Shown here: positions 1-64,000 of the stretch, piece after piece
Layout: each line of letters starts with the position of its first letter
Numbering within the stretch: the stretch's first letter is position 1
Translations under genes and position numbers: made by a program
The notes under the pieces: generated by a model
Seen by the model: the letters and a program-made list of their open reading frames with translations, nothing else
Databases searched by the model: none
What the model was told of the DNA's origin: nothing
NCBI RefSeq assembly: GCF_023746535.1
Contig: NZ_CP098747.1
Location: 2,006,501-2,070,500, forward strand
Direction of reading: 5' to 3'
Origin: Sneathiella marina
GTDB taxonomy: Bacteria > Pseudomonadota > Alphaproteobacteria > Sneathiellales > Sneathiellaceae
DNA: 64,000 bases

Positions 1-459
1 TTTTTCCGTCCGGGAAATTCCGGCTGGCCGGTGTTTGACACGGCTTATTGCAAACTCGGAGTCTATATTTGCTATGACCGACATTTCCCCGAAGGTTGGC
101 GTGCGTTGGCGCTGAATGGGGCGGAGTATATCGTTAATCCATCGGCGACTGTGAAAGGGGTCAGCCAGTATTTATGGGAGCTGGAACAACCAGCCTCGGC
201 CGTGGCGAATGGCTGCTATATTGGCGCGGTCAACCGGATTGGTTCGGAAGCACCGTGGAATATCGGCGAGTTTTACGGATCGTCCTATGTGGTCAATCCG
301 CGCGGCGAAATTATTGCCCAGGCGTCGGAAGATAAGGACGAGCTGGTCGTGACGGATATGGATATGGATATGGTCAAGGAAATCCGCGATAACTGGCAAT
401 TTTTCCGCGACCGCAGACCCGAAATGTATGGAGATCTGTCAGACGTTGGCAAGAGCTAG
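1..459 (+). CDS. Nitrilase-superfamily amidase, beta-ureidopropionase-like (3' part)
   Basis: The reading frame is open from base 1, so the 5' end lies outside the window; 152 residues are visible. The nucleophile Cys sits in YICYDRHFPEGWR (visible residue 24), followed by LNGAEYIVNPSAT, the nitrilase core around the catalytic cysteine. The C-terminal part (IGAVNRIGSE, FYGSSYVVNPRGE, DNWQFFRDRRPEMY) resembles beta-ureidopropionase (N-carbamoyl-beta-alanine amidohydrolase), the last enzyme of reductive pyrimidine degradation, more than N-carbamoylputrescine amidase. The Glu and Lys of the triad lie upstream and cannot be checked. No other pyrimidine-catabolism gene is in view, so the substrate is inferred. 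It is convergent with the EamA gene 15 bases downstream. Confidence 0.8.
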   Translation, partial: FFRPGNSGWPVFDTAYCKLGVYICYDRHFPEGWRALALNGAEYIVNPSATVKGVSQYLWELEQPASAVANGCYIGAVNRIGSEAPWNIGEFYGSSYVVNPRGEIIAQASEDKDELVVTDMDMDMVKEIRDNWQFFRDRRPEMYGDLSDVGKS

Positions 460-474
460 GGGTTGTATCTTTAC

Positions 475-1356
475 TCACGCTTTGCCCAACTGCCGCTCCC
501 GATAGAGGATATACAGGCCGCTACAGACAATGATCAGCGCGCCGACAATGGTCAGGCCGTCGGGGAAGTCGCCGAACACGGCATAGCCGAAAATCGCCAT
601 CCAGATCAACTGCACATACTGGAACGGTGCAGCGGTTGACGCTGTGGTGAAGTCAAAAGCCTTGATCATGATAAAGTGACTAACGCCGCCAATCAGGCCA
701 ATAACTATGAGGATCAGCCATCCTTGCAGGTCGGGGGCGACCCAGAAAAACGGCATGGCAGCACTCATTAAAACAGTCCCGACAAGCGACGTATAGAAAA
801 GCGTTGTTGCCGGATTGTCGATGCCGGACAGAAACCGGGTCATGATCTGGTACAGCGCGTAAAAAATGGCGGTGCAGATCACCAGAAACAGGGCCGGGTG
901 GACCTCGGTCATGCCGGGCCGGAGAATAACCATCGCTCCCAGAAATCCCACAATTACAGCCCCCCAGCGACGGTAGCTTATTTTTTCCTTCAGAATAAGA
1001 ACTGAAAACAGGATAACAAAAAGCGGCGCCGTCGAACCGACAGCGCCGGCATCGGCCAATGGCACGTATTTTATCGCTGTGAAAAAGCTGATGGTCGCGC
1101 AGAGCAGTAACATGGAGCGGATAATCTGGAGTTTGGGCCGATTGGTTTGGATGAGCCTGAGGCCCTGCGAGGGAACCATGAACAGGGTCATCAATACGGT
1201 GTGAAAGAAATTCCGCGCCCAGACAACTTGCATGGGTGGGTAGGATTCTGTCGCGACCTTGACAATCGTGTCCATCACCACGAACAGGAAGATGGCCGTA
1301 CAAAACAGGAAGATCCCTTTATAGGAACTTGGGGCAGCAGTCGTCGGCGCAGACAT
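475..1356 (-). CDS. EamA/DMT-family transporter (RhaT/YdcZ type)
   Basis: A 293-residue inner-membrane protein with about ten hydrophobic helices arranged as two tandem EamA repeats. The first repeat opens with FLFCTAIFLFVVMDTIVK and the second with FLVICTAIFYALYQIMTRF. The end of each repeat has the typical G-A-x-I-V or L pattern (WGAVIVGFLGAMVILRP; VGALIIVCSGLYILYRER). The length is normal for the drug/metabolite transporter superfamily. The ATG is preceded by a GGAGAC ribosome-binding site. Family members export amino acids, nucleobases or other metabolites. Nothing here identifies the substrate, and the adjacent amidase is convergent rather than co-transcribed. Confidence 0.88.
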   Translation of the reverse strand: MSAPTTAAPSSYKGIFLFCTAIFLFVVMDTIVKVATESYPPMQVVWARNFFHTVLMTLFMVPSQGLRLIQTNRPKLQIIRSMLLLCATISFFTAIKYVPLADAGAVGSTAPLFVILFSVLILKEKISYRRWGAVIVGFLGAMVILRPGMTEVHPALFLVICTAIFYALYQIMTRFLSGIDNPATTLFYTSLVGTVLMSAAMPFFWVAPDLQGWLILIVIGLIGGVSHFIMIKAFDFTTASTAAPFQYVQLIWMAIFGYAVFGDFPDGLTIVGALIIVCSGLYILYRERQLGKA

Positions 1357-1509
1357 TCTGTCTCCAGTGTTTTTATTATTGGGAGCTGTTGCGCCCGATT
1401 CAATAAACGATCTTCCTATTCCGGGAGATTGTCAAGTTTCCTGCTGGATCGGCGGAAATCCTAAAATTGAGGCTTTCTATTTATTCGCCAATTGAGTAGC
1501 CTTGCGGCC

Positions 1510-2310
1510 ATGACTGATGCACTTTTATACGAACAAGATGAGGGCGTTGTAACCCTCACGATCAATCGGCCAGAGGAGCGTAACGCCCTGTCCGATGATG
1601 TCATTTTCGATGCGTTTATTGACGCGGCGAAGCGGATCAATACAGATAATTCAGTCCGCTGCGTTATTCTGACCGGTGCCGGAAAAGCTTTTTCCGCTGG
1701 CGGGAATGTCAAGCATATGCGGGACAAGGAGGGGATGTTCGCGGGCTCTCCGGCGGAGTTGCGGGAATCCTACCGTCAGGGCATTCAGAAAATCCCCCTG
1801 GCCTTCTATAATCTGGAAGTCCCGACAATCGCCGCCGTCAATGGCGCGGCGGTAGGGGCGGGATTTGATCTCACCTGCATGTGCGATATCCGTATTGCAG
1901 CTGAATCTGCTCGATTTGCGGAAAGTTTCGTTAAGCTGGGAATTATCCCAGGGGATGGCGGAGCCTGGTTCCTGCCACGGGTGATCGGGCGCAGTCGCGC
2001 AGCCGAAATGACTTTTACCGGTGAAATGATCGATAGTGCCACGGCCCTCGACTGGGGACTTGTATCGCGCGTTGTGCCGAACGAAAAACTGATGGACACC
2101 GCTCGCGACCTGGCACGGCGCATTGCCGTTAATCCACCGCATTCGCTCCGTATGGCAAAGAAACTACTGCGCGAAGGGGAGCATATGCGCCTGGACAGCC
2201 TGCTGGAAATGTCCGCTGCCTATCAGGCACTCTCCCATCACGCGAAAGATCATGGCGAAGCCATTGATGCCTTTTTTGAGAAACGCGATGGAAACTTCAA
2301 AGGTGAGTGA
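1510..2310 (+). CDS. Enoyl-CoA hydratase/isomerase (crotonase) family protein
   Basis: A 266-residue crotonase-fold enzyme. The ATG at 1510 is preferred over an in-frame TTG at 1492 because family members begin about ten residues before the first strand. The two oxyanion-hole segments are clear: AFSAGGNVKHM (about residues 63-73) and NGAAVGAGFDL (about 108-118). The segment FAESFVKLGIIPGDGG replaces the classical FGQPEILLGTIPGAGG. The second catalytic Glu of enoyl-CoA hydratase therefore appears to be Phe, and an Asp is present in the PGDGG turn. This favours a divergent hydratase or isomerase over a textbook FadB/EchA hydratase. It starts a short plus-strand group with the small unknown gene and the glycosylase. 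Confidence 0.85.
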   Translation: MTDALLYEQDEGVVTLTINRPEERNALSDDVIFDAFIDAAKRINTDNSVRCVILTGAGKAFSAGGNVKHMRDKEGMFAGSPAELRESYRQGIQKIPLAFYNLEVPTIAAVNGAAVGAGFDLTCMCDIRIAAESARFAESFVKLGIIPGDGGAWFLPRVIGRSRAAEMTFTGEMIDSATALDWGLVSRVVPNEKLMDTARDLARRIAVNPPHSLRMAKKLLREGEHMRLDSLLEMSAAYQALSHHAKDHGEAIDAFFEKRDGNFKGE

Positions 2311-2341
2311 CCTGCAGCTGATGTTAACAGGAGCACCTGCC

Positions 2342-2581
2342 ATGAGTTGGCTGGCGGGACAGTCCTTTAGGATCGAGCTGGAGGAGCCCGTCGAAAAACA
2401 ACTTGCTCGAAAATGCGAGATTTTGAAGGTTAATCACGTGACTTGTCTGATTTTCGGCAAAAGGCTTGCCGAGGAAGTTCTCGCTGAATGGGAACGCGCG
2501 CCACCTGCCGGTGTTGTTTTACATAAACTGGATGATCAGCAACGGTCCGAGCTGATGCACCGGCTTGGGACCGTATCGTGA
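2342..2581 (+). CDS. Small hypothetical protein, 79 aa, coupled to uracil-DNA glycosylase
   Basis: Starts at ATG 2342 behind an AGGAG at 2328-2332 (9-base spacing), 31 bases after the crotonase stop. An in-frame ATG at 2321 lacks such a site. The 79-residue product is soluble, without a signal peptide or membrane segment, and rich in Glu, Leu and Arg (MSWLAGQSFRIELEEP, then LEDW-like helical stretches such as RLAEEVLAEWERAP). Its TGA overlaps the GTG of the following glycosylase (GTGA at 2578-2581), which indicates translational coupling. I do not recognise a family. The good ribosome-binding site and the coupled overlap support it being real. Confidence 0.6.
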   Translation: MSWLAGQSFRIELEEPVEKQLARKCEILKVNHVTCLIFGKRLAEEVLAEWERAPPAGVVLHKLDDQQRSELMHRLGTVS

Positions 2582-3168
2582 CCAGTGCCCTGGATCAGAT
2601 TTTAAAGGACATCCGCGCCTGCCGGATTTGCGAGGCGTCACTACCACTGGGGCCAAGACCGGTCCTGATTGCCGACGCCGAAGCACCCATCCTGATTGCC
2701 GGACAGGCCCCGGGTACCAAAGTCCATGCGTCGGGTATCCCCTGGGATGATCCGTCGGGAGACCGGCTGCGTGAATGGCTGGGTGTGGATAAGGAGACTT
2801 TTTACAATCCCAAGAATTTCGCCATAATTCCACAAGGTTTTTGTTATCCGGGACGCCTTGAAAAAGGTGGCGACAGCCCACCGCGACCGGAATGCGCACA
2901 AACCTGGCACCCCAACCTGATTCCTTTATTGCCGAACGTGAAACTGACCCTGGCCGTTGGCCAATATGCCCATAAATACCATTTGGGTCCGCGCCGGAAG
3001 AAAACCCTGACGGCGACGGTTCAGGCGTATGAGGAATTCGCCCCCGATTTACTCCCGCTCCCGCATCCGAGTTGGCGGGTGACCGGCTGGATGAAGAAGA
3101 ACCCCTGGTATGAAACCGAGATCGTCCCGATCCTGCAAGCCGAAACACGGCGTTTGTTAAATCTGTGA
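2578..3168 (+). CDS. Uracil-DNA glycosylase superfamily protein (family-4-like, Fe-S)
   Basis: A 196-residue protein starting at a GTG that overlaps the previous stop codon. Seen directly: an N-terminal CRIC pair (C15, C18) and a second pair C89 and C106 spaced by 16 residues. This matches the C-x2-C ... C-x(14-17)-C ligand pattern of the [4Fe-4S] cluster of family 4/5 uracil-DNA glycosylases. The glycosylase motif A equivalent is AGQAPGTKVHASG (41-53), and the late motif is LPHPSWR (161-167), equivalent to HPS. By family knowledge it excises uracil or a related base from DNA in base-excision repair. Exact subfamily and lesion preference cannot be told from sequence alone; some family members in this branch are uncharacterised. 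Confidence 0.82.
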   Translation: MTSALDQILKDIRACRICEASLPLGPRPVLIADAEAPILIAGQAPGTKVHASGIPWDDPSGDRLREWLGVDKETFYNPKNFAIIPQGFCYPGRLEKGGDSPPRPECAQTWHPNLIPLLPNVKLTLAVGQYAHKYHLGPRRKKTLTATVQAYEEFAPDLLPLPHPSWRVTGWMKKNPWYETEIVPILQAETRRLLNL

Positions 3169-3172
3169 TTCC

Positions 3173-4174
3173 ATGACGGTTAAATTTAAATTCCGAAAAC
3201 GGGCCCATCATGTCTTTTTGGCGATGATGCTTGTTGTTCTCAGTTCCGCCTGCACCCCTGTCGTACAGCAGGCCGGGGAGTCGCGGGTAGATCCCGAGCT
3301 GACCGCTACGACTTTGACGACTTTCGATGATAAGGAATTACCGGTAAAGATCTGGGAAGCGACGGAAGGAACCCGGGCAGTGATCATTGCTGTTCATGGC
3401 ATTAATGATTACAGCAATGCCTTCGCTTTTCCCGGAAGCTGGTGGTCGACGCAGGGCATAACAACAATTGCCTATGATCAGCGAGGATTTGGCGCAACTC
3501 CCGAGACTGGAGTTTGGCCCGGACAGGACCTTATGGTGCGGGACCTGGCCAGTCTTGTCGAGCAAGCCAAGCAGAAATACCCGACCGTACCGATTTACCT
3601 GCTGGGTGAAAGCATGGGGGGTGCAGTTGTCATGACTGCTGTCGGCGACCCGGAGTTCCCCGAGGTCTCTGGGGCAATCCTGTCTGCACCAGCCGTATGG
3701 GGATGGCAATCGCTTAATATTTTCTACAAAACAGTTCTATGGACAGCAGCCCATACCTTTCCTGAGACAAAATTGACGGGCAGGGGACTTGGTGTACAGG
3801 CATCGGATAACATATCCGTCTTGCGCAATCTGGGGGCGGATCCTTTGTTTATAAAGGCAACCCGTATTGACGCGATTTACGGCCTCGTCGATTTGATGGA
3901 TAATGCCTATGAAGCGGCAGACGATCTGTTGCCACCCATTTTACTGCTATACGGGGAAAAAGACGAGCTTGTCCCGAAATCATCGGTGGACGCCATGGCC
4001 GCACGTTTGCCTGAGGATGTTGACATTGTGCTGTATGAGAACGGCTGGCATATGCTTATGCGGGATTTACAAGGGCCCGTGGTATGGCGTGATATTGCCG
4101 ATTGGATTTTCGAGCGGAATATATCCTCTGGAAACAAAATCAACGGCCTGCCGCTTTTTCCTAAGAACGAATAA
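3173..4174 (+). CDS. Lipoprotein alpha/beta hydrolase (lysophospholipase-like)
   Basis: A 333-residue protein beginning with a lipoprotein signal peptide (basic MTVKFKFRKR, then a hydrophobic stretch and lipobox LSSAC, lipidated Cys at 27), so it is expected to be membrane-anchored on the periplasmic side. The alpha/beta hydrolase triad is visible: Ser147 in GESMGG, Asp264 in GEKDELVP and His293 in NGWHMLM, with the oxyanion region at VHGINDYSNAF. It resembles monoacylglycerol lipase/lysophospholipase (PldB, Hydrolase_4) proteins, so the substrate is probably an acyl ester. It begins four bases after the glycosylase stop, so it is probably co-transcribed. No functional link to DNA repair is implied. 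Confidence 0.82.
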   Translation: MTVKFKFRKRAHHVFLAMMLVVLSSACTPVVQQAGESRVDPELTATTLTTFDDKELPVKIWEATEGTRAVIIAVHGINDYSNAFAFPGSWWSTQGITTIAYDQRGFGATPETGVWPGQDLMVRDLASLVEQAKQKYPTVPIYLLGESMGGAVVMTAVGDPEFPEVSGAILSAPAVWGWQSLNIFYKTVLWTAAHTFPETKLTGRGLGVQASDNISVLRNLGADPLFIKATRIDAIYGLVDLMDNAYEAADDLLPPILLLYGEKDELVPKSSVDAMAARLPEDVDIVLYENGWHMLMRDLQGPVVWRDIADWIFERNISSGNKINGLPLFPKNE

Positions 4175-4197
4175 TCCCGCGTTATCCCTATGGAGCG

Positions 4198-4788
4198 TCA
4201 GATCTGTATTCCCAGGCAAGCGTGCAGTTCCTGTAGGATAATCTGACTGACCTGATCACCGGTAACAGCGATATGATCAGACGCCAGAAAGTCCGACAGA
4301 CTGGCGGATAAGGCTACAAGTTTCCAGGCGAGAACATCGGGATCCATTTTGGATTTCAAGGCGCCGGATTTAAGGCCGTCGCGTATATATCCCGATAATT
4401 GTGCGTGAAAATCATTTACCGCTTTGCCATAAACAGTATCAAATTCCGCTGAGCGTGTTGCCTCATCGGCGGCGCTGATCCAAATGCGGGAGATACTGGT
4501 GCTGTTCGGCACCTTGCGCCAGTCGAGAACCCGTATCAAGGCTTCGCCAATGGGATATTGCGCCACAAGCAAGTCATTGGCTTCAAGATCCTGCTGCGCG
4601 GCATAGAGCAGGGATGAGCATTTCAGTTCAGTCAAGGAGTCGAAATGATGGTGAATGATGCCGGTCGCGGCACCAAGTTCAGCTGCCACACCGCGCGCTG
4701 TTATACCGCCGAATCCCTTTTGTGCGACGACATCAAGAACAGCCTTGAAAATGGTTTCACGACGTTCTTCTTTTGCTAAATAAGCCAA
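4198..4788 (-). CDS. TetR-family transcriptional regulator (BetI-like)
   Basis: A 196-residue protein with an N-terminal TetR helix-turn-helix (residues about 8-55: ERRETIFKAVLDVVAQKGF, then GVAAELGAATGIIHHHF), where the recognition-helix region G-I-I-H-H-H-F matches the BetI-type G-x-x-x-x-H-F. The C-terminal ligand domain has the BetI_C-like pattern WRKVPNSTSISRIWISAADEA. The start is a TTG preceded by AAGGAA. It is divergent from a MATE efflux gene across 166 bases that contain palindromes, so it probably represses that exporter and itself. The inducer is unknown; there are no choline or betaine genes nearby, so it should not be named BetI. Confidence 0.85.
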   Translation of the reverse strand: MAYLAKEERRETIFKAVLDVVAQKGFGGITARGVAAELGAATGIIHHHFDSLTELKCSSLLYAAQQDLEANDLLVAQYPIGEALIRVLDWRKVPNSTSISRIWISAADEATRSAEFDTVYGKAVNDFHAQLSGYIRDGLKSGALKSKMDPDVLAWKLVALSASLSDFLASDHIAVTGDQVSQIILQELHACLGIQI

Positions 4789-4828
4789 GCATTTCCTTCC
4801 CGGATCTCAAAATATTTCTTCTCCACTG

Positions 4829-4876
4829 TTGACATATATTGAATTTGGCCATATGTCCAACTTGAACGGATGTTCA
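4829..4876. promoter_or_regulatory. Candidate TetR operators in tetR-MATE intergenic region
   Basis: Two inverted repeats lie between the divergent genes. One is GACATAT (4831-4837) paired with ATATGTC (4851-4857), with a TTGACA hexamer (4829-4834) overlapping its left arm. The other is TGAAC-GGAT-GTTCA (4863-4876), a perfect 5-bp inverted repeat with a 4-base centre, a typical shape for TetR-family operators. Their position between the two starts fits control of both genes. Binding by the adjacent regulator is inferred. Confidence 0.5.
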
Positions 4877-4954
4877 GTTTCAGTATTCCCCCAATATTGA
4901 CCCGAAAAACTCCGTTCGCCAACACGTAATATTCAATTTAGAGAGATAGAGGCC

Positions 4955-6310
4955 ATGTCAGTCGTGAGCGCTGAGCAAAAAATGATCACGGGCACACCGA
5001 TAAACGAGTTTTTTCGGTTCGTTTTCCCGTCGGTTTTCGGCATGCTCGCAATTTCCTCTGCAGTAATTGTCGATGGTATCTTTATCGGTAATTTCGTTGG
5101 AGCGGATGCGCTTGCATCCGTCAACCTCGTTATGCCGCTACTGGCCTTGATTTACGGGCTCATGATTATGATGACGGTTGGATCCTCGGTGATTGCCGGA
5201 AAATATTTGGGCGAGAAAAACGTACCGGCTGCATCGGATGTTTTTTCCAAAACCGGCATAACTGTCTTATTGATGTCCCTTGTAAGCGTCCTCGTGATGT
5301 TCGTATTTCCTGAGATGATCGCGCGTGGGCTAGGAGCTATGGGAACGACTGTTTCTTTAAGTGCAGAATATCTAAGAGTTCTCGCCTGGTTTTATCCAGT
5401 TTTGGCTGTGGTAGTGCTATTGAGCCAATTTGCCCGCGTTGATGGCCGGCCGAGCTTTTCACTTTATGGGATGATTGGTATTACGGTATCCAATATCGGG
5501 CTCGATGCGCTTTTGGTTGGATGGCTTGGATGGGGCTTGTTTGGTGCCGCCCTTGCCACGGGATTGGCATATGTCACGGGTGCTGCTGTGATCCTAGTTC
5601 ATTTCCTGGGATCAAAGGCTGTCCTTAAATTCGTCCGTCCGCGGGGATCATGGTCCGTCATTCCGCGCGCCGCGATCAATGGATTTTCGGAGTTTCTGAA
5701 TGAAACCTCTGCCGGTATTGTGCTGTTTATCCTGAACTGGATACTAATGATCCATGTGGGCGCATCCGGTGTCGCCGCGTTTACGATTGTCAATTATGTG
5801 TTTTTCATTGGTCTTCTGGTTTTCTACGGGGTGGCTGAAGGCATTGTGCCCTTGATCAGCGTCAATTTTGGCGCGCGTCAAGCACAGCGGATATCCACGT
5901 TCCTGTTTATGGGGATCGGGTTTAACTTGTTCGTTGGCGGGCTGATCGCCGCGACAATGCTGATTTGGTCCGGTGAGTTGGTCGGTGTCTTCCTGAACGC
6001 CGATGAAACGGATATACAGCTGCTTGCCGTCAGCATTATTGCAATCGTCTGGCCGATGTTCCTGTTCAACGGCGCAAATATTGCTGTGTCCACGTACTTC
6101 ACAGGCATGCATTGCGCAAAGCAATCAGCGATGATTGCTATGGCACGGTCACTTGTGCTGCCGGTTACCCTGATTTACCTGTTCTGGCAGCAATTTGGCT
6201 ATATGGGGGCGTTCTACGCCCTGCCCATTGCCGAAGCGCTTGCTTTGTTGCTGAGCATTATGCTGTTCCGCTCCCGCACACCCCACACTATGGTCCGTGC
6301 CACCGCTTAA
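4955..6310 (+). CDS. MATE-family multidrug/metabolite efflux protein
   Basis: A 451-residue inner-membrane protein with twelve predicted hydrophobic helices in two MatE halves (first about residues 20-185, second about 240-405). The start is ATG 4955 with an upstream purine-rich GAGAGATAGAGG. Family features include the opening TPINEFFRFVFPSVFGMLA, a small-residue-rich helix GIFIGNFVGADALASVNLVMPL, and in the second half SAGIVLFILNWI. MATE proteins export cationic drugs or metabolites using a Na+ or H+ gradient. The divergent TetR gene and palindromic sites suggest inducible efflux. No substrate can be assigned. Confidence 0.88.
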   Translation: MSVVSAEQKMITGTPINEFFRFVFPSVFGMLAISSAVIVDGIFIGNFVGADALASVNLVMPLLALIYGLMIMMTVGSSVIAGKYLGEKNVPAASDVFSKTGITVLLMSLVSVLVMFVFPEMIARGLGAMGTTVSLSAEYLRVLAWFYPVLAVVVLLSQFARVDGRPSFSLYGMIGITVSNIGLDALLVGWLGWGLFGAALATGLAYVTGAAVILVHFLGSKAVLKFVRPRGSWSVIPRAAINGFSEFLNETSAGIVLFILNWILMIHVGASGVAAFTIVNYVFFIGLLVFYGVAEGIVPLISVNFGARQAQRISTFLFMGIGFNLFVGGLIAATMLIWSGELVGVFLNADETDIQLLAVSIIAIVWPMFLFNGANIAVSTYFTGMHCAKQSAMIAMARSLVLPVTLIYLFWQQFGYMGAFYALPIAEALALLLSIMLFRSRTPHTMVRATA

Positions 6311-6352
6311 GGAACGGCTCGTGGTATAACTGTTCGTTCGGGCTGACAATGG

Positions 6353-6390
6353 CCTGTAAAAGGAACCTGCGATTAGATTCCTTTTACAGG
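6353..6390 (+). terminator. Long perfect inverted repeat, probable terminator after MATE gene
   Basis: CCTGTAAAAGGAA (6353-6365) pairs perfectly with TTCCTTTTACAGG (6378-6390) across a 12-base loop, giving a 13-bp stem that starts 43 bases after the MATE stop. Only TTTCAACA follows, so the U-tract is weak. It may be a poor intrinsic terminator, a processing site, or a remnant repeat. The rest of the 6311-6527 gap shows nothing recognisable apart from AT-rich DNA in front of the lipoprotein genes. Confidence 0.5.
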
Positions 6391-6527
6391 TTTCAACACT
6401 GTGTTTTTGTGCAACAGAGCCACTGCAATCTCCATATACAGACTGCCTTTCGATTGACGCTATTCATCTAAAATGCCATTTTTGCGATATACAATATATT
6501 CCAATTTCCTTAAAAGGTGTTTTATTT

Positions 6528-6953
6528 ATGCGGATAGTATTCGTTTGCCTCGCGTTTGCGTTGTTGGTTGGCTGTACAGCTTCAGGCCCTCTATTTACTG
6601 AAAAAGGGCAGCAAGTTACGCCGATTGCCGGTGAAAGCCGGGTATTTGTGTATCGAGTTGATACGATCATCGGATCTGGCGGGTCTGTTAAATTTTTGGA
6701 CGACGGAGTGGATAAAGGATCCATAAATGTCGGTGGCTATATTACTTACACGGCGAAACCCGGATATCATGCACTTCTTACGGAAACGCCGGGTATTGAT
6801 AAGCTCTTTCACTTAGAAATGGCGGCTGGTGAGGTTTATTACTTAAGAATAGATTATAACCCGGGTACATGGACCGGTACTTTCACAACAAATGTCATCC
6901 CGGAAACCACAGCTTTGCCGCAACTTAAATTAACTAGGTATCAGGGCAAATAG
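6528..6953 (+). CDS. DUF2846-like lipoprotein (first of tandem pair)
   Basis: A 141-residue predicted lipoprotein: signal peptide MRIVFVCLAFALLVGC with lipobox LVGC (lipidated Cys at 16). The mature domain has the DUF2846-like order of strands: SRVFVYRVDT, a short insert, GSINVGGYITYTAKPGYHALLTE, then GEVYYLRIDY. It is followed 22 bases later by a second lipoprotein with the same architecture, so the two arose by tandem duplication. Function is unknown. Neither gene has a strong ribosome-binding site. The base composition is more AT-rich than the flanking metabolic genes. Confidence 0.72.
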   Translation: MRIVFVCLAFALLVGCTASGPLFTEKGQQVTPIAGESRVFVYRVDTIIGSGGSVKFLDDGVDKGSINVGGYITYTAKPGYHALLTETPGIDKLFHLEMAAGEVYYLRIDYNPGTWTGTFTTNVIPETTALPQLKLTRYQGK

Positions 6954-6975
6954 ATTTCTTTCAAGGTATTATTTT

Positions 6976-7419
6976 ATGCGTTTTATATCCATTGTTTTGG
7001 CATTTGTTTTATTGGTTGGGTGCACGACTTCTGGCAAGAAATTCTCGGAGACAGCTGATAAACTGCCTGTTTCTTCAGATAAAAGCCGCGTTGTCGTTTA
7101 CCGTTCCACGCAGAACGCCTTGTCGGATGACAGCATGTCTGTTTTGGATAATGGGAAGGAGATGGGGACTTTGAATATCGGCGAGGTTGGTATTTACGAT
7201 ACGGATCCCGGCGACCATATAATTTATACAGATGAAACGGGTGAAAAAGGCAGGAAAGCCCATATTTCCATGAAACCCGGCGAAATATATTATGTAAAAT
7301 TTACGGTTTATGACAATTACTATCTTCGTATGGTATCCGCCGTGTTTATTTCTGATGAAATGACCGAAAAGAATGCCTTGCGGGATATACAGGTTTTACG
7401 CGAGCAAGCGAAAGAATAG
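6976..7419 (+). CDS. DUF2846-like lipoprotein (second of tandem pair)
   Basis: A 147-residue predicted lipoprotein, MRFISIVLAFVLLVGC with lipobox LVGC, parallel to the preceding gene. Shared blocks are SRVVVYRS, GTLNIGEVGIYDTDPGDHIIYTDE and MKPGEIYYVKF. The two copies are clearly diverged, which suggests an old duplication rather than a recent one. Its TAG (7417-7419) directly abuts the stop codon of the convergent gph gene with no intervening base. The function of DUF2846 proteins is not established. An envelope location is inferred from the lipobox. Confidence 0.72.
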   Translation: MRFISIVLAFVLLVGCTTSGKKFSETADKLPVSSDKSRVVVYRSTQNALSDDSMSVLDNGKEMGTLNIGEVGIYDTDPGDHIIYTDETGEKGRKAHISMKPGEIYYVKFTVYDNYYLRMVSAVFISDEMTEKNALRDIQVLREQAKE

Positions 7420-8112
7420 TCAGCTCCTTGTTATCTTGGTTACCAATGGATACAACTCGTCGAAATGATCAATAATATGGGTCGGGTTGAGGTCGGATAC
7501 GGGAATCTCCGTATAGCCGAAGGTAACGGCGATACTGGGGATTCCGGCGTTTCGGGCTGCGGAAATATCGCTGTCTGAATCGCCCACCATCAAGGCTGTA
7601 CCTTTGGTGAAGTTCATTTCCTCTAGTGTACCGTTGATATGTCCAGCATCGGGCTTTCGTACTTCGAAACTATCGCCGCCGGTGGTTGCCGTGAAAAATT
7701 TCGACAAGCCCATCTGCTGTAAGAGCGGAACAGCGAACCGCATGGGTTTGTTGGTACAGACGCCCATGGTCACCCCGGCTTTTTTAAACAACTCCAGCGA
7801 TGTTACGACGCCTTCATAAGGGACGCTGTGATCGATGAGGTGGTCTTCGTAATAATCAAAGAATTCTTCTACAAGCTCTTCGAATATTTCCGCGGACGGC
7901 ATACCGCCGGTTGCTGTTAAGCCTCTTTCCAGCAGCACTCGCGCACCTTGACCAACCATATGACGGACTTGCGCAATATCAATCAGATCCCGACCGGCCC
8001 GAGTGAGGGAGTGATTGAGCGCTCCGTGCAGGTCCGGCGCAGAATCAACGAGGGTTCCGTCAAGGTCAAAAAGTACGTATAAATCCTGCATGGGTGAAAA
8101 ATCCGGTAACAT
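7420..8112 (-). CDS. gph: Phosphoglycolate phosphatase (HAD superfamily)
   Basis: HAD-superfamily phosphatase of about 230 residues. Motif I is LFDLDGTLVDSAPDL near the N-terminus, the cap contains MVGQGARVLLERGL, motif II is GVCTNKP, and motif III/IV is VRKPDAGH followed by ALMVGDSDSDISAARNAG. This order is that of Gph, which removes phosphate from 2-phosphoglycolate, a by-product of DNA repair and of oxygenase chemistry. The start is uncertain: ATG 8112, ATG 8091 (immediately before motif I) and TTG 8145 are in frame and none has a strong ribosome-binding site. It is divergent from glmU. Confidence 0.85.
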   Translation of the reverse strand: MLPDFSPMQDLYVLFDLDGTLVDSAPDLHGALNHSLTRAGRDLIDIAQVRHMVGQGARVLLERGLTATGGMPSAEIFEELVEEFFDYYEDHLIDHSVPYEGVVTSLELFKKAGVTMGVCTNKPMRFAVPLLQQMGLSKFFTATTGGDSFEVRKPDAGHINGTLEEMNFTKGTALMVGDSDSDISAARNAGIPSIAVTFGYTEIPVSDLNPTHIIDHFDELYPLVTKITRS

Positions 8113-8190
8113 TGTTTGATTATATTTCTGTTCTTCCTTGTGCAAGAGTGCATCCGAATTGTAAAGTCCAACATTTTAAAATACTTCGAT

Positions 8191-9537
8191 ATGAGTGAAC
8201 AAATGTCTGCTATTGCTGCTGTCGTTCTTGCCGCCGGGGCCGGTACCCGGATGAATTCTTCAAAACCCAAGGTATTGCATGAAATTGGCGGCCGTCCGAT
8301 GGTGTCTCATTTGCTCGATACGGTAAATCAGCTGGGAACCGAGCGGGTAGTTGTGGTGACAGCGCCAAATATGGATGCTGTGCAGAGACAAGTGGCGCCG
8401 GCCACCATCGCAATCCAGCACCAGGCAAAAGGCACCGGGCATGCGGTCCTGTCTTCCCTCGACGCACTGGACGGTTTTGAGGGAGATGTTCTAGTTCTGT
8501 TTGGTGATTGCCCGTTGATCAAGCTCGAAACATTGCGCGCAATGGTCGAAAAGCGCCGGGAACAGAGCGCTGCAGTTGCTGTTCTGGGGTTTGAGCCTGA
8601 GGATGCTGCTGAATATGGACGACTGGTTACAAATACAGCCGGTGAGTTGGAGGCAATCGTCGAATTTGCCGATGCCGATGCAAAAACCCGGGCGATTGGT
8701 ATCTGTAATTCCGGTGTCATGGTCTTTGACGGCAGTAAACTGGCGTCCTTGATCGGGGCCATTACAGACAATAACTCAAAAGGTGAATTCTACCTGACCG
8801 ACGTGGTCGAGATTGCCAATAGCCAGGGCCTGACATGTACCTATGTGATCGGCGATGAGCTGGAATTACTGGGGATAAACAACCGGGTACAGCTGTCGCA
8901 AGCCGAGCAGGTGGTTCAATCGCAGTGGCGGCAACAAGTAATGGAGGGTGGTGCAACCTTGATTGACCCGGCCTCTGTCTGGCTCAGTTACGATACGAAA
9001 ATCGGACAGGACGTGGTGATTGAGCCCAATGTATTCATTGGAACCAATGTCATTATCCGCGACAATGTCCGTGTCAAGGCCCATAGCCATTTGGAAGGCA
9101 CGACAATTGGTGAACGGGCGCAAATAGGACCATTTGCGCGGCTGCGTCCCGGAGCGAACCTGGCCAGCGACGTGAGAGTCGGCAATTTCGTCGAAATCAA
9201 GAAATCCATGATTGAGACAGGGGCGAAAATCAGCCACTTATCCTATATCGGTGATGCGGAAATCGGGTCCGAAGCTAATATCGGCGCCGGAACCATTACC
9301 TGCAATTACGACGGATTTGACAAATTCGCCACTAAAATCGGGGCTGGGTCATTTATTGGCTCAAATACGGCGTTGGTTGCGCCAGTGACCGTCGGGGAGG
9401 GTGCAATAGTTGGTGCCGGCAGTACAATTACACGAAATGTAGAGGCAGATGCCCTGGCCATTGAGCGTGGCGACGAAAATCAAAAGCCTGGCTGGGCGGA
9501 ACGTTTTCGTTCCCTTAAGAAAAAAATCAGAAAATAA
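8191..9537 (+). CDS. glmU: Bifunctional UDP-GlcNAc pyrophosphorylase / GlcN-1-P acetyltransferase
   Basis: 448 residues from ATG 8191; the frame extends further upstream but that extension lacks family similarity. The N-terminal uridylyltransferase domain has LAAGAGTRM (13-21) and the nearby K-P-K, followed by GTGHAV and GDCPL. The C-terminal half is a left-handed beta-helix of hexapeptide repeats (VVIEPNVFIGTNVIIRDNV, IGPFARLRPGANL, NIGAGTITCNYDG) that acetylates GlcN-1-P. Together the two reactions make UDP-GlcNAc for peptidoglycan and lipopolysaccharide. glmS follows after 45 bases, the usual pairing in alphaproteobacteria, so an operon is likely. Confidence 0.96.
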   Translation: MSEQMSAIAAVVLAAGAGTRMNSSKPKVLHEIGGRPMVSHLLDTVNQLGTERVVVVTAPNMDAVQRQVAPATIAIQHQAKGTGHAVLSSLDALDGFEGDVLVLFGDCPLIKLETLRAMVEKRREQSAAVAVLGFEPEDAAEYGRLVTNTAGELEAIVEFADADAKTRAIGICNSGVMVFDGSKLASLIGAITDNNSKGEFYLTDVVEIANSQGLTCTYVIGDELELLGINNRVQLSQAEQVVQSQWRQQVMEGGATLIDPASVWLSYDTKIGQDVVIEPNVFIGTNVIIRDNVRVKAHSHLEGTTIGERAQIGPFARLRPGANLASDVRVGNFVEIKKSMIETGAKISHLSYIGDAEIGSEANIGAGTITCNYDGFDKFATKIGAGSFIGSNTALVAPVTVGEGAIVGAGSTITRNVEADALAIERGDENQKPGWAERFRSLKKKIRK

Positions 9538-9582
9538 GACTATCATATTGTTCAAATTGTTTTTTTAAGGATTAGATAGACG

Positions 9583-11406
9583 ATGTGTGGGATAATTGGA
9601 GTCCTTGGTAAGCAGGATGTGGTGCCGTCGTTGGTTGATGGATTGAAGCGCCTTGAATATCGTGGATATGACAGTGCTGGCATTGCGACTTTGACATCGG
9701 ACGGCATAGATCGTCGCCGGGCGGAAGGCAAACTGGTCAATCTTGAAGCCGTGTTGGATGGAAATAATCTTTCAGGGCTTGCTGGGATTGGTCATACTCG
9801 CTGGGCAACCCACGGGGTGCCAAATGAAACGAACGCTCACCCCCATATGACCACACAAATCGCTCTGGTCCATAATGGTATTATCGAGAATTACAGAGAA
9901 CTAGCGGAAGAGCTGGTTGCAAAAGGATATGCGTTTGAATCGGAAACCGATACGGAAATCGCCGCACAGCTTATCAGCAGTTATCTTGACGACGGTGCTT
10001 CTCCCAAGGACGCCATGGCGCAATCTCTGCAACGGTTACAAGGCGCTTTTTCAATCGCTGTAATCTTCAAAAAACACGACGACCTGATGATCGGCGCCCG
10101 CCGCGGAGCGCCGCTGGCCGTGGGATGGGGCAAAGGTGAGATGTTCCTGGGGTCGGACGCCTTGGCGCTCGCACCATTGACCAGTAGTATTTCCTATTTG
10201 GAAGAAGATGACTGGGTCGTTCTGACACGTGACGGTGCCGTTTTCTATGACAAGAATAATCAGGAAGTAACACGGGAAGTAAAACAGACACAACTTTCCG
10301 GGGCTATGATCGGTAAGGGCAACCATCGGCATTTCATGATGAAGGAAATTGTCGAGCAGCCGGCGGTTATCGGTGAGACCCTGAGCAGCTTTTTTAATCC
10401 GCGCAGCAGAACCATCACGCTTCCAGACCTACCATTCGACTGGAAGGATCTTCCCAAGATTACAATTGTCGCCTGCGGAACCTCATTTTATGCAGCGATG
10501 ATCGCCAAATACTGGTTTGAAAAAGTTGCGGATTTATCCGTGGAAGTCGATATCGCGTCGGAATTTCGATATCGCAATATGCCGCTTCGTGAGGGGGGGC
10601 TCGCGATGTTCATATCTCAATCTGGCGAGACAGCCGATACCCTGGCTGCTCTGAAATATGCCAAGGAAAATGGCCAGCATATCGGCTCTATCATAAATGT
10701 AGAAGAAAGCTCCATGGGGCGTGAGTCGGATTTTGTATTTCATACGCAAGCTGGACCGGAAATCGGTGTGGCTTCAACAAAGGCATTCACCTGTCAATTG
10801 GTGACCTTGGCTTGTATTGCCATAGATGCGGGCGTACAACGAGGTGTTATTGACCATGAAGAAGAAGCCCGGCTCTGCGCGGCAATTTCTGAAGTCCCGG
10901 CGCGGGCAGCTGAAATCCTGGAAAGTCACGTCAATATCAAGAACCTGGCTGAGAAAATATTTGAAGCCAATGACATTCTTTATATCGGGCGGGGGACCGG
11001 CTACCCGGTTGCTCTGGAGGGTGCCTTAAAGCTCAAAGAACTTTCCTATATTCACGCGGAAGGCTATGCGGCGGGGGAGTTGAAACACGGTCCTATCGCA
11101 TTGATTGATGATACGGTTCCGGTTATTGTTGTAGCGCCATCTGATCCCTATTTTGAGAAGACCGCCTCAAACATGCAGGAAGTCATGGCCCGCAAAGCCC
11201 GCGTAATCTTTTTATCTGATGCCGCCGGGATTGAACAATTAGGAGAGCATGCGGTGGGTTCAATTGAATTGCCCTCTGTCGATCCATTTGTAGCCCCAAT
11301 CCTCTATGCGCTTCCTGTACAGCTGTTGGCTTATTACGTGGCCGTTCTTAAAGGAACGGACGTGGATCAGCCCCGAAACCTGGCTAAATCGGTGACGGTG
11401 GAATAG
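9583..11406 (+). CDS. glmS: Glutamine--fructose-6-phosphate aminotransferase (isomerizing)
   Basis: 607 residues, the usual GlmS length. It starts MCGIIGVLG, so Cys2 becomes the N-terminal nucleophile of the class II glutaminase domain (RGYDSAGIA, GHTRWATHG, HNGIIEN follow). Two SIS isomerase domains come next: ACGTSFYAAMIAKYW with ISQSGETADTLAALK, then GRGTGYPVALEGALKLKE. The C-terminus LAKSVTVE is the typical closing motif. The enzyme converts fructose-6-P and glutamine to glucosamine-6-P, the first committed step toward UDP-GlcNAc. It lies just downstream of glmU, and its stop is 11 bases from the convergent cfa gene. Confidence 0.97.
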   Translation: MCGIIGVLGKQDVVPSLVDGLKRLEYRGYDSAGIATLTSDGIDRRRAEGKLVNLEAVLDGNNLSGLAGIGHTRWATHGVPNETNAHPHMTTQIALVHNGIIENYRELAEELVAKGYAFESETDTEIAAQLISSYLDDGASPKDAMAQSLQRLQGAFSIAVIFKKHDDLMIGARRGAPLAVGWGKGEMFLGSDALALAPLTSSISYLEEDDWVVLTRDGAVFYDKNNQEVTREVKQTQLSGAMIGKGNHRHFMMKEIVEQPAVIGETLSSFFNPRSRTITLPDLPFDWKDLPKITIVACGTSFYAAMIAKYWFEKVADLSVEVDIASEFRYRNMPLREGGLAMFISQSGETADTLAALKYAKENGQHIGSIINVEESSMGRESDFVFHTQAGPEIGVASTKAFTCQLVTLACIAIDAGVQRGVIDHEEEARLCAAISEVPARAAEILESHVNIKNLAEKIFEANDILYIGRGTGYPVALEGALKLKELSYIHAEGYAAGELKHGPIALIDDTVPVIVVAPSDPYFEKTASNMQEVMARKARVIFLSDAAGIEQLGEHAVGSIELPSVDPFVAPILYALPVQLLAYYVAVLKGTDVDQPRNLAKSVTVE

Positions 11407-11417
11407 CTTACAATTTA

Positions 11418-12650
11418 TTATTCCGCGGCAATTTGAGTGTCAAAGGAATGTTGTTTCTCAGCTTTTGAGATGTAACCACGGGTCAAGGGCAGTGTTTCAA
11501 GCTGTTTTGACATCTGGATCTGAAAAACAACAAGTCCATTATGGCGAAACGCGACTTCGCTGGCGGCAAGATAGAACTCCCACATCCGACTGAAACGCGC
11601 ATCATAGATATCCAGCACCACATCCATTTTATCCAGGAACCGCTGCCGCCAGGCACGAAGTGTATCGGCATAATGCACGCGTAAAATTTCAATATCTGTC
11701 ACATAAAGCCCAGCTTTTTCTATTTCCGGTGTAATTTCAGAAAGCGGAGGGATATAGCCACCCGGGAAAATGTATTTTTGGATCCATGGATTTGTTGCCG
11801 TCGGACGGTCGGCAGTTCCGATGGTATGTAGTAAAGCGACCCCATCTTCGGTAAGCGTTGATTTTACTTTTTCGAAGAAATTCCGGTAGTGGGGCTTGCC
11901 AACATGTTCGAACATACCAACAGAAACAATTCGATCGAATGTTTCGCTAAGATCACGATAGTCCTTCATTATATAGTCAACTCTATCTGACAAGCCGACC
12001 TCTTTTGCCTTATCCAGTGCGTAGGACAGCTGGTTTTTGGAAAGGGTGATACCTTTGACCGTTACATCCTTGCTATCAGCCAGGAAACGCGCCATGCCGC
12101 CCCAACCGCATCCAATATCCAATATCTTATGCCCATCTTCCAAGGCAAGTTTTGCTTCTATGTGAGCCATTTTCTGAAGTTGGGCTTGTTCCAGACTATC
12201 GTCAGGATCTTTAAAGTAAGCGCAGGAATATTGCCTATTTTCATCCAGAAACAAATCGTAAAACTCGTCGGAAAGGTCGTAATGGTGGGCAACATTCTGG
12301 ACAGACCGTCCTTTTGGATTATATCGAATAAGAAACCAGATGAGCTTATAAACAAAATCCCCAATACTTGCTAACGGATGCTTGATACCCCATCCGGTAT
12401 TGAGGGAAAATAAATCCAGCAAATCATAGATAGTACCGTCCTGGACGGTCATAGAACCATCCATGTAAGCCTCTCCAAGATAAAGCTTAGGATAAATAGC
12501 AAGCTTGCGGGCGACAGCATGGTTATGCAGCTTCATCGTAACGATCGGTCCGGGTTCGCCTTTATAGACTCTTACCCGGTTTTCACAATCGATTACAGTT
12601 AGGGTTCCTTGTTTAATCAGACGCGTTAAGATTTGAGGTAAAAGTATCAT
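11418..12650 (-). CDS. cfa: Cyclopropane-fatty-acyl-phospholipid synthase family protein
   Basis: A 410-residue SAM-dependent methyltransferase. The N-terminal domain contains LYLGEAYMDGSMTVQDG, typical of the CFA family. Then come HHYDLSDEFYDLFLDE, YSCAYF (141-146), the SAM-binding LDIGCGWGG (177-185) and GITLSKNQL. Later, SVGMFEHVG and the C-terminal WEFYLAASEVAFR match CFA synthases. By family it adds a methylene from SAM across double bonds of membrane phospholipid acyl chains, stabilising the membrane. The ATG has an AGGAG five bases upstream. The 208 bases before it (12651-12858) are AT-rich; I see no convincing promoter there. Confidence 0.9.
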   Translation of the reverse strand: MILLPQILTRLIKQGTLTVIDCENRVRVYKGEPGPIVTMKLHNHAVARKLAIYPKLYLGEAYMDGSMTVQDGTIYDLLDLFSLNTGWGIKHPLASIGDFVYKLIWFLIRYNPKGRSVQNVAHHYDLSDEFYDLFLDENRQYSCAYFKDPDDSLEQAQLQKMAHIEAKLALEDGHKILDIGCGWGGMARFLADSKDVTVKGITLSKNQLSYALDKAKEVGLSDRVDYIMKDYRDLSETFDRIVSVGMFEHVGKPHYRNFFEKVKSTLTEDGVALLHTIGTADRPTATNPWIQKYIFPGGYIPPLSEITPEIEKAGLYVTDIEILRVHYADTLRAWRQRFLDKMDVVLDIYDARFSRMWEFYLAASEVAFRHNGLVVFQIQMSKQLETLPLTRGYISKAEKQHSFDTQIAAE

Positions 12651-12858
12651 TTTAACTCCTGTCTTTTCCGGCCGATTGAGTTGCTTTCTACAAAGGCAAT
12701 ACTAACTGATTTGCAACTACACTATATTTCCTTCTCGTCGCCTTTGGCTGACCGGATCTGTATTTTCAAATGCGAACATCTGCATTTTCACTTCGCATTA
12801 TATTTTGAAACCTAATTATGACGAAATCAAGCGTCTTTTAGGTTGATTGATCAATAAT

Positions 12859-13380
12859 TCAATCTAGTGTTGCGTCATGGTTTTCCAATGTGGTTATGGC
12901 ACCGATGATAAATTCGATCTCGCCTGCCTCATTCTTTACAGGACAATCCACGGATTCAAACTGGGAATGTGTTTTGTCAAAAAGGCCTAAAGTACCAACA
13001 CAACGCTTAGGTTTGGCTTCCGAAACAATATCGTCGAGATAAGATGCAAAAAGCCGGTCTTCGGGAAGCGGATTCTCCACCGTAATGGTGTCACCTCTTC
13101 GCGACACGCCCACAATATCGACTACTTTTTCACCATTCAGGCGATATAGATAATGGCCCGGTTTGATAAATTGCAGGATGTGAATATGCGGCGCAATTTT
13201 CCAATGTTCAGCAATGTCAAAATTGCTTCGTTTTGGCATGTCAGGGTGGAATTTAGCCCACCAGGTGTAAAGTGCCCTGACGCTGTCAGACAAAATTTCG
13301 TCCGCCGAAAGAACAGCTCTGCGGGATATTTTTTTAAAATTATCTGATCTGTTTTCGAATTCAAAGTCGCTGATTTTCAA
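12859..13380 (-). CDS. PAS-domain protein of the short alphaproteobacterial type
   Basis: A 173-residue single-domain protein. The start is a TTG at 13380 with AGGA at 13388-13391, which lies across the end of the upstream CDF gene, so the two are co-transcribed and probably translationally linked. The body resembles the PAS_5-type domain: ALYTWWAKFHPDMPKRSNFDI, then HIHILQFIKPGHYLYRLNGEKVVDIVG and a final VDCPVKNEAGEIEFIIGAITTLE. There is no output domain. Such stand-alone PAS proteins are common in alphaproteobacteria and mostly uncharacterised. A sensory role for a ligand or redox state is an inference. Confidence 0.7.
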   Translation of the reverse strand: MKISDFEFENRSDNFKKISRRAVLSADEILSDSVRALYTWWAKFHPDMPKRSNFDIAEHWKIAPHIHILQFIKPGHYLYRLNGEKVVDIVGVSRRGDTITVENPLPEDRLFASYLDDIVSEAKPKRCVGTLGLFDKTHSQFESVDCPVKNEAGEIEFIIGAITTLENHDATLD

Positions 13381-13389
13381 AGGTTTGTC

Positions 13390-14325
13390 CTAAGTTTTTG
13401 ATTTTATTGATTCACGATGTCCAATTAAACTCTGAGCTTCGATAAAAACACGTTTTACTTCAGAGAATCTGTTTTTTATCTGGGTTTCAAAGGCGGAAAT
13501 GGCATTTTCAACTTCTGCTGCTTGCAGGTTATCGGCAAAATCGAGGCTGACATTCACGAGAATATCCCTGGGGCCCATATGCATTGTCAAAAGCTCATTT
13601 ACACCGGTAATTCGTGGGTCTTCTGCGACAATGGCATATATACCGTCAACAACATCATCGCTGGCGCTTTCACCAATTAGTAAGCCTTTACATTCAAACG
13701 CCAGAACGATAGCAACAACTCCAAGAATAATTGCAATTACCACTGAGGCGGCACCATCCAATTCCGGTATACCGAGCCATTGCGCCAGGAATATGCCGAC
13801 AAATGCAGCGATTAACCCTAGCATTGCCGCCGTGTCTTCCAAAAGGACGGTAAATATTGTTGGATCTTTACTCCGTATGATGGAGCGCCAGAGGCCTTTT
13901 TCTGTTTTAGTGCTTTGGAATTCCTTATAAGCGACAGTCCAAGCCCAGCCCTCAAACAACATGCTCAGGCCCAGAACCACGTAGTTCCAGGTCGGATCAG
14001 AAATCGTTTCCGGATGGCGGATATGCTTTATGCCCTCATACAGGGAAATACCCGAGCCTAGGGCAAAAATTAAAATCGCAACAACAAAAGCCCAGAAATA
14101 CAACTCCATACCATACCCAAAAGGATGTTTGCTGTCGGCTTTCCTGTTCGCTTTACGCAAGCCATGCAACATGAGTACTTGGTTGCCGGTATCTACGAGC
14201 GAATGAACACCTTCACTCAACATAGCCGAGCTTCCGGTAAAGGCTGCTGCTGTAAATTTGGAGATAGCTATAAGGCCGTTTCCAATCAGTGCCGCATAGA
14301 TAACTTTCTTTGATCCACTCGACAC
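13390..14325 (-). CDS. Cation diffusion facilitator (CDF) family transporter
   Basis: A 311-residue inner-membrane protein with about six hydrophobic helices. The CDF metal-site motif HSLVD lies in SEGVHSLVDTGNQVL (TM2), and LLEDTAAMLGL in TM5 supplies the second Asp. The signature KHPFGYGMELYFW follows TM2. The C-terminal cytoplasmic domain (GPRDILVNVSLDF, RFSEVKRVFIEAQSL) is the usual dimerisation fold. CDF proteins export Zn2+, Fe2+, Mn2+, Co2+ or Cd2+ by proton antiport. Here the TM2 site is H-x3-D and the other ligands cannot be ranked, so the metal is unknown. The start is GTG 14325 behind a run of G residues; a PAS protein follows in the same operon. Confidence 0.86.
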   Translation of the reverse strand: MSSGSKKVIYAALIGNGLIAISKFTAAAFTGSSAMLSEGVHSLVDTGNQVLMLHGLRKANRKADSKHPFGYGMELYFWAFVVAILIFALGSGISLYEGIKHIRHPETISDPTWNYVVLGLSMLFEGWAWTVAYKEFQSTKTEKGLWRSIIRSKDPTIFTVLLEDTAAMLGLIAAFVGIFLAQWLGIPELDGAASVVIAIILGVVAIVLAFECKGLLIGESASDDVVDGIYAIVAEDPRITGVNELLTMHMGPRDILVNVSLDFADNLQAAEVENAISAFETQIKNRFSEVKRVFIEAQSLIGHRESIKSKT

Positions 14326-14525
14326 TTAACCCCCCATGGCAGCTTTTCACGCTCCCAATCTTTTCAAACGACTTTATTCGAAGAAAGATTACGGTTCCTT
14401 TTTTCTGAATTCAACAGTCTTTGTATTTTTCGTCAAAAATATTTGTGACGTTACTCAAAGAAGGAAGATTGAACCCATCAGGGATATGGCATAAACTCTG
14501 CGATCAATTTTTTTGTGACAACGAC

Positions 14526-14543
14526 TTAACAGGGCGCTGTTAA
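14526..14543. promoter_or_regulatory. Inverted repeat upstream of succinate-semialdehyde dehydrogenase
   Basis: TTAACAG-GGCG-CTGTTAA is a perfect 7-bp inverted repeat with a 4-base centre, ending 19 bases before the gabD ATG. It could be a regulator half-site pair or a 5' leader hairpin close to the ribosome-binding site AAGGAAA. No regulator gene is adjacent, so the protein that might bind it is unknown. The remainder of the 14326-14562 divergent gap shows nothing I can name. Confidence 0.4.
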
Positions 14544-14562
14544 CAGGCCAAGGAAACGGAAA

Positions 14563-16044
14563 ATGTTAGAGATGAATGATAACCCGCTAAATTTGAATGA
14601 CCCCGATCTGCTGCGGATGCAGGGACTTATTGGTGGCGCTTGGTGTGATGCTGACAGTGGCGAAACGCTTGAAGTGAAAAACCCTGCGACCGGCGAAATT
14701 ATTGGAACAACTCCATTTATGGGCGAAGCAGAAACCCGCCGGGCAATTGAAGCAGCCAGTGCTGCAATGCCCGCCTGGGCCGGAAAAACTGCGAAGGAGC
14801 GGGCGAATATATTGCGGAAATGGCATGATCTGATGCTGGAGAACACAGAGGATCTAGCCCGCATCATGACCATAGAAATGGGTAAGCCGCTTGCAGAAGC
14901 TCGCGGTGAGGTGGCCTATGCCGCTTCCTTCATTGAATGGTTTGCCGAAGAAGGTAAGCGAATTTACGGCGATACGATCCCCGAACACCAAAACGACAAG
15001 CGCATTGTCGTGATAAAACAGCCTATCGGCGTTACTGTCGCTATTACACCTTGGAATTTCCCGGTTGCCATGATTACCCGAAAAGCAGCCCCGGCATTGG
15101 CGGCTGGATGCCCGATGGTTATTAAGCCTGCTGAACTAACACCTTATTCGGCCTTTGCCATGGCTGTTATCGCAGAGCGGGCTGGGATACCGGCTGGGAT
15201 TCTTGGAGTTGTGACCGGAGATGCGCCGGCAATTGGTCAGGAAATGACGTCCAATCCGATTGTCCAGAAACTGACTTTCACCGGTTCAACACCTGTTGGC
15301 AAATTGCTGATGGAACAATGCGCCGGGACCGTTAAGAAAACATCAATGGAGTTGGGGGGAAATGCGCCCTTTATCGTGTTTGATGACGCCAATCTTGACG
15401 AAGCCGTCGAGGCAGCGATTGCCTCTAAGTACAGAAATTCCGGTCAAACCTGTGTTTGTGCAAACCGCATGTATATCCAGTCTGGAATCCATGACGCCTT
15501 CATTGAAAAATTTTCTGAACAAGTAAAGAAATTGAAAGTTGGTAATGGCCTTGACGACGGTGTCATGCAGGGACCGCTCATTGTCGAGGCAGCAGTACAG
15601 AAGGTTGAACGGCATATTGAAGATGCTGTTGCTAAGGGTGCGAAAATTAGTTTAGGTGGGAAACGACATTCGCTGGGACAGACTTTCTTTGAACCGACGA
15701 TCCTGACAGGTGTTACTCAGGAAATGACGGTTGCCAGTGAAGAGACATTTGGCCCAATGGCGGCTGTCTTTAAATTCGACGATGAACAAGAAGTGATTAC
15801 TCTGGCCAATGACACAGAGTTTGGCTTGGCGGCGTATCTCTGTGCCCGTGATATTGGCAGAATTTGGCGGGTAAGCGAGGCGCTTGAATATGGCATCGTC
15901 GGTATCAACACAGGTATCATATCCACGGAAGTTGCTCCTTTCGGAGGTGTTAAGCAGTCGGGAATCGGACGCGAGGGTTCAAAATACGGTATCGATGACT
16001 ATCTAGAAATCAAATACATGTGCATTGGCGGAATTAATAGCTAA
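14563..16044 (+). CDS. gabD: NAD(P)-dependent succinate-semialdehyde dehydrogenase family
   Basis: A 493-residue aldehyde dehydrogenase. Catalytic residues are visible: Glu263 in SMELGGNAPF and the nucleophile Cys297 in SGQTCVCANR, with the proton-relay region TPWNFPVAMITRKAAPALAAGC. The paired cysteines C-V-C at the nucleophile position and the phrase AYLCARDIGRIWRVSEALEYGIVGIN are typical of GabD-type enzymes, which oxidise succinic semialdehyde to succinate at the end of the GABA shunt. The ATG has AAGGAAA upstream. No GABA transaminase is adjacent, so the physiological substrate is inferred from subfamily resemblance. The glutathione reductase gene follows after 65 bases. Confidence 0.86.
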   Translation: MLEMNDNPLNLNDPDLLRMQGLIGGAWCDADSGETLEVKNPATGEIIGTTPFMGEAETRRAIEAASAAMPAWAGKTAKERANILRKWHDLMLENTEDLARIMTIEMGKPLAEARGEVAYAASFIEWFAEEGKRIYGDTIPEHQNDKRIVVIKQPIGVTVAITPWNFPVAMITRKAAPALAAGCPMVIKPAELTPYSAFAMAVIAERAGIPAGILGVVTGDAPAIGQEMTSNPIVQKLTFTGSTPVGKLLMEQCAGTVKKTSMELGGNAPFIVFDDANLDEAVEAAIASKYRNSGQTCVCANRMYIQSGIHDAFIEKFSEQVKKLKVGNGLDDGVMQGPLIVEAAVQKVERHIEDAVAKGAKISLGGKRHSLGQTFFEPTILTGVTQEMTVASEETFGPMAAVFKFDDEQEVITLANDTEFGLAAYLCARDIGRIWRVSEALEYGIVGINTGIISTEVAPFGGVKQSGIGREGSKYGIDDYLEIKYMCIGGINS

Positions 16045-16109
16045 TGTCATATGTGTCAGGGGCAGCATAATCTGACGTTTATCTAAGCGTCCAGTATAGG
16101 AAAAGTAAC

Positions 16110-17465
16110 GTGGAATTTGATTACGATTTATTCGTCATCGGGGCGGGCTCCGGTGGCGTTCGCGCTTCCAGAATTTCTTCTAGCCTTGGGGCTAAAGTTG
16201 CCATCGCGGAAGAATACCGTGTTGGTGGAACCTGTGTTATTCGGGGCTGCGTCCCTAAAAAATTACTGGTTTATGCGAGCCATTACTCTGAAGATTTCGA
16301 GGATGCCGAGGCCTATGGCTGGACAGTACCAAAAGCGTCTCATTCCTGGACCAAGCTTATTGAGAATAAAGATCGTGAAATTGATCGATTAAACGGGATC
16401 TACCATAATATTCTGGCCAATAATAATGTGGAACTGTATCAGGATCGGGCCACGTTGATCGATAGGAATACAGTTCAGGTTGGCGATAAAAAAATTACTG
16501 CCAAATATATCCTTATTGCCACGGGCGGGACGCCGGTAATGCCGGATGTGCCCGGGATTGAACATGCCATCTCGTCCAATGAAGCCTTTCACTTAAAAGA
16601 AATGCCCAAGCGGGTCATTGTCGTTGGTGGGGGATATATCGCTGTGGAGTTTGCCGGAATTTTTAATGGATTGGGTGCTGACGTTATTCAATTATATCGT
16701 GGTGAACAGATACTACGCGGATTTGATCATGATGTTCAGAATGTCCTCGCCGGTGAAATCCAGAAGAAGGGAATAGATCTGCGAACCCATGCCAATCCAG
16801 CTTCAATTGAAAAGACAGCCTCCGGTTTGACGGTAACCCTGGAAAACGGGGAGGTTCTCGAAACAGATGCCATCATGTATGCCACGGGTCGTAAACCGAA
16901 TACAGATGGTATCGGGCTTGAAAATGTCGGGGTTGAGTTGAAAGCCAATGGTGCGGTGAAAGTCACACCGGGATCGCAGACAAACATAGATAACATATAT
17001 TCCGTCGGCGATGTAACAGACCGCATAGCGCTAACGCCCGTTGCAATACATGAAGGAATGGCTTTTGCAGAGACGGTTTTTGGTGGACGGCCCAGTGCGG
17101 CAGACCACGACAATGTGCCGTCAGCCGTGTTTTCGCAACCGCAAGTCGGATCGGTCGGTCTTTCAGAAGCAGACGCCAGGGCCAAATATGGTGAAGTGGA
17201 TATCTACAAGTCCCAGTTCCGGCCCATGAAGCATACGTTGACCGGTGGATCTGAGCAGGCATTTGTTAAATTGATCGTCGATGCGAAAACGGATGTCGTG
17301 GTTGGCGCGCATATTATTGGATCTGATGCGGCTGAGATTATCCAGGCGGTTGGAATTGCCCTGAAATGCGGTGCCACAAAGGCTCAATTTGATCAAACCG
17401 TCGGTGTTCATCCAAGTCTTGCCGAGGAAATTGTGACCATGCGTGAAAAATTTACGCCGGCATAA
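16110..17465 (+). CDS. gor: Glutathione-disulfide reductase
   Basis: A 451-residue flavoprotein disulfide reductase starting at GTG 16110. Domains in order: FAD-binding VIGAGSGGVRAS (9-20), redox-active disulfide GGTCVIRGCVPKK with Cys42 and Cys47 spaced by four, NAD(P)-binding VVGGGYIAVEFAGI, second FAD contact YSVGDVTDRIALTPVA, and the dimer-interface base motif VGVHPSLAEE near the C-terminus. The CVIRGC loop (rather than CLNVGC) marks the glutathione reductase branch. It reduces GSSG with NADPH in the cytosol. It probably shares transcription with the upstream dehydrogenase, which is in the same orientation. Confidence 0.92.
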   Translation: MEFDYDLFVIGAGSGGVRASRISSSLGAKVAIAEEYRVGGTCVIRGCVPKKLLVYASHYSEDFEDAEAYGWTVPKASHSWTKLIENKDREIDRLNGIYHNILANNNVELYQDRATLIDRNTVQVGDKKITAKYILIATGGTPVMPDVPGIEHAISSNEAFHLKEMPKRVIVVGGGYIAVEFAGIFNGLGADVIQLYRGEQILRGFDHDVQNVLAGEIQKKGIDLRTHANPASIEKTASGLTVTLENGEVLETDAIMYATGRKPNTDGIGLENVGVELKANGAVKVTPGSQTNIDNIYSVGDVTDRIALTPVAIHEGMAFAETVFGGRPSAADHDNVPSAVFSQPQVGSVGLSEADARAKYGEVDIYKSQFRPMKHTLTGGSEQAFVKLIVDAKTDVVVGAHIIGSDAAEIIQAVGIALKCGATKAQFDQTVGVHPSLAEEIVTMREKFTPA

Positions 17466-17540
17466 ATCGTCAAAAACAGGCTGATTTAACAAAAAAACCT
17501 TATATTTATGGGTTTTAACCATTATTTCGCGGGTTATCGA

Positions 17541-17570
17541 TTGCGAAATTGCAAAAAGGTTGTAGATAAT
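17541..17570 (+). promoter_or_regulatory. Possible sigma70-type promoter for DAHP synthase
   Basis: TTGCGA (17541-17546) and GATAAT (17565-17570) are separated by 18 bases, ending 40 bases before the ATG at 17611. The -10 element matches TATAAT at five positions and the -35 at four. The 17466-17540 stretch also holds a weak AAAACC/GGTTTT hairpin after gor. The assignment is tentative. Confidence 0.35.
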
Positions 17571-17610
17571 AGCTTTTTAGAACGTTAAGTGGATATTGAG
17601 GATAAGAAAA

Positions 17611-18990
17611 ATGTCGAAGAATTGGACACCTGAGAGCTGGAGACAAAAATCTATCCGCCAGGTGCCGACATATTTGGATGCGGCACGACTTCAGGCGGTA
17701 GAAGGGGATTTGAAAAATTTTCCACCGCTGGTTTTTGCCGGTGAGGCCAGAAGCTTGAAAGCGAAACTCGGCGAAGTGGCCGCAGGCCGTGGTTTTCTTC
17801 TTCAAGGGGGCGATTGCGCAGAAAGCTTTGCGGAATTTCATCCCAACAATATTCGTGACACTTTTAAAGTGTTGTTGCAGATGGCCGTCGTCCTGACTTT
17901 TGGATCCAATGTTCCCGTAGTCAAGGTCGGCCGCCTCGCGGGTCAGTTCGCCAAGCCACGGTCTGCTGATACGGAAACAATCGATGGTGTCGAACTCCCG
18001 AGTTACCGCGGTGATATCATCAACGGTTTTGATTTTACACCGGAAGCCCGTATCCCAGATCCGGAACGGATGCTCAAAGCCTATTCTCAAGCCGCGTCAA
18101 CTCTTAATCTGCTGCGGGCTTTCTCGCAAGGCGGTTACGCTGATTTGCATCAGGTTCACCGCTGGAACATGGGATTTGTGGCAAGTGGTGAGCAAGGCGC
18201 CCGGTATCAGGAAATGGCAGATCGTATCCATGATGCACTGGCCTTCATGGAAGCTTGTGGTGTTACTTCGGAAAATACGCCGGAAATGGGTCGGACAGAT
18301 TTCTATACATCCCACGAAGCTTTACTGCTGCAATATGAACAGAGCCTGACCCGCGTTGATAGCACTTCCGGTGATTATTATGACACATCTGCTCATATGC
18401 TTTGGATCGGTGATCGGACACGGGACCCGGACGAGGCGCATGTAGAGTTCCTGTCCGGTGTTGCCAACCCGATTGGTGTCAAGGCGGGACCGTCTCAGGA
18501 CCCGGATACACTCATCCGTCTGATAGATACGTTAAATCCAACCAATGAAGCTGGACGTATGACCGTCATCTGTCGCTTCGGAGCGGACAATGTGGATAAG
18601 CATTTACCGGCGTTGATCCGTAAAGTGGAGCAGGAGGGCCGTTCTGTGGTCTGGTCCTGTGATCCAATGCATGGCAATACCATCAAATCTTCGACTGGAT
18701 ATAAGACACGTCCTGTCGATCGGATTATGACGGAAGTCAGTCAGTTCTTTGATGTCCATCAGGCAGAGGGAACTTATGCGGGCGGCGTCCATTTTGAAAT
18801 GACAGGCCAAGATGTAACGGAATGTATCGGCGGTGCTTTTGAAGTGACAGAAGAACGGTTGAGCGATCGCTATCACACAGCTTGTGATCCGCGGCTGAAT
18901 GCAAATCAGGCTCTTGAGCTTGCTTTCCTTATCTCGGAAATGATCAAAAAGGAAAGGGGCGGTCGAGGCGCCATTGCGGCTGCTTCATAA
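17611..18990 (+). CDS. 3-deoxy-7-phosphoheptulonate synthase, class II (plant/AroAII type)
   Basis: 459 residues from ATG 17611, which has GAGGA eight to nine bases upstream; an earlier in-frame TTG has no such site. Class II DAHP synthase hallmarks are present: [13 protein letters not shown] with the metal-binding Cys, [62 protein letters not shown] and the late [15 protein letters not shown]. It condenses phosphoenolpyruvate with erythrose-4-phosphate as the first step of the shikimate pathway. The length matches the plant/bacterial type II family. A dehydroquinase for the same pathway is at 55.1 kb. The stop is nine bases from the NAPRT start, so the two may be co-transcribed. Confidence 0.94.
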
Positions 18991-18999
18991 CCTGTCGTC

Positions 19000-20151
19000 A
19001 TGACCCAAAAAAAGCCAACGCCTGAGAGAGAGGCAATCGATCATTCGATTGCCGATCATACAGATCAGTACTTTAATAAAACAAAAAAAATAGTCAGGCA
19101 ATTTGGCGATAAAACGGTAACTTACGCTGTTTTTATGAGACGACCTGTAATCTTTTGCCCTAAGCTGATGGTCGATTGGCTTGAAAATATCTGCGAGATT
19201 CGAGGGCATAGTTTCAAAATTGAACCCTGCTTTGAGGAAGGTGAGTGGGTCGGCGCCGGAGAGCCCCTCATTTATATTACGGGAAGTTTCCAGAACCTGG
19301 TGGATCTGGAAACACTGTACCTGCAAAAACTAGGGTCCGCCTGTGTGGCAGCCTACAATGCCTATACCATGTGTTCCTACCTGCCTAAGGTCCAATTTAT
19401 GGCAATGGATGCCCGGCATTGCGCGGGCTCTGAGATGGCGGAAATGATGGCTTATGCGGCGTCGGTTGGTAGTGAGGCGGCGCAAAAAGAACATGATGCG
19501 GTTGGGTTTGTTGGAAATGCAAACAATTCTACCTCTTATTTCTTCAATCAAAACAAAGGCTTGGGGACGATGCCTCATGCTTTGATTGGATATGCGGGCA
19601 GCACCCTTCGGGCCGCTGAAATGTTTGCGGAAAGCTTTCCGAACGAGCCATTTACCGTGCTCGTTGATTATTACGGCGCAGAAATCACCGATGCTTTGGC
19701 CGTTTGCCAGAAATTCCCGGAAATGGCGGCGGCAGGTAATATTTCCGTGCGCATGGATACTCACGGCGGCCGGTTTATTGAGGGGCTTGATCCAGCGACA
19801 TCCTACGCTGTGTTGGAACACCATATTCCCCGGGGGATTCGTCAATACCGGTCGGAACAGGAATTGAAGTGGCTTGTCGGTACAGGTGTGTCTGCGGCCG
19901 CTATATATTATTTGCGCGATGAACTGGATAAAGCCGGTTTTGACAAGGTGAAAATAGTAGCATCATCAGGTTTTTCCCATGAAAAATGCCGGGTCATGGG
20001 GAGTATCAAGGCGCCCATCGATGTGGTTGGAACGGGATCGTTTCTGCCGGCAAACTGGTCCGAAACCTATGCGACGGCAGACATCATTTCTTATGATAAG
20101 GTGCCGACAGTAAAACTTGGTCGAGAATTCCTCCTCAGAAAAGATAAATAG
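19000..20151 (+). CDS. pncB: Nicotinate phosphoribosyltransferase
   Basis: A 383-residue protein of the NAPRT/quinolinate-phosphoribosyltransferase fold. Seen: an N-terminal domain ending in GEPLIYITGSFQNLVDLETLYLQ, the catalytic-domain phrase MDARHC followed by GFVGNANNSTSYF, LVDYYGAEITDAL, VRMDTHGGRF, and the phosphate-binding end IVASSGF ... DVVGTGSFLP. It converts nicotinate and PRPP to nicotinate mononucleotide in NAD salvage. The sequence is shorter than E. coli PncB and resembles the compact archaeal/alphaproteobacterial type. An MFS transporter gene and NAD synthetase follow in the same orientation, making a small NAD group. Confidence 0.86.
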   Translation: MTQKKPTPEREAIDHSIADHTDQYFNKTKKIVRQFGDKTVTYAVFMRRPVIFCPKLMVDWLENICEIRGHSFKIEPCFEEGEWVGAGEPLIYITGSFQNLVDLETLYLQKLGSACVAAYNAYTMCSYLPKVQFMAMDARHCAGSEMAEMMAYAASVGSEAAQKEHDAVGFVGNANNSTSYFFNQNKGLGTMPHALIGYAGSTLRAAEMFAESFPNEPFTVLVDYYGAEITDALAVCQKFPEMAAAGNISVRMDTHGGRFIEGLDPATSYAVLEHHIPRGIRQYRSEQELKWLVGTGVSAAAIYYLRDELDKAGFDKVKIVASSGFSHEKCRVMGSIKAPIDVVGTGSFLPANWSETYATADIISYDKVPTVKLGREFLLRKDK

Positions 20152-20247
20152 CTGACTAAAATCGGATAGATTTGGTCGGTTTTTCGCTAGTATCTTATGC
20201 CCATGGGTATAAGAGCGAGAGAGACACCAATTCGGGATTAGTTGGCC

Positions 20248-21588
20248 ATGTACTCCGCAGTTATAAATTCGTGGCCACTCCTTTTGGGGATCGGCCTTCT
20301 CATGCTAGGGAACGGCCTGCAAGGCAGTCTTGTGGGAATCCGCGCGTCTTTGGAAGGCTTTCCGTCGGCGACCACTGGATTTATCATGTCCGGTTACTAT
20401 GCGGGCTTCCTATTTGGGTCCTATATTACCCCTAAAATTCTTATAAATGTCGGGCATGTGCGGGTATTCGCCGCTCTGGCATCGCTGGCATCTTCTGCGG
20501 CCCTGCTTTATGTGGTGTTCGTTGATCCCATCGTTTGGGGGTTTATGCGGCTGATTACCGGTTTTTCCTATGCGGGATTATATATTGTTTGCGAAAGTTG
20601 GCTCAATGATGTGGCAACCAACGAGACGCGAGGCCAGCTGCTGTCTGTCTACATGATCATCATGATGGCCGGCTTGGCCTTTGGGCAGTTTTTCCTCAAT
20701 ATCGCGGATCCGGGCGGTTTTACCTTATTCGTGGTGATTTCTGTTCTTGTGTCTTTAGCGTTAATTCCGCTTGCCCTGACTGCCGCACCGGCCCCCAACT
20801 TTATGCAGATTACGCGGCTAAGCCTCCGTAAACTTTATAAAATCTCACCCCTCGGAGTTGTTGGAATGACAGCGCAGGGAACCATCGCAGGTGCATTTTA
20901 TGGGATGGCTGCGGTTTACGGCGATAAAATTGGCCTTTCAATCGTCCAGATTTCGACTTTTATCAGTATCGTCGTTTTTTCCGGTGTGCTGCTGCAATGG
21001 CCGATCGGAAAGCTGTCTGACAAATTTGATCGCCGTCAGGTTATTCTTGTCACAACGGTGTTAAGCGGTGCGGCAGCTATTTTTGCCATGCTTGCCGCTG
21101 AAAATGACTTGTTGTTGTATTTCCTGTTGGGGGCCGGACTGTTTGGCGGATTTTCAGTACCGCTTTACTCGCTTTGTATCGCCCACACAAATGATTACCT
21201 GGAACCTTCCGATATGGTTGCAGCCAGTAGCGGACTGATGTTGGTAAATGGTATCGGCGCGGTATTCGGACCTATTATTGTCGGGCAACTGATGTCCACT
21301 GTAGGAACCTATATATTCTTCGGCTTGATTGCGGCCGGTCATCTTGGAATCGGCGTTTTCGCTCTAATGCGGATGATGATAAATACTTCTGCGCCGCTTG
21401 AATATCAAAGTGACTTTGTTGCAATGCCCATGCGTGCTGGTCATGCAGCTGCCGCCATGAACCCGGAAACGGAAGAATGGGAAGAAGAGCCCGAAGAAGA
21501 GGAGCTTTTGCCGGAACAGCCCGAAGATGAGGAGGAAGTTCCCGAATTGATGGATGATGGCCCTGCTTTAGGGACCCCTAATCCCTGA
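20248..21588 (+). CDS. MFS transporter with acidic C-terminal tail (YcaD-like)
   Basis: About 446 residues with twelve hydrophobic helices. MFS signatures: the loop 2-3 region GSYITPKILINVGHVRVF, the helix FMRLITGFSYAGLYIVCESWLND and the second-half loop GKLSDKFDRRQVIL. It resembles the YcaD-like MFS subgroup of unknown substrate. The last ~40 residues are strikingly acidic (Glu/Asp-rich, with Pro, from about NPETEEWEEEPEEEE to the end) and are probably a cytoplasmic tail. The start is ATG 20248 or TTG 20242, both without a good ribosome-binding site. It lies between nicotinate phosphoribosyltransferase and NAD synthetase, so uptake of a pyridine precursor is an attractive but unproved idea. 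Confidence 0.82.
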   Translation: MYSAVINSWPLLLGIGLLMLGNGLQGSLVGIRASLEGFPSATTGFIMSGYYAGFLFGSYITPKILINVGHVRVFAALASLASSAALLYVVFVDPIVWGFMRLITGFSYAGLYIVCESWLNDVATNETRGQLLSVYMIIMMAGLAFGQFFLNIADPGGFTLFVVISVLVSLALIPLALTAAPAPNFMQITRLSLRKLYKISPLGVVGMTAQGTIAGAFYGMAAVYGDKIGLSIVQISTFISIVVFSGVLLQWPIGKLSDKFDRRQVILVTTVLSGAAAIFAMLAAENDLLLYFLLGAGLFGGFSVPLYSLCIAHTNDYLEPSDMVAASSGLMLVNGIGAVFGPIIVGQLMSTVGTYIFFGLIAAGHLGIGVFALMRMMINTSAPLEYQSDFVAMPMRAGHAAAAMNPETEEWEEEPEEEELLPEQPEDEEEVPELMDDGPALGTPNP

Positions 21589-21669
21589 ATTTCAATTTTT
21601 TCGGTCGAATGCGGCCTGTAAACCCATCTAATCATTGCTGAGCGGTGAAAGTCGGGTTAGAAATCCTCC

Positions 21670-23334
21670 ATGACTGATCAATTGAAAATCGCCCTCGCGC
21701 AAGCCAACCCGATATTGGGAAATATTGCCGGGAACATCCAGTTGGCTAAAGAATTCCGTGAGGAAGCTGAATCTCTTGGCGCTGACCTAGTTGTTTATCC
21801 CGAGCTGTTTTTATCCGGCTACCCGCCGGAGGACCTGGTGTTGAAACCAGCCTTCCAGCGGGCTGCACAAGCCGCCATCAATGAACTCGCCGAATTAACC
21901 CTTGATGGAGGGCCGGCCATGTTGATGTCTGCCCCCCTGATGGAGGATAGCAAACTGTATAATGCTGTCTGCCTGTTGGAAGACGGGAAAGTCAGTGCCA
22001 TGCGGTTCAAGAATAAATTACCCAATTACGGGGTATTCGATGAAATGCGGGTATTCGAATCCGGCCCGCTACCCGGACCCATCCCTTTTAAAGGCGTACG
22101 CCTGGGTGTGATGATTTGTGAAGATATGTGGTTTTCCGATGTTGCGGAATGCCTCGAGGAAACCGGCGCGGAAATTCTCATCGTTCCCAATGGCAGCCCA
22201 TATGATCATAACAAGTCTGATGAACGGCTGAATTATGCGGTTGAACGAGTATCCGAAACAGGGCTGCCCTTGATATATGTTAATCAGATTGGTGGCCAAG
22301 ACGAGCTGGTATTTGATGGTGCGTCTTTTGTACTGAACACGGATCGATCCCTGCCTGTACAGATGGCAAGCTGGAAAGAAGGATTAGTTGTCACTGACTG
22401 GCAGCGGGATGAGAGTGATGGCTGGTCCTGTGCTACCACGGAGATCATTGACCCGGGTACTTCGCTCGAACGGATGTATCACGCAATGGTTCTTGGATTG
22501 AAAGATTATGTGGAGAAGAACCGCTTTCCAGGTGTTGTTCTTGGTCTTTCTGGAGGAATTGACAGCGCCTTGAGCGCCGCAGTCGCCGTTGATGCCTTGG
22601 GCCCTGATCGGGTTCATTGCGTCATGATGCCGTCTAAATATACATCCCCGGAAAGTCTGGATGATGCGGCAGAATGTGCACGGCTTCTTGGAACCCGCCT
22701 TGATACAATTTCCATCGTTCCGGCGGTTGACGCATTTGATGTGATGCTAAAGGATGTTTTTGAAGGGCAGGAGCCAGATATCACGGAAGAGAATATCCAG
22801 TCGCGGGCACGCGGTATGGCGTTGATGGCTTTGTCCAATAAACTGGGAAGCATGGTGCTGACCACAGGAAACAAATCCGAAATGTCTGTTGGCTATGCAA
22901 CGTTATATGGTGACATGTGCGGCGGGTATTCTGTTTTGAAAGATGTTTACAAGACAATTTGTTTTGATTTGTCTGACTGGCGGAACACGCATTATTCACC
23001 GGTTTTCAAGGGTCCGGATGGCGCTGTGATGCCGCAAAATGTGATTTCCAAACCGCCTACTGCAGAGTTGCGTGAAAACCAGAAAGATGAAGATAGTTTG
23101 CCGCCTTATGACATACTCGACGGTATTTTGAGCGGGCTGGTGGAAGAGGAAAAATCTTTTGCCGAGCTTGTGGCAGACGGGTATGAAGCATCAACTATTA
23201 GCCGAATTCAGAATTTACTGTATATTGCAGAGTATAAGCGCCGACAATCGCCACCCGGTGTCAAAATTTCGACGCGCAATTTTGGCCGGGACAGACGGTA
23301 TCCCATCACGAATGGATTTAGAGACAACAGATGA
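21670..23334 (+). CDS. nadE: Glutamine-dependent NAD+ synthetase
   Basis: A 554-residue two-domain enzyme. The N-terminal nitrilase-type glutaminase has the triad Glu45 (YPELFLSG), Lys116 (FKNKLPNYGVFDE) and Cys150 (GVMICEDMW). The C-terminal ATP-pyrophosphatase synthetase has the P-loop SGGIDS (294-299), then TGNKSEMSVGYATLYGDMCG, the adenylation region. It converts nicotinate adenine dinucleotide to NAD using ammonia released from glutamine. The length and domain order are those of the bacterial glutamine-dependent form. Its stop overlaps the gltX start (ATGA, 23331-23334), indicating translational coupling. Confidence 0.96.
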   Translation: MTDQLKIALAQANPILGNIAGNIQLAKEFREEAESLGADLVVYPELFLSGYPPEDLVLKPAFQRAAQAAINELAELTLDGGPAMLMSAPLMEDSKLYNAVCLLEDGKVSAMRFKNKLPNYGVFDEMRVFESGPLPGPIPFKGVRLGVMICEDMWFSDVAECLEETGAEILIVPNGSPYDHNKSDERLNYAVERVSETGLPLIYVNQIGGQDELVFDGASFVLNTDRSLPVQMASWKEGLVVTDWQRDESDGWSCATTEIIDPGTSLERMYHAMVLGLKDYVEKNRFPGVVLGLSGGIDSALSAAVAVDALGPDRVHCVMMPSKYTSPESLDDAAECARLLGTRLDTISIVPAVDAFDVMLKDVFEGQEPDITEENIQSRARGMALMALSNKLGSMVLTTGNKSEMSVGYATLYGDMCGGYSVLKDVYKTICFDLSDWRNTHYSPVFKGPDGAVMPQNVISKPPTAELRENQKDEDSLPPYDILDGILSGLVEEEKSFAELVADGYEASTISRIQNLLYIAEYKRRQSPPGVKISTRNFGRDRRYPITNGFRDNR

Positions 23335-24662
23335 CTGTAAAATTTCGCTTTGCGCCCAGCCCGACAGGATACCTGCATGTGGGCAACGCCCGATTGGCGT
23401 TGATCAACTGGCTTTCTGCCCGTAAGCAGGGCGGCGGTATGGTGCTGCGCCTGGATGACACCGATCAGGAACGCTCAACCGAGGAATATGCCGAAGGCAT
23501 CAAGGAAGATTTATTGTGGCTTGGTCTTGAATGGTCTGAGTTGAAAAAGCAATCTGATCGGTCCGCAGCTTATACCAAGGCATTTGAAATGCTGCGCGAT
23601 GCCGGCCGTTTGTATCCTTGCTATGAAACTGGCGAAGAGTTGGATTACAAGCGTAAACGTCAATTGGCGCGTAAATTGCCGCCGGTTTATGACCGTGCTG
23701 CGTTGGATTTGAAGGCCGAAGACGTCGCTGCCTTTGAAGCTGAGGGGAGGAAACCCCATTGGCGGTTCAAGCTGGATCAAGAACTGATTAGCTGGATTGA
23801 TCTGGTGCGCGGGAAAGTCGAGGTTGACGGAGCCAGCATGTCGGATCCGGTATTAATCCGTTCTGACGGTCGCCCGCTTTATCATTTGCCCTCTGTGGTT
23901 GATGATATTGATTTTGAGATTAGCCATGTTATTCGCGGTGAAGACCATGTGAGCAATACCGCGCTTCATATTCAGGTTTTCAAGGCGCTTGGTGCAGATG
24001 TGCCGGAATTCGCGCATTTACCGCTTCTGATGGGTCCTGATGGCGGACCTCTGTCAAAACGTGAAGGCAGTCAGAGCTTGCGCGAGTTACGAGAGAGCGG
24101 CATTGAACCCATGACTGTAAACAGCCTTTTGGCGCGGCTAGGCACATCGGATAATGTTGAAATTCGCCATACATTGGCTGACGTGGTTGACGGATATGAC
24201 ATTTCGCATTTCAGCCGCGCTGCCGCTAAATTCGATCCGGCGGAGCTTGCAAATTTAAATGCAAAGCTTCTCCATGAAACAAATTGGCAGGATGTGAAAG
24301 ACCGCATAGATGTAGACGGCGCGGACGAGACTTTCTGGAATGCCGTTCGCGGCAACCTGACAACACTGGCTGAAGCCAGAGAATGGTGGCAGATTGTTTC
24401 TGGCCCCATGACGCCAGCAATCGAGGATGAAGAATTTCTATTGTCCGCGGCGGAAGTTCTTCCCGACGGAGAGTTGACAATTGACAGCTGGAAAGTCTGG
24501 ACAACGGCAGTGAAAGAGAAAACAGGAGCGAAAGGTAAAGCGCTCTTTATGCCTCTTCGTTTGGCCCTGACAGGAAAGCCCCGAGGACCGGAAATGAACA
24601 GTCTTCTCCCGCTTATCGGACGGGATCAAATCATGGCGCGTCTCACCGGGAATGGCGCCTGA
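23331..24662 (+). CDS. gltX: Glutamyl-tRNA synthetase (short GltX form)
   Basis: A 443-residue class I aminoacyl-tRNA synthetase. The HIGH signature appears as HVGN (16-19) within PSPTGYLHVGNAR, and the KMSKS loop is LSKREG (241-246). VLRLDDTDQERS is the Glu-binding region. The C-terminal anticodon-binding part is intact but the enzyme is shorter than E. coli GltX (471). Many alphaproteobacteria carry two gltX paralogues, one of which can charge tRNA-Gln with Glu; this copy may be either. It overlaps nadE by four bases and is followed 15 bases later by cysS. Confidence 0.9.
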   Translation: MTVKFRFAPSPTGYLHVGNARLALINWLSARKQGGGMVLRLDDTDQERSTEEYAEGIKEDLLWLGLEWSELKKQSDRSAAYTKAFEMLRDAGRLYPCYETGEELDYKRKRQLARKLPPVYDRAALDLKAEDVAAFEAEGRKPHWRFKLDQELISWIDLVRGKVEVDGASMSDPVLIRSDGRPLYHLPSVVDDIDFEISHVIRGEDHVSNTALHIQVFKALGADVPEFAHLPLLMGPDGGPLSKREGSQSLRELRESGIEPMTVNSLLARLGTSDNVEIRHTLADVVDGYDISHFSRAAAKFDPAELANLNAKLLHETNWQDVKDRIDVDGADETFWNAVRGNLTTLAEAREWWQIVSGPMTPAIEDEEFLLSAAEVLPDGELTIDSWKVWTTAVKEKTGAKGKALFMPLRLALTGKPRGPEMNSLLPLIGRDQIMARLTGNGA

Positions 24663-24677
24663 ATCAAAGGATCTATC

Positions 24678-26051
24678 GTGACGTTGCATCTTTATAATAC
24701 TGCGGTTCGCAAAAAGCAGGAATTCGTGCCCATAACACCGGGCAAAGTCGGCATGTATGTTTGCGGTCCCACGGTGTATGACTTGGCACATATTGGCAAC
24801 GCACGCCCGGTGGTGATTTTTGACGTGCTTGCACGTCTTTTGCGGCATTTGGATTATGACCTTACCTATGTGAGGAATATTACGGATGTCGAGGACAAAA
24901 TCATCACAGCAGCGGAAGCCAATAATGAAAGCATCGATGAGCTGACGAAACGTACCACCGACGCCTATCATGCAGATATGGCCGCCCTGAATGCCGAAGC
25001 CCCGGATCTGGAGCCAAGGGCAACGGAGCATATCGAAGGCATGGTTGAGATGATTCAAACTCTGATCGACAAAGGGAACGCTTATGCAGCAGAAGGGCAT
25101 GTCCTGTTTGATGTTCCCAGCATGCCCGATTATGGCAAGCTGTCGGGGCGCAATCGCGATGACATGATCGCCGGGGCCCGGGTTGAAGTGGCGCCGTATA
25201 AAAAAGACCCTGCCGATTTTGTGTTGTGGAAACCCTCTACGGATGACATGCCGGGGTGGGATAGTCCATGGGGCCGGGGCCGTCCCGGTTGGCATATTGA
25301 ATGTTCGGTCATGTCCAAGGCCACGTTGGGGATCACGTTTGATATCCATGGCGGCGGACGGGACCTGATATTCCCACATCATGAAAATGAAGTTGCCCAA
25401 AGTTGCTGCGCACATGATGGTGCGGAATTCGCGCGCTATTGGGTCCATAATGGCTTTCTGACGGTCGAAGGCGACAAGATGTCAAAATCCCTTGGTAACT
25501 TCCGCACAGTCCGGGAATTACTTGCCGAGGCACCGGGAGAAGCCTTGCGATTGAATATGCTGTCAGCTCATTATCGCCAGCCTCTGGATTGGACATCGGA
25601 AGGTGTCAAGCGGTCGAAAACCAACCTGGATCGGCTCTATACAGCGCTGAAGAACTTGGAAAATGTAACCACAACAGACACTGAGATTGCACCGGACGTT
25701 GTCTCTGCCCTCAATGATGACCTGAATACACCGCTTGCCCTGTCTGCGTTATATTCCCTTGCAGGCGCTGCAAACAAGGCCACCGATGATGCGGAAAAGG
25801 CGAGGATAAAGGGACAATTACTGGGGAGTGGTCAGCTACTTGGTTTACTCAATCAGAACCCCGAAGACTGGTTTAAATCAGCGGGTGAAGGCGATATGGA
25901 TGTGCAGGAAATCGAAAACCTAATAGAAAAACGAAAAAAGGCAAAGTCCAACAAAGACTTCGCGACAGCAGACGCGGTACGTACGGAGTTGGCAAACAAA
26001 GGCGTCATCCTGGAGGATGGCCCTGACGGGACCAGTTGGAAGAGGGCGTAA
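24678..26051 (+). CDS. cysS: Cysteinyl-tRNA synthetase
   Basis: A 457-residue class I synthetase starting at GTG 24678 with AAAGGA upstream. The HIGH motif is HIGN (38-41) in YDLAHIGNARP, and KMSKS (267-271) sits in GDKMSKSLGN. The zinc-site residues typical of CysS are visible: Cys29 in MYVCGPTVYD, the Cys in GRPGWHIECSVMS, and the H-H-E-N segment of FPHHENEVAQS. The protein attaches cysteine to tRNA-Cys. The TAA overlaps the ATG of cimA by one base (TAATG), so the two are coupled. Confidence 0.97.
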   Translation: MTLHLYNTAVRKKQEFVPITPGKVGMYVCGPTVYDLAHIGNARPVVIFDVLARLLRHLDYDLTYVRNITDVEDKIITAAEANNESIDELTKRTTDAYHADMAALNAEAPDLEPRATEHIEGMVEMIQTLIDKGNAYAAEGHVLFDVPSMPDYGKLSGRNRDDMIAGARVEVAPYKKDPADFVLWKPSTDDMPGWDSPWGRGRPGWHIECSVMSKATLGITFDIHGGGRDLIFPHHENEVAQSCCAHDGAEFARYWVHNGFLTVEGDKMSKSLGNFRTVRELLAEAPGEALRLNMLSAHYRQPLDWTSEGVKRSKTNLDRLYTALKNLENVTTTDTEIAPDVVSALNDDLNTPLALSALYSLAGAANKATDDAEKARIKGQLLGSGQLLGLLNQNPEDWFKSAGEGDMDVQEIENLIEKRKKAKSNKDFATADAVRTELANKGVILEDGPDGTSWKRA

Positions 26052-27658
26052 TGGAACGGGAAAGACTTTATCTATTTGACACAACGTTGCGCGATGGGGC
26101 GCAAACGCAAGGCGTGGATTTCAGTGTAGAAGATAAAACCAATATTGCTAAAGCGCTCGACAAACTCGGGATTGACTATATTGAAGGTGGCTGGCCCGGT
26201 GCCAATCCCGGAGATACGGCATTCTTCAACAATCCGCCGGAATTGCAGAATGCAACATTAACCGCTTTTGGCATGACCCGTCGACCAGGTCGCAGCGTTT
26301 CCAACGATCCTGGACTAAGCGCAATTCTGGACGCCAAGACGCCCGCAGTTTGCCTTGTGGGTAAAAGCTGGGATTTTCATGTTGACGTTGCACTGGGCAT
26401 CACCATTGAGGAAAATTTGGAGCTTATTTCCGACAGCATCGCTGAATCTGTCCGTCAAGGCCGAGAAGCTATGTATGATGCAGAGCATTTCTTTGATGGG
26501 TATAAAGCAAATCCGGAATTTGCCCTGGCCTGTTTGAAGGCAGCGTACGGCGCGGGAGCGCGATGGATGGTGCTGTGCGATACCAACGGCGGTACGTTAC
26601 CTGATGAGGTCGAGCGTATCGTTACGGAGGTTTTAGAACATATTCCCGGTAGCCATCTCGGTATTCATACACATAATGATACAGAAAACGCGGTTGCCAA
26701 CACTCTGATGGCTGTTAAAGCCGGTGTTCGGCAGGTGCAAGGTACCTTGAATGGTCTGGGTGAGCGTTGCGGTAATGCAAACATGATGTCCCTGATACCG
26801 TCACTGGTCCTTAAAGAGCCGTTTAAATCCATGGTTGATACCGGGATTACAGAAGAAGGGCTTAAATCGGTAACGCTTGTATCCCGACTTCTCGACGACA
26901 TTCTCAATCGCTCCCCCAATTTGCATCAAGCTTATGTAGGGGATGCTGCGTTCGCCCATAAAGGCGGCCTGCATGTCTCTGCGGTAGAAAAAGACCCGCG
27001 TACCTATGAGCATATCGAACCGCAGATAGTCGGGAATAAGCGGCATTTGCTGGTTTCCGATCAGGCAGGCCGGTCAAATATTCTGGCTCAACTTCGCGAA
27101 TTCGGACTGGAACTGGATCCAAAGGATCCGAAAGTCGATCGTATGCTGGAGGAAGTAAAGGAACGGGAATTCAAGGGCTTTAGCTATGATGGTGCCCTTG
27201 CCAGTTTTGAGCTTATGGCGCGACGGCGAATGGGTCTTGTTCCCAAATATTTTGATGTGGAAAGTTTTCGGGTGCAAGTTGAGCGGCGCCACAATGCGCG
27301 TGGCGAGATAGTTTCAGTCACCGATGCGGTCGTCAAGGTGATGGTGGATGGCGAGCGTTATTTGTCAGTTGGCGAAGGAAATGGTCCGGTTAATGCGCTT
27401 GATGCGGCCTTGCGTAAGGATTTGGGGAAATACTCGGACTATATAGATGATCTTCGTCTGGTGGATTTTAAAGTGCGTATTTTGACGTCAGGTACAGAAG
27501 CGGTGACGCGGGTTTTGATCGAAAGCACGGACAAGTCCAATAAACGCTGGTTCACAGTTGGTGTTTCGCCCAATATCGTCGATGCGTCCTTTGCCGCCAT
27601 GATAGACAGCATAACTTATAAGCTCTATAAGGCCGGCGCACCGGCTAGTTTGCAATAG
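26051..27658 (+). CDS. cimA: Citramalate synthase
   Basis: A 535-residue enzyme of the isopropylmalate/homocitrate synthase family, from an ATG that overlaps the cysS stop. The catalytic TIM barrel begins with FDTTLRDGAQTQGVDF (DTTLRDG, 10-16), and the metal-binding HTHND lies in LGIHTHNDTENAV. The family-specific GTLNGLGERCGNA follows. A C-terminal LeuA-dimer/allosteric domain is present (VTDAVVKVMVDGERYLSVGEGNGPVNALD). CimA-type enzymes condense acetyl-CoA with pyruvate to (R)-citramalate, a threonine-independent entry to isoleucine. The long form with this start motif is usually called CimA; 2-isopropylmalate synthase is less likely. Confidence 0.9.
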   Translation: MERERLYLFDTTLRDGAQTQGVDFSVEDKTNIAKALDKLGIDYIEGGWPGANPGDTAFFNNPPELQNATLTAFGMTRRPGRSVSNDPGLSAILDAKTPAVCLVGKSWDFHVDVALGITIEENLELISDSIAESVRQGREAMYDAEHFFDGYKANPEFALACLKAAYGAGARWMVLCDTNGGTLPDEVERIVTEVLEHIPGSHLGIHTHNDTENAVANTLMAVKAGVRQVQGTLNGLGERCGNANMMSLIPSLVLKEPFKSMVDTGITEEGLKSVTLVSRLLDDILNRSPNLHQAYVGDAAFAHKGGLHVSAVEKDPRTYEHIEPQIVGNKRHLLVSDQAGRSNILAQLREFGLELDPKDPKVDRMLEEVKEREFKGFSYDGALASFELMARRRMGLVPKYFDVESFRVQVERRHNARGEIVSVTDAVVKVMVDGERYLSVGEGNGPVNALDAALRKDLGKYSDYIDDLRLVDFKVRILTSGTEAVTRVLIESTDKSNKRWFTVGVSPNIVDASFAAMIDSITYKLYKAGAPASLQ

Positions 27659-27665
27659 GCGCGCT

Positions 27666-28427
27666 GTGTCTAAGACGAACCAACCGGTAATAATTCTGGT
27701 GGAGCCCCAGATGGGGGAGAATATTGGTGCCTCTGCCCGTGCCATGCTGAATTTTGGTCTAACAGAATTACGTATCGTCAAACCCAGAGACGGCTGGCCC
27801 AATGAGCGCGCCGTGGCGATGGCTTCGCGGGCGGATCGGGTGCTGGAGAACGCCAGGATTTTTGACACCACAGCCGAGGCCGTAGCGGATCTGCAATATG
27901 TTTATGCGACGACAGCCCGACAACGGGATGTGATCAAGAAAACATCGACACCCAACGGGGCTGCTACTGATCTTCGACATCAATCTCAAACGGGTATTGC
28001 AACAGGGATTTTGTTCGGAAAAGAAAGTGTCGGACTGTCTGCCGATGATGTGACTCTGGCCGATAGCCTGATTTCAGTTCCGTTAAATCCGGAATTTTCA
28101 TCGATTAATTTGGCCCAAGCTGTTCTGCTGTTAGGGTACGAATGGTTTCAGGCGGCAGACGACACGCCTGATCATCAAATACTGAATAAGGAACGGCCAG
28201 CTACCAAGGCGGAATTGTCATATCTGTTCGACCGTATCGAGCGTGAATTGGATGCGCGCGGTTTTTTTGATCCGATAATTAATAGAAAACCTGTTATTTT
28301 GCGGAATATGCGGACAATGTTTCAGCGGCTGGGGTTGATGGAATCTGATGTGCGAGCCTTTCAGGGTGGGGTAAAGGGTCTGAGCATGAAGGTGAAAGAT
28401 AAAAAAAATGACGGAAATCACTCATAA
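27666..28427 (+). CDS. trmJ: TrmJ-like tRNA 2'-O-ribose methyltransferase (SPOUT)
   Basis: A 253-residue SpoU-family SPOUT methyltransferase, starting at GTG 27666, seven bases after cimA. The three SpoU motifs are visible: motif 1 LVEPQMGENIGASARAMLNFG, motif 2 GILFGKESVGL, and motif 3 ISVPLNPEFSSINLAQAVLLLGYEW, which form the trefoil knot that binds SAM. TrmJ methylates the 2'-OH of nucleotide 32 in several tRNAs. The C-terminal helical part (LSYLFDRIERELDARGFF) is also typical of TrmJ. The last 20 bases overlap the next gene in another frame. Confidence 0.9.
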   Translation: MSKTNQPVIILVEPQMGENIGASARAMLNFGLTELRIVKPRDGWPNERAVAMASRADRVLENARIFDTTAEAVADLQYVYATTARQRDVIKKTSTPNGAATDLRHQSQTGIATGILFGKESVGLSADDVTLADSLISVPLNPEFSSINLAQAVLLLGYEWFQAADDTPDHQILNKERPATKAELSYLFDRIERELDARGFFDPIINRKPVILRNMRTMFQRLGLMESDVRAFQGGVKGLSMKVKDKKNDGNHS

Positions 28428-29319
28428 CATAACGGCAATCAGCGATATCAAAATTCATTATGCTGAAAGCGGTAGGGACAAGCAGGACCTGGTCCTGTTG
28501 CTACATGGTTTCCCGGAATTTTGGTACACATGGCGGCAACAGCTCCCGGATATTGGCGAAAGGTATCATGCGGTCGCACCGGATATGCGCGGCTATAATC
28601 TTTCAGATAAGCCTGAAGGCATTAAATCCTATCGTATCAACCATTTAATGGCCGATATGTTTCGCTTGGTTGAGCAACTGGGACATGAAAAATTCTACCT
28701 TGTTGCTCATGACTGGGGGGCTGGTGTTGCCTGGGCCATGGCTATTGCGCATCCGGAAAAGATCAAGGGACTGGTCATCATGAATGGTCCACACCCGTTT
28801 ATCTTTTCAGAGCTATTATCAAAAAATGAGACGCAAATCGAGCAAAGCCAGTATATGGCCTATTTCCGCAATGAGGGGATAGAAGATGATATGTTGGCAA
28901 ATGACTGCGAATGGCTGTTGAAATGGACGTTTAAGGAACATTTAGCAACAGGACAGATGACCGAAGAAGACAGGCAGGCCTATTTGACCGCCTGGACACG
29001 GCCGAATGCGTTAAAATCCATGCTGAATTATTATCGGGCATCGCCTTTAACACCGGCAACAGCTGAGAATAAGGGAAAAGGATTTGGTCTTAATCCTGCT
29101 GATTTCGTCGTGAAGGTACCGACCCTGGTTATATGGGGAGAAGAGGATCACGCATTGGTCCCTGAAAACCTGGATGGATTAGCGGAATTGGTGCCTGATC
29201 TTGAGATCGTCAGATTGCCGAATGTAACCCATTGGGTCACCCATGAAGCGCCGGAAATAGTCTCAAAAGAGATCTTGTCATTTGTCGATAAGCTGGCGGG
29301 ACAATCTCAGTCCACATAA
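28408..29319 (+). CDS. Alpha/beta hydrolase, epoxide hydrolase-like
   Basis: A 303-residue alpha/beta hydrolase with Asp rather than Ser as nucleophile: Asp102 in VAHDWGAGVAWA, His275 in NVTHWVTHE, and an Asp in IWGEEDHAL as the likely charge-relay acid. The oxyanion region is LLHGFPEFWYTWR, the HGFPE-W-W signature of epoxide hydrolases and haloalkane dehalogenases. Tyr residues in the cap (LNYYRASPL, and Y in SQYMAYF) fit the epoxide-activating tyrosines. The substrate is unknown. It overlaps trmJ by 20 bases, so it is expressed with it, though no functional link is evident. Confidence 0.85.
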   Translation: MTEITHNITAISDIKIHYAESGRDKQDLVLLLHGFPEFWYTWRQQLPDIGERYHAVAPDMRGYNLSDKPEGIKSYRINHLMADMFRLVEQLGHEKFYLVAHDWGAGVAWAMAIAHPEKIKGLVIMNGPHPFIFSELLSKNETQIEQSQYMAYFRNEGIEDDMLANDCEWLLKWTFKEHLATGQMTEEDRQAYLTAWTRPNALKSMLNYYRASPLTPATAENKGKGFGLNPADFVVKVPTLVIWGEEDHALVPENLDGLAELVPDLEIVRLPNVTHWVTHEAPEIVSKEILSFVDKLAGQSQST

Positions 29320-29322
29320 GGA

Positions 29323-29350
29323 TTGACAAGGTTTTTATCATCAGTATAGT
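29323..29350 (+). promoter_or_regulatory. Sigma70-type promoter of rpsD
   Basis: A perfect TTGACA -35 (29323-29328) and TATAGT -10 (29345-29350, five of six) are separated by 16 bases, 64 bases upstream of the rpsD ATG. This is the best consensus promoter in the window, as expected for a ribosomal-protein gene. Confidence 0.75.
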
Positions 29351-29414
29351 GCGCCGCTTGAGCAAGCCTCGTCGGCATGCCTTTTTCCTAAATCGATAGA
29401 ACTGGATTAAGTTT

Positions 29415-30032
29415 ATGAGCAAGCGCATTCAAGCGAAATACAAAATTGACCGCCGCATGGGCGAAAACCTCTGGGGCCGTCCTAAAAGCCCCGTAAACCG
29501 CCGGGAATATGGACCGGGCCAACATGGTCAGGGTCGCCGCGGTAAAATTTCTGATTTTGGTATCCATCTTCGTGCCAAACAGAAACTCAAAGGATATTAC
29601 GGTAACATCACGGAAAAAAGCTTCCGTCGTCTTTATGCCGAAGCCGTTCGCCTGAAAGGTGATACGTCCGAAAATCTTATTGGTCTTCTGGAACGTCGGC
29701 TGGACGCTGTTGTTTACCGCATGAAATTCGTGCCGACGGTTTTTGCAGCACGCCAGTTTGTCAATCACGGCCATGTCCTGGTTAATGGTAAGAAAGTGAA
29801 TATTTCTTCTTATCAGGTAAAAGTGGGTGACGTTGTTGAAGTTCGTGAGAAATCCAAACAGATGGCTCTGGTTCTAGAAGCTGCTGACAGCCCGGAACGT
29901 GACATTCCAGAATATCTTGACGTGGATCAAAAGAAATTGAAGGGAACGTTTAATAATATTCCTAACCTGTCAGACGTTCCATACCCGGTTGTGATGGAAC
30001 CGAACCTGATCGTCGAATTCTATTCTCGCTAA
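29415..30032 (+). CDS. rpsD: 30S ribosomal protein S4
   Basis: A 205-residue S4 protein, the usual length. It begins [21 protein letters not shown] and contains [21 protein letters not shown], the [14 protein letters not shown] helix region, and an S4 RNA-binding domain ([14 protein letters not shown], then [19 protein letters not shown]). It is a primary 16S rRNA-binding protein that nucleates small-subunit assembly. It is monocistronic here, with its own promoter and terminator, the arrangement usual in alphaproteobacteria rather than the E. coli alpha operon. Confidence 0.98.
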
Positions 30033-30050
30033 GATATTAGCGGACACAGA

Positions 30051-30082
30051 AAAGCCGGTGGATTTATCCCCCGGCTTTTTTT
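30051..30082 (+). terminator. Intrinsic terminator after rpsD
   Basis: AAAGCCGG (30051-30058) pairs with CCGGCTTT (30071-30078), and the 3' arm continues into a run of T residues ending about 30082. It starts 18 bases after the rpsD stop and is a classical rho-independent terminator. Confidence 0.88.
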
Positions 30083-30101
30083 GCGTCTGAAGAGCGGCGC
30101 C

Positions 30102-30377
30102 TCATAATCCACCGTCGCGTTTTTCTTCATTGATGGACTTCTTGACCCGTTGATAATCAAAAATACCGATCAATAATACGGTGAGGGATAAGGGCAGCAG
30201 TATCCATCCTAAAAATCCGAGCAATTTGTCATCTAGCAATTGAATTAAAGCGACACTCGCAGCACATAAGGCAATTGCCGTCTTCACATAGGCCATAAGG
30301 GTGCGTCGGTTCGCCAGCTCGGTTCTATGAACCGCGAGCTTAAAAGTGTCTATATTGCGCTTGTCCTGCTGAGTAAT
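30102..30377 (-). CDS. DUF202-like small membrane protein, apparent AUU start
   Basis: A 91-residue membrane protein with two hydrophobic helices (about residues 37-54 and 57-75) and a basic tail. The DUF202/YidH-type signature LAVHRTELANRRTLMAYVKTA is seen only if translation starts upstream of the first ATG (30296), because ATG would remove half the signature. The frame upstream is closed by a TGA at 30396-30398 with no ATG, GTG or TTG start before the signature. An ATT at 30377 lies seven bases after a strong GGAGG (30385-30389), giving a product beginning M-T-Q-Q-D-K. The function of DUF202 is unknown. It is convergent with rpsD and downstream of the binding-protein gene. Confidence 0.68.
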   Translation of the reverse strand: MTQQDKRNIDTFKLAVHRTELANRRTLMAYVKTAIALCAASVALIQLLDDKLLGFLGWILLPLSLTVLLIGIFDYQRVKKSINEEKRDGGL

Positions 30378-30455
30378 TTTGTACCCTCCTTGACATCATG
30401 CAGCTTAGTTAAACAAATTTGAACCCCGCAAGACAAGGGGCAAGTGTATCTAATG

Positions 30456-31607
30456 TTATGGAGCGGGTATATTTGTCGGTAAAATTTCCTCTACGAGCTT
30501 TTCGGAACCTTTATCAGCTTTGACCAAGGCAACGGATTTTACCGGAATGGGATTACCAGCGGAAAAGCTGATATTTCCCGTAATCCCCGGGAAATCTTGT
30601 AATGTTGAAAGCGCCTTTCTTACCGCCTCGACATCCGTGCTGCCAGCTTTTTCGATAGCTGCAGCAACCAGCTTGACTGTATCATAGCCCAATGCCGTGA
30701 AGGCATCTGGCTCATGCCCGGGGTATTTTTCCATAAACGCTGCACGGAAGGCAACGACGGCCGGGGATGTGTTATCTGCGCCTACATCTGCATGGGTGGT
30801 GAAGTAACTATTGTCTTCATCGGGAAGCTGTTGCCATCCTTCACCGATATCAAATCCATCACCGCTCAGGATTGGGACTGCTATCCCCGCATTTCGAAGT
30901 TGGGAAACTTCTGAGATAACCTCATCAGGAGACGCAGAAAGAAAAATCAATTCAGCATCACCAAGTTCACCGAACAGTTCTGCAAAGCTGTCTGCCGTAT
31001 ATGCCTTATCAAAGGTAATTGTTCCGCCAAGCTCTGTGTATCGCGAAACAAAATATTTTCTGAGGAGCTCTGTATAAGACATGCCTTGTTTGTACAGGAC
31101 TGCGACTTTTGAAATCTTCAGGTTGTGGACAGCCCATTCCGCCGCCGCCGCCGCTTGCACATTGTCGCCGTAACAGGCGAGAAACAGATAGTCTGGTACA
31201 TGTTCAGGCAAAAGTGGGGAAGTAGCGCCAGATGTAATGAACAAACGCTTATGTTTTGCCGCAACATGCGCTGCCGCGAGGACAACATCTGTATCAGACA
31301 TGCCGATAAGGACAGGCATATCTGAATTGGCGTCGATCATGGCTTCTGTTTTACGGGTAATGGCGGCAGGATTCGTTTCGCCATCCTCAAGTATAAGATT
31401 AACTTTCCGCCCTAAAACACCACCATTGCTGTTTAATTCTTCAACAGCAAGTAATGCGCCCTGCGAAGATGGGATGTCCAGATTTTTCTGGTCTCCGGTC
31501 AAATTATAAATTGCGCCAATATTCATTTTCTGCTCACTTTCCTGACAAGCTGCTATCAGCAGGATAACAAGTAAAATTGCTGATTTAAAAATACATTTTG
31601 AAATCAT
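30456..31607 (-). CDS. ABC transporter substrate-binding lipoprotein, LivJ/LivK-like (orphan)
   Basis: About 383 residues; ATG 31607 is chosen over GTG 31613. A lipoprotein signal peptide ends in lipobox LIAAC. The periplasmic-binding fold type I (Peripla_BP_6) is recognised by MNIGAIYNLTGDQKNLDIPSS near the start, GALLAVEELNSNGGVLGRKV, EDGETNPAAITRKTEAMI, then AFTALGYDTVKLVAAAIEKAGS near the end. LivJ/LivK relatives bind branched-chain amino acids or other small amides. No permease or ATPase gene is nearby, so this is an orphan receptor that may serve a distant transporter or a sensor. It lies 29 bases downstream of purN on the same strand. Confidence 0.84.
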   Translation of the reverse strand: MISKCIFKSAILLVILLIAACQESEQKMNIGAIYNLTGDQKNLDIPSSQGALLAVEELNSNGGVLGRKVNLILEDGETNPAAITRKTEAMIDANSDMPVLIGMSDTDVVLAAAHVAAKHKRLFITSGATSPLLPEHVPDYLFLACYGDNVQAAAAAEWAVHNLKISKVAVLYKQGMSYTELLRKYFVSRYTELGGTITFDKAYTADSFAELFGELGDAELIFLSASPDEVISEVSQLRNAGIAVPILSGDGFDIGEGWQQLPDEDNSYFTTHADVGADNTSPAVVAFRAAFMEKYPGHEPDAFTALGYDTVKLVAAAIEKAGSTDVEAVRKALSTLQDFPGITGNISFSAGNPIPVKSVALVKADKGSEKLVEEILPTNIPAP

Positions 31608-31636
31608 AATCACAGCACAACGAAAATAAATTACTT

Positions 31637-32293
31637 TTACATATCCAGTTTTGGGTTAACAAGGGATCGGGTTGGTTGATCGGCTTCGTTTAAAATAGCA
31701 ATTGGACCACTGATCCGGATCTGTTTGTCCGCGACTAACCGTAGGGCAAGCGGGTAAATAAGATGCTCCTGCTCCAGGATACGGGCAGCGAGGATGTCTA
31801 CTGTGTCATCCTGTAAAATGGGCACCGCAGCCTGCGCAATAATGGGTCCGTCATCCATTTCCGGACGAACGAAATGTACGGTGCAACCGGTGAAACGGGC
31901 GCCGGATTCGATGGCTCTTTCATGGACATGCAACCCCTTGAAAGCCGGAAGCAGGGAAGGGTGGATGTTCAGGATTCGATCCCGCCAGCGATTTACGAAA
32001 TCTGCTGTTAATAGGCGCATGAAGCCCGCAAGGCATATAAGATCTACGTCAAGTTCTGCAAGATATTCTGTGAGTTGGGTTTCAAAAGATTCCCGGTCGT
32101 CGAAATCACGATGATCAATGACACGCGTCGAGATACTGTTCTCTGCGGCAAATTTGAGGCCGGCTGCTTCCAGGTTATTTGAGACAACCGTAACAATTTC
32201 CGCTGGAAAATTTTCAACGGCGCACGCCTTTACGAGAGATTGCATATTACTCCCGCGGGATGAAATGAGAACCGCAACCCTTAACTTTGCCAC
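31637..32293 (-). CDS. purN: Phosphoribosylglycinamide formyltransferase (GART)
   Basis: A 218-residue enzyme starting at GTG 32293, 13 bases before the end of purM, so the two are translationally coupled. The phosphate-binding [16 protein letters not shown], the catalytic [12 protein letters not shown] and [13 protein letters not shown] (Asp) are all present. PurN transfers a formyl group from 10-formyl-THF to GAR in the third step of purine synthesis. The purM-purN order is the standard arrangement. Confidence 0.96.
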
Positions 32294-33363
32294 GCCATTT
32301 CCAACTCGTTTATGTTCACTTGCTCTTCATTGCCAATGCGATTACGGAGCCGGCCAACGGAATAGACCGTTTCTCCTGCATTAGTCAGCATATCAATTGC
32401 CAGCTTTTCATTTTCCGGAGAAACCGCAACCACCATCCCCAAGCCGCAGTTAAATGTTGTTGCCAATTCCCGCGGGGCTATGTTTCCGACATCGGCTAAC
32501 CAATTGAAGAGGGGGGGTAAAGGCCAGGAAGTGACGTCAAGCTCAGCAACAAGTGTCTCGGGTAAAATACGGGGAATATTCTCGAACAGGCCGCCACCGG
32601 TAATATGGGATAGTGCTTTTATGTGTCCTGCCCGAATTGCTTGAAGACAACTTTTGACATAGATTCGGGTTGGTGCGATTAGCGCATCTCCCAGTGATTG
32701 TTGCGAATCAAAAGGTGCCTTGTCAGAATAATTCAGGTTAAAATCGCTGACAAGTTTGCGAATAAGCGAAAAACCATTGGAATGAACCCCAGAAGACGCT
32801 AACCCCAAAAGAACATCACCGTCATTTAGCTGATCAGCTTGTAGCAATTGATCCCGCTCGACGGCACCCACGGTAAAGCCAGCAAGGTCGTAATCACCTG
32901 CGGCATACATTCCCGGCATCTCAGCCGTTTCACCGCCAATCAGAGCGCAGCCGGCTTGCTTACATCCTTCGGCAATCCCAGAAATAATTGTGCGCGCTGC
33001 GGAAACTTCAAGACCACCCGTTGCAAAGTAATCAAGGAAGAATAAGGGCTCCGCGCCTTGAACAACCAGATCATTGACGCACATTGCCACCAGATCAATT
33101 CCGACTGTATCGTGACGGCCCATATCAATCGCTACTTTTAATTTTGTGCCAACGCCATCTGTGGCTGAAACCAGCAAGGGATCTTTAAACCCGGCAGCCT
33201 TTGGATCGAAAATTGCGCCAAATCCACCAAGGTCAGCATTCGCGCCCAATCGTTTTGTGGCTGCTGCGAGTGGTTTTATTGCATCAACAAGAGAGTTTCC
33301 TGCATCAATGTCAACACCTGCGTCTTTGTAACTGTAACTTTTTTTGGAGCTATCGTTGTTCAT
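32281..33363 (-). CDS. purM: Phosphoribosylformylglycinamidine cyclo-ligase (AIR synthetase)
   Basis: A 360-residue enzyme. ATG 33363 is preferred over an in-frame TTG 33381 because family members begin just before [17 protein letters not shown]. The ATP-binding [31 protein letters not shown] and the C-terminal [13 protein letters not shown]-like segment ([15 protein letters not shown]) match PurM. It closes the imidazole ring of AIR, the fifth step of purine synthesis. The gene is divergent from the DUF2066 gene across 66 bases, and its end overlaps purN. Confidence 0.96.
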
Positions 33364-33429
33364 AAGATATGCTACACCCAACCAGTAGTTTATGCTCGGC
33401 TCAACATACTTTTTTTCCAGTGGTTTGCA

Positions 33430-34581
33430 ATGACGGATACAAAACGAATTCTAAGTAATGTCACGCATCAGGTTATTTGCGTCCTGTTTATTTCATTTCT
33501 CACGACAGTCCCGGCCCATGCTGTTGAAAATGACCAGTATACAGTGAGAGATATCTCGGTTGATACGACAGCGGCAACTATACCGCAGGCCCAGACTAAA
33601 GCTATCAGGGTCGGGCAGAGACGCGCTTTCTACACCTTGCTGCGAAAACTTGTACCCGTGGCATATCATTTGGATATTCCCGTACTTCAGGATGAGGAAA
33701 TCACACCCCTGGTCGCCGGATTTCAGGTTGCGAACGAGCGTACAGCGCCGCAGCGGTATCTCGCTGACCTGACATTCGAATTTAAGCGTCAGGAGATTCG
33801 GGATGTGCTACGAAACGCGGGGCTGCCATTTGCCGAAGCGGTTGCCAAACCTCTTTTGGTTCTTCCCGTATTTAATAATGGTGAAACTAAAGTACTCTGG
33901 GAAGAGCCAAATCCATGGCGTACCGCCTGGGTCGACGTCATCGATTTTGGTGTAAGACCGGAAATCGCTGAATCCAATCTGGATGACGCCGCACAAACAC
34001 TCTCTCAACCAGTTATTGTTCCTGCCGGCGACTTTGCGGATATTCAGGCTATCGACGTTCAGCAGGCCGTATCACTCGATGAAGACGCACTTGGTGTTAT
34101 TGAAGACATTTATGAAACTCCAGGTACGCTGATTATTAGCGCCAGGCTCCGTGAAGATCAGGACGGTCGCCTGGTTCTTGAAATTTCGCGACAACGCAGT
34201 GGACAGTTTTCCACAACTGTCATCGATTCGTATATAGGAACTGATGATCCGGAATTTCTAATGCAAAGTGCCATTCTTGATATCCTGCAAAAACAACAGG
34301 ATGACTGGAAACAGCAAAATATCATTGATTTTAGTGTGGAGAATACTCTTGCTGTTACCACAACTATTACAGGTCTAGAGGATTGGCTCCATATACAGGA
34401 GCAGGTGAAGAGCCTCTCATCTGTGAGTGGTACGCGGACAATTGATTTGTCGGTGGCAAAAGCTTTTTGGCATGTCACTTTCCTCGGGAGCATTGATCAA
34501 CTCAGGATTTCGCTTGCTCAGCAGGATTTGCAATTAGTTGATAATAGCGGTTACTGGACACTTGACCCCGTTCGGAACTGA
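33430..34581 (+). CDS. DUF2066 domain protein, exported
   Basis: A 383-residue protein with an N-terminal signal peptide (hydrophobic [17 protein letters not shown], cleavage expected after AHA). The mature start [39 protein letters not shown] is the DUF2066 hallmark, a family usually found beside the CDP-alcohol phosphatidyltransferase-PerM-hda group in alpha- and gammaproteobacteria. Here it is followed by exactly those genes. The function is unknown. A periplasmic or envelope location is inferred from the signal peptide. Confidence 0.8.
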
Positions 34582-34619
34582 CAGATGTTTGATTTTTAAT
34601 TTCGTGAATTGGATATACT

Positions 34620-35147
34620 GTGAATATCCCCAATAGCATTACACTATTTCGCATGATGCTCGTGCCCCTAATCGTCTGGCTTATCTTGCGTGAGCAGATG
34701 TTGGCAGCATTTATTGTTTTTTTGATCGCCGGTGTGACGGATGCTCTCGATGGCTTGATAGCAAAGCAATTTGATCTGGTAACACCGCTCGGGACGTATT
34801 TGGATCCATTGGCTGATAAAGTATTGTTGGTATCGATATACGTAACCTTGGGAATTCAGGAATTTTTACCAAGCTGGCTGGTTATTTTGGTGGTCAGTCG
34901 AGATATCCTGATCGTAGGTGGAATATTGCTGACCTTTCTTATGGAGCTGAACCTTGAAATTGCTCCTTCGAAAATCAGTAAATTCAATACATTCTTTCAA
35001 ATCAGTTTAGCTGCTTTGATTTTGGGTGATCGTGGATTAAATATTGATGATAATTTTTTTATCGTCATGTGTATCTACGCGGTTGCCGTAACAACTGTCC
35101 TTTCCGGACATAATTACATTTTGCAATGGTCGCGGCAAAATAGTTAG
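34620..35147 (+). CDS. CDP-alcohol phosphatidyltransferase family protein (PgsA-like)
   Basis: A 175-residue membrane protein starting at GTG 34620 (MNIPNSITLFRMMLVPLIV). The CDP-alcohol motif D-x2-D-G-x2-A-x-x(n)-G-x3-D-x3-D is present as DALDGLIAK followed by GTYLDPLADK. The usual Arg after the Ala is Lys here, a variation seen in this short alphaproteobacterial subfamily. About five hydrophobic helices. The family makes phospholipids from CDP-diacylglycerol; whether this copy makes phosphatidylglycerophosphate or cardiolipin cannot be read from sequence. It sits between DUF2066 and a PerM-type protein, a conserved order. Confidence 0.85.
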   Translation: MNIPNSITLFRMMLVPLIVWLILREQMLAAFIVFLIAGVTDALDGLIAKQFDLVTPLGTYLDPLADKVLLVSIYVTLGIQEFLPSWLVILVVSRDILIVGGILLTFLMELNLEIAPSKISKFNTFFQISLAALILGDRGLNIDDNFFIVMCIYAVAVTTVLSGHNYILQWSRQNS

Positions 35148-35187
35148 AAGTAAACCCGCTGGCAACCCAACCTGGAGAAACCCTGAG

Positions 35188-36273
35188 ATGTCGCTAAAAC
35201 AACATATGAAATTTTGGGCTTTTTTTGTCGCGCTATTCATTCTCTTTCTTGTGCTATTAAGCAATATCCTGCTGCCCTTTATATTGGGAATGGCCGTTGC
35301 TTATTTTCTGGACCCCGTTGCTGATAAACTAGAAGATCTCGGCCTGAACAGGTCTTTGGCAACGACAATTATCATTGGAGTTTTTGTCCTGCTTGTAATT
35401 TTGCTGACAATCCTATTGGTTCCGGTTTTGATAGAGCAATTATTGGGTTTCTTGAATAGGTTGCCCGGCTATATCACGAAACTACACGCGTTTCTCATGC
35501 CAATTGTTGAGCGGTTTGTTGATGTAAGTGATTTGCAACAGAACGGGGAAGTTAAAAAATCTCTTGCTCTGTATGCGGCGGAGGCCGTCAAAAGTCTCGG
35601 GGCGTTGTCTAAGAACATAATTGGTGGCGGTCTCGCTTTAGTTAATATCATTACACTGCTGGTCATTACACCCGTCGTTGCATTCTATCTGTTGCGGGAC
35701 TGGGATCATATCGTCGAGAAGGTGAATAGTTGGCTTCCTGTCAAAAATGCCCATGAGGTGCGTCGCCTGGCCAGCGAGATTGATGACGTTCTCGCCGGGT
35801 TTGTGCGGGGGCAGGCAACTGTCTGTCTAATATTGTCTCTTTATTATGGTATTGCGCTCATGGCTTCAGGCCTGGAATTTGGCCTAACAATCGGAATCAT
35901 AACGGGAATGATTTCATTTATTCCATTTGTCGGTGCAATTATCGGGGCAGTTGCGTCCATTGGTGTGGCACTTGTGCAATTTTGGCCGGATTTTGTCATG
36001 ATCGGTATAGTTGGCGTTATTTTTGTCGTCGGGCAGGTTCTGGAGGGATATGTACTGACACCAAATCTAGTCGGCGAACGAGTTGGTCTCCATCCTGTTT
36101 GGGTCATGTTCGGTTTGCTGGCAGGTGGTAGTCTGTTCGGATTTGTGGGTGTTTTGATTGCAGTTCCGATGGCCGCCGTTGTAGGTGTACTTAGTCGCTT
36201 CTCTATTCGGCAGTATCTTGAAAGCCCTCTATATGGTGCCCCTGTACCGCCCCCGGAAGAAGACGAAAAGTAA
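35188..36273 (+). CDS. AI-2E/PerM family transporter
   Basis: A 361-residue polytopic inner-membrane protein with about seven to eight hydrophobic helices. The AI-2E_transport domain is recognised by ILLPFILGMAVAYFLDPVADKL near the start, a large soluble-looking insert (VDVSDLQQNGEVKKSL), then FVRGQATVCLILSLYYGIAL, ISFIPFVGAIIGAV and the C-terminal QVLEGYVLTPNLVGERVGLHPVWVMF. Family members include PerM and TqsA, with proposed export or Na+/H+ roles. The substrate here is unknown. The neighbouring hdaA is typical of this genomic position. Confidence 0.86.
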   Translation: MSLKQHMKFWAFFVALFILFLVLLSNILLPFILGMAVAYFLDPVADKLEDLGLNRSLATTIIIGVFVLLVILLTILLVPVLIEQLLGFLNRLPGYITKLHAFLMPIVERFVDVSDLQQNGEVKKSLALYAAEAVKSLGALSKNIIGGGLALVNIITLLVITPVVAFYLLRDWDHIVEKVNSWLPVKNAHEVRRLASEIDDVLAGFVRGQATVCLILSLYYGIALMASGLEFGLTIGIITGMISFIPFVGAIIGAVASIGVALVQFWPDFVMIGIVGVIFVVGQVLEGYVLTPNLVGERVGLHPVWVMFGLLAGGSLFGFVGVLIAVPMAAVVGVLSRFSIRQYLESPLYGAPVPPPEEDEK

Positions 36274-36299
36274 CTTACCCATTTCAATTCGATAAAAGA

Positions 36300-36986
36300 A
36301 TGTACTCTATGGAAGCTTCTCAAATTCCAATGAACTTCACGTTTCGGTCGGCGGATGGTCGTGAAGATTTCCTTGTTGCACAGGCCAATGAGATTGCGGT
36401 TGGCTGGATTGATAAATGGCCAGCCTGGCAGAGCGGCTTTTTGATCTTAACAGGACCGAGGGGGTGCGGTAAGTCGCATCTTGCTGGAGTCTGGCAAACG
36501 ATGTCCAACGCCATACTTATCCAGTCGTCAGATTTGGCGGGATTATCAATAGAGGCCCTTGCAGAGATAGCGACCACTCCTGTTTTATGTGAGGACATTA
36601 AACCCGGAGTAGCTGAAACTGAGATGTTTCACTTGTTTAATTTAATGGTGGAGAATAAAAACAGCATGCTTATCACGGCTGAAATGGCACCAAAACAGTG
36701 GAACCTTACGTTGCCCGATTTGGCATCGCGGTTGGGAACTATTCCAATTGCAGCGATTGAGGAACCGGACGATCAGTTATTTGCGGCATTGGTTGTCAAA
36801 CATTTTTCAGACCGACAGCTTGCGGTAACACCGGATGTCGTTCAATATTTACTTAATCGGATTGAGCGTTCTTTTGCTGAAATTGCAAGAATGGTATCAA
36901 TCCTGGATAAGCGGGCGCTCGCACAGAAAAGAAAAATAAATATTCCCCTCGTACGGGACGTCTTGATGGAAGAACAGGAAAATTGA
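36300..36986 (+). CDS. hdaA: DnaA regulatory inactivator HdaA
   Basis: A 228-residue DnaA-like AAA+ ATPase without the DNA-binding domain. A clamp-binding motif QIPMNF (8-13) lies at the N-terminus, as in Hda, which needs it to bind the DNA polymerase sliding clamp. Walker A is GPRGCGKS (52-59). The Walker B region TTPVLCEDI is less canonical than in DnaA, in line with Hda, which acts with ADP. Sensor/box segments ASRLGTIPIAAIEEPDDQL and NRIERSFAEIARMVSILDKRAL follow. It promotes hydrolysis of DnaA-ATP after replication starts. The AI-2E protein upstream is a frequent neighbour. Confidence 0.9.
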   Translation: MYSMEASQIPMNFTFRSADGREDFLVAQANEIAVGWIDKWPAWQSGFLILTGPRGCGKSHLAGVWQTMSNAILIQSSDLAGLSIEALAEIATTPVLCEDIKPGVAETEMFHLFNLMVENKNSMLITAEMAPKQWNLTLPDLASRLGTIPIAAIEEPDDQLFAALVVKHFSDRQLAVTPDVVQYLLNRIERSFAEIARMVSILDKRALAQKRKINIPLVRDVLMEEQEN

Positions 36987-36987
36987 A

Positions 36988-37767
36988 ATGGATTTAGGAT
37001 TATCAGGTAAGTGGGCAATCGTTTGTGCTTCAAGTAAGGGTTTGGGTCGCGGATGCGCCGAAGCTTTGGCGGAAGAGGGGGTAAATCTTGTTATCACAGC
37101 GCGAACAGCATCGACCCTGAATGAAACGGCTGATTTTATTCGAGATAAATGGGGCGTCGAGGTTAAAGCGCTTGCGGGTGACATAACGACGCCGGAAGGG
37201 CGGGCGGATGTCCTTCGGGCCTGTCCCAATCCTGATATCCTGGTAAATAATGCCGGCGGACCACCTCCGGGAGACTTTCAAGACTGGTCGACAGACGATT
37301 GGATGAAAGCGCTTAACGCCAACATGCTCACGCCAATTGAACTGATCAAGGCAACAGTCAATGGTATGCGGGAGCGAAAATTCGGTCGCATTGTAAATAT
37401 TACATCGGCTGCTGTAAAAGCACCCATCGATATTCTGGGCTTGTCGAATGGCGCAAGGGCGGGCCTCACCGGGTTTGTAGCGGGCATCGCGAGAAAAACA
37501 GTAATCGACAATGTGACAATAAATGCGCTACTTCCCGGACCGTTTGATACGGATCGCCTAAAAAGTAACTTTGAAACCGTTGCAAAGTCTACAGGAATGC
37601 CCCTGGAGCAACTGCGTAAAGAACGTGCGGCAGGAAATCCGGCCGGTCGATTTGGGACAGCTGAAGAATTCGGGGCTGCATGTGCTTTTTTATGCAGTGA
37701 TAAAGCCGGGTTTATTACCGGACAGAACCTACTATTGGATGGGGGCGCTTTTCCAGGCACCTTGTAA
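36988..37767 (+). CDS. SDR-family oxidoreductase with altered catalytic Tyr/Lys
   Basis: A 259-residue short-chain dehydrogenase/reductase starting one base after hdaA. The Rossmann cofactor motif is present in modified form (CASSKGLGRGCAEALA), as are DILVNNAGG and the catalytic Ser in NITSAAV. The usual Y-x3-K is replaced: the aligned segment LGLSNGARAGLTGF puts Ser and Arg where Tyr and Lys normally stand. This S/R variant is known in a branch of FabG-like proteins, and activity as a classical SDR is uncertain. The C-terminal ITGQNLLLDGGAFPG is typical. It may share a transcript with hdaA and DUF2147. Confidence 0.82.
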   Translation: MDLGLSGKWAIVCASSKGLGRGCAEALAEEGVNLVITARTASTLNETADFIRDKWGVEVKALAGDITTPEGRADVLRACPNPDILVNNAGGPPPGDFQDWSTDDWMKALNANMLTPIELIKATVNGMRERKFGRIVNITSAAVKAPIDILGLSNGARAGLTGFVAGIARKTVIDNVTINALLPGPFDTDRLKSNFETVAKSTGMPLEQLRKERAAGNPAGRFGTAEEFGAACAFLCSDKAGFITGQNLLLDGGAFPGTL

Positions 37768-37794
37768 ATGGGATTACCTAAGGGAGAAATTGAG

Positions 37795-38226
37795 ATGTTG
37801 CTTAACAAAGGATTATTTTTCGCTGCTGTTGTTTCTCTTTCATTGTTGGCATCGAAAGCCTATGCGGATGTTACTGGAACCTGGTCAACGGTAGAAGGTA
37901 AGAGCCACGTTAAGATTGAGCCGTGTGGAGACAAGTTTTGCGGTAAGATAGTTTGGTTAAAAGAACCAAACAACGCAGAAGGAAAACCAAAAAAAGATAT
38001 AAATAATACAGATGAAGCCCTGAGGGGCAGGCCAATTCTCGGAATGGAGTTATTGAACGGTTTTTCACCTGAATCAAAAACGGAATGGGATGACGGTACC
38101 ATTTACAATCCGGAAGATGGAAAAACATATAGCTCGACTTTGACAATAGCAAAATCGGGGGAGCTTGAAGTCGAAGGTTGTGTGCTGTTTATATGTAAAA
38201 CGCAGGTTTGGAAAAAGGTAGAGTGA
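37795..38226 (+). CDS. DUF2147 secreted protein
   Basis: 143 residues from ATG 37795, behind GGGAG with about eight bases spacing; an earlier in-frame ATG at 37768 has no such site. A signal peptide (LLNKGLFFAAVVSLSLLASKAYA) is followed by the DUF2147 domain: VTGTWSTVEGKSHVKIEPCGDKFCGKIVWL, a Cys pair, then GRPILGMELLNGF, WDDGTIYNPEDGKTYSSTL and a final CVLFICKTQVW. The beta-barrel-like domain is periplasmic and of unknown function, often linked to envelope or stress. It lies between the SDR gene and the Pho box of ppk1. Confidence 0.82.
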   Translation: MLLNKGLFFAAVVSLSLLASKAYADVTGTWSTVEGKSHVKIEPCGDKFCGKIVWLKEPNNAEGKPKKDINNTDEALRGRPILGMELLNGFSPESKTEWDDGTIYNPEDGKTYSSTLTIAKSGELEVEGCVLFICKTQVWKKVE

Positions 38227-38279
38227 ATTTTTACCTTTTTGTTCTATCCTGGATATTGAACCAGAAGGAAACAGCTGAA

Positions 38280-38314
38280 TTGTCATAAAACTGTGACATA
38301 TTGATTGGTATCGT
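38280..38314 (+). promoter_or_regulatory. Pho box and -10 element of ppk1
   Basis: TTGTCAT-AAAA-CTGTGAC (38280-38297) is two 7-bp direct repeats separated by four bases, close to the PhoB consensus CTGTCAT-AAAT-CTGTCAC (one mismatch in each repeat). A possible -10, TATCGT (38309-38314), follows 11 bases after the box, where PhoB-activated promoters have theirs. The predicted transcript starts just before ATG 38340, which also argues against the in-frame TTG at 38301. Phosphate-starvation control of polyphosphate synthesis is the inference. Confidence 0.65.
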
Positions 38315-38339
38315 ATGGGAAGAGCAGTTTTTACGGGAA

Positions 38340-40499
38340 ATGGGAATGGCTTCATCGGTCGATATGGCATCAGAAAGTCCTGAGCCGGAAATTTTGATGG
38401 AAAGTAAAGAGCGGTTTATTAACCGTGAATTATCGTGGCTTTCCTTCAATGACCGCGTCCTTCAAGAGGGCGCGAACACGGCTCATCCTTTATTGGAAAG
38501 ACTACGGTTTTTATCTATTTCTGCGGCAAATCTTGATGAATTTTATATGGTGCGCGTCGCTGGCCTTTGGGGCCAAATCAGAGCGCATGTCAAAACACTC
38601 AGTGACGATGGACTGACGCCGATCCAGCAACTGGAGAAAGTGGACCAGAAGGCAAAAACTCTAATCAAAGAGCAACAAGTTCAATGGAAGAATTTGCTTG
38701 TCGAACTTCGCAATGCCGGTGTTTCTGTCATAACACCAGATGAGCTTAATAAAGAAGACCTGCAGTGGCTTAAAGGGCATTTCGAAACCCAGATATATCC
38801 TATCCTGACACCTATGGCACTGGATCCAGCGCATCCGTTCCCCTTTATTCAAAATTTAGGCTTTGGAATGTTTCTGGAACTGGTCCGGAAAAATGACGAG
38901 CGTAAACTCAAGGCTCTACTCTTGTTACCACAAACGCTGGACAGATTTACTCGATTACCCGGAGAAGAGGTTAGATACATAAGTGTTGAAAATATTGTGA
39001 CACTGTTTTTGGGTCATTTCTTCCCTGGATATACTGTTGCCGGTCAAGGCCTGTTCCGTCTGGTACGAGACAGCGATATCGAAGTTGAAGAAGAGGCAGA
39101 GGATTTGGTTCGTCTGTTCGAGACGGCCCTTAAACGCCGGCGAAGGGGAAGTGTTATAAGGCTTAAAGTAGACGTGGAAATGCCTCAGTCCTTTATTGAT
39201 TTCCTGGTTGCTGAGCTGGATTTGGACCGTCGGGCGATTGTTGTTGTTGATGGGTTGTTGGGATTGTCAGACACAGCAAATTTAATTACAGACGAGCGAC
39301 CAGACCTTTGTTTCACACCACATACACCGCGATATCCTGAGCGCGTACGCCAAACCGGCGGAGATATTTTTGCAGCGATAAGCAACAAAGATATTATTGT
39401 GCATCATCCCTATGAAAGTTTTGATGCCGTCGTTCATTTCATTCGTCAGGCAGCAGCCGACCCTGATGTAATTGCCATTAAGCATACGCTTTACCGCACG
39501 TCCACAAACAGCCCTGTCGTGAGTGCATTGATAGAAGCGGCCGAAACAGGAAAATCTGTAACAGTTCTGATTGAGTTGAAAGCACGATTTGATGAAGCAG
39601 CGAATATTAAATGGGCGCGGGATTTGGAGCGTGCTGGGGCACAGGTCATATACGGTTTTATAGATCTTAAAACACATTCGAAGGTTTCGGCGGTAGTAAG
39701 AAGAGAGGGTAAAGCCCTTAAAACTTATATGCATTTTGGGACTGGAAACTATCATCCGGTCAATGCGCTTGTGTATTCCGATCTGTCGCTTTTTACAGCA
39801 GACGCTCAGTTGGCGAAAGATGTTTCATTGATGTTTAACTACATTACGGGATATGCAAAACCAAAAGGACTCACCAAACTCGTTCTATCGCCATACAGTC
39901 TGCGCGATTCTTTGATTGAAATGATTGAGGATGAAATTGAATTTGCCAAACAAGGGAAACCGGCCAGTGTTTGGGCGAAACTAAATTCGCTTGTCGACCC
40001 GAAAATAATCGACACGTTATATAAAGCGAGCAATGCCGGAGTAGAGATCAGATTGGTCATTCGCGGTATTTGTTGCCTGAGACCTGGTATAAAAGGATTG
40101 TCTGAAAATATCTATGTAACAAGTATTGTTGGAAGGTTTCTTGAACATTCTCGTATTGTTTGCTTTGGAGCCGGGCGCAAACTGCCATCACCGGAGGCAA
40201 AAGTGTTTATTTCCTCCGCAGACTGGATGCAAAGAAATTTTGATCGACGGGTAGAGACTCTGGTCCCAGTTACCAATACAACCGTGCATCTGCAAGTCTT
40301 GGATCAAATCATGGTTGCTTGCTTAAAAGACACAGCTCAAAGTTGGCGTTTGACCAAAAATGGCGACTATCAGCGGGTTGAGGGCGGGAAAAAGCCTTTT
40401 TCAGCTCATAATTATTTTATGACCAACCCGTCTTTGTCTGGACGCGGTAAGGCATTGCGGGTAAAGGAACCTGTACCCAAACTTGTTCCCCCAAGTTGA
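38340..40499 (+). CDS. ppk1: Polyphosphate kinase 1
   Basis: 719 residues from ATG 38340. Domains in order: N-terminal FINRELSWLSFNDRVLQEG, then ANLDEFYMVRVAGL, the head domain, and two C-terminal catalytic domains. The phosphorylated-His candidate is His446 in DLKTHSKVSAVVRREG, and a second conserved His lies in LEHSRIVCFGAG. KHTLYRTS and HFGTGNYHP are ATP-site motifs. It reversibly makes inorganic polyphosphate from ATP and is membrane-associated in most bacteria. It is followed by ppx after 29 bases, so synthesis and breakdown are likely co-transcribed under a Pho box. Confidence 0.96.
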   Translation: MGMASSVDMASESPEPEILMESKERFINRELSWLSFNDRVLQEGANTAHPLLERLRFLSISAANLDEFYMVRVAGLWGQIRAHVKTLSDDGLTPIQQLEKVDQKAKTLIKEQQVQWKNLLVELRNAGVSVITPDELNKEDLQWLKGHFETQIYPILTPMALDPAHPFPFIQNLGFGMFLELVRKNDERKLKALLLLPQTLDRFTRLPGEEVRYISVENIVTLFLGHFFPGYTVAGQGLFRLVRDSDIEVEEEAEDLVRLFETALKRRRRGSVIRLKVDVEMPQSFIDFLVAELDLDRRAIVVVDGLLGLSDTANLITDERPDLCFTPHTPRYPERVRQTGGDIFAAISNKDIIVHHPYESFDAVVHFIRQAAADPDVIAIKHTLYRTSTNSPVVSALIEAAETGKSVTVLIELKARFDEAANIKWARDLERAGAQVIYGFIDLKTHSKVSAVVRREGKALKTYMHFGTGNYHPVNALVYSDLSLFTADAQLAKDVSLMFNYITGYAKPKGLTKLVLSPYSLRDSLIEMIEDEIEFAKQGKPASVWAKLNSLVDPKIIDTLYKASNAGVEIRLVIRGICCLRPGIKGLSENIYVTSIVGRFLEHSRIVCFGAGRKLPSPEAKVFISSADWMQRNFDRRVETLVPVTNTTVHLQVLDQIMVACLKDTAQSWRLTKNGDYQRVEGGKKPFSAHNYFMTNPSLSGRGKALRVKEPVPKLVPPS

Positions 40500-40528
40500 T
40501 ATTGACCCTTGTTATGCTTTAGGTGCTG

Positions 40529-42049
40529 ATGAAAATGGAAGATCGGGACAGAGACTTAGATCCGGCTGTAAAACAGTCGGATAGATCAACTGCGGTCATT
40601 GATATTGGTTCAAACTCTGTTCGGTTAGTGGTCTTCGATGGGCCAAAGAGGGTACCTCTACCCAAATTTAATGAAAAAGTACTTTGCGGGCTGGGGCAGG
40701 ATCTGGGAACGACCGGGCTTCTCGGTCAGGGAGCCATGGATGATGCAATAACTGCCCTTCGTCGATATTCAGCCTTGGTCAACCAAATGGGTATAGAACG
40801 GGTTATGGTTGCTGCTACGGCCGCCGTGCGGGAGGCTCAAAATGGATCAGAATTTGTATCGGAAATTGAGCAAGAATGCGACCTTAACGTTCAGGTTCTC
40901 AGCGGTAAACAAGAAGCAAGATATGCTGGATTGGGTGTCTTGTCCGGGATACCTCATGCCAATGGCATCGTTGGTGATTTGGGCGGGGGTAGTTTAGAAC
41001 TTGTCGGCTTATCTGACAGTCATATTTCGGAAACTGCCACTTTGCCCCTGGGTGCACTGCGCTTGTCAAATATGCATATGTCAGAAAAGAGACTGAGAAA
41101 AGAGATCACTAAAAAAATCACCGCCGTTGATTGGCTGGAGCCCATTCCAACCAAGAATTTTTATGTGGTTGGTGGTGGTTGGCGAAGTCTGGCGAAATAC
41201 CATATTGCGAAAACAGGGTATCCCCTGAATATTGTGCATAATTACAGATTGTCTTTACCCGATATTCTTGATCTGCTGGATGAAGTGCTCGCTATGGATG
41301 ATGACATGATGGTGTCCACGCCAGGCATAGCCAAGAGCCGTGCAGGAACATTGAAAACCTCCGCCCTTATCATGCAAATTATTTTGAATAAAATCACACC
41401 AAAACATGTCATTTTCTCAGGAAATGGCCTCCGCGAAGGTATGCTTTTTTCAGAATTGAAAAAATCTGTTCGAAAACGCGATCCACTTATGGAAGCGTGC
41501 CGGGATATGGCAGCCCGGGAAGGCCGGTTCGCAGAGCATGGTGAAGAGATTTATGAATGGATTAAGGATCTAGTTGAACATGCTGATGTAAAAGGAAACT
41601 ATTTGGCTTTGGCCGCGGCAACGTTAAGTGATATCGCGTGGTGGGTAAGCCCTGATTATCGTGCAGCACAAGCCTTCAGAAGAATATTTCGGGCACCGTT
41701 CAATGGGATTGGACATCGTGGACGCGCAATTGTCGCTCTTGCGGTATATGCACGATATCGAGGTAATTTTTCAGGCAGTGCGCCGGATAACAGTCTGGCA
41801 TTGTTAAGTGAATCTGAAGCCAAGGACGCTTTGACGCTCGGCCTAGCTCTGCGTCTTTCTCATACTCTAAGCGGCGGTACAATGGGCATTTTAAGTCGTA
41901 CAAATCTTCGTGTCTTACCCACAGAGCTAATTTTGGAAGTCCCGGAGGATTTGTCAAATTTACTTGGAGTCCATGTATCCAGTCGACTGAGAATCCTGGC
42001 GGATGCCTTTGGAAAAACATCCAGGATTGATGTTATTACAGGTGAATAA
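40529..42049 (+). CDS. ppx: Exopolyphosphatase / guanosine pentaphosphatase (Ppx/GppA)
   Basis: 506 residues from ATG 40529 (TTAGG upstream). It belongs to the ASKHA fold: VIDIGSNSVRLVVFDG is the phosphate-1 motif, ATAAVREAQNG and VGDLGGGSLELVG follow, and the C-terminal HD-like helical domain contains LVEHADVKGNYLALAAATLSDIAWW. Ppx/GppA hydrolyses terminal phosphates of polyphosphate and, in some, pppGpp. It is downstream of ppk1 in the same direction. The last 14 bases overlap the 3' end of the convergent rnd gene. Confidence 0.93.
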   Translation: MKMEDRDRDLDPAVKQSDRSTAVIDIGSNSVRLVVFDGPKRVPLPKFNEKVLCGLGQDLGTTGLLGQGAMDDAITALRRYSALVNQMGIERVMVAATAAVREAQNGSEFVSEIEQECDLNVQVLSGKQEARYAGLGVLSGIPHANGIVGDLGGGSLELVGLSDSHISETATLPLGALRLSNMHMSEKRLRKEITKKITAVDWLEPIPTKNFYVVGGGWRSLAKYHIAKTGYPLNIVHNYRLSLPDILDLLDEVLAMDDDMMVSTPGIAKSRAGTLKTSALIMQIILNKITPKHVIFSGNGLREGMLFSELKKSVRKRDPLMEACRDMAAREGRFAEHGEEIYEWIKDLVEHADVKGNYLALAAATLSDIAWWVSPDYRAAQAFRRIFRAPFNGIGHRGRAIVALAVYARYRGNFSGSAPDNSLALLSESEAKDALTLGLALRLSHTLSGGTMGILSRTNLRVLPTELILEVPEDLSNLLGVHVSSRLRILADAFGKTSRIDVITGE

Positions 42050-43184
42050 TCTTTATTTTTCCGGATTCCGATGCGAGCGCAATTTTCCCTTTTTTAAGTT
42101 GAAGGGCTAGATCACCAAAAACTTTTCTACGCCAGCCTTTAAGGGCAGGGACATCTGCATTGTCGTCAATAGCGATTTTTTCCAAATCCGCCGTATTGCA
42201 GATAAGTTTCTGTGCTACGTCATTTTCTTCGCAACATTGCTTCAAAACCACTCTTAATAAATCCATGAGAGGGCCGGTACCTTTTGGTAACGCTTCCTTT
42301 TTTGTTATCTTCGGGCATTGTTCCGCAGGCAGGTTCACACCCTTTTTTATGGCTTCAAGCAAGCCATGTCCCATATTTCCATTGGAAAATCTTTGCCCAA
42401 TTCCACGTACATGAGATAATTTTTCAGGCGAGGAGGGAGGGTTTGAGGCGATTTCCAGAAGGGCCTCATCCTTCAATACCCTGTTTCGCGGTATATTCTG
42501 TTTATGTGCCTGTTCCTCTCGCCATCCAGCAACAGATTGCAGTATTCCCAAAAATTTCGGATGCGAATTGCGGGACTTTATGCGCTTCCAGGCATTTTCC
42601 GGAGGTGTGAAATAGGTGTCGGCCGATCGCAGGATCTCCATTTCCGACTGAACCCACTCTTCGCGCCCTGATTTCGTCAATTCTGCTGCCAGAAATTTAT
42701 AAACGTCCCTCAGATACGTGACATCGGCTTCGGCATAGGTTAGTTGCTTCTCGGAAAGAGGGCGCCTTGACCAATCAGTAAAACGAGACGATTTATCGAT
42801 TGATTTACCTACAATTTTTGACACCAATGTGTCATATCCAACAGACTCGCCGAAACCGCAGACCATGGCGGCGACTTGCGTGTCAAATATTGGCGTTGGA
42901 ACCATGCCGTTTAAATGATAGAAAATTTCCAGATCCTGGCGACCTGCATGAAAGATCTTTAGGACCGTTTCATCCTGCATTAACTCAAAGAGCGGCTTAA
43001 GATCTATTCCATCTGCCAATGGATCAATTATTGCAGATTCATCCTCACTGGCGATCTGAATAAGACACAGAACAGGCCAAAACGTACTTTCCCTCAAAAA
43101 CTCTGTATCGATCGTAATATGGGGAAATTGTTTCAGTCGCGATACAAGGGCAGAGAGATCGGAAGTTGTCGTGATTATTTGCAT
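42036..43184 (-). CDS. rnd: Ribonuclease D
   Basis: A 382-residue 3'-5' exonuclease with the DEDD core: TIDTEFLRE (Asp26, Glu28), FHAGRQDLEIF, and AEADVTYLRDVY near residues 150-165. One HRDC-like domain is visible (SVAGWREEQAHKQNIPRNRVLKDEALLEIA, then a second, weaker one near the C-terminus). It trims the 3' ends of tRNA precursors and other stable RNAs. It is convergent with ppx with a 14-base overlap and divergent from aspS. Confidence 0.93.
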   Translation of the reverse strand: MQIITTTSDLSALVSRLKQFPHITIDTEFLRESTFWPVLCLIQIASEDESAIIDPLADGIDLKPLFELMQDETVLKIFHAGRQDLEIFYHLNGMVPTPIFDTQVAAMVCGFGESVGYDTLVSKIVGKSIDKSSRFTDWSRRPLSEKQLTYAEADVTYLRDVYKFLAAELTKSGREEWVQSEMEILRSADTYFTPPENAWKRIKSRNSHPKFLGILQSVAGWREEQAHKQNIPRNRVLKDEALLEIASNPPSSPEKLSHVRGIGQRFSNGNMGHGLLEAIKKGVNLPAEQCPKITKKEALPKGTGPLMDLLRVVLKQCCEENDVAQKLICNTADLEKIAIDDNADVPALKGWRRKVFGDLALQLKKGKIALASESGKIKIIHL

Positions 43185-43386
43185 TGTTCATAAAGCCACT
43201 TAAGAGGAAAAATGGCCACATTGACTGTCCAAATTTCAGTTACGGATACACATTCATTTAACTAATTGCAGACTAGTCGATTTTTCAGAGGAAAGGAAGG
43301 TTGGCGCGCGGTGAAAAACCATGTAATACAAGCGTTTCAAAACCTAGTAGGTCAAGATTAACCGTAAATAATGTAAGAGAGCACCC

Positions 43387-45168
43387 ATGCACAGCTACCG
43401 ATCCCATACTTGCGCGCAATTGCGCGATAGCGATGTTGGAGAAACCGTCCGCCTTTCTGGCTGGGTTCATCGTAAGCGCGATCACGGAAATCTACTTTTC
43501 TTGGACCTACGGGACCATTACGGCATAACGCAATGTGTTATCGAAACGGATGTTGAAAATTTTGAACTGGTTGAAAATGTCCGCTCTGAAAGTGTGATTA
43601 CAATTACCGGGAAAGTGGTTGCACGGAGTGACGAAACTATCAACAGCAATCTTCCTACTGGTAAGATTGAAGTTGATATTGAAAGTTTCGAGCTTCAATC
43701 TGCAGCCGATGAATTGCCAATGCCTGTTTTTGGTGAGCAGGAATATCCGGAAGACATTCGCTTGCGTCATCGATATCTGGATCTACGACGGGAACGTCTG
43801 CATAACAATATCGTTCTAAGGTCGCAGATTATTGGTGCGTTGCGCGATCAGATGCGGGCGCAAGGGTTTATGGAGTTTCAAACGCCAATCCTGACAGCGT
43901 CTTCACCGGAAGGCGCGCGCGATTTCTTGGTGCCCAGCCGTATCCATCCTGGCCAGTTTTACGCCCTTCCACAAGCACCACAGCAATTTAAGCAACTCAT
44001 CATGATGTCGGGTTTTGATCGTTACTTCCAAATTGCACCCTGTTTTCGCGATGAGGATGCCCGTGCTGACCGAAGCCCGGGCGAATTCTACCAACTCGAT
44101 ATCGAAATGGCTTTCGTTACGCAAGAGGATGTATTTCAGGCAGTTGAGCCCGTCTTGACAAATGTATTTAAAGATTTTGCCGGTGATAGAAAGGTTGTCG
44201 AGCCATTTGAACGAATTCCATTCGATGAAGCTATGCTCAAATACGGCACAGACAAACCGGATCTGCGCAATCCAATATTATTGGTTGACGTTACAGAGCC
44301 TTTTACCGGATCAGGATTTGGATTGTTTGCGCGGTCGATTGAATCCGGATCCACAGTACGGGCAATACCGGCACCCGGAGCTGGAGATCGGCCCAGAAGC
44401 TTTTTTGATAAAATGAATGATTGGGCGCGAAAAGAAGGCGCAGGCGGTTTAGGATATATAATTTTCAAAGACGGTGAGGCTAAAGGTCCAATTGCGAAGA
44501 ATTTGGATGAAGCCCGAATTGCCAAAATTCAGGAGATGACGGGCGTTGCAGATGGTGACGCTGTATTTTTTGCCTGCGACAAAGAAGCAGGTGCTGCCGA
44601 TTTGGCGGGCAAGGCCAGGGTCAAAATTGGAAATGATCTGGATATTTGTGAAAAAGACGTTTTCCGGTTTTGTTGGGTTATCGACTTTCCAATGTTCGAA
44701 TATGACGAAAATGAAAAGAAAATTGACTTCAGTCATAACCCTTTCTCCATGCCACAAGGAGGGCTGGAAGCGCTCGAGACCATGGATCCGCTTGAAATTA
44801 AGGGCTATCAGTATGACATAGTCTGTAATGGTATCGAATTGTCGTCAGGTGCCATTAGAAACCATCGACCCGATATTATGATGAAAGCCTTCGAAATAGC
44901 AGGTTATGAACCTCAGGTTGTCGAAGATCGTTTCGGCGGCATGTTGAGCGCGTTTCGTTATGGCGCGCCACCCCATGGTGGTATTGCTCCCGGTGTCGAC
45001 CGGATCGTTATGCTTCTCGCAGATGAACCAAATATCAGGGAAGTAATTCTATTCCCCATGAATCAACAAGCCCAGGATCTAATGATGCAGGCGCCGGCTG
45101 AAGTGCCTTTAAAGAACCTACGCGAATTGCATATTCGGACAGTCACGCCAGAGCCAAAGAAAGAGTGA
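43387..45168 (+). CDS. aspS: Aspartyl-tRNA synthetase (likely non-discriminating)
   Basis: A 593-residue class IIb synthetase. N-terminal OB fold: [21 protein letters not shown]; motif 2 [25 protein letters not shown]; motif 3 [16 protein letters not shown]; a bacterial-type GAD insertion (about residues 300-415) lies between. His33 in RKRDH occupies the position where E. coli AspRS has Leu and where non-discriminating enzymes (which also charge tRNA-Asn) have His. This fits an organism that makes Asn-tRNA by transamidation. It is followed by a strong terminator; I see no convincing promoter in the 202 bases before it. Confidence 0.95.
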
Positions 45169-45194
45169 TTGACCTGAAAATTTTTTATAATTCC

Positions 45195-45226
45195 AAAAGC
45201 CCGTAGCGATACGGGCTTTTTTGTTA
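45195..45226 (+). terminator. Intrinsic terminator after aspS
   Basis: AAAAGCCCGTA (45195-45205) and TACGGGCTTTT (45210-45220) form a perfect 11-bp stem closed by a GCGA tetraloop, followed by a T-rich run. It begins 26 bases after the aspS stop. Confidence 0.93.
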
Positions 45227-45311
45227 TTTTTTTACGAGCTTTTTGTGCTTTTTTTCGAATTTGTTAATAAATGCCATCGTATTCTCAAACTTCAATTGTA
45301 GAGGTGTGACA

Positions 45312-46994
45312 TTGGCACAAGATAATAAACTTGAAAACCTTCGGACAGAGAAAGAACGCTTCGTAGCGTTTTCCTTTGCGGCAGCTGATTTATTGATCGA
45401 ATTGGATGCTCAAGGCAAGATTTGTTATATCTCCGGCGCCGCTAAAGGGCTTGTTGGATTGGATGCCAGTGAACTTAAACAAACAACATTTATCGATCTT
45501 GTGGCGTCGAAAGATCGCCGGGTCGTTGCCTATGTGCTGGAGTCCATGAAAGAAGGGGATCGCATAACACCTGTTGCGGCACAAATGGATAAAACAAGTA
45601 TTACTGTTGTGGTTGGCGCCTGTAAGTTGCCCCGTACACACGGGCATATCTTTCTGGCTCTTAATGTATCTGGTACAACGGCAGTTAAGTCAATTACGGA
45701 GCATCGTGATGGAGATACGGGCCTGTTAGACAGAAATGATTTTCTCAAACTTGCTGACGAACAGATGCAATTGACTGCTGAAACCGGTCAAAAAGTTGAA
45801 CTTACGCTGTTACATCTTAACGGCATCGCCGATATGGAAGGTCGGATTGATGAAACTGAGATGGAAGAGTTTCTGAGCCAGGTTGGGACGATCCTACGAA
45901 GATATTCGGTTGGCGGAGATTCTGCGGGTCGCTTGGATTCAGACAAATACGGCGTTGTACATAGCCCATCAATTGACGGCAAAATTCTTGAAGAACAAAT
46001 ATCGGCACTATCCAAGAAATCTGATCCAAAAAGCGACTTGGATGTTACTCATAATTCTCTGGAACTTGAGAAGAATGAAATGTCTGCCAACAATGCAACG
46101 CAGGCTCTGATGTATGTCATCAATCGATTTGTTGATAGTGAAACCGAAGCATTTGACATAAAAACCCTGGCTGATGGTATGGAAAATCGGTTAGAAACGA
46201 CAATGAATCGGATGCTGGCTCTCAAGTCCGTGTTTCAAAATTACAAATTCAATCTGGTTTATCAACCAATAGTTCAGATAGGCGATGGAGAAGTTCATCA
46301 TTATGAGGCTCTCTCCCGTTTTAAGGATGGGGAATCACCTTATGAAACGATCGTCTTTGCGGAAGAAACCGGCATAATTTATGACCTTGATCTCGCTGTC
46401 GCTAAAAAAGCGAAAGACAAACTCACCGAATATCAAAAGCGAGGCGATATTCTTCCAAAGCTCGCAATCAATATTTCAGGATTGTCGCTAGAATCTGATA
46501 GCTTTGTCGACAATCTGCTGGCTCTTTACGAAGATGACACTGAAATTCGCGAAAACATCAGTTTGGAAATTACTGAAACAGCGCGGGTTGGAGATTTGGA
46601 GCGGGCGGAGCGTATTCTGCAAACAATTCGTAAAAACGGGATGGAAATCAGCCTTGATGATATGGGAGCGGGATCTTCTTCATTTCAATATATTCGTGCT
46701 TTGACCGTTGATTACATCAAGATTGACGGAACTTATATCAAGGAAGTGCAGACGAACAAGAAAGATGCCGCAATATTGAAATCCATGTCGCGCCTTTGTC
46801 AGGAGCTTGATATAGGGACAATCGCCGAAATGGTTGAAACGAAGGAGCAATTGCATATTCTGAAAGTTCTTGGGGTCAATTATGGACAAGGCTGGTACTT
46901 CGGCAAGCCTCAAAAAGACATAGAAACGAAGCGGAAATCTCGCGGTATCTCAATGAATATCAAGAGAAAAGGATTTGCGACGACCTGGTCGTAA
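45312..46994 (+). CDS. PAS - degenerate GGDEF - EAL protein, putative c-di-GMP phosphodiesterase
   Basis: About 560 residues from TTG 45312 (GAGGTG upstream; the frame extends further but without family similarity). A PAS-like domain (about 20-130: FAAADLLIELDAQGKICYIS) is followed by a GGDEF-like region with SDKYG in place of GGDEF, so no cyclase activity is expected, then an EAL domain. EAL residues are intact: Glu332 in YEALSRF, NIS, LEITE, LDDMGAG, YIKIDGTY, AEMVETKE and GQGWYFGKP. An active c-di-GMP phosphodiesterase regulated through PAS is the likely role. There is no membrane segment. A terminator follows directly. Confidence 0.86.
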   Translation: MAQDNKLENLRTEKERFVAFSFAAADLLIELDAQGKICYISGAAKGLVGLDASELKQTTFIDLVASKDRRVVAYVLESMKEGDRITPVAAQMDKTSITVVVGACKLPRTHGHIFLALNVSGTTAVKSITEHRDGDTGLLDRNDFLKLADEQMQLTAETGQKVELTLLHLNGIADMEGRIDETEMEEFLSQVGTILRRYSVGGDSAGRLDSDKYGVVHSPSIDGKILEEQISALSKKSDPKSDLDVTHNSLELEKNEMSANNATQALMYVINRFVDSETEAFDIKTLADGMENRLETTMNRMLALKSVFQNYKFNLVYQPIVQIGDGEVHHYEALSRFKDGESPYETIVFAEETGIIYDLDLAVAKKAKDKLTEYQKRGDILPKLAINISGLSLESDSFVDNLLALYEDDTEIRENISLEITETARVGDLERAERILQTIRKNGMEISLDDMGAGSSSFQYIRALTVDYIKIDGTYIKEVQTNKKDAAILKSMSRLCQELDIGTIAEMVETKEQLHILKVLGVNYGQGWYFGKPQKDIETKRKSRGISMNIKRKGFATTWS

Positions 46995-46997
46995 CGA

Positions 46998-47032
46998 AAA
47001 AAAGAGCATGTTTCCGGACACATGCTCTTTTC
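46998..47032 (+). terminator. Intrinsic terminator after the EAL gene
   Basis: AAAGAGCATGT (47001-47011) pairs with ACATGCTCTTT (47020-47030) across an 8-base loop, with an A-run before and TTTT after; it starts four bases after the EAL stop. The A-rich 5' side means it could also serve the minus strand. Confidence 0.85.
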
Positions 47033-47116
47033 TAAGGGAGTACAATAAACAGGTTTGGAATGTCAAAATGACTTGCAGATCATTCTTCTATTCCACTTGA
47101 TACTCTTACGCAAATT

Positions 47117-47161
47117 TACGCTACTGGTTACGCTACTCTTTTACGCTACTGGGTACGCTAC
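47117..47161. repeat. Short direct repeats TACGCTAC downstream of nrdJ
   Basis: TACGCTAC occurs four times, at 47117, 47129, 47142 and 47154, with periods of 12, 13 and 12 bases; three copies continue as TACGCTACT and two as TACGCTACTGG. A partial copy (TTACGC) sits at 47106. The cluster lies between the EAL terminator and the nrdJ stop. The spacing is about one helical turn plus one to two bases. It is not a CRISPR. Its role is unknown; it might be a decayed minisatellite or a binding-site cluster. Confidence 0.6.
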
Positions 47162-47217
47162 AAAACTCTTATATTTCAATTACTTGCAAGAAGAAATTGA
47201 CTTAACTTAGCTGCTCC

Positions 47218-50200
47218 TTACGAACATCCGCTTGTTGAGCCGCAGGTGTCGCATTTCATACAGGTTCCATTTCTAACCAATGTGAAGTTTCCGCATTCGC
47301 CGCAACTATCTCCTTCATATCCTTTCATCCTGGCTTCCATAACCTTATCGGCTTTACTGGCACCAGTATTTGATCGTGAGGCCTGCGGTGAGGAGGGAGT
47401 AGGCGACGGCATGGTCTCCGCTGCAGAAACCGGTGCACCGCTTGCCGCCTGCGCCATGTTCATGGACATTGAGGATAATCCGCCTTGCAGCACTTCAAAA
47501 TTGTTGGACCGAACATATCCCGTAGATGCCAAATTGATAACGTTATCCAAGGGCATTTGAGCTTGAGAGATTTCATCTTCGGTAATTTTCGCTTGTGCAT
47601 CTCCGGTGCCGAGACTGTCCGTATATAAATCATCAACAGAGACATGAGCCAAATCATTCCGGCCGAGGTAAGAAATAGCCAACTCGCGGAAGAGATAGTC
47701 AAGGATGGAGGTAGACATCTTAATGGCATCATTTCCTTCCACAATTCCTGAAGGCTCAAATCTCGTAAAAGTATAAGCTTCAACGAATTCTTCTAGAGGA
47801 ACGCCATATTGCAGGCCTATGGATATCGCGATTGCAAAATTATTCATTAAGCTGCGGAAAGCGGCGCCTTCCTTATGCATATCGATAAAGATTTCACCTA
47901 CGCCACCGTCATCATATTCACCGGTTCGTAGATATACTTTGTGACCGCCAACGACAGCTTTTTGGGTATATCCCTTGCGACGGGTTGGCAGCTTTTTACG
48001 TTCTGAAACCAACCGCTCGACGATACGCTCTGCAACGACGTTACTCGCTGCAACTGGTGCAGATCTTACTTCATCATTCAAATCCTCCAGATCGTCTTCA
48101 TCGAATGACAGCGCGCTCAAAGGTTGGCTCAATTTGGAACCGTCTCGATATAATGCATTTGCTTTCAATCCAAGCTTCCAGGAAAGTAAATACGCGTCCT
48201 TGCAATCTTCGACAGTAGAACTATTGGCCATATTAATTGTCTTGGAAATGGCGCCTGAGATGAACGGTTGCGACGCCGCCATCATCCGGATATGACTGTC
48301 GACAGAGAGTAATCGCTTGCCGATCCTTCCGCAAGGGTTGGCGCAATCAAAGACCGCAAGATGCTCATCTTTTAGTTTAGGTGCGCCTTCTAATGTCATG
48401 GCACCACAACAGTAATTATTGGCAGCCTCTATATCAGTCTTGCTAAATCCAAGGGCGGCCAACATATCAAAATTATAGTCATTCAGGTCATCTTCTTTAA
48501 GGCCCAAAGTATGTCGGCAAAAATCTTCACCAATCGAGAATTTATTAAAAGCAAACTTGATATCAAAACTGGTGGCGAGGTCTGCCTCAATGCGCATCAG
48601 GATTTCGTCTGTAAAACCCTTTTCCCTTAAAGCGTCGTGATTCACTCCCGGAGATGACTCCAGGGTACCGTGACCTACGGCATAATCGACGATTGCCTTG
48701 GCTTCCAGCTTATTATAGCCCAAATGCGCCAAAGCTTCGGGGACCGTGCGGTTAATAATCTTGAAATAGCCGCCGCCCGCCAATTTCTTGAATTTTACGA
48801 TAGCGAAATCAGGTTCAATTCCTGTCGTATCACAATCCATTACGAGGCCAATGGTTCCCGTCGGCGCAATTACAGTTGTTTGGGCGTTTCGGAATCCGTG
48901 AGCTTTTCCCAACTCCAAAGCCTGATCCCATGCGTTCCGCGCGGATGAGATTAATCCGGCTTCCGGGCAATTTTCAGTATCAAGCGGGACAGGAGTTACG
49001 GATAGAGATTCATATCCCTCCGTCATGCTATAACAGGCATTCCTGTGATTACGAATAACCCGCAGCATGTCTTTGGAATTTTTCTTGTATCCTGGAAATG
49101 CACCTAACTCCGAGGCCATTTCTGCGCTTGTCTTATATGAAACGCCTGTCATTACAGCTGAAATGGCACCACAAAGGGCGCGTCCCTCGTCAGAATCGTA
49201 AGACAGACCCTGAGCCATCAGAAGACCGCCAATATTGGCAAATCCGAGCCCGAGTGTTCTGAATTTATAGCTTAGTTTGGCAATTTCTTCTGATGGAAAT
49301 TGCGCCATCAGGACGGAAATTTCAAGTGTAATAGTCCAAATACGAACTGCATGTTCATAAGCCTCGACGTCAAAGCTCTTGTCTTTGCGGCGAAATGTCA
49401 TCAGGTTCAAGGACGCGAGGTTACATGCCGTGTCATCAAGGAACATGTACTCAGAACAGGGGTTGGAGGCATTAATTCGCCCATCCTGGGGGCAGGTGTG
49501 CCAATCATTAATGGTTGTGTCATATTGCAATCCCGGATCGGCGGATTGCCAAGCACTTTCACCAATCATTTCCCACAAATCTCTGGCTTTAATTGATTTA
49601 GCAACCTTTCCATCCGTACGACGGATCAGATTCCAATCGCCATCTTTCAAAACTGCTTGCACAAACTCATTCGTAATCCGAACCGAATTATTGGAATTCT
49701 GACCGGAGACACTCAAATATGCATCTGAATCCCAATCCGTATCATAAGTTGGAAAATCGATCTCGGTATAACCCTGCCGCGCAAACTGGATGACCCGCTG
49801 GATATAGTTTTCCGGGACCATGGCTTTCCGTGCGCCAATAATCGATTTCCGCAATGCTGGATTTTCAGAAGGATTAAAGGCTTCGTCACCATCGAGTTCG
49901 GTACAGGCTTTAATCACGTTATTGAGATGGAGGTTGCAGAGCTTCGAGCCCGACACCAGGGACGCTACTTTTTGCTCTTCTATCGCTTTCCAGCCGATAT
50001 ATTCTTCGATATCCGGATGGTCGATATCCAAAGTTACCATTTTCGCAGCGCGACGCGTTGTGCCGCCTGATTTAATGGCGCCGGCAGCTCTGTCACCAAT
50101 TTTAAGGAAACTCATCAAACCTGAAGACTTCCCGCCACCTGAAAGGCTTTCACCCTCACTCCGTAAATTTGAAAAGTTCGTACCGGTTCCTGAGCCGTAT

Positions 50201-50877
50201 TTGAAGAGCCGTGCTTCACGCACCCAAAGGTCCATTATGCCACCTTCATTCACCAAATCATCACTGACTGACTGAATAAAGCACGCGTGCGGTTGTGGAT
50301 GTTCATAGGAATTAACGGATTTTTTGAGTTTTCCCGTTTTAAAATCGACATAGGAATGTCCTTGTGCCGGTCCCTCAATACCGTAAGCCCAATGCAGGCC
50401 GGTATTGAACCATTGTGGTGAATTTGGAGCCCCCATCTGGTTAGCCAGCATAAACCGCATCTCATCAAAATATGCCTGGGCGTCATTCTCCGTATCAAAA
50501 TAACCACCTTTCCAGCCCCAATAGGTCCAGGTGCCAGCTAGGCGATCAAAAACTTGCGTAGCGGAATTTTCACCAACGATGCGGTCTTCTTCATCAAGAG
50601 TATCGAGCGCATCAATATCAGCTGTTTGGCGCCATAACCACTCAGGGACATCAGATTCAGAAACAGGTTTCAGCTTTGCGGGAACACCAGCTTTTCGGAA
50701 GTACTTTTGAGCAATAATATCGCAGGCTACTTGTGACCAGCTGGCAGGGACATCTATGTTTTCCAGCTTAAACACGATCGACCCATCAGGGTTTCGTATT
50801 TCACTTGTTGTCTGTCTGAATTCTATGTTGGCGTAAGGTGAAGAATTTTCATCTGTAAATCGCCGCTCAATACGCAT
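47218..50877 (-). CDS. nrdJ: Vitamin B12-dependent (class II) ribonucleotide reductase
   Basis: A 1219-residue class II ribonucleotide reductase. The radical-site triad N-x-C-x-E is N472, C474, E476 in [11 protein letters not shown]; the redox cysteines are in [11 protein letters not shown] and [11 protein letters not shown]. The long C-terminus carries the NrdJ extension (after [31 protein letters not shown]) and ends in a Cys-rich tail, CGECGNF ... [14 protein letters not shown], the swinging-arm/zinc-like cysteines. It makes deoxynucleotides using adenosylcobalamin, with or without oxygen. The ATG has GGAAGG about ten bases upstream. Two NrdR-box-like palindromes lie upstream; no cobalamin riboswitch is evident. 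Confidence 0.96.
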
Positions 50878-51332
50878 TTCTAACTACCTTCCAATCACAT
50901 GCTAATCACTGTTACTGGCTTTGGGAGGAGAAAATCAATAGCCAGAATTATGGTTAATTTACAATTCCGGATCGCTTCCAAATACTACATATAGTAGCTA
51001 CTTCCCCCCTGGGCGCTAGGATCGTGCCGTGACAGAAAATTGAAGTCAAGGGAGCAGGCACAATATATTGTAGTATTTTGACTTGACTAATCGATATGTG
51101 GCAGTTTTATGGTAATTTTGTGAAATGGCTTTTTGATTATTGTTCTTGAAGGGTTGCACAAAAACAACAGGCGTTCATTCCTCTGGTTCCACGAATAGAA
51201 TCAAATCTGTTTAACGGTGAACCTGAATACTGTTTCTTATGTTGTGTCGAATGAAAGTTACACTGGACGAAACGGGTGCAGAATGCCATATTCCGGGCAA
51301 TTGATTAAGTTGAGTCGGCGAGAGAGTGACAC
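50878..51332. promoter_or_regulatory. nrdJ-NDUFA12 divergent intergenic region with NrdR-like boxes
   Basis: This 455-base gap contains no plausible gene. Two palindromes resemble NrdR boxes (consensus near ACACWATATATWGTGT): CACAATATATTGTAG with the perfect 12-bp core ACAATATATTGT at 51060-51071, and ATACTACATATAGTAG at 50982-50997. Their centres are 76 bases apart. NrdR is the repressor of ribonucleotide reductase genes, so these probably control nrdJ, which starts at 50877. A run of seven C residues lies at 51003-51009. I see no B12 riboswitch motif and no confident promoter for the NDUFA12 gene. Confidence 0.6.
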
Positions 51333-51698
51333 ATGGCAACGATAGGGACACGGTTGTTTACATGGTGGAACGGCGAGCAAGTTGGAGAAGACATGTTCGG
51401 CAACCGCTACTATAGGGAAAAGGGCAAAGCTACAGGCCCTGTTGGTCGCGCACGCCGCTGGGTTATCTATAAAGGAAGGCCGGAAGCATCCAAGGTACCA
51501 CCCGCATGGCATATTTGGCTGCATTATACGACGGACGATCTGCCAGACCAGCAGCAGCTTGAACAAAATACTTGGCAGGAAGAGCATTTGCCAAATTTAA
51601 CCGGAACGGATTTCGCCTATCGTCCGGGAGGCGCGATTAATCAAGCTGGCCATCGGCAAAAGGGGTCAGGGGATTACGAAGCCTGGAAACCGAAATAA
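51333..51698 (+). CDS. NADH:ubiquinone oxidoreductase subunit NDUFA12
   Basis: A 121-residue protein homologous to the 17.2-kDa accessory subunit of mitochondrial complex I: LFTWWNGEQVGEDMFGNRYYREK near the N-terminus, then RRWVIYKGRPEASKVPPAWHIWLHYTTDDLP, the family core. This subunit is restricted to alphaproteobacteria and mitochondria. It stabilises the junction of the matrix arm with the membrane arm. It is not in a nuo operon here but next to an mlaD-like gene, the usual alphaproteobacterial neighbour. Confidence 0.92.
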   Translation: MATIGTRLFTWWNGEQVGEDMFGNRYYREKGKATGPVGRARRWVIYKGRPEASKVPPAWHIWLHYTTDDLPDQQQLEQNTWQEEHLPNLTGTDFAYRPGGAINQAGHRQKGSGDYEAWKPK

Positions 51699-51745
51699 GG
51701 TGAATTGTCCATTACAGGTATATGGAATGTCGCAGGAGATAAAGT

Positions 51746-52195
51746 ATGAGCAGTAATATAGTAGAAACTGTAATTGGGGCCGTGGTTCTGGCTTTTGCTG
51801 CAATTTTTCTAGTATTTGCTTATCGTACCGCTGATGTGGGGCCGCGTAGTGGGGGAATAAACGTTACCGCGGCCTTTGACAACGTAGATGGCCTGAACGT
51901 CGGTAGTGACGTGAGGATGAGTGGCATAAAGGTTGGGGCAATTACATCTCAGATGCTTGACTTGAAAACATATCGTGCGGTTATCAATATAAGCCTGAAT
52001 GAGGATATCCAATTACCCGAAGACAGTTCTGCAAAAATAACGTCAGACGGTTTGCTTGGAAGCAATTATCTAGCGCTGCAACCCGGCGGGTCGGATGATA
52101 TGCTCAAAGATGGTGGAACAATTTCCTATACACAAGGGGCGGTGAACCTTCAGGACCTTATCGGGCAAGCTATTTTTAGCAGTAACAAAAAATAG
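51746..52195 (+). CDS. mlaD: MlaD-family MCE-domain protein
   Basis: A 149-residue protein with one N-terminal transmembrane helix (VETVIGAVVLAFAAIFLVFAY) and a single MCE domain: INVTAAFDNVDGLNVGSDVRMSGIKVG, VINISLNEDIQLPEDSSAKI, TSDGLLGSNYLALQPGG. The length equals single-domain MlaD. MlaD forms the hexameric periplasmic ring of the MlaFEDB importer that moves phospholipids to the inner membrane and keeps the outer membrane asymmetric. The other mla genes are not in the window. NDUFA12, 47 bases upstream, is in the same orientation. Confidence 0.9.
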   Translation: MSSNIVETVIGAVVLAFAAIFLVFAYRTADVGPRSGGINVTAAFDNVDGLNVGSDVRMSGIKVGAITSQMLDLKTYRAVINISLNEDIQLPEDSSAKITSDGLLGSNYLALQPGGSDDMLKDGGTISYTQGAVNLQDLIGQAIFSSNKK

Positions 52196-52257
52196 CAAAT
52201 GGTCAGCTCTGATTTTATTCGATAATTTTGAGGTTTTTCAGTAAGGGTATGACGTCT

Positions 52258-52665
52258 GTGAAAAAAAGCTTTCCCCTGCTTGCGATTGTTCTGGTGGCTT
52301 TTATTGCAACATCGACAGCAAAGAGCGAAGACTCAATAGAAGGAGATATTGTTGTCCTCCGAGCTCTGGACAAAGTTACGGCCCGTACTCTTGACTTATA
52401 TGTGCCGATTGACGAAATGGCAGAATTTGGAAGCCTGTCCATTCATCCTCGTAAATGTCTGAAACGCCCCCCTGAAGAACCACCAGAGACATCAACTTTT
52501 CTTGTTATTACGGAAGTGAATGAGGGTGTGGATCCCATACGATTATTTAGCGGCTGGATGTTTGCTTCAAGCCCAGCCATCAATGCACTAGAACATCCGG
52601 TTTATGACGTTTGGGTGATCGATTGCAGGATATCCGAACCGGACGCATCCGCTGGTAAAGAGTAA
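52258..52665 (+). CDS. DUF2155 exported protein
   Basis: About 135 residues from GTG 52258, with AAGGG ten bases upstream; ATG 52249 and TTG 52228 are also in frame but poorly spaced from it. A signal peptide (MKKSFPLLAIVLVAFIATSTAKS) precedes the DUF2155 domain: IVVLRALDKVTARTLDLYVPIDEMAEFGSL, a Cys in HPRKCLKRPPEEPPE, and the conserved end LFSGWMFASSPAINALEHPVYDVWVIDC. Its function is unknown; the family is nearly always beside mlaD and NDUFA12 in alphaproteobacteria. Its last 64 bases overlap the 3' end of the convergent aat gene. Confidence 0.85.
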   Translation: MKKSFPLLAIVLVAFIATSTAKSEDSIEGDIVVLRALDKVTARTLDLYVPIDEMAEFGSLSIHPRKCLKRPPEEPPETSTFLVITEVNEGVDPIRLFSGWMFASSPAINALEHPVYDVWVIDCRISEPDASAGKE

Positions 52666-53252
52666 AAATTCGATTTTACTTTTAGGGCCTGATCCAGGCG
52701 TTTGTGATACTCGGCCCTATCAATTTCGATCGCACCGAATTTAGCGAGATGCTCCGTCATAAACTGGGCGTCAAGAAGCGTAAATCCACCGTATTTCAGT
52801 CGTGCAACAAGATAAGTGAGTGCAATTTTACTGGCATCTGTAACGCGCGTGAACATGCTTTCACCGCAAAATACACCAGCAAACGAGACGCCATATAGCC
52901 CGCCTGCCAATTTTCCTTCATGCCAGCATTCAACGGAATGTGCAAATCCCCGGTCATGTAGTTCCGCGTATAAATCAAGTATGGTCTGATTGATCCATGT
53001 CGTATTTCTTTCGGTTGTCGATTCAGCACATTCCCGCATCACTTGCCCGAAATTCTGATCGACGGTTACCTTAAAGGGCATCTTCCGTATGGTTTTTGCC
53101 AGGCTTCTGGGAACGTGAAAAGCCTCCAGCGGGAAAATTCCGCGCCGCTCAGGGTCAACCCAAAACAACTCCGGGTCATTCCGGTCATCAGACATAGGGA
53201 AAATGCCATTGGCATAGGCATTGAGGACAATATCAGCAGTGAGGGGCATCAT
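52602..53252 (-). CDS. aat: Leucyl/phenylalanyl-tRNA--protein transferase
   Basis: A 216-residue GNAT-like transferase. Recognisable family blocks: ANGIFPMSDDRNDPELFWVDPERRGIFPLEAFHVPRSL, NTTWINQTILDLYAELHDRGFAHSVECW, and GGLYGVSFAGVFCGESMFTRVTDASKIAL. It adds Leu or Phe from tRNA to proteins with N-terminal Arg or Lys, marking them for ClpS-ClpAP degradation (N-degron pathway). The C-terminal tail (SLPADASGSDILQSITQTS) is not conserved and lies in the 64-base overlap with DUF2155. It begins 14 bases after the accC stop, so it is probably in the accB-accC operon. Confidence 0.94.
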   Translation of the reverse strand: MMPLTADIVLNAYANGIFPMSDDRNDPELFWVDPERRGIFPLEAFHVPRSLAKTIRKMPFKVTVDQNFGQVMRECAESTTERNTTWINQTILDLYAELHDRGFAHSVECWHEGKLAGGLYGVSFAGVFCGESMFTRVTDASKIALTYLVARLKYGGFTLLDAQFMTEHLAKFGAIEIDRAEYHKRLDQALKVKSNFYSLPADASGSDILQSITQTS

Positions 53253-53266
53253 GGTAGTCGATAAGT

Positions 53267-54607
53267 CTACCTATTCTCGATGAATTTTTCCAGCCAATGA
53301 ATGTTGTAGTCGCCCTTTTGAAACTCCTCATTTTGCAGAAGCTCCTGATGCAGAGGTAGTGTCGTCTTGATGCCGCTTACAACAAACTCTTCCAATGCTC
53401 TGTTTAAACGCAACAAGCATTCTTCACGGCTATCGGCATGAACAATCAGCTTTGCGATCAAACTGTCATAGTAGGGGGGGACCATATAACCCGCATATAA
53501 ACCGGAATCCACACGCACACCCAATCCGCCTGGAACATGAAATTCATTTACAGGACCTGGGCTTGCGGCAAAAGTAACAGGATCTTCTGCTGTTATCCGG
53601 CATTCTATCGCATGTCCGGAAAAAGTAATGTCCTTTTGCGTAAGTGTTAAGGGTAATCCGGCCGCAACATTTATTTGCGCCTGAACAAGATCGATGCCTG
53701 TAACCATTTCGGTTACGGGGTGTTCGACTTGCAACCGTGTATTCATTTCAATGAAATAGAACTCATCATTTTCATAAAGAAACTCAATCGTTCCGACGCC
53801 TTCATATTTCATATCTCCAATCGCCTTTGACACTGTCTCACCTATGCGGACGCGGGCATCATCACTGAGTGCCGGTGAGGGCGATTCTTCCAGGGCTTTC
53901 TGATGCCGTCTTTGAAGAGAACAGTCACGTTCTCCCAAATGGACAACATTGCCCTTACCATCCGCCAAAATCTGAATTTCGATATGGCGGGGACCGCTTA
54001 AATATTTTTCGATATAGACGGCATCATTTCCGAATGCGAGGTTCGCTTCAGATCGCGCGGAAGAAAATGCTTCCGATATTGTATCAGGTCCGGTTGCGAC
54101 TTTCATACCGCGACCGCCACCGCCAGCAGAGGCTTTAATGATTACTGGATATCCGATATCGGCAGCAACCTGTTCTGCATCAGCTAATGTAGTGATTTCG
54201 CCTTCCGAGCCGGGCACACAGGGCACGCCGAGTTTGATCATGGTCTCCTTGGCGGCAATTTTGTCGCCCATCAAGCGGATATGATCTGCGGTTGGCCCAA
54301 TAAATTTAATACCGTGGGCTGTAACGATATCAACAAAATTTGCATTCTCCGATAAAAACCCATAACCCGGATGTATCGCATCGGAATTGGTTACTTCTGC
54401 CGCTGCGATGATTGACGGAATATTGAGGTAACTTTCTGTCGAGCTCGGTGGTCCAATACAGACACTTTCGTCAGCCAAACGAACATCCATGGCATCAGCA
54501 TCGGCCGTTGAATGTACAGCAACTGTTTTGATACCCATTTCGCGGCAAGCGCGATGCACTCTCAAGGCGATTTCGCCGCGATTAGCAATCAGAATTTTTT
54601 CGAACAT
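53267..54607 (-). CDS. accC: Acetyl-CoA carboxylase, biotin carboxylase subunit
   Basis: A 446-residue ATP-grasp enzyme, the usual length. Biotin-carboxylase landmarks: [20 protein letters not shown] at the start, [27 protein letters not shown] (the glycine-rich ATP loop), [37 protein letters not shown] with the catalytic R. It carboxylates biotin on AccB, the first half-reaction of malonyl-CoA formation for fatty acid synthesis. It follows accB by 14 bases in the usual accB-accC order, with aroQ upstream. Confidence 0.97.
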
Positions 54608-54621
54608 AAAATTTCAGTCGC

Positions 54622-55083
54622 CTATTCAACAATTACGAGAGGTTGGCCGAATTCTACAGGCTCTTTATCAGAAACCAGTATTTCCAGCACTTTTCCATTT
54701 TTTGGTGCTGCGATGGGGTTCATGGTTTTCATTGCCTCTACAATAAGCAGAGTTTGCCCTTCTGAAACAGAGTCGCCAACCTTAATAAAGGCGGGAGCAG
54801 TAGGTTCAGGTGACATATAGGCAGTACCTACCATCGGTGATTTAACGGCTCCTGGATGGCTGGTGGCATCTGTAGCAACAACAGGCGCTTCGACAGGCGT
54901 TGGTGTCGCAACAGGAGTGCTAACAGCTGCATGAACGAGTGGAGCAGGAGCCGTAACGGAAGTTGATCTCGAAACACGAAGACGGTGATCTTCTGTTTCT
55001 ATTTCAATTTCACCCAAGCCTGTTTCATTCATGATCTCTGCAAGCTCGCGGATGGCTTTTTTATCGATGTCTAGTTTACTCAT
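54622..55083 (-). CDS. accB: Biotin carboxyl carrier protein of acetyl-CoA carboxylase
   Basis: A 153-residue protein with an N-terminal dimerisation helix (IDKKAIRELAEIMNETGLGEIEIETED), a central Ala/Pro/Thr/Val-rich linker (about 43-78), and a C-terminal biotinyl domain. The biotin-accepting Lys119 is in VEAMKTMN, where the common motif is EAMKMMN, so the residue after the Lys is Thr. It carries carboxybiotin between AccC and the carboxyltransferase. Only 20 bases separate it from aroQ upstream; accC follows. Confidence 0.96.
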   Translation of the reverse strand: MSKLDIDKKAIRELAEIMNETGLGEIEIETEDHRLRVSRSTSVTAPAPLVHAAVSTPVATPTPVEAPVVATDATSHPGAVKSPMVGTAYMSPEPTAPAFIKVGDSVSEGQTLLIVEAMKTMNPIAAPKNGKVLEILVSDKEPVEFGQPLVIVE

Positions 55084-55103
55084 AATGATCTAGTTTCTCT
55101 TGT

Positions 55104-55544
55104 TTACACGTCAAAAATGTCGGCAAGCGCGTCCATGGCTAAAACATAACCCTTCGCGCCAAAACCGCAGATGACACCAGTAGCAACCGGTGAAATGTAA
55201 CTGTGATGTCGAAATTCTTCTCGAGCAAACACATTGGATAAATGAACTTCAATAGTTGGTATTCCTGTTGCCTTTATGGCATCCATGAGCGCAATTGAAG
55301 TATGTGTATATGCCGCAGCGTTCAAAATAATTCCGTCAAACTCACCGGCAGCATTCTGAATTGCGGCAACAAGCTCACCTTCGACATTGCTCTGAAAGAA
55401 ATCTGTTTTAATGGTCAGTCTATCGCCGTACGTTCTAACGGTATCCTCAATATCTTTCAAAGTTATTGAACCATAAACGTCTGGTTCCCTCGTTCCTAGA
55501 AGATTCAAGTTTGGGCCATTAATAACTAAAACCGACGCCGCCAT
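55104..55544 (-). CDS. aroQ: 3-dehydroquinate dehydratase, type II
   Basis: 146 residues from ATG 55544, which has AGGA seven bases upstream; a longer reading frame upstream is unsupported. The type II fingerprint is clear: VLVINGPNLNLLGTREPDVYG (the active-site Tyr and Arg), GIILNAAAYTHTSIALMDAI, and IEVHLSNVFAREEFRHHSYIS with the catalytic His. It makes 3-dehydroshikimate in the shikimate pathway and is a dodecamer. aroQ next to accB-accC is a frequent proteobacterial arrangement. Confidence 0.96.
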   Translation of the reverse strand: MAASVLVINGPNLNLLGTREPDVYGSITLKDIEDTVRTYGDRLTIKTDFFQSNVEGELVAAIQNAAGEFDGIILNAAAYTHTSIALMDAIKATGIPTIEVHLSNVFAREEFRHHSYISPVATGVICGFGAKGYVLAMDALADIFDV

Positions 55545-55584
55545 GTTTGATCCTGATTGACATACGTATTTCTCGACAGACCTC

Positions 55585-55612
55585 CTTATAATGAACTTTA
55601 TCAAGATGTAAA
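55585..55612 (-). promoter_or_regulatory. Predicted promoter of aroQ-accB-accC
   Basis: Read on the minus strand, TTTACA (55612-55607) and TATAAG (55590-55585) are separated by 16 bases; each matches the sigma70 consensus at five of six positions. It would start transcription about 35 bases before the aroQ ATG. The rest of the 55545-55800 gap shows nothing else I can name. Confidence 0.5.
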
Positions 55613-55800
55613 AGCAGTGATACAGATATTTTAATGAAAGGTATTAGGTAATAAAACACAAAGAAAGCATAATTTCGCTCCATTATAGGTATCAAGTAAC
55701 AGTGCGATTTAAGAAGGAAATGTGCCTCCCTCGCGCAAGAGTGATCCGGATTTCTAGCTAAATTGAGTATGATTGAGCTTCTGTACTATTGGAAAGGGAT

Positions 55801-56559
55801 GTGACCAGGTTGTTCCGAAATAGTCTATTTGCCTTGCTAATCCTGTTTGTTTTATTTGCTTTTCCGCAAATGCTGGCTTTTGCAGAAAACATAGGGAATC
55901 AAAAAAATTCCTGGTGGGAGGCCAGAAGGGACAGTGCGGATTTATCTCCTTCTCCCAAAATCTATCCCGATGCCATCGTGCAGGTTTTTGGGGCTCGCAC
56001 CTGGGGCTGGCGCGGTAATTTTGCAGTTCATACTTGGATTGCCTTGAAAAGACAAAATGCGCAAACATACGAAAGGTACGAGATTATTGGATGGCGCGCG
56101 TATAACGGTGGACAAGCCTTATCGTATCGGACGGGTGCCCCAGATAATTTCTGGCACGGAAATCCCCCTGAGTTGCTGTCTGACGTTAGAGGTTCCATGG
56201 CGGAATCCATAATTGAGAAAATTGACAAGCTTATCGATACTTATCCGCATAAAAGCGACTATGTCTTATGGCCTGGACCAAATTCAAACAGTTTTGTTGC
56301 CCATATCGGACGGAATATACCAGAGCTTGGGCTGGAGTTGCCACCTACGGCGATCGGCAAGGATTATATTGTTGATGGTGATTTAATAAGCACACCTGTG
56401 AGCGGGCAAGGGGTCCAGTTATCCCTTTTTGGATATGGAGGTTTTGCAATAGGTCCGAACGAAGGAGCTGAACTCCATTTACTGGGTTTAACTTTGGGAT
56501 ATGATTTTGAAGATCAGGACTTGAAGTTGCCTGGGCTAGGACGAGTAAGCCTCAATTAG
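55801..56559 (+). CDS. DUF3750 protein, membrane-anchored
   Basis: About 252 residues; GTG 55801 is chosen (GGAAAGG just upstream), with TTG 55789 as an alternative. A signal peptide or anchor (FALLILFVLFAFPQMLAFA) is followed by the DUF3750 domain: AIVQVFGARTWGWRGNFAVHTWIALKR, YEIIGWRAYNGGQALSYRTGAPDNFWHGNPPELL, DKLIDTYPHKSDYVLWPGPNSNSFVAHIGRNIPEL. The Asn-Ser-Asn-Ser-Phe and conserved H-T-W, together with the location outside the membrane, hint at a hydrolase-like domain, but no function is established. Its stop overlaps the 3' end of marR by four bases. Confidence 0.8.
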   Translation: MTRLFRNSLFALLILFVLFAFPQMLAFAENIGNQKNSWWEARRDSADLSPSPKIYPDAIVQVFGARTWGWRGNFAVHTWIALKRQNAQTYERYEIIGWRAYNGGQALSYRTGAPDNFWHGNPPELLSDVRGSMAESIIEKIDKLIDTYPHKSDYVLWPGPNSNSFVAHIGRNIPELGLELPPTAIGKDYIVDGDLISTPVSGQGVQLSLFGYGGFAIGPNEGAELHLLGLTLGYDFEDQDLKLPGLGRVSLN

Positions 56560-57050
56560 AAGATTTTATCTTCCTGGAGACTTTCCGCTTTAGAATCAAG
56601 TCGGTTCAAAAAACTGTCCAGCAACTCAATTTCTTCGGCATTAAAATCCTTCAGTAACCTGTCTTCATATTGCTGTGCCAGAGGGACGATTTTTTCCAAT
56701 ACTTCACGCCCTGATTCTGTCAAATACAATAACGATGATCGTCTATCAGTTTTATGGGCTTGCTTTGTTATACGTCCGGACTTTACGAGCCGGTCAACAG
56801 CACGACTCATCCGCACCTTATCCAGTGAAGCCTGTATACCTATAGCCTGCGCTGTTAGACCCTCCTCGGATCCTAGGAGAGCAATAATACGCCATTCTGG
56901 AATGGTTAAATTGAATCGTTCTGAATAGATATTCCCCAGGTTCCGGCTAATAAATCCAGATAGCTTCGTTAAGCGATAGGGTAGAAACCGTGGTAAATTT
57001 AACATTTTAAATCCGTTTTCGGGCTTGACTTTATGGGCGCTGAAAGCCAT
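56556..57050 (-). CDS. MarR-family transcriptional regulator
   Basis: About 164 residues from ATG 57050; upstream TTG 57071 lies inside the palindrome and is rejected, ATG 57005 is possible. A winged helix-turn-helix of MarR type is visible: LTKLSGFISRNLGNIYSERFNLTIPEWRIIALLG, GLTAQAIGIQASLDKVRMSRAVDRLVKSGRI, then the wing HKTDRRSSLLYLTESGREVL. It is divergent from hppD with an 18-bp palindrome between them. It therefore probably represses or tunes tyrosine catabolism, perhaps in response to an aromatic acid. The ligand is an inference. Confidence 0.86.
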   Translation of the reverse strand: MAFSAHKVKPENGFKMLNLPRFLPYRLTKLSGFISRNLGNIYSERFNLTIPEWRIIALLGSEEGLTAQAIGIQASLDKVRMSRAVDRLVKSGRITKQAHKTDRRSSLLYLTESGREVLEKIVPLAQQYEDRLLKDFNAEEIELLDSFLNRLDSKAESLQEDKIF

Positions 57051-57062
57051 CTTACAGCAATA

Positions 57063-57080
57063 TAGTTGCAATTGTAACTA
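57063..57080. promoter_or_regulatory. MarR-type palindromic operator between marR and hppD
   Basis: TAGTTGCAATTGTAACTA is an 18-bp palindrome with one mismatched pair (positions 6 and 13), centred on CAATTG, the shape usual for MarR-family sites. Possible -10 elements flank it on each side: TATAAA at 57084-57089 toward hppD and TATATT (minus strand, 57064-57059) toward marR. It is well placed to control both genes. Confidence 0.65.
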
Positions 57081-57103
57081 CTTTATAAATTCAAGAGGAT
57101 ATT

Positions 57104-58162
57104 ATGACTGATCTTTGGGAAAATCCGATGGAGACAGACGGGTTCGAATTCGTGGAATATGCTGCACCTGATCCAAGGGCATTGGGTGATTTATTTGTCT
57201 CGATGGGATTTCGCCCGGTTTCAAAACACCGCTCCAAAGATGTCACTCTTTACAGGCAGGGTGATGTCAATTTTATCGTCAATGCCGAACCGGATAGTTT
57301 CGCGCAGTCTTTTGCAAGAATTCACGGACCCTGCGCCTGTGCAATGGCATTTCGAGTAAAAGATTCAGCCAAGGCAATACAGAAAGCTGAAGAACTGGGA
57401 GCCTGGGTTGTCCCATCAAACGCAGGTCCCATGGAGCTCAATATTCCAGCTATTAAGGGAATAGGGGATTCATTAATTTATCTTGTCGATAGATATGGCG
57501 ACAAAGGGTCTATTTATGACGTGGATTTTCTTCCAATTGAAGGCGAAGACCGTCATCCTGTTGGCACCGGCCTGACATATATTGACCATCTTACGCATAA
57601 TGTTCACCGCGGTAGAATGGATGAATGGTCAGAGTTCTATGAACGTCTATTCAATTTCAAAGAAATTCGATATTTTGATATAGAGGGTAAGCTTACCGGC
57701 CTGAAAAGTAAGGCGATGACCAGCCCCTGCGGTAAGATTCGCATTCCAATAAATGAAAGTTCGGATGACAAATCACAGATTCAAGAGTACCTAAATGCAT
57801 ATCGGGGTGAGGGAATACAACATATTGCTCTTGGTACCGGTGACATCTATGAAACGGTTCAGTCAATGCTGAAAACCGGGTCTGTTTTTCAAAACACGCC
57901 AGATACGTATTATGAGCAGCTGAATGAGCGCGTAAAAGGCCATGGTGAGGATATCGAGAAGCTAAAAGACTTACAGATATTGGTTGATGGCGCGCCGACG
58001 GAAGATCAGGGTTTATTACTGCAAATATTTACGCAAAATGTAATTGGTCCTATTTTCTTTGAAATAATTCAGCGCAAGGGCAATGAAGGCTTTGGCGAAG
58101 GAAATTTCCAAGCCCTATTTGAATCAATTGAACTAGATCAGATTCGGCGCGGCGTTATTTGA
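57104..58162 (+). CDS. hppD: 4-hydroxyphenylpyruvate dioxygenase
   Basis: A 352-residue non-heme Fe(II) dioxygenase with two vicinal-oxygen-chelate domains. The Fe ligands are His162 (IDHLTHNV), His240 (IQHIALGT) and Glu320 (FFEIIQRKG). The C-terminal helix and FGEGNF close the active site. It converts 4-hydroxyphenylpyruvate to homogentisate in tyrosine catabolism. The ATG has AGAGGA upstream. Homogentisate dioxygenase (hmgA) and maleylacetoacetate genes are not in the window, so the pathway continues elsewhere. It is divergent from a MarR regulator. Confidence 0.95.
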   Translation: MTDLWENPMETDGFEFVEYAAPDPRALGDLFVSMGFRPVSKHRSKDVTLYRQGDVNFIVNAEPDSFAQSFARIHGPCACAMAFRVKDSAKAIQKAEELGAWVVPSNAGPMELNIPAIKGIGDSLIYLVDRYGDKGSIYDVDFLPIEGEDRHPVGTGLTYIDHLTHNVHRGRMDEWSEFYERLFNFKEIRYFDIEGKLTGLKSKAMTSPCGKIRIPINESSDDKSQIQEYLNAYRGEGIQHIALGTGDIYETVQSMLKTGSVFQNTPDTYYEQLNERVKGHGEDIEKLKDLQILVDGAPTEDQGLLLQIFTQNVIGPIFFEIIQRKGNEGFGEGNFQALFESIELDQIRRGVI

Positions 58163-58176
58163 AGGATCACGCAACC

Positions 58177-58962
58177 CTAGTTAGTGGCTGTCGTTTTCTT
58201 TTTTTCACGGGCCGCCACTATCAACTTCTCCATCTGCTCAGCTGTTGCGGCACCAGGATAGAATGTATCCTCAATAACAAAGGCCGGTGTTCCATTGACA
58301 CCAAGTTGCTGGGCGAGGGAGTAGTTTTTCCGAATGATATTCTGGACAGCCTCTCCTTGCATATCCTCTTCCAGCTTTTGGACATCCAGCCCGACATCAG
58401 AGGCAATGTTTAGGATACGATCCTTTGTTAATCCACCACGAACTGCCATCAGGGCTGTGTGAAATTCCATATATTTTCCTTGAGAAATCGAAGCTATCGC
58501 CGCTTGTGACGCCAATACAGAATCTTCACCCAAGATCGGAAATTCCTTCAAAACAAGACGGATATTGCCATCGTCCTCCACTGTTTTCATCAGGTCAGGG
58601 AAATTTCTCTTGCAATAACCGCAACGATAATCAAAAAACTCGACAATTGTCACATCTCCATCGGGATTTCCCGCAACAAAGCTTGAGGGGTCATTTTTCA
58701 ATTCATCGGACAGGGAAGCAAGGGTTGCGCTTTGCTGTTGCGACGCTGCAAGTTGCTCCTGCGCTTTTAATTCTTCAATTACATCACGAAGAACATACGG
58801 GTTAGCCATTAAGTACCCTCGGACTTTTTCACCAAATTCTTTATCGGCAACAGGTGTAGATGTTGCTTTTAGACCATATTGGTAAATTCCAAATCCTATC
58901 AATCCAACGAGCGCGATGATTGATCCGATACTGAGAACGCTTAATTTGCTGTTACCTGCCAT
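58177..58962 (-). CDS. DsbA-family thiol:disulfide oxidoreductase (Com1/ScsC-like)
   Basis: A 261-residue protein with one N-terminal hydrophobic helix (LSIGSIIALVGLIGFGIYQYG), an alpha-helical linker domain (EKVRGYLMANPYVLRDVIEELKAQ), and a DsbA/thioredoxin fold. The active site is C114-G-Y-C117 in FFDYRCGYCKR, and the cis-Pro loop is GVNGTPAFVI. It faces the periplasm and either introduces or isomerises disulfides; the helical N-terminal domain resembles trimeric/ScsC-like proteins. It is convergent with hppD and lies next to an M48 protease gene, a common alphaproteobacterial arrangement. Confidence 0.88.
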   Translation of the reverse strand: MAGNSKLSVLSIGSIIALVGLIGFGIYQYGLKATSTPVADKEFGEKVRGYLMANPYVLRDVIEELKAQEQLAASQQQSATLASLSDELKNDPSSFVAGNPDGDVTIVEFFDYRCGYCKRNFPDLMKTVEDDGNIRLVLKEFPILGEDSVLASQAAIASISQGKYMEFHTALMAVRGGLTKDRILNIASDVGLDVQKLEEDMQGEAVQNIIRKNYSLAQQLGVNGTPAFVIEDTFYPGAATAEQMEKLIVAAREKKKTTATN

Positions 58963-59045
58963 TGAGTTTCTTTCCTTTAAATATCGAGCGCGATTATGAT
59001 AGTTAATCGAATTTTATCAAGGAACTTTAATGTGAAGTAAGCTTG

Positions 59046-59204
59046 ATGAGACGGAATACAATAGGACTTTCCTGTATTGCCGAAAATTCTGTGGCACTAT
59101 CCAAATCTCATGGCAATGTAGATTTCACCGGCAGGGTCACTATGCAAAGAAACGTTGCTTGGGGTAATCAGGAACTGTTTGAAATAGTGAAGGAATGCGT
59201 CTAG
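59046..59204 (+). CDS. Possible 52-aa ORF in dsbA-M48 gap (weak)
   Basis: ATG 59046 opens a 52-codon frame ending at TAG 59202-59204, beginning MRRNTIGLSC and ending FEIVKECV. There is no good ribosome-binding site. No family is recognised. It occupies most of the 247-base gap between the DsbA-like gene and the M48 gene. It may be a fortuitous frame or the remnant of a gene. Confidence 0.2.
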   Translation: MRRNTIGLSCIAENSVALSKSHGNVDFTGRVTMQRNVAWGNQELFEIVKECV

Positions 59205-59209
59205 CAATT

Positions 59210-60559
59210 TTATCTATTTTTTCGGGAGGCTTCGCCAGCCAGGGTAATGATATCTTCGGCCCGAAGATTGGCTGGTGTCCCGGCATTGAAAAGATCTTGA
59301 GCGCGTTTGGCGTGGAAAATTGCTTTCTGATAATTACCGCCTAACAAATAACGTTCAGCACTCGCCAGGGCTAGCATGCCCGTATTTCCGTTTCGACTAT
59401 ACGCAATCGCCAATTGATCCCAGCTCGCGGCATTATTGGGATCCAGTGCAAGGCTCTCTGTTAGAACTTCAATTGCTTTATTATTATCTGCAATGTTTCC
59501 GGTCGCGTTCAACACACGTCCGTACAAGGTAAGTATCAAGGGTTCTCGAGGAGCTAACTCTACTGCCGTTTCAAGGGAAGGTAATGCACCTTGCGGATCT
59601 CCATTTTCATATAGAGATTGCCCTTTTAGTTCATGAAAATAGGGATCTGTTGGAATTTCATCTAGAAGGCTATCGACCTCTTTTAAAGCCTTATCCAAGT
59701 CAGGGTATCTGAAATATGCAATTGCCCTCGCATATCGCCCAGGTATGCTCTGGTCTGTTACAGGGTATTTTCGAAGCGTTTGCGCTAAGGTTCTTGTGTA
59801 GCCGAATAGTTTGGCTTGCATGCGATTGAGTTCGACAACTGATTCTGGTGAATCTAACGTGTCTCGGTAAGGAGATTTTTCAACTCTCTGCCTTAGCGCT
59901 GCGATACGTTCACTGGTAATGGGGTGGCTGCGATAGTAGGAAAGCCCTGTGTTATAGCTTCGATAAGTCTGATCGAGAATTTCTAGAAACTCTACCATGC
60001 CCCGTCCAGATTGCCCCGTACTATCCAGGTAAGTAATTGACGCCTGATCCGCAGAAGATTCTTGTGTTCTGCTGTATTCCAAAAATGATTTGGTGGCTAT
60101 GCTACCGGACCCAGCAATAACTGCGCCGCCAGCAGCACCACCACCTGCTGCGATCGCAACTGCTCCTAATAAAATGCCGATAATCGAACGAACAGTCGCA
60201 TTTTCAAGAGCCTCTTGAGTTCGTGCCAGATGCCCGCCAGCTATATGTCCGGTTTCATGGGCTATCACGCCTTTTAGCTGATTTGGGGTTTCAACACGCT
60301 CTAATAAACCGGTAAACATAAACAATCTTTGCCCTCCGGCAACAAAGGCGTTTAAAGAGCGGTCATTGATGATATATATTGCCACATCCTTCCCGTTCAG
60401 GCCTGCGGCATTGAATATGGGAATAGCGTATGAACGAAGTGTATGTTCAATTTCGGCGTCACGAATGAAAGAGGGCCCCGTCTGTTTAGCATATGCCCAG
60501 TGAAAAGGCAGAAGTAAGACTAAAAGCATGGAACCAAGCGTGAGGCAGCGTTTTTTCAA
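59210..60559 (-). CDS. M48-family metalloprotease with TPR repeats (BepA-like)
   Basis: About 449 residues from TTG 60559, with AAGGA eight bases upstream giving a classical signal peptide (MKKRCLTLGSMLLVLLLPFHWAYA). The zinc motif HETGH (101-105) lies in GVIAHETGHIAGGHLART, with the third ligand in ESSADQASITYLDSTG. A Gly/Ala-rich hydrophobic loop (AIAAGGGAAGGAVIAGSG) follows, then TPR-like repeats toward the C-terminus (DPYFHELKGQSLYENGDPQGAL, NNAASWDQLAIAYSRNGN). It resembles BepA, a periplasmic protease/chaperone for outer-membrane protein assembly. The GGT-like gene is divergent from it. Confidence 0.9.
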   Translation of the reverse strand: MKKRCLTLGSMLLVLLLPFHWAYAKQTGPSFIRDAEIEHTLRSYAIPIFNAAGLNGKDVAIYIINDRSLNAFVAGGQRLFMFTGLLERVETPNQLKGVIAHETGHIAGGHLARTQEALENATVRSIIGILLGAVAIAAGGGAAGGAVIAGSGSIATKSFLEYSRTQESSADQASITYLDSTGQSGRGMVEFLEILDQTYRSYNTGLSYYRSHPITSERIAALRQRVEKSPYRDTLDSPESVVELNRMQAKLFGYTRTLAQTLRKYPVTDQSIPGRYARAIAYFRYPDLDKALKEVDSLLDEIPTDPYFHELKGQSLYENGDPQGALPSLETAVELAPREPLILTLYGRVLNATGNIADNNKAIEVLTESLALDPNNAASWDQLAIAYSRNGNTGMLALASAERYLLGGNYQKAIFHAKRAQDLFNAGTPANLRAEDIITLAGEASRKNR

Positions 60560-62066
60560 GAAAGATATCCTTTTGTTGCACCGTAAACGTAAGAACAGTT
60601 TAGCCAATCGTCAATGGAGGCTTCGTCTCCTGTCGCTAATAACAGCACCCGTAGTATTTTTGGGTGCCTGTGGTGGACCAGAAGTACCCTTTGGTTCAAT
60701 TGGTAATGTTGAAGGGCCATTGGGTGGCGTTGCTGCAGACGAACCGAGAGCCGTGCTGGTGGCCGAAGATATCCTGTCTGCCGGTGGTACCGCCGCTGAT
60801 GCTGCTGTTGGTTTATATTTTGCGCTATCGGTGACTTACCCAATTGCCGCGTCTCTTGGCGGTGGCGGTGAATGCATTGTCTATAGTCCGGAAAACAATA
60901 AGCTTGAAAACCTGCAATTTCCCAACGCAGTTCCGGCGGCTGGCGGAGACATAGCAATTCCTGGCAATATTCGAGGAATGGCGGCCTTGCAAGCCCGTTA
61001 TGGCAAAATGGAGTGGAGGTCCGTATTAACCGCAGCAGAAAAAATAGCGACATTCGGGGAGCCTCTCTCGCGTGCTCAACATCTGGCAATGATTCTAAAT
61101 GAAGATCAACTGTCTCTTGATTATACATTGACCAACATTTTTAAGGAAAATAGTGGTGAGTTTGTGGCGGAAGGAACACGTATTCAGCAAATCAGGCTTG
61201 GGAGCCTGATATCTGCGTTACGTTCCGAAGGTGGTGCTGCCTTTTACAGCGGTAATTGGGCTCGCACCTTCGTCGAAGATGCGAGTAATGCTGGAGGAAA
61301 AGTTACTGTTGCGGATCTAGTCAATTACAGGCCCATTTGGGTCGATGCACAGTTATTTCGCATTGACGACAATATGGCTGGTGTTTCTGCCAATGCCCAG
61401 GGGGATTTATATGCGCAGTTATGGGCGCAGGTTTTTGGTGAAGGTAAAAATATTTTAAGAACACGTGTGGAAGTTCCGCAATTGGAAGTTGCCAACGCAA
61501 CGGCAAGTGTTTTCACCAATTTGAGTTCTGTTTCCGCATTTTCAAGCCATGGTTCTACGTCTTTTGTTACAACAGATAACCTGGGAAATGCCGTGGCCTG
61601 CATTGTCAGTATGAAGAAGCCCTTTGGAAGTGGAAAAATTGGAAACATAACCGGGATTGTTCTTGCGCCTATTATCCCGGAAAACCAGAGTGAATTTCTG
61701 AGCTCCCCACTATTAGTAGTGAATTTACCTAATAAGGATTTCTATTACGCCAGCGCTGTTTCCGGTGGCGCCGCCGGAACAACAGCTTCAATTGGTGCTG
61801 CAATAAATATCTTTGGAAATGATGTAACTCTAGATGCAGCAATGAACCGTCCACGCCTTTTCACGATGGGGCCGGCAGCTCCATTACTGTATGAATCGAC
61901 CATGCCAGAGGAAGATATCTCCGCCTTGAATAGCAGCTTTCCAATATTGGTTGAAGTCGATCGATTAGCAGTTGTAAATTCCATTTATTGCAGAAATGGC
62001 AAAGTCGAATATTGCGTCTCACGTCATGATCCCAGAGGCTTTGGACTTTCTTTAATAGAAAATTAG
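60528..62066 (+). CDS. Gamma-glutamyltranspeptidase-like lipoprotein (divergent)
   Basis: Up to 512 residues. The ATG at 60528 would overlap the M48 start by 32 bases; an in-frame TTG at 60573 is an alternative. A lipobox FLGAC follows a hydrophobic stretch (LLSLITAPVVFLGAC). The GGT/Ntn-hydrolase fold is recognised by SAGGTAADAAVGLYFALSVTYPIAASLGGGGE and by the autoprocessing/nucleophile Thr344 in HGSTSFVTTDNLGNAV; FLSSPLL and SGGAAGTTAS later match GGT oxyanion and substrate regions. The sequence is well diverged from true GGTs, so glutathione hydrolysis is not assured. Location would be the periplasmic face of a membrane. Confidence 0.78.
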   Translation: MEPSVRQRFFKKDILLLHRKRKNSLANRQWRLRLLSLITAPVVFLGACGGPEVPFGSIGNVEGPLGGVAADEPRAVLVAEDILSAGGTAADAAVGLYFALSVTYPIAASLGGGGECIVYSPENNKLENLQFPNAVPAAGGDIAIPGNIRGMAALQARYGKMEWRSVLTAAEKIATFGEPLSRAQHLAMILNEDQLSLDYTLTNIFKENSGEFVAEGTRIQQIRLGSLISALRSEGGAAFYSGNWARTFVEDASNAGGKVTVADLVNYRPIWVDAQLFRIDDNMAGVSANAQGDLYAQLWAQVFGEGKNILRTRVEVPQLEVANATASVFTNLSSVSAFSSHGSTSFVTTDNLGNAVACIVSMKKPFGSGKIGNITGIVLAPIIPENQSEFLSSPLLVVNLPNKDFYYASAVSGGAAGTTASIGAAINIFGNDVTLDAAMNRPRLFTMGPAAPLLYESTMPEEDISALNSSFPILVEVDRLAVVNSIYCRNGKVEYCVSRHDPRGFGLSLIEN

Positions 62067-62099
62067 ATTTCTTACTACAGCAATGTATCAGGTGAAGTT

Positions 62100-63242
62100 T
62101 TGACAATTTCTTCAAGTAACGACATTCAACCTTTCATCGCGATGGAAATTATGAAAGCTGCGAATGAGCGGGAATTAAGCGGTGCGCCTGTCTTCCATAT
62201 GGAAGTGGGGCAGCCGGCACAATCCGCACCATCCAAGGTTATTGAGCGAGCTCAGGAAACCTTGCTTCGTGAAAAGATCGGATATACGGATGCCCTCGGT
62301 ATTCCGCCCTTGAGAAAGGCAATATCTGATTATTACGGAACGACTTATAACGTTGATGTTCCCCCATCACGGATTGTAATAACTACTGGGTCTTCTGGAG
62401 GGTTTCTGCTGTCGTTTTTGGCTGCTTTCAACAAAGGTGACAGGGTTGTACTGGCTGAGCCTGGCTACCCGGCTTACCGCAACATCCTTAAGTCGCTGCA
62501 TATGGATCCGGTAGGTCTGCCTTGCGACTTTGACACGAATTTTCAACCAACACCGGAACTATTGGATGGCTTAGAAGGGGAGTTACACGGACTTCTGGTC
62601 GCGAATCCTTCAAACCCTACGGGTACCATGACAAGTAGAGACGAGCTTCAAGCTCTCCTTAACTACTGCCAGGACCGCAGGATGCAGTTTATATCCGATG
62701 AAATTTATCATGGGGTTGTTTACGGTGACCCGGCGACAACCGCTCTTTCACTGGATGATGAAGCCGTCGTCATCAATTCCTTTTCAAAGTTCTTCTCGAT
62801 GACAGGCTGGAGACTGGGTTGGCTGGTCTTACCAGAGAGACTCGTCTCCTTGGTAGAAAAACTGGCGCAAAACCTCTTTATATCCCCACCGGCCATTAGC
62901 CAATATGCGGCACTGGCTGCGTTTGATTGCATTGACGAGTTGAACGGTTATGTGGATGTATATGCTCGTAATCGTGAAATATTGCTAAGAGAACTTCCCA
63001 AAATGGGGCTCACCAAATTGGCGGCCGCAGAAGGCGCGTTCTATATTTATGCGGATGTTCGACATCTGACCAATGATTCCATGGAATTTTGCCTAAGAAT
63101 GCTAGCTGAAACAGGTATAGCAGCTACTCCAGGGCTCGACTTTGATCCACATCGCGGTTCTTGTTATGTCCGGTTTTCTTTTGCTGGGCCAACGACAACC
63201 ATTGAAGCTGCGGTGAAGAGCCTTGCTCGCTGGCTAAAATAA
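62100..63242 (+). CDS. Class I/II PLP-dependent aminotransferase
   Basis: A 380-residue aminotransferase of fold type I starting at TTG 62100 (AGGTGA upstream). The PLP lysine is Lys230 in SFSKFFSMTGWRLGW. ITTGSSGGFLLSFLA, LAEPGYPAYRNIL, LLVANPSNPTGTM (Asn), FISDEIYHGVVYG (Asp/Tyr) and the C-terminal Arg in SCYVRFSFA are the usual cofactor and carboxylate contacts. It belongs to the aspartate/aromatic aminotransferase group, with substrates unknown. It is 33 bases downstream of the GGT-like gene on the same strand. Confidence 0.9.
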   Translation: MTISSSNDIQPFIAMEIMKAANERELSGAPVFHMEVGQPAQSAPSKVIERAQETLLREKIGYTDALGIPPLRKAISDYYGTTYNVDVPPSRIVITTGSSGGFLLSFLAAFNKGDRVVLAEPGYPAYRNILKSLHMDPVGLPCDFDTNFQPTPELLDGLEGELHGLLVANPSNPTGTMTSRDELQALLNYCQDRRMQFISDEIYHGVVYGDPATTALSLDDEAVVINSFSKFFSMTGWRLGWLVLPERLVSLVEKLAQNLFISPPAISQYAALAAFDCIDELNGYVDVYARNREILLRELPKMGLTKLAAAEGAFYIYADVRHLTNDSMEFCLRMLAETGIAATPGLDFDPHRGSCYVRFSFAGPTTTIEAAVKSLARWLK

Positions 63243-63272
63243 AGAAAGGGAGCTTGTAAAGCACCCTTTCTT
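63242..63272. terminator. Bidirectional terminator between aminotransferase and rne
   Basis: AAGAAAGGG (63242-63250) pairs with CCCTTTCTT (63264-63272) across a 13-base loop. It starts at the last base of the aminotransferase stop codon and lies nine bases downstream (minus strand) of the rne stop. On the minus strand the 3' arm is followed by T-rich sequence, so it may end both convergent transcripts. Confidence 0.65.
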
Positions 63273-63281
63273 AATATGTTT

Positions 63282-64000
63282 CTAGCTACCGCGTCGCCAC
63301 CAACCACTACGCTTAGCTTTTGGCTTTTCATCAATGACAGCTTCAACAACAGGCGGTGCCTCGGGTTCAGCTTTCTTTTCTGTGGGAGCTTCGACCGCAT
63401 CTGCCGCTTTAACTACAGTATCAACCTTTTCAGCGACTTGAACAGTATCTTCAGTTTTCTTTTGGGTTGCTCTACGCCTTCTGGGGCGCACCTGTTTTTC
63501 TTCAGAGCCTTCCGAGGGTGAAGGAACGTCCAGGTCCCCAGCTTGCTCTGCAGATTCAGCTGTATTTGCATCACCACTAGCAGTATCTGTTTGTTTCTTT
63601 CGGGTCCGGCGTGTGCGTTTTTTAGGCTCTTCCGCAACATTCTCTTCTTTCGCATCGACTGCCGTCGAGCTCTCGGCGGTTGTAATGGGGATGACAACCG
63701 CGTCACTTTCAGAAGATGGCTGAACATTCTCATTCGAATCTGAAGATTCCGAAGAACCCGCATTTTCATCTAAGGAGTTCTCTTCACTTGCATTTGACCG
63801 AGATCTACGGCGACCTCCTCTACGACCTCTGCGACGGCGTTTCGGCTCATTGCCTTCGTCATCATCTGCAGATGTTTCCGAGGCGCCGGAAGCATCGTTA
63901 CTGGACGCAGTATCTTCTGCCTGGTCTTCGTTTGTCTGGGTAGCATTGTCTTCACGAGGCTTCCTGCGCCGCCGCCGCCGCCGCCGTTTGGATGAGTTAC
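63282..64000 (-). CDS. rne: Ribonuclease E, C-terminal part (partial)
   Basis: The frame is open from the window edge to the TAG at 63282-63284, giving about 239 residues of the C-terminal, disordered part of RNase E. The sequence alternates Arg/Lys blocks (SSKRRRRRRRKPRED near the window edge, EPKRRRRGRRGGRRRSR, EEPKKRTRRTRKK, VRPRRRRATQKK) with acidic or Ser/Ala-rich stretches, and ends in KAKRSGWWRRGS. This pattern is typical of alphaproteobacterial RNase E, where the tail binds RNA and scaffolds the degradosome. The catalytic S1 and DNase-like domains are outside the window. RNase E/G identity rests on the tail, so it is somewhat less certain. Confidence 0.8.
   Translation of the reverse strand, partial: NSSKRRRRRRRRKPREDNATQTNEDQAEDTASSNDASGASETSADDDEGNEPKRRRRGRRGGRRRSRSNASEENSLDENAGSSESSDSNENVQPSSESDAVVIPITTAESSTAVDAKEENVAEEPKKRTRRTRKKQTDTASGDANTAESAEQAGDLDVPSPSEGSEEKQVRPRRRRATQKKTEDTVQVAEKVDTVVKAADAVEAPTEKKAEPEAPPVVEAVIDEKPKAKRSGWWRRGS
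63968..63986. repeat. Simple (GCC)n repeat inside rne tail
   Basis: Six consecutive GCC units encode, on the minus strand, a run of Arg codons (CGG) in the RNase E tail. It is a coding microsatellite and could vary in length. Confidence 0.7.

Follow-up and report, generated by a model that had tools for sequence, protein, structure and literature searches.

The ppk1 gene of Sneathiella marina is preceded by a short repeat resembling a Pho box, which raises the question of whether PhoB controls polyphosphate metabolism at this locus. The stretch of DNA analyzed (64,000 nucleotides, hereafter the window) belongs to a single-contig genome of 4.07 Mb. The candidate box, TTGTCAT-AAAA-CTGTGAC, occupies positions 38280–38297 of the forward strand and consists of two 7-bp half sites in direct repeat, 11 bp apart from start to start, each differing at one position from CTGTCAY. 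A probable -10 element follows the box at 11 nt, as at PhoB-activated promoters, where the distance is about 10–11 nt. A preliminary description of this DNA had proposed a Pho box whose position would let it drive ppk1, together with the ppx-like gene 23 nt behind it. The sequence, coordinates, spacing and TATCGT hexamer that it gave are exact to the base, its count of one mismatch per half site agrees with the sequence, and the proposal itself is very probably correct on the sequence evidence presented here. The features are listed in Table 1.

Table 1. Features of the ppk1–ppx promoter region and genes (positions within the window).
Feature	Position	Strand	Remarks
Upstream PhoB half site TTGTCAT	38280–38286	+	Same base in all 19 genus sites at columns 3, 4, 6, 8 and 9
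Spacer AAAA	38287–38290	+	AA at 38287–38288 conserved
Downstream half site CTGTGAC	38291–38297	+	G at 38295
Probable -10 element TATCGT	38309–38314	+	Read from the sequence; 11 nt past the box
ppk1, polyphosphate kinase 1	38340 or 38346 to 40499	+	NF003919, 1176.8 bits (cut-off 908)
ppx-like gene	40523–42049	+	TIGR03706 exopolyphosphatase, 286 bits, just below cut-off (307)

The product of ppk1 shares 82% identity with that of a Sneathiella sp., 72% with that of Sneathiella chinensis and 71% with that of S. glossodoripedis. The ppx-like gene probably belongs to one operon with ppk1 and would be co-transcribed with it. On its upstream side ppk1 is preceded by an hda-like gene, an SDR gene and a small open reading frame (37768–38226), all three read in its own direction; the open reading frame had no match in an NCBIfam search, and we take it to be DUF2147. 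A GGGA motif at 38335–38338 ends 1 nt before the ATG at 38340 and 7 nt before the in-frame ATG at 38346. The suggestion that the promoter fixes the ppk1 start at 38340 goes too far and is not supported: a TTG start at 38301 is ruled out, but the promoter does not discriminate between the two ATG codons.

The box against the window, the genome and the genus

A plain consensus match by itself would hardly make the ppk1 box stand out. With up to three mismatches to the bare consensus, the window contains 12 matches where 7.2 would be expected (a count of 12 is reached by 8 of 100 shuffles), and the box is one of two sites with only two mismatches. Across the whole genome it is the sole place within one mismatch of YTGTCATAANNCTGTCAY, but this uniqueness proves little, since the pattern was composed after the site was already known and a looser version (Y for C at position 12) has four places within one mismatch.

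Scoring with outside data gave a different picture. We used a PhoB weight matrix built from the 59 E. coli ChIP-seq site sequences in Table 1 of PMC10294691. The ppk1 box scores 18.2 bits. Among the 127,966 window positions, both strands counted, it ranks first, and set against the 59 E. coli sites scored leave-one-out it comes at about the 90th percentile. Within the same genome it falls between the pstS box (21.8 bits) and the ugpB box (15.5 bits). The runner-up in the window, at 42819–42836 (+, 16.0 bits), lies inside rnd on the opposite strand and is probably inert.

In 20 of the 24 genus genomes the region upstream of ppk1 could be read (19 loci plus G004); of the other four, three have no ppk1 match (G006, G010, G016) and one holds the gene end only (G017). 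The element is found in 19 of these 20 genomes. In 18 of the 20 real regions, at least 12 of the 13 positions of the genus pattern are matched, compared to 0.03 of 20 for dinucleotide shuffles, a figure to be read with the fact that the pattern was derived from the regions it scored. The E. coli matrix is independent of those regions, and it also selects the element, as the best forward-strand site in 19 of 20. Scores range from 9.2 bits, near the bottom tenth of the E. coli sites, to the 18.2 bits of the window, with the other genus sites at 9.2 to 15.2 bits. Columns 3, 4, 6, 8, 9, 16 and 17 each hold a single base throughout the 19 sites, while the flanks vary. A TA follows at columns 29–30 (T in 17/19, A in 18/19), so that the -10 element stands at a near-constant 10 nt past the box. 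The promoter geometry claimed in the preliminary description is thus borne out, with the window site as the spacing outlier of the genus (11 nt instead of 10). We regard the ppk1 box as real because of its top matrix rank, and its conservation in the genus settles the point.

The single exception is G007 (locus L019), whose ppk1 upstream region lacks the element, although a match to pstS and, on two contigs, fragments of phoB are present in this genome. G016 (about 94% complete) has no ppk1 match, though it has a match to pstS and a PhoB that exceeds the cut-off. Only one other genus of the family was searched; at its locus L020 the best score was 11 of 14.

PhoB, other Pho promoters and the downstream half site

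The genome contains the gene row phoR-pstS-pstC-pstA-pstB-phoU-phoB. By NCBIfam, phoR (331.0 bits, cut-off 334.2) and pstS (141.7 bits, cut-off 206.6) fall below their cut-offs and the remaining genes of the cluster lie above theirs; pstS is above its Pfam cut-off. PhoB scores 334.3 bits against a family cut-off of 296.2, which is exceeded in 19 of the 24 genus genomes, this one included. Twenty consecutive residues are identical between this PhoB and the DNA-binding domain of E. coli PhoB (1gxp), a stretch that is presumably the DNA-recognition helix.

Two other promoters of the genus provide a reference for the ppk1 layout. At pstS, 19 of 22 loci read YTGTAAC-N4-(C/G)TGTCAT with TA exactly 10 nt on (the remaining three did not fit the reading pattern). 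At ugpB, all 18 loci read (C/T/G)TGTCAT-N4 followed by a second half ending in GTCAT or GTAAT, and after an 11-nt gap A occupies the second place of the -10 element in 18/18. With a gap of 10–11 nt in all three, the box-to-minus-10 layout of ppk1 is that of pstS and ugpB.

Several further observations were made on Pho-box-like sites in the genus. The half sites of the pstS promoter (L117 and others among L100–L120) number up to four, set in an 11-bp register, and one of them overlaps the spacer before the -10 element. Near-perfect Pho boxes (e.g., TTGTCATAAAACTGTCAT) occur 67–170 nt before a gene in four genomes (box position about 1501 in L167, L175 and L184, about 941 in L169). By eye, this gene encodes an M20-type amidohydrolase, which to our knowledge is not a known Pho gene. 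In three genomes (L173, L176, L178), CTGTCATATGTCTGTCAT lies 66–88 nt before a gene that, again by eye, encodes a LivH-type permease. A strict Pho-box pattern gave 33 matches in the genus against 15 for the reversed pattern, and these matches are to be taken as leads only.

The downstream half of the ppk1 box has a feature absent from the preliminary description. Column 16 is G in all 19 genus ppk1 boxes, whereas it is C in 19/19 pstS boxes and C (13) or A (5) in the 18 ugpB boxes; G thus occurs in none of the 37 pstS and ugpB boxes, and C or A in all 37. Among the 59 E. coli sites, 58 have C or A at this column and one, amn, has G. The second half of the amn site, CTGTGAC, is letter for letter that of the window, and amn is bound by PhoB, with its RNA falling significantly in a phoB deletion, from 42,299 to 12,429 (PMC10294691). 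The CTGTGAC half is therefore compatible with PhoB control, and a GTCA or GTAA core in the downstream half is usual, not defining, for Pho boxes. The ppk1 box of Pelagibius (L302, CTGTCATCATTCGGTGAC) likewise has G at column 16, which suggests that the variant extends beyond this genus. Fixation of this variant throughout the genus asks for an explanation. The exact genus pattern has 29 matches in the 24 genomes, 13 of them before ppk1; the 16 found elsewhere compare to 17 for the reversed control, and no second target emerged from this search.

One conceivable explanation is that the ppk1 promoter is a hybrid operator, with a near-perfect PhoB half and a half fixed off consensus by selection (WGAY, with invariant G-A) that either detunes PhoB, so that the polyphosphate genes are induced late and follow the uptake genes, or is read by a second regulator. 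We put this forward as a possibility, and a doubtful one. If it were true, the second regulator might be tied to the cytoplasmic-phosphate pathway that acts on ppk1 in Caulobacter. The fixed odd half also offers a direct test of whether half-site quality orders the switching of phosphate genes.

Occurrence across Alphaproteobacteria

Beyond the genus, 35 of 144 other Alphaproteobacteria among the matches listed have a PhoB-like site before ppk1, and 109 have none at that level, the threshold being the lower quartile of the E. coli sites. Controls gave 7 for the reverse strand and, for shuffles, a mean of 0.8 and a maximum of 3. A TA follows these non-genus sites most commonly at 10 nt (9/35). 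The scan of orthologous upstream regions that the preliminary description had proposed as a check was accordingly positive, both here and within the genus.

The plain consensus (14 positions, at least 12 matched) was scored in two parts of the sample, which agree: 17/71 and 15/73 among the matches listed. The first set combines 60 non-genus rows among the matches listed with 11 further loci, and the second is the 76 non-genus loci minus 3 exact duplicates. Both sets are nonrandom, only exact duplicates were removed, and some genera are repeated; one locus, L236, is from the Caulobacter-like family described below. The reversed pattern gave 3/71 and 0/73, the reverse strand 1/71 and 0/73, and shuffles 0.2 in each set. 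Counted by family, the first set gave 15/56.

A recurring spacer that was not seen in the genus turns up in several other families, where GTCATGAC or CCATGAC makes up the first half and spacer of the ppk1 box (L193, L206, L216, L217, L220, L229, L025).

None of 29 ppk1 upstream regions from a Caulobacter-like family (f57) reaches the PhoB-matrix level; at a lower level of 9.33 bits, 1/29 does, compared to 2/29 on the reverse strand. The 29 regions come from 30 loci of 60 genomes, L282 having been dropped because its match begins inside the protein. The holdfast protein HfaD scored above cut-off in three genomes, all of f57, and among 14 named controls in Caulobacter vibrioides only; from these matches we infer that f57 is Caulobacteraceae. 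The lack of a box in this family fits the reported PhoB-independence of Caulobacter ppk1. These results suggest a class map in which many lineages have a PhoB-like site before ppk1 and the Caulobacter-like family, at the level tested, has none. Comparing the two groups would be a natural way to find what governs ppk1 in the Caulobacter-like family.

Proposed control of ppk1–ppx, alternative explanations and known systems

The element is likely a PhoB box, placed where an activator site usually lies, in a ppk1–ppx promoter. This reading is favored by its matrix score, its conservation, the layout it shares with pstS and ugpB, the presence of the phoR-to-phoB gene row, the E. coli-like recognition stretch of PhoB, the PhoB-like sites before ppk1 in 35 of the 144 other Alphaproteobacteria, and the PhoB-bound amn site with its identical downstream half. 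We infer PhoB binding, activation, co-transcription and their physiological role from sequence, as follows. At low external phosphate, the phosphorylated form of PhoB would occupy the two half sites, spaced 11 bp apart, as a head-to-tail pair, substituting for an absent -35 element and bringing RNA polymerase to the -10 element about 10–11 nt downstream, and ppk1 and ppx would rise together when phosphate is short. The combination of a near-consensus upstream half with a fixed variant downstream half may mean that PhoB acts on ppk1 more weakly, and perhaps later, than on pstS. Cells would then stock the kinase during starvation, such that returning phosphate could be banked as polyphosphate. 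Points that we count against PhoB are the fixed G16, the absence of the element from G007, the 109 of 144 Alphaproteobacteria with no site at that level, the low scores of some genus sites and the 11/14 of L020, together with two literature findings discussed below, the PhoB-independence of Caulobacter ppk1 and an E. coli ppk that is not bound.

The main rival to PhoB is a different activator at the same position, which we consider unlikely. It could be another OmpR-family regulator or a reader of a GTCA-N8-TGAC inverted repeat, with the likeness to a Pho box coming from shared promoter ancestry or from a binding mode common to the family. The inverted repeat came into consideration because G16 and A17 are both invariant, which is not what the PhoB boxes of the genus keep. 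Candidates for such a regulator exist, as the PhoB family search gave 26 places in the genome, mostly other response regulators, and ppk1 of Caulobacter is phosphate-controlled without PhoB (PMC11208175). However, the TAA that is conserved behind the first half lacks a mirror-image counterpart, and the E. coli PhoB matrix selects the ppk1 element in nearly every genus region; both observations count against this rival and weaken the inverted repeat. Nor is there a sign of a regulon apart from ppk1 in the 24 genomes, the exact genus pattern outside ppk1 being matched by its reversed control.

It is very improbable that PhoB binds here and matters little, ppk1 being transcribed mainly by read-through from upstream or from another promoter. 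The stretch from the end of the open reading frame at 38226 to ppk1 showed no terminator-like site, and many PhoB sites in E. coli are reported to have no effect on transcription (PMC10294691), but the near-constant spacing of box and -10 element in the genus, and the same preference for TA at 10 nt in other families, count against this reading. Chance resemblance without function is scarcely credible: a consensus match with two mismatches is not rare in 64 kb, but this one has the highest PhoB-matrix score of the window and persists in 19 of 20 genus genomes amid variable flanks, which is the very conservation that refutes chance.

Returning to PhoB control as the preferred explanation, Pho boxes before ppk have reportedly been found in Klebsiella, Acinetobacter and Vibrio. 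For most bacteria, a review of the Pho regulon describes induction of Ppk for phosphate storage when phosphate is limiting (PMC4415409). In Sinorhizobium meliloti, ppk stands in a list treated as phoB-dependent (PMC3596328), and another paper has ppk rising along with pho genes (PMC10315480). Given the review and these papers, co-induction of ppk1 by low phosphate is neither new nor counter-intuitive, as the preliminary description had called it. Among the titles and abstract openings listed by a search of open-licence PMC, with queries that did not include the genus name, none concerned a ppk1 Pho box in Sneathiella.

Compared to known promoters, the ppk1 element resembles those of E. coli phoA, pstS, ugpB and amn in its 7-bp halves placed 11 bp apart and its high matrix score, and differs from E. 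coli PhoB sites in the G16 that is rare there and fixed here. It is like pstS and ugpB of its own genus in the distance to the -10 element (10 nt in pstS, 11 nt in ugpB); in those two, column 16 of the downstream half is C or A, and pstS has extra half sites in register. The E. coli ppk and ppx genes likewise share one operon (PMC3163519), but ppk is outside the 65 PhoB-bound regions and has no occurrences in the text of the ChIP-seq paper (PMC10294691). In Caulobacter crescentus, ppk1 is also induced by phosphate starvation but lies outside the PhoB regulon and follows cytoplasmic phosphate (PMC11208175). Since Caulobacter ppk1 is required for recovery from phosphate starvation (PMC13250506), loading cells with the kinase during starvation would have a ready reason. 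The likeness to S. meliloti ppk lies in the phoB-dependence listed for that gene (PMC3596328). A PhoB-type switch before ppk1 is thus of a kind already known in bacteria, to which this alphaproteobacterial genus adds a well-supported candidate, with PhoB as the putative regulator of its polyphosphate genes.
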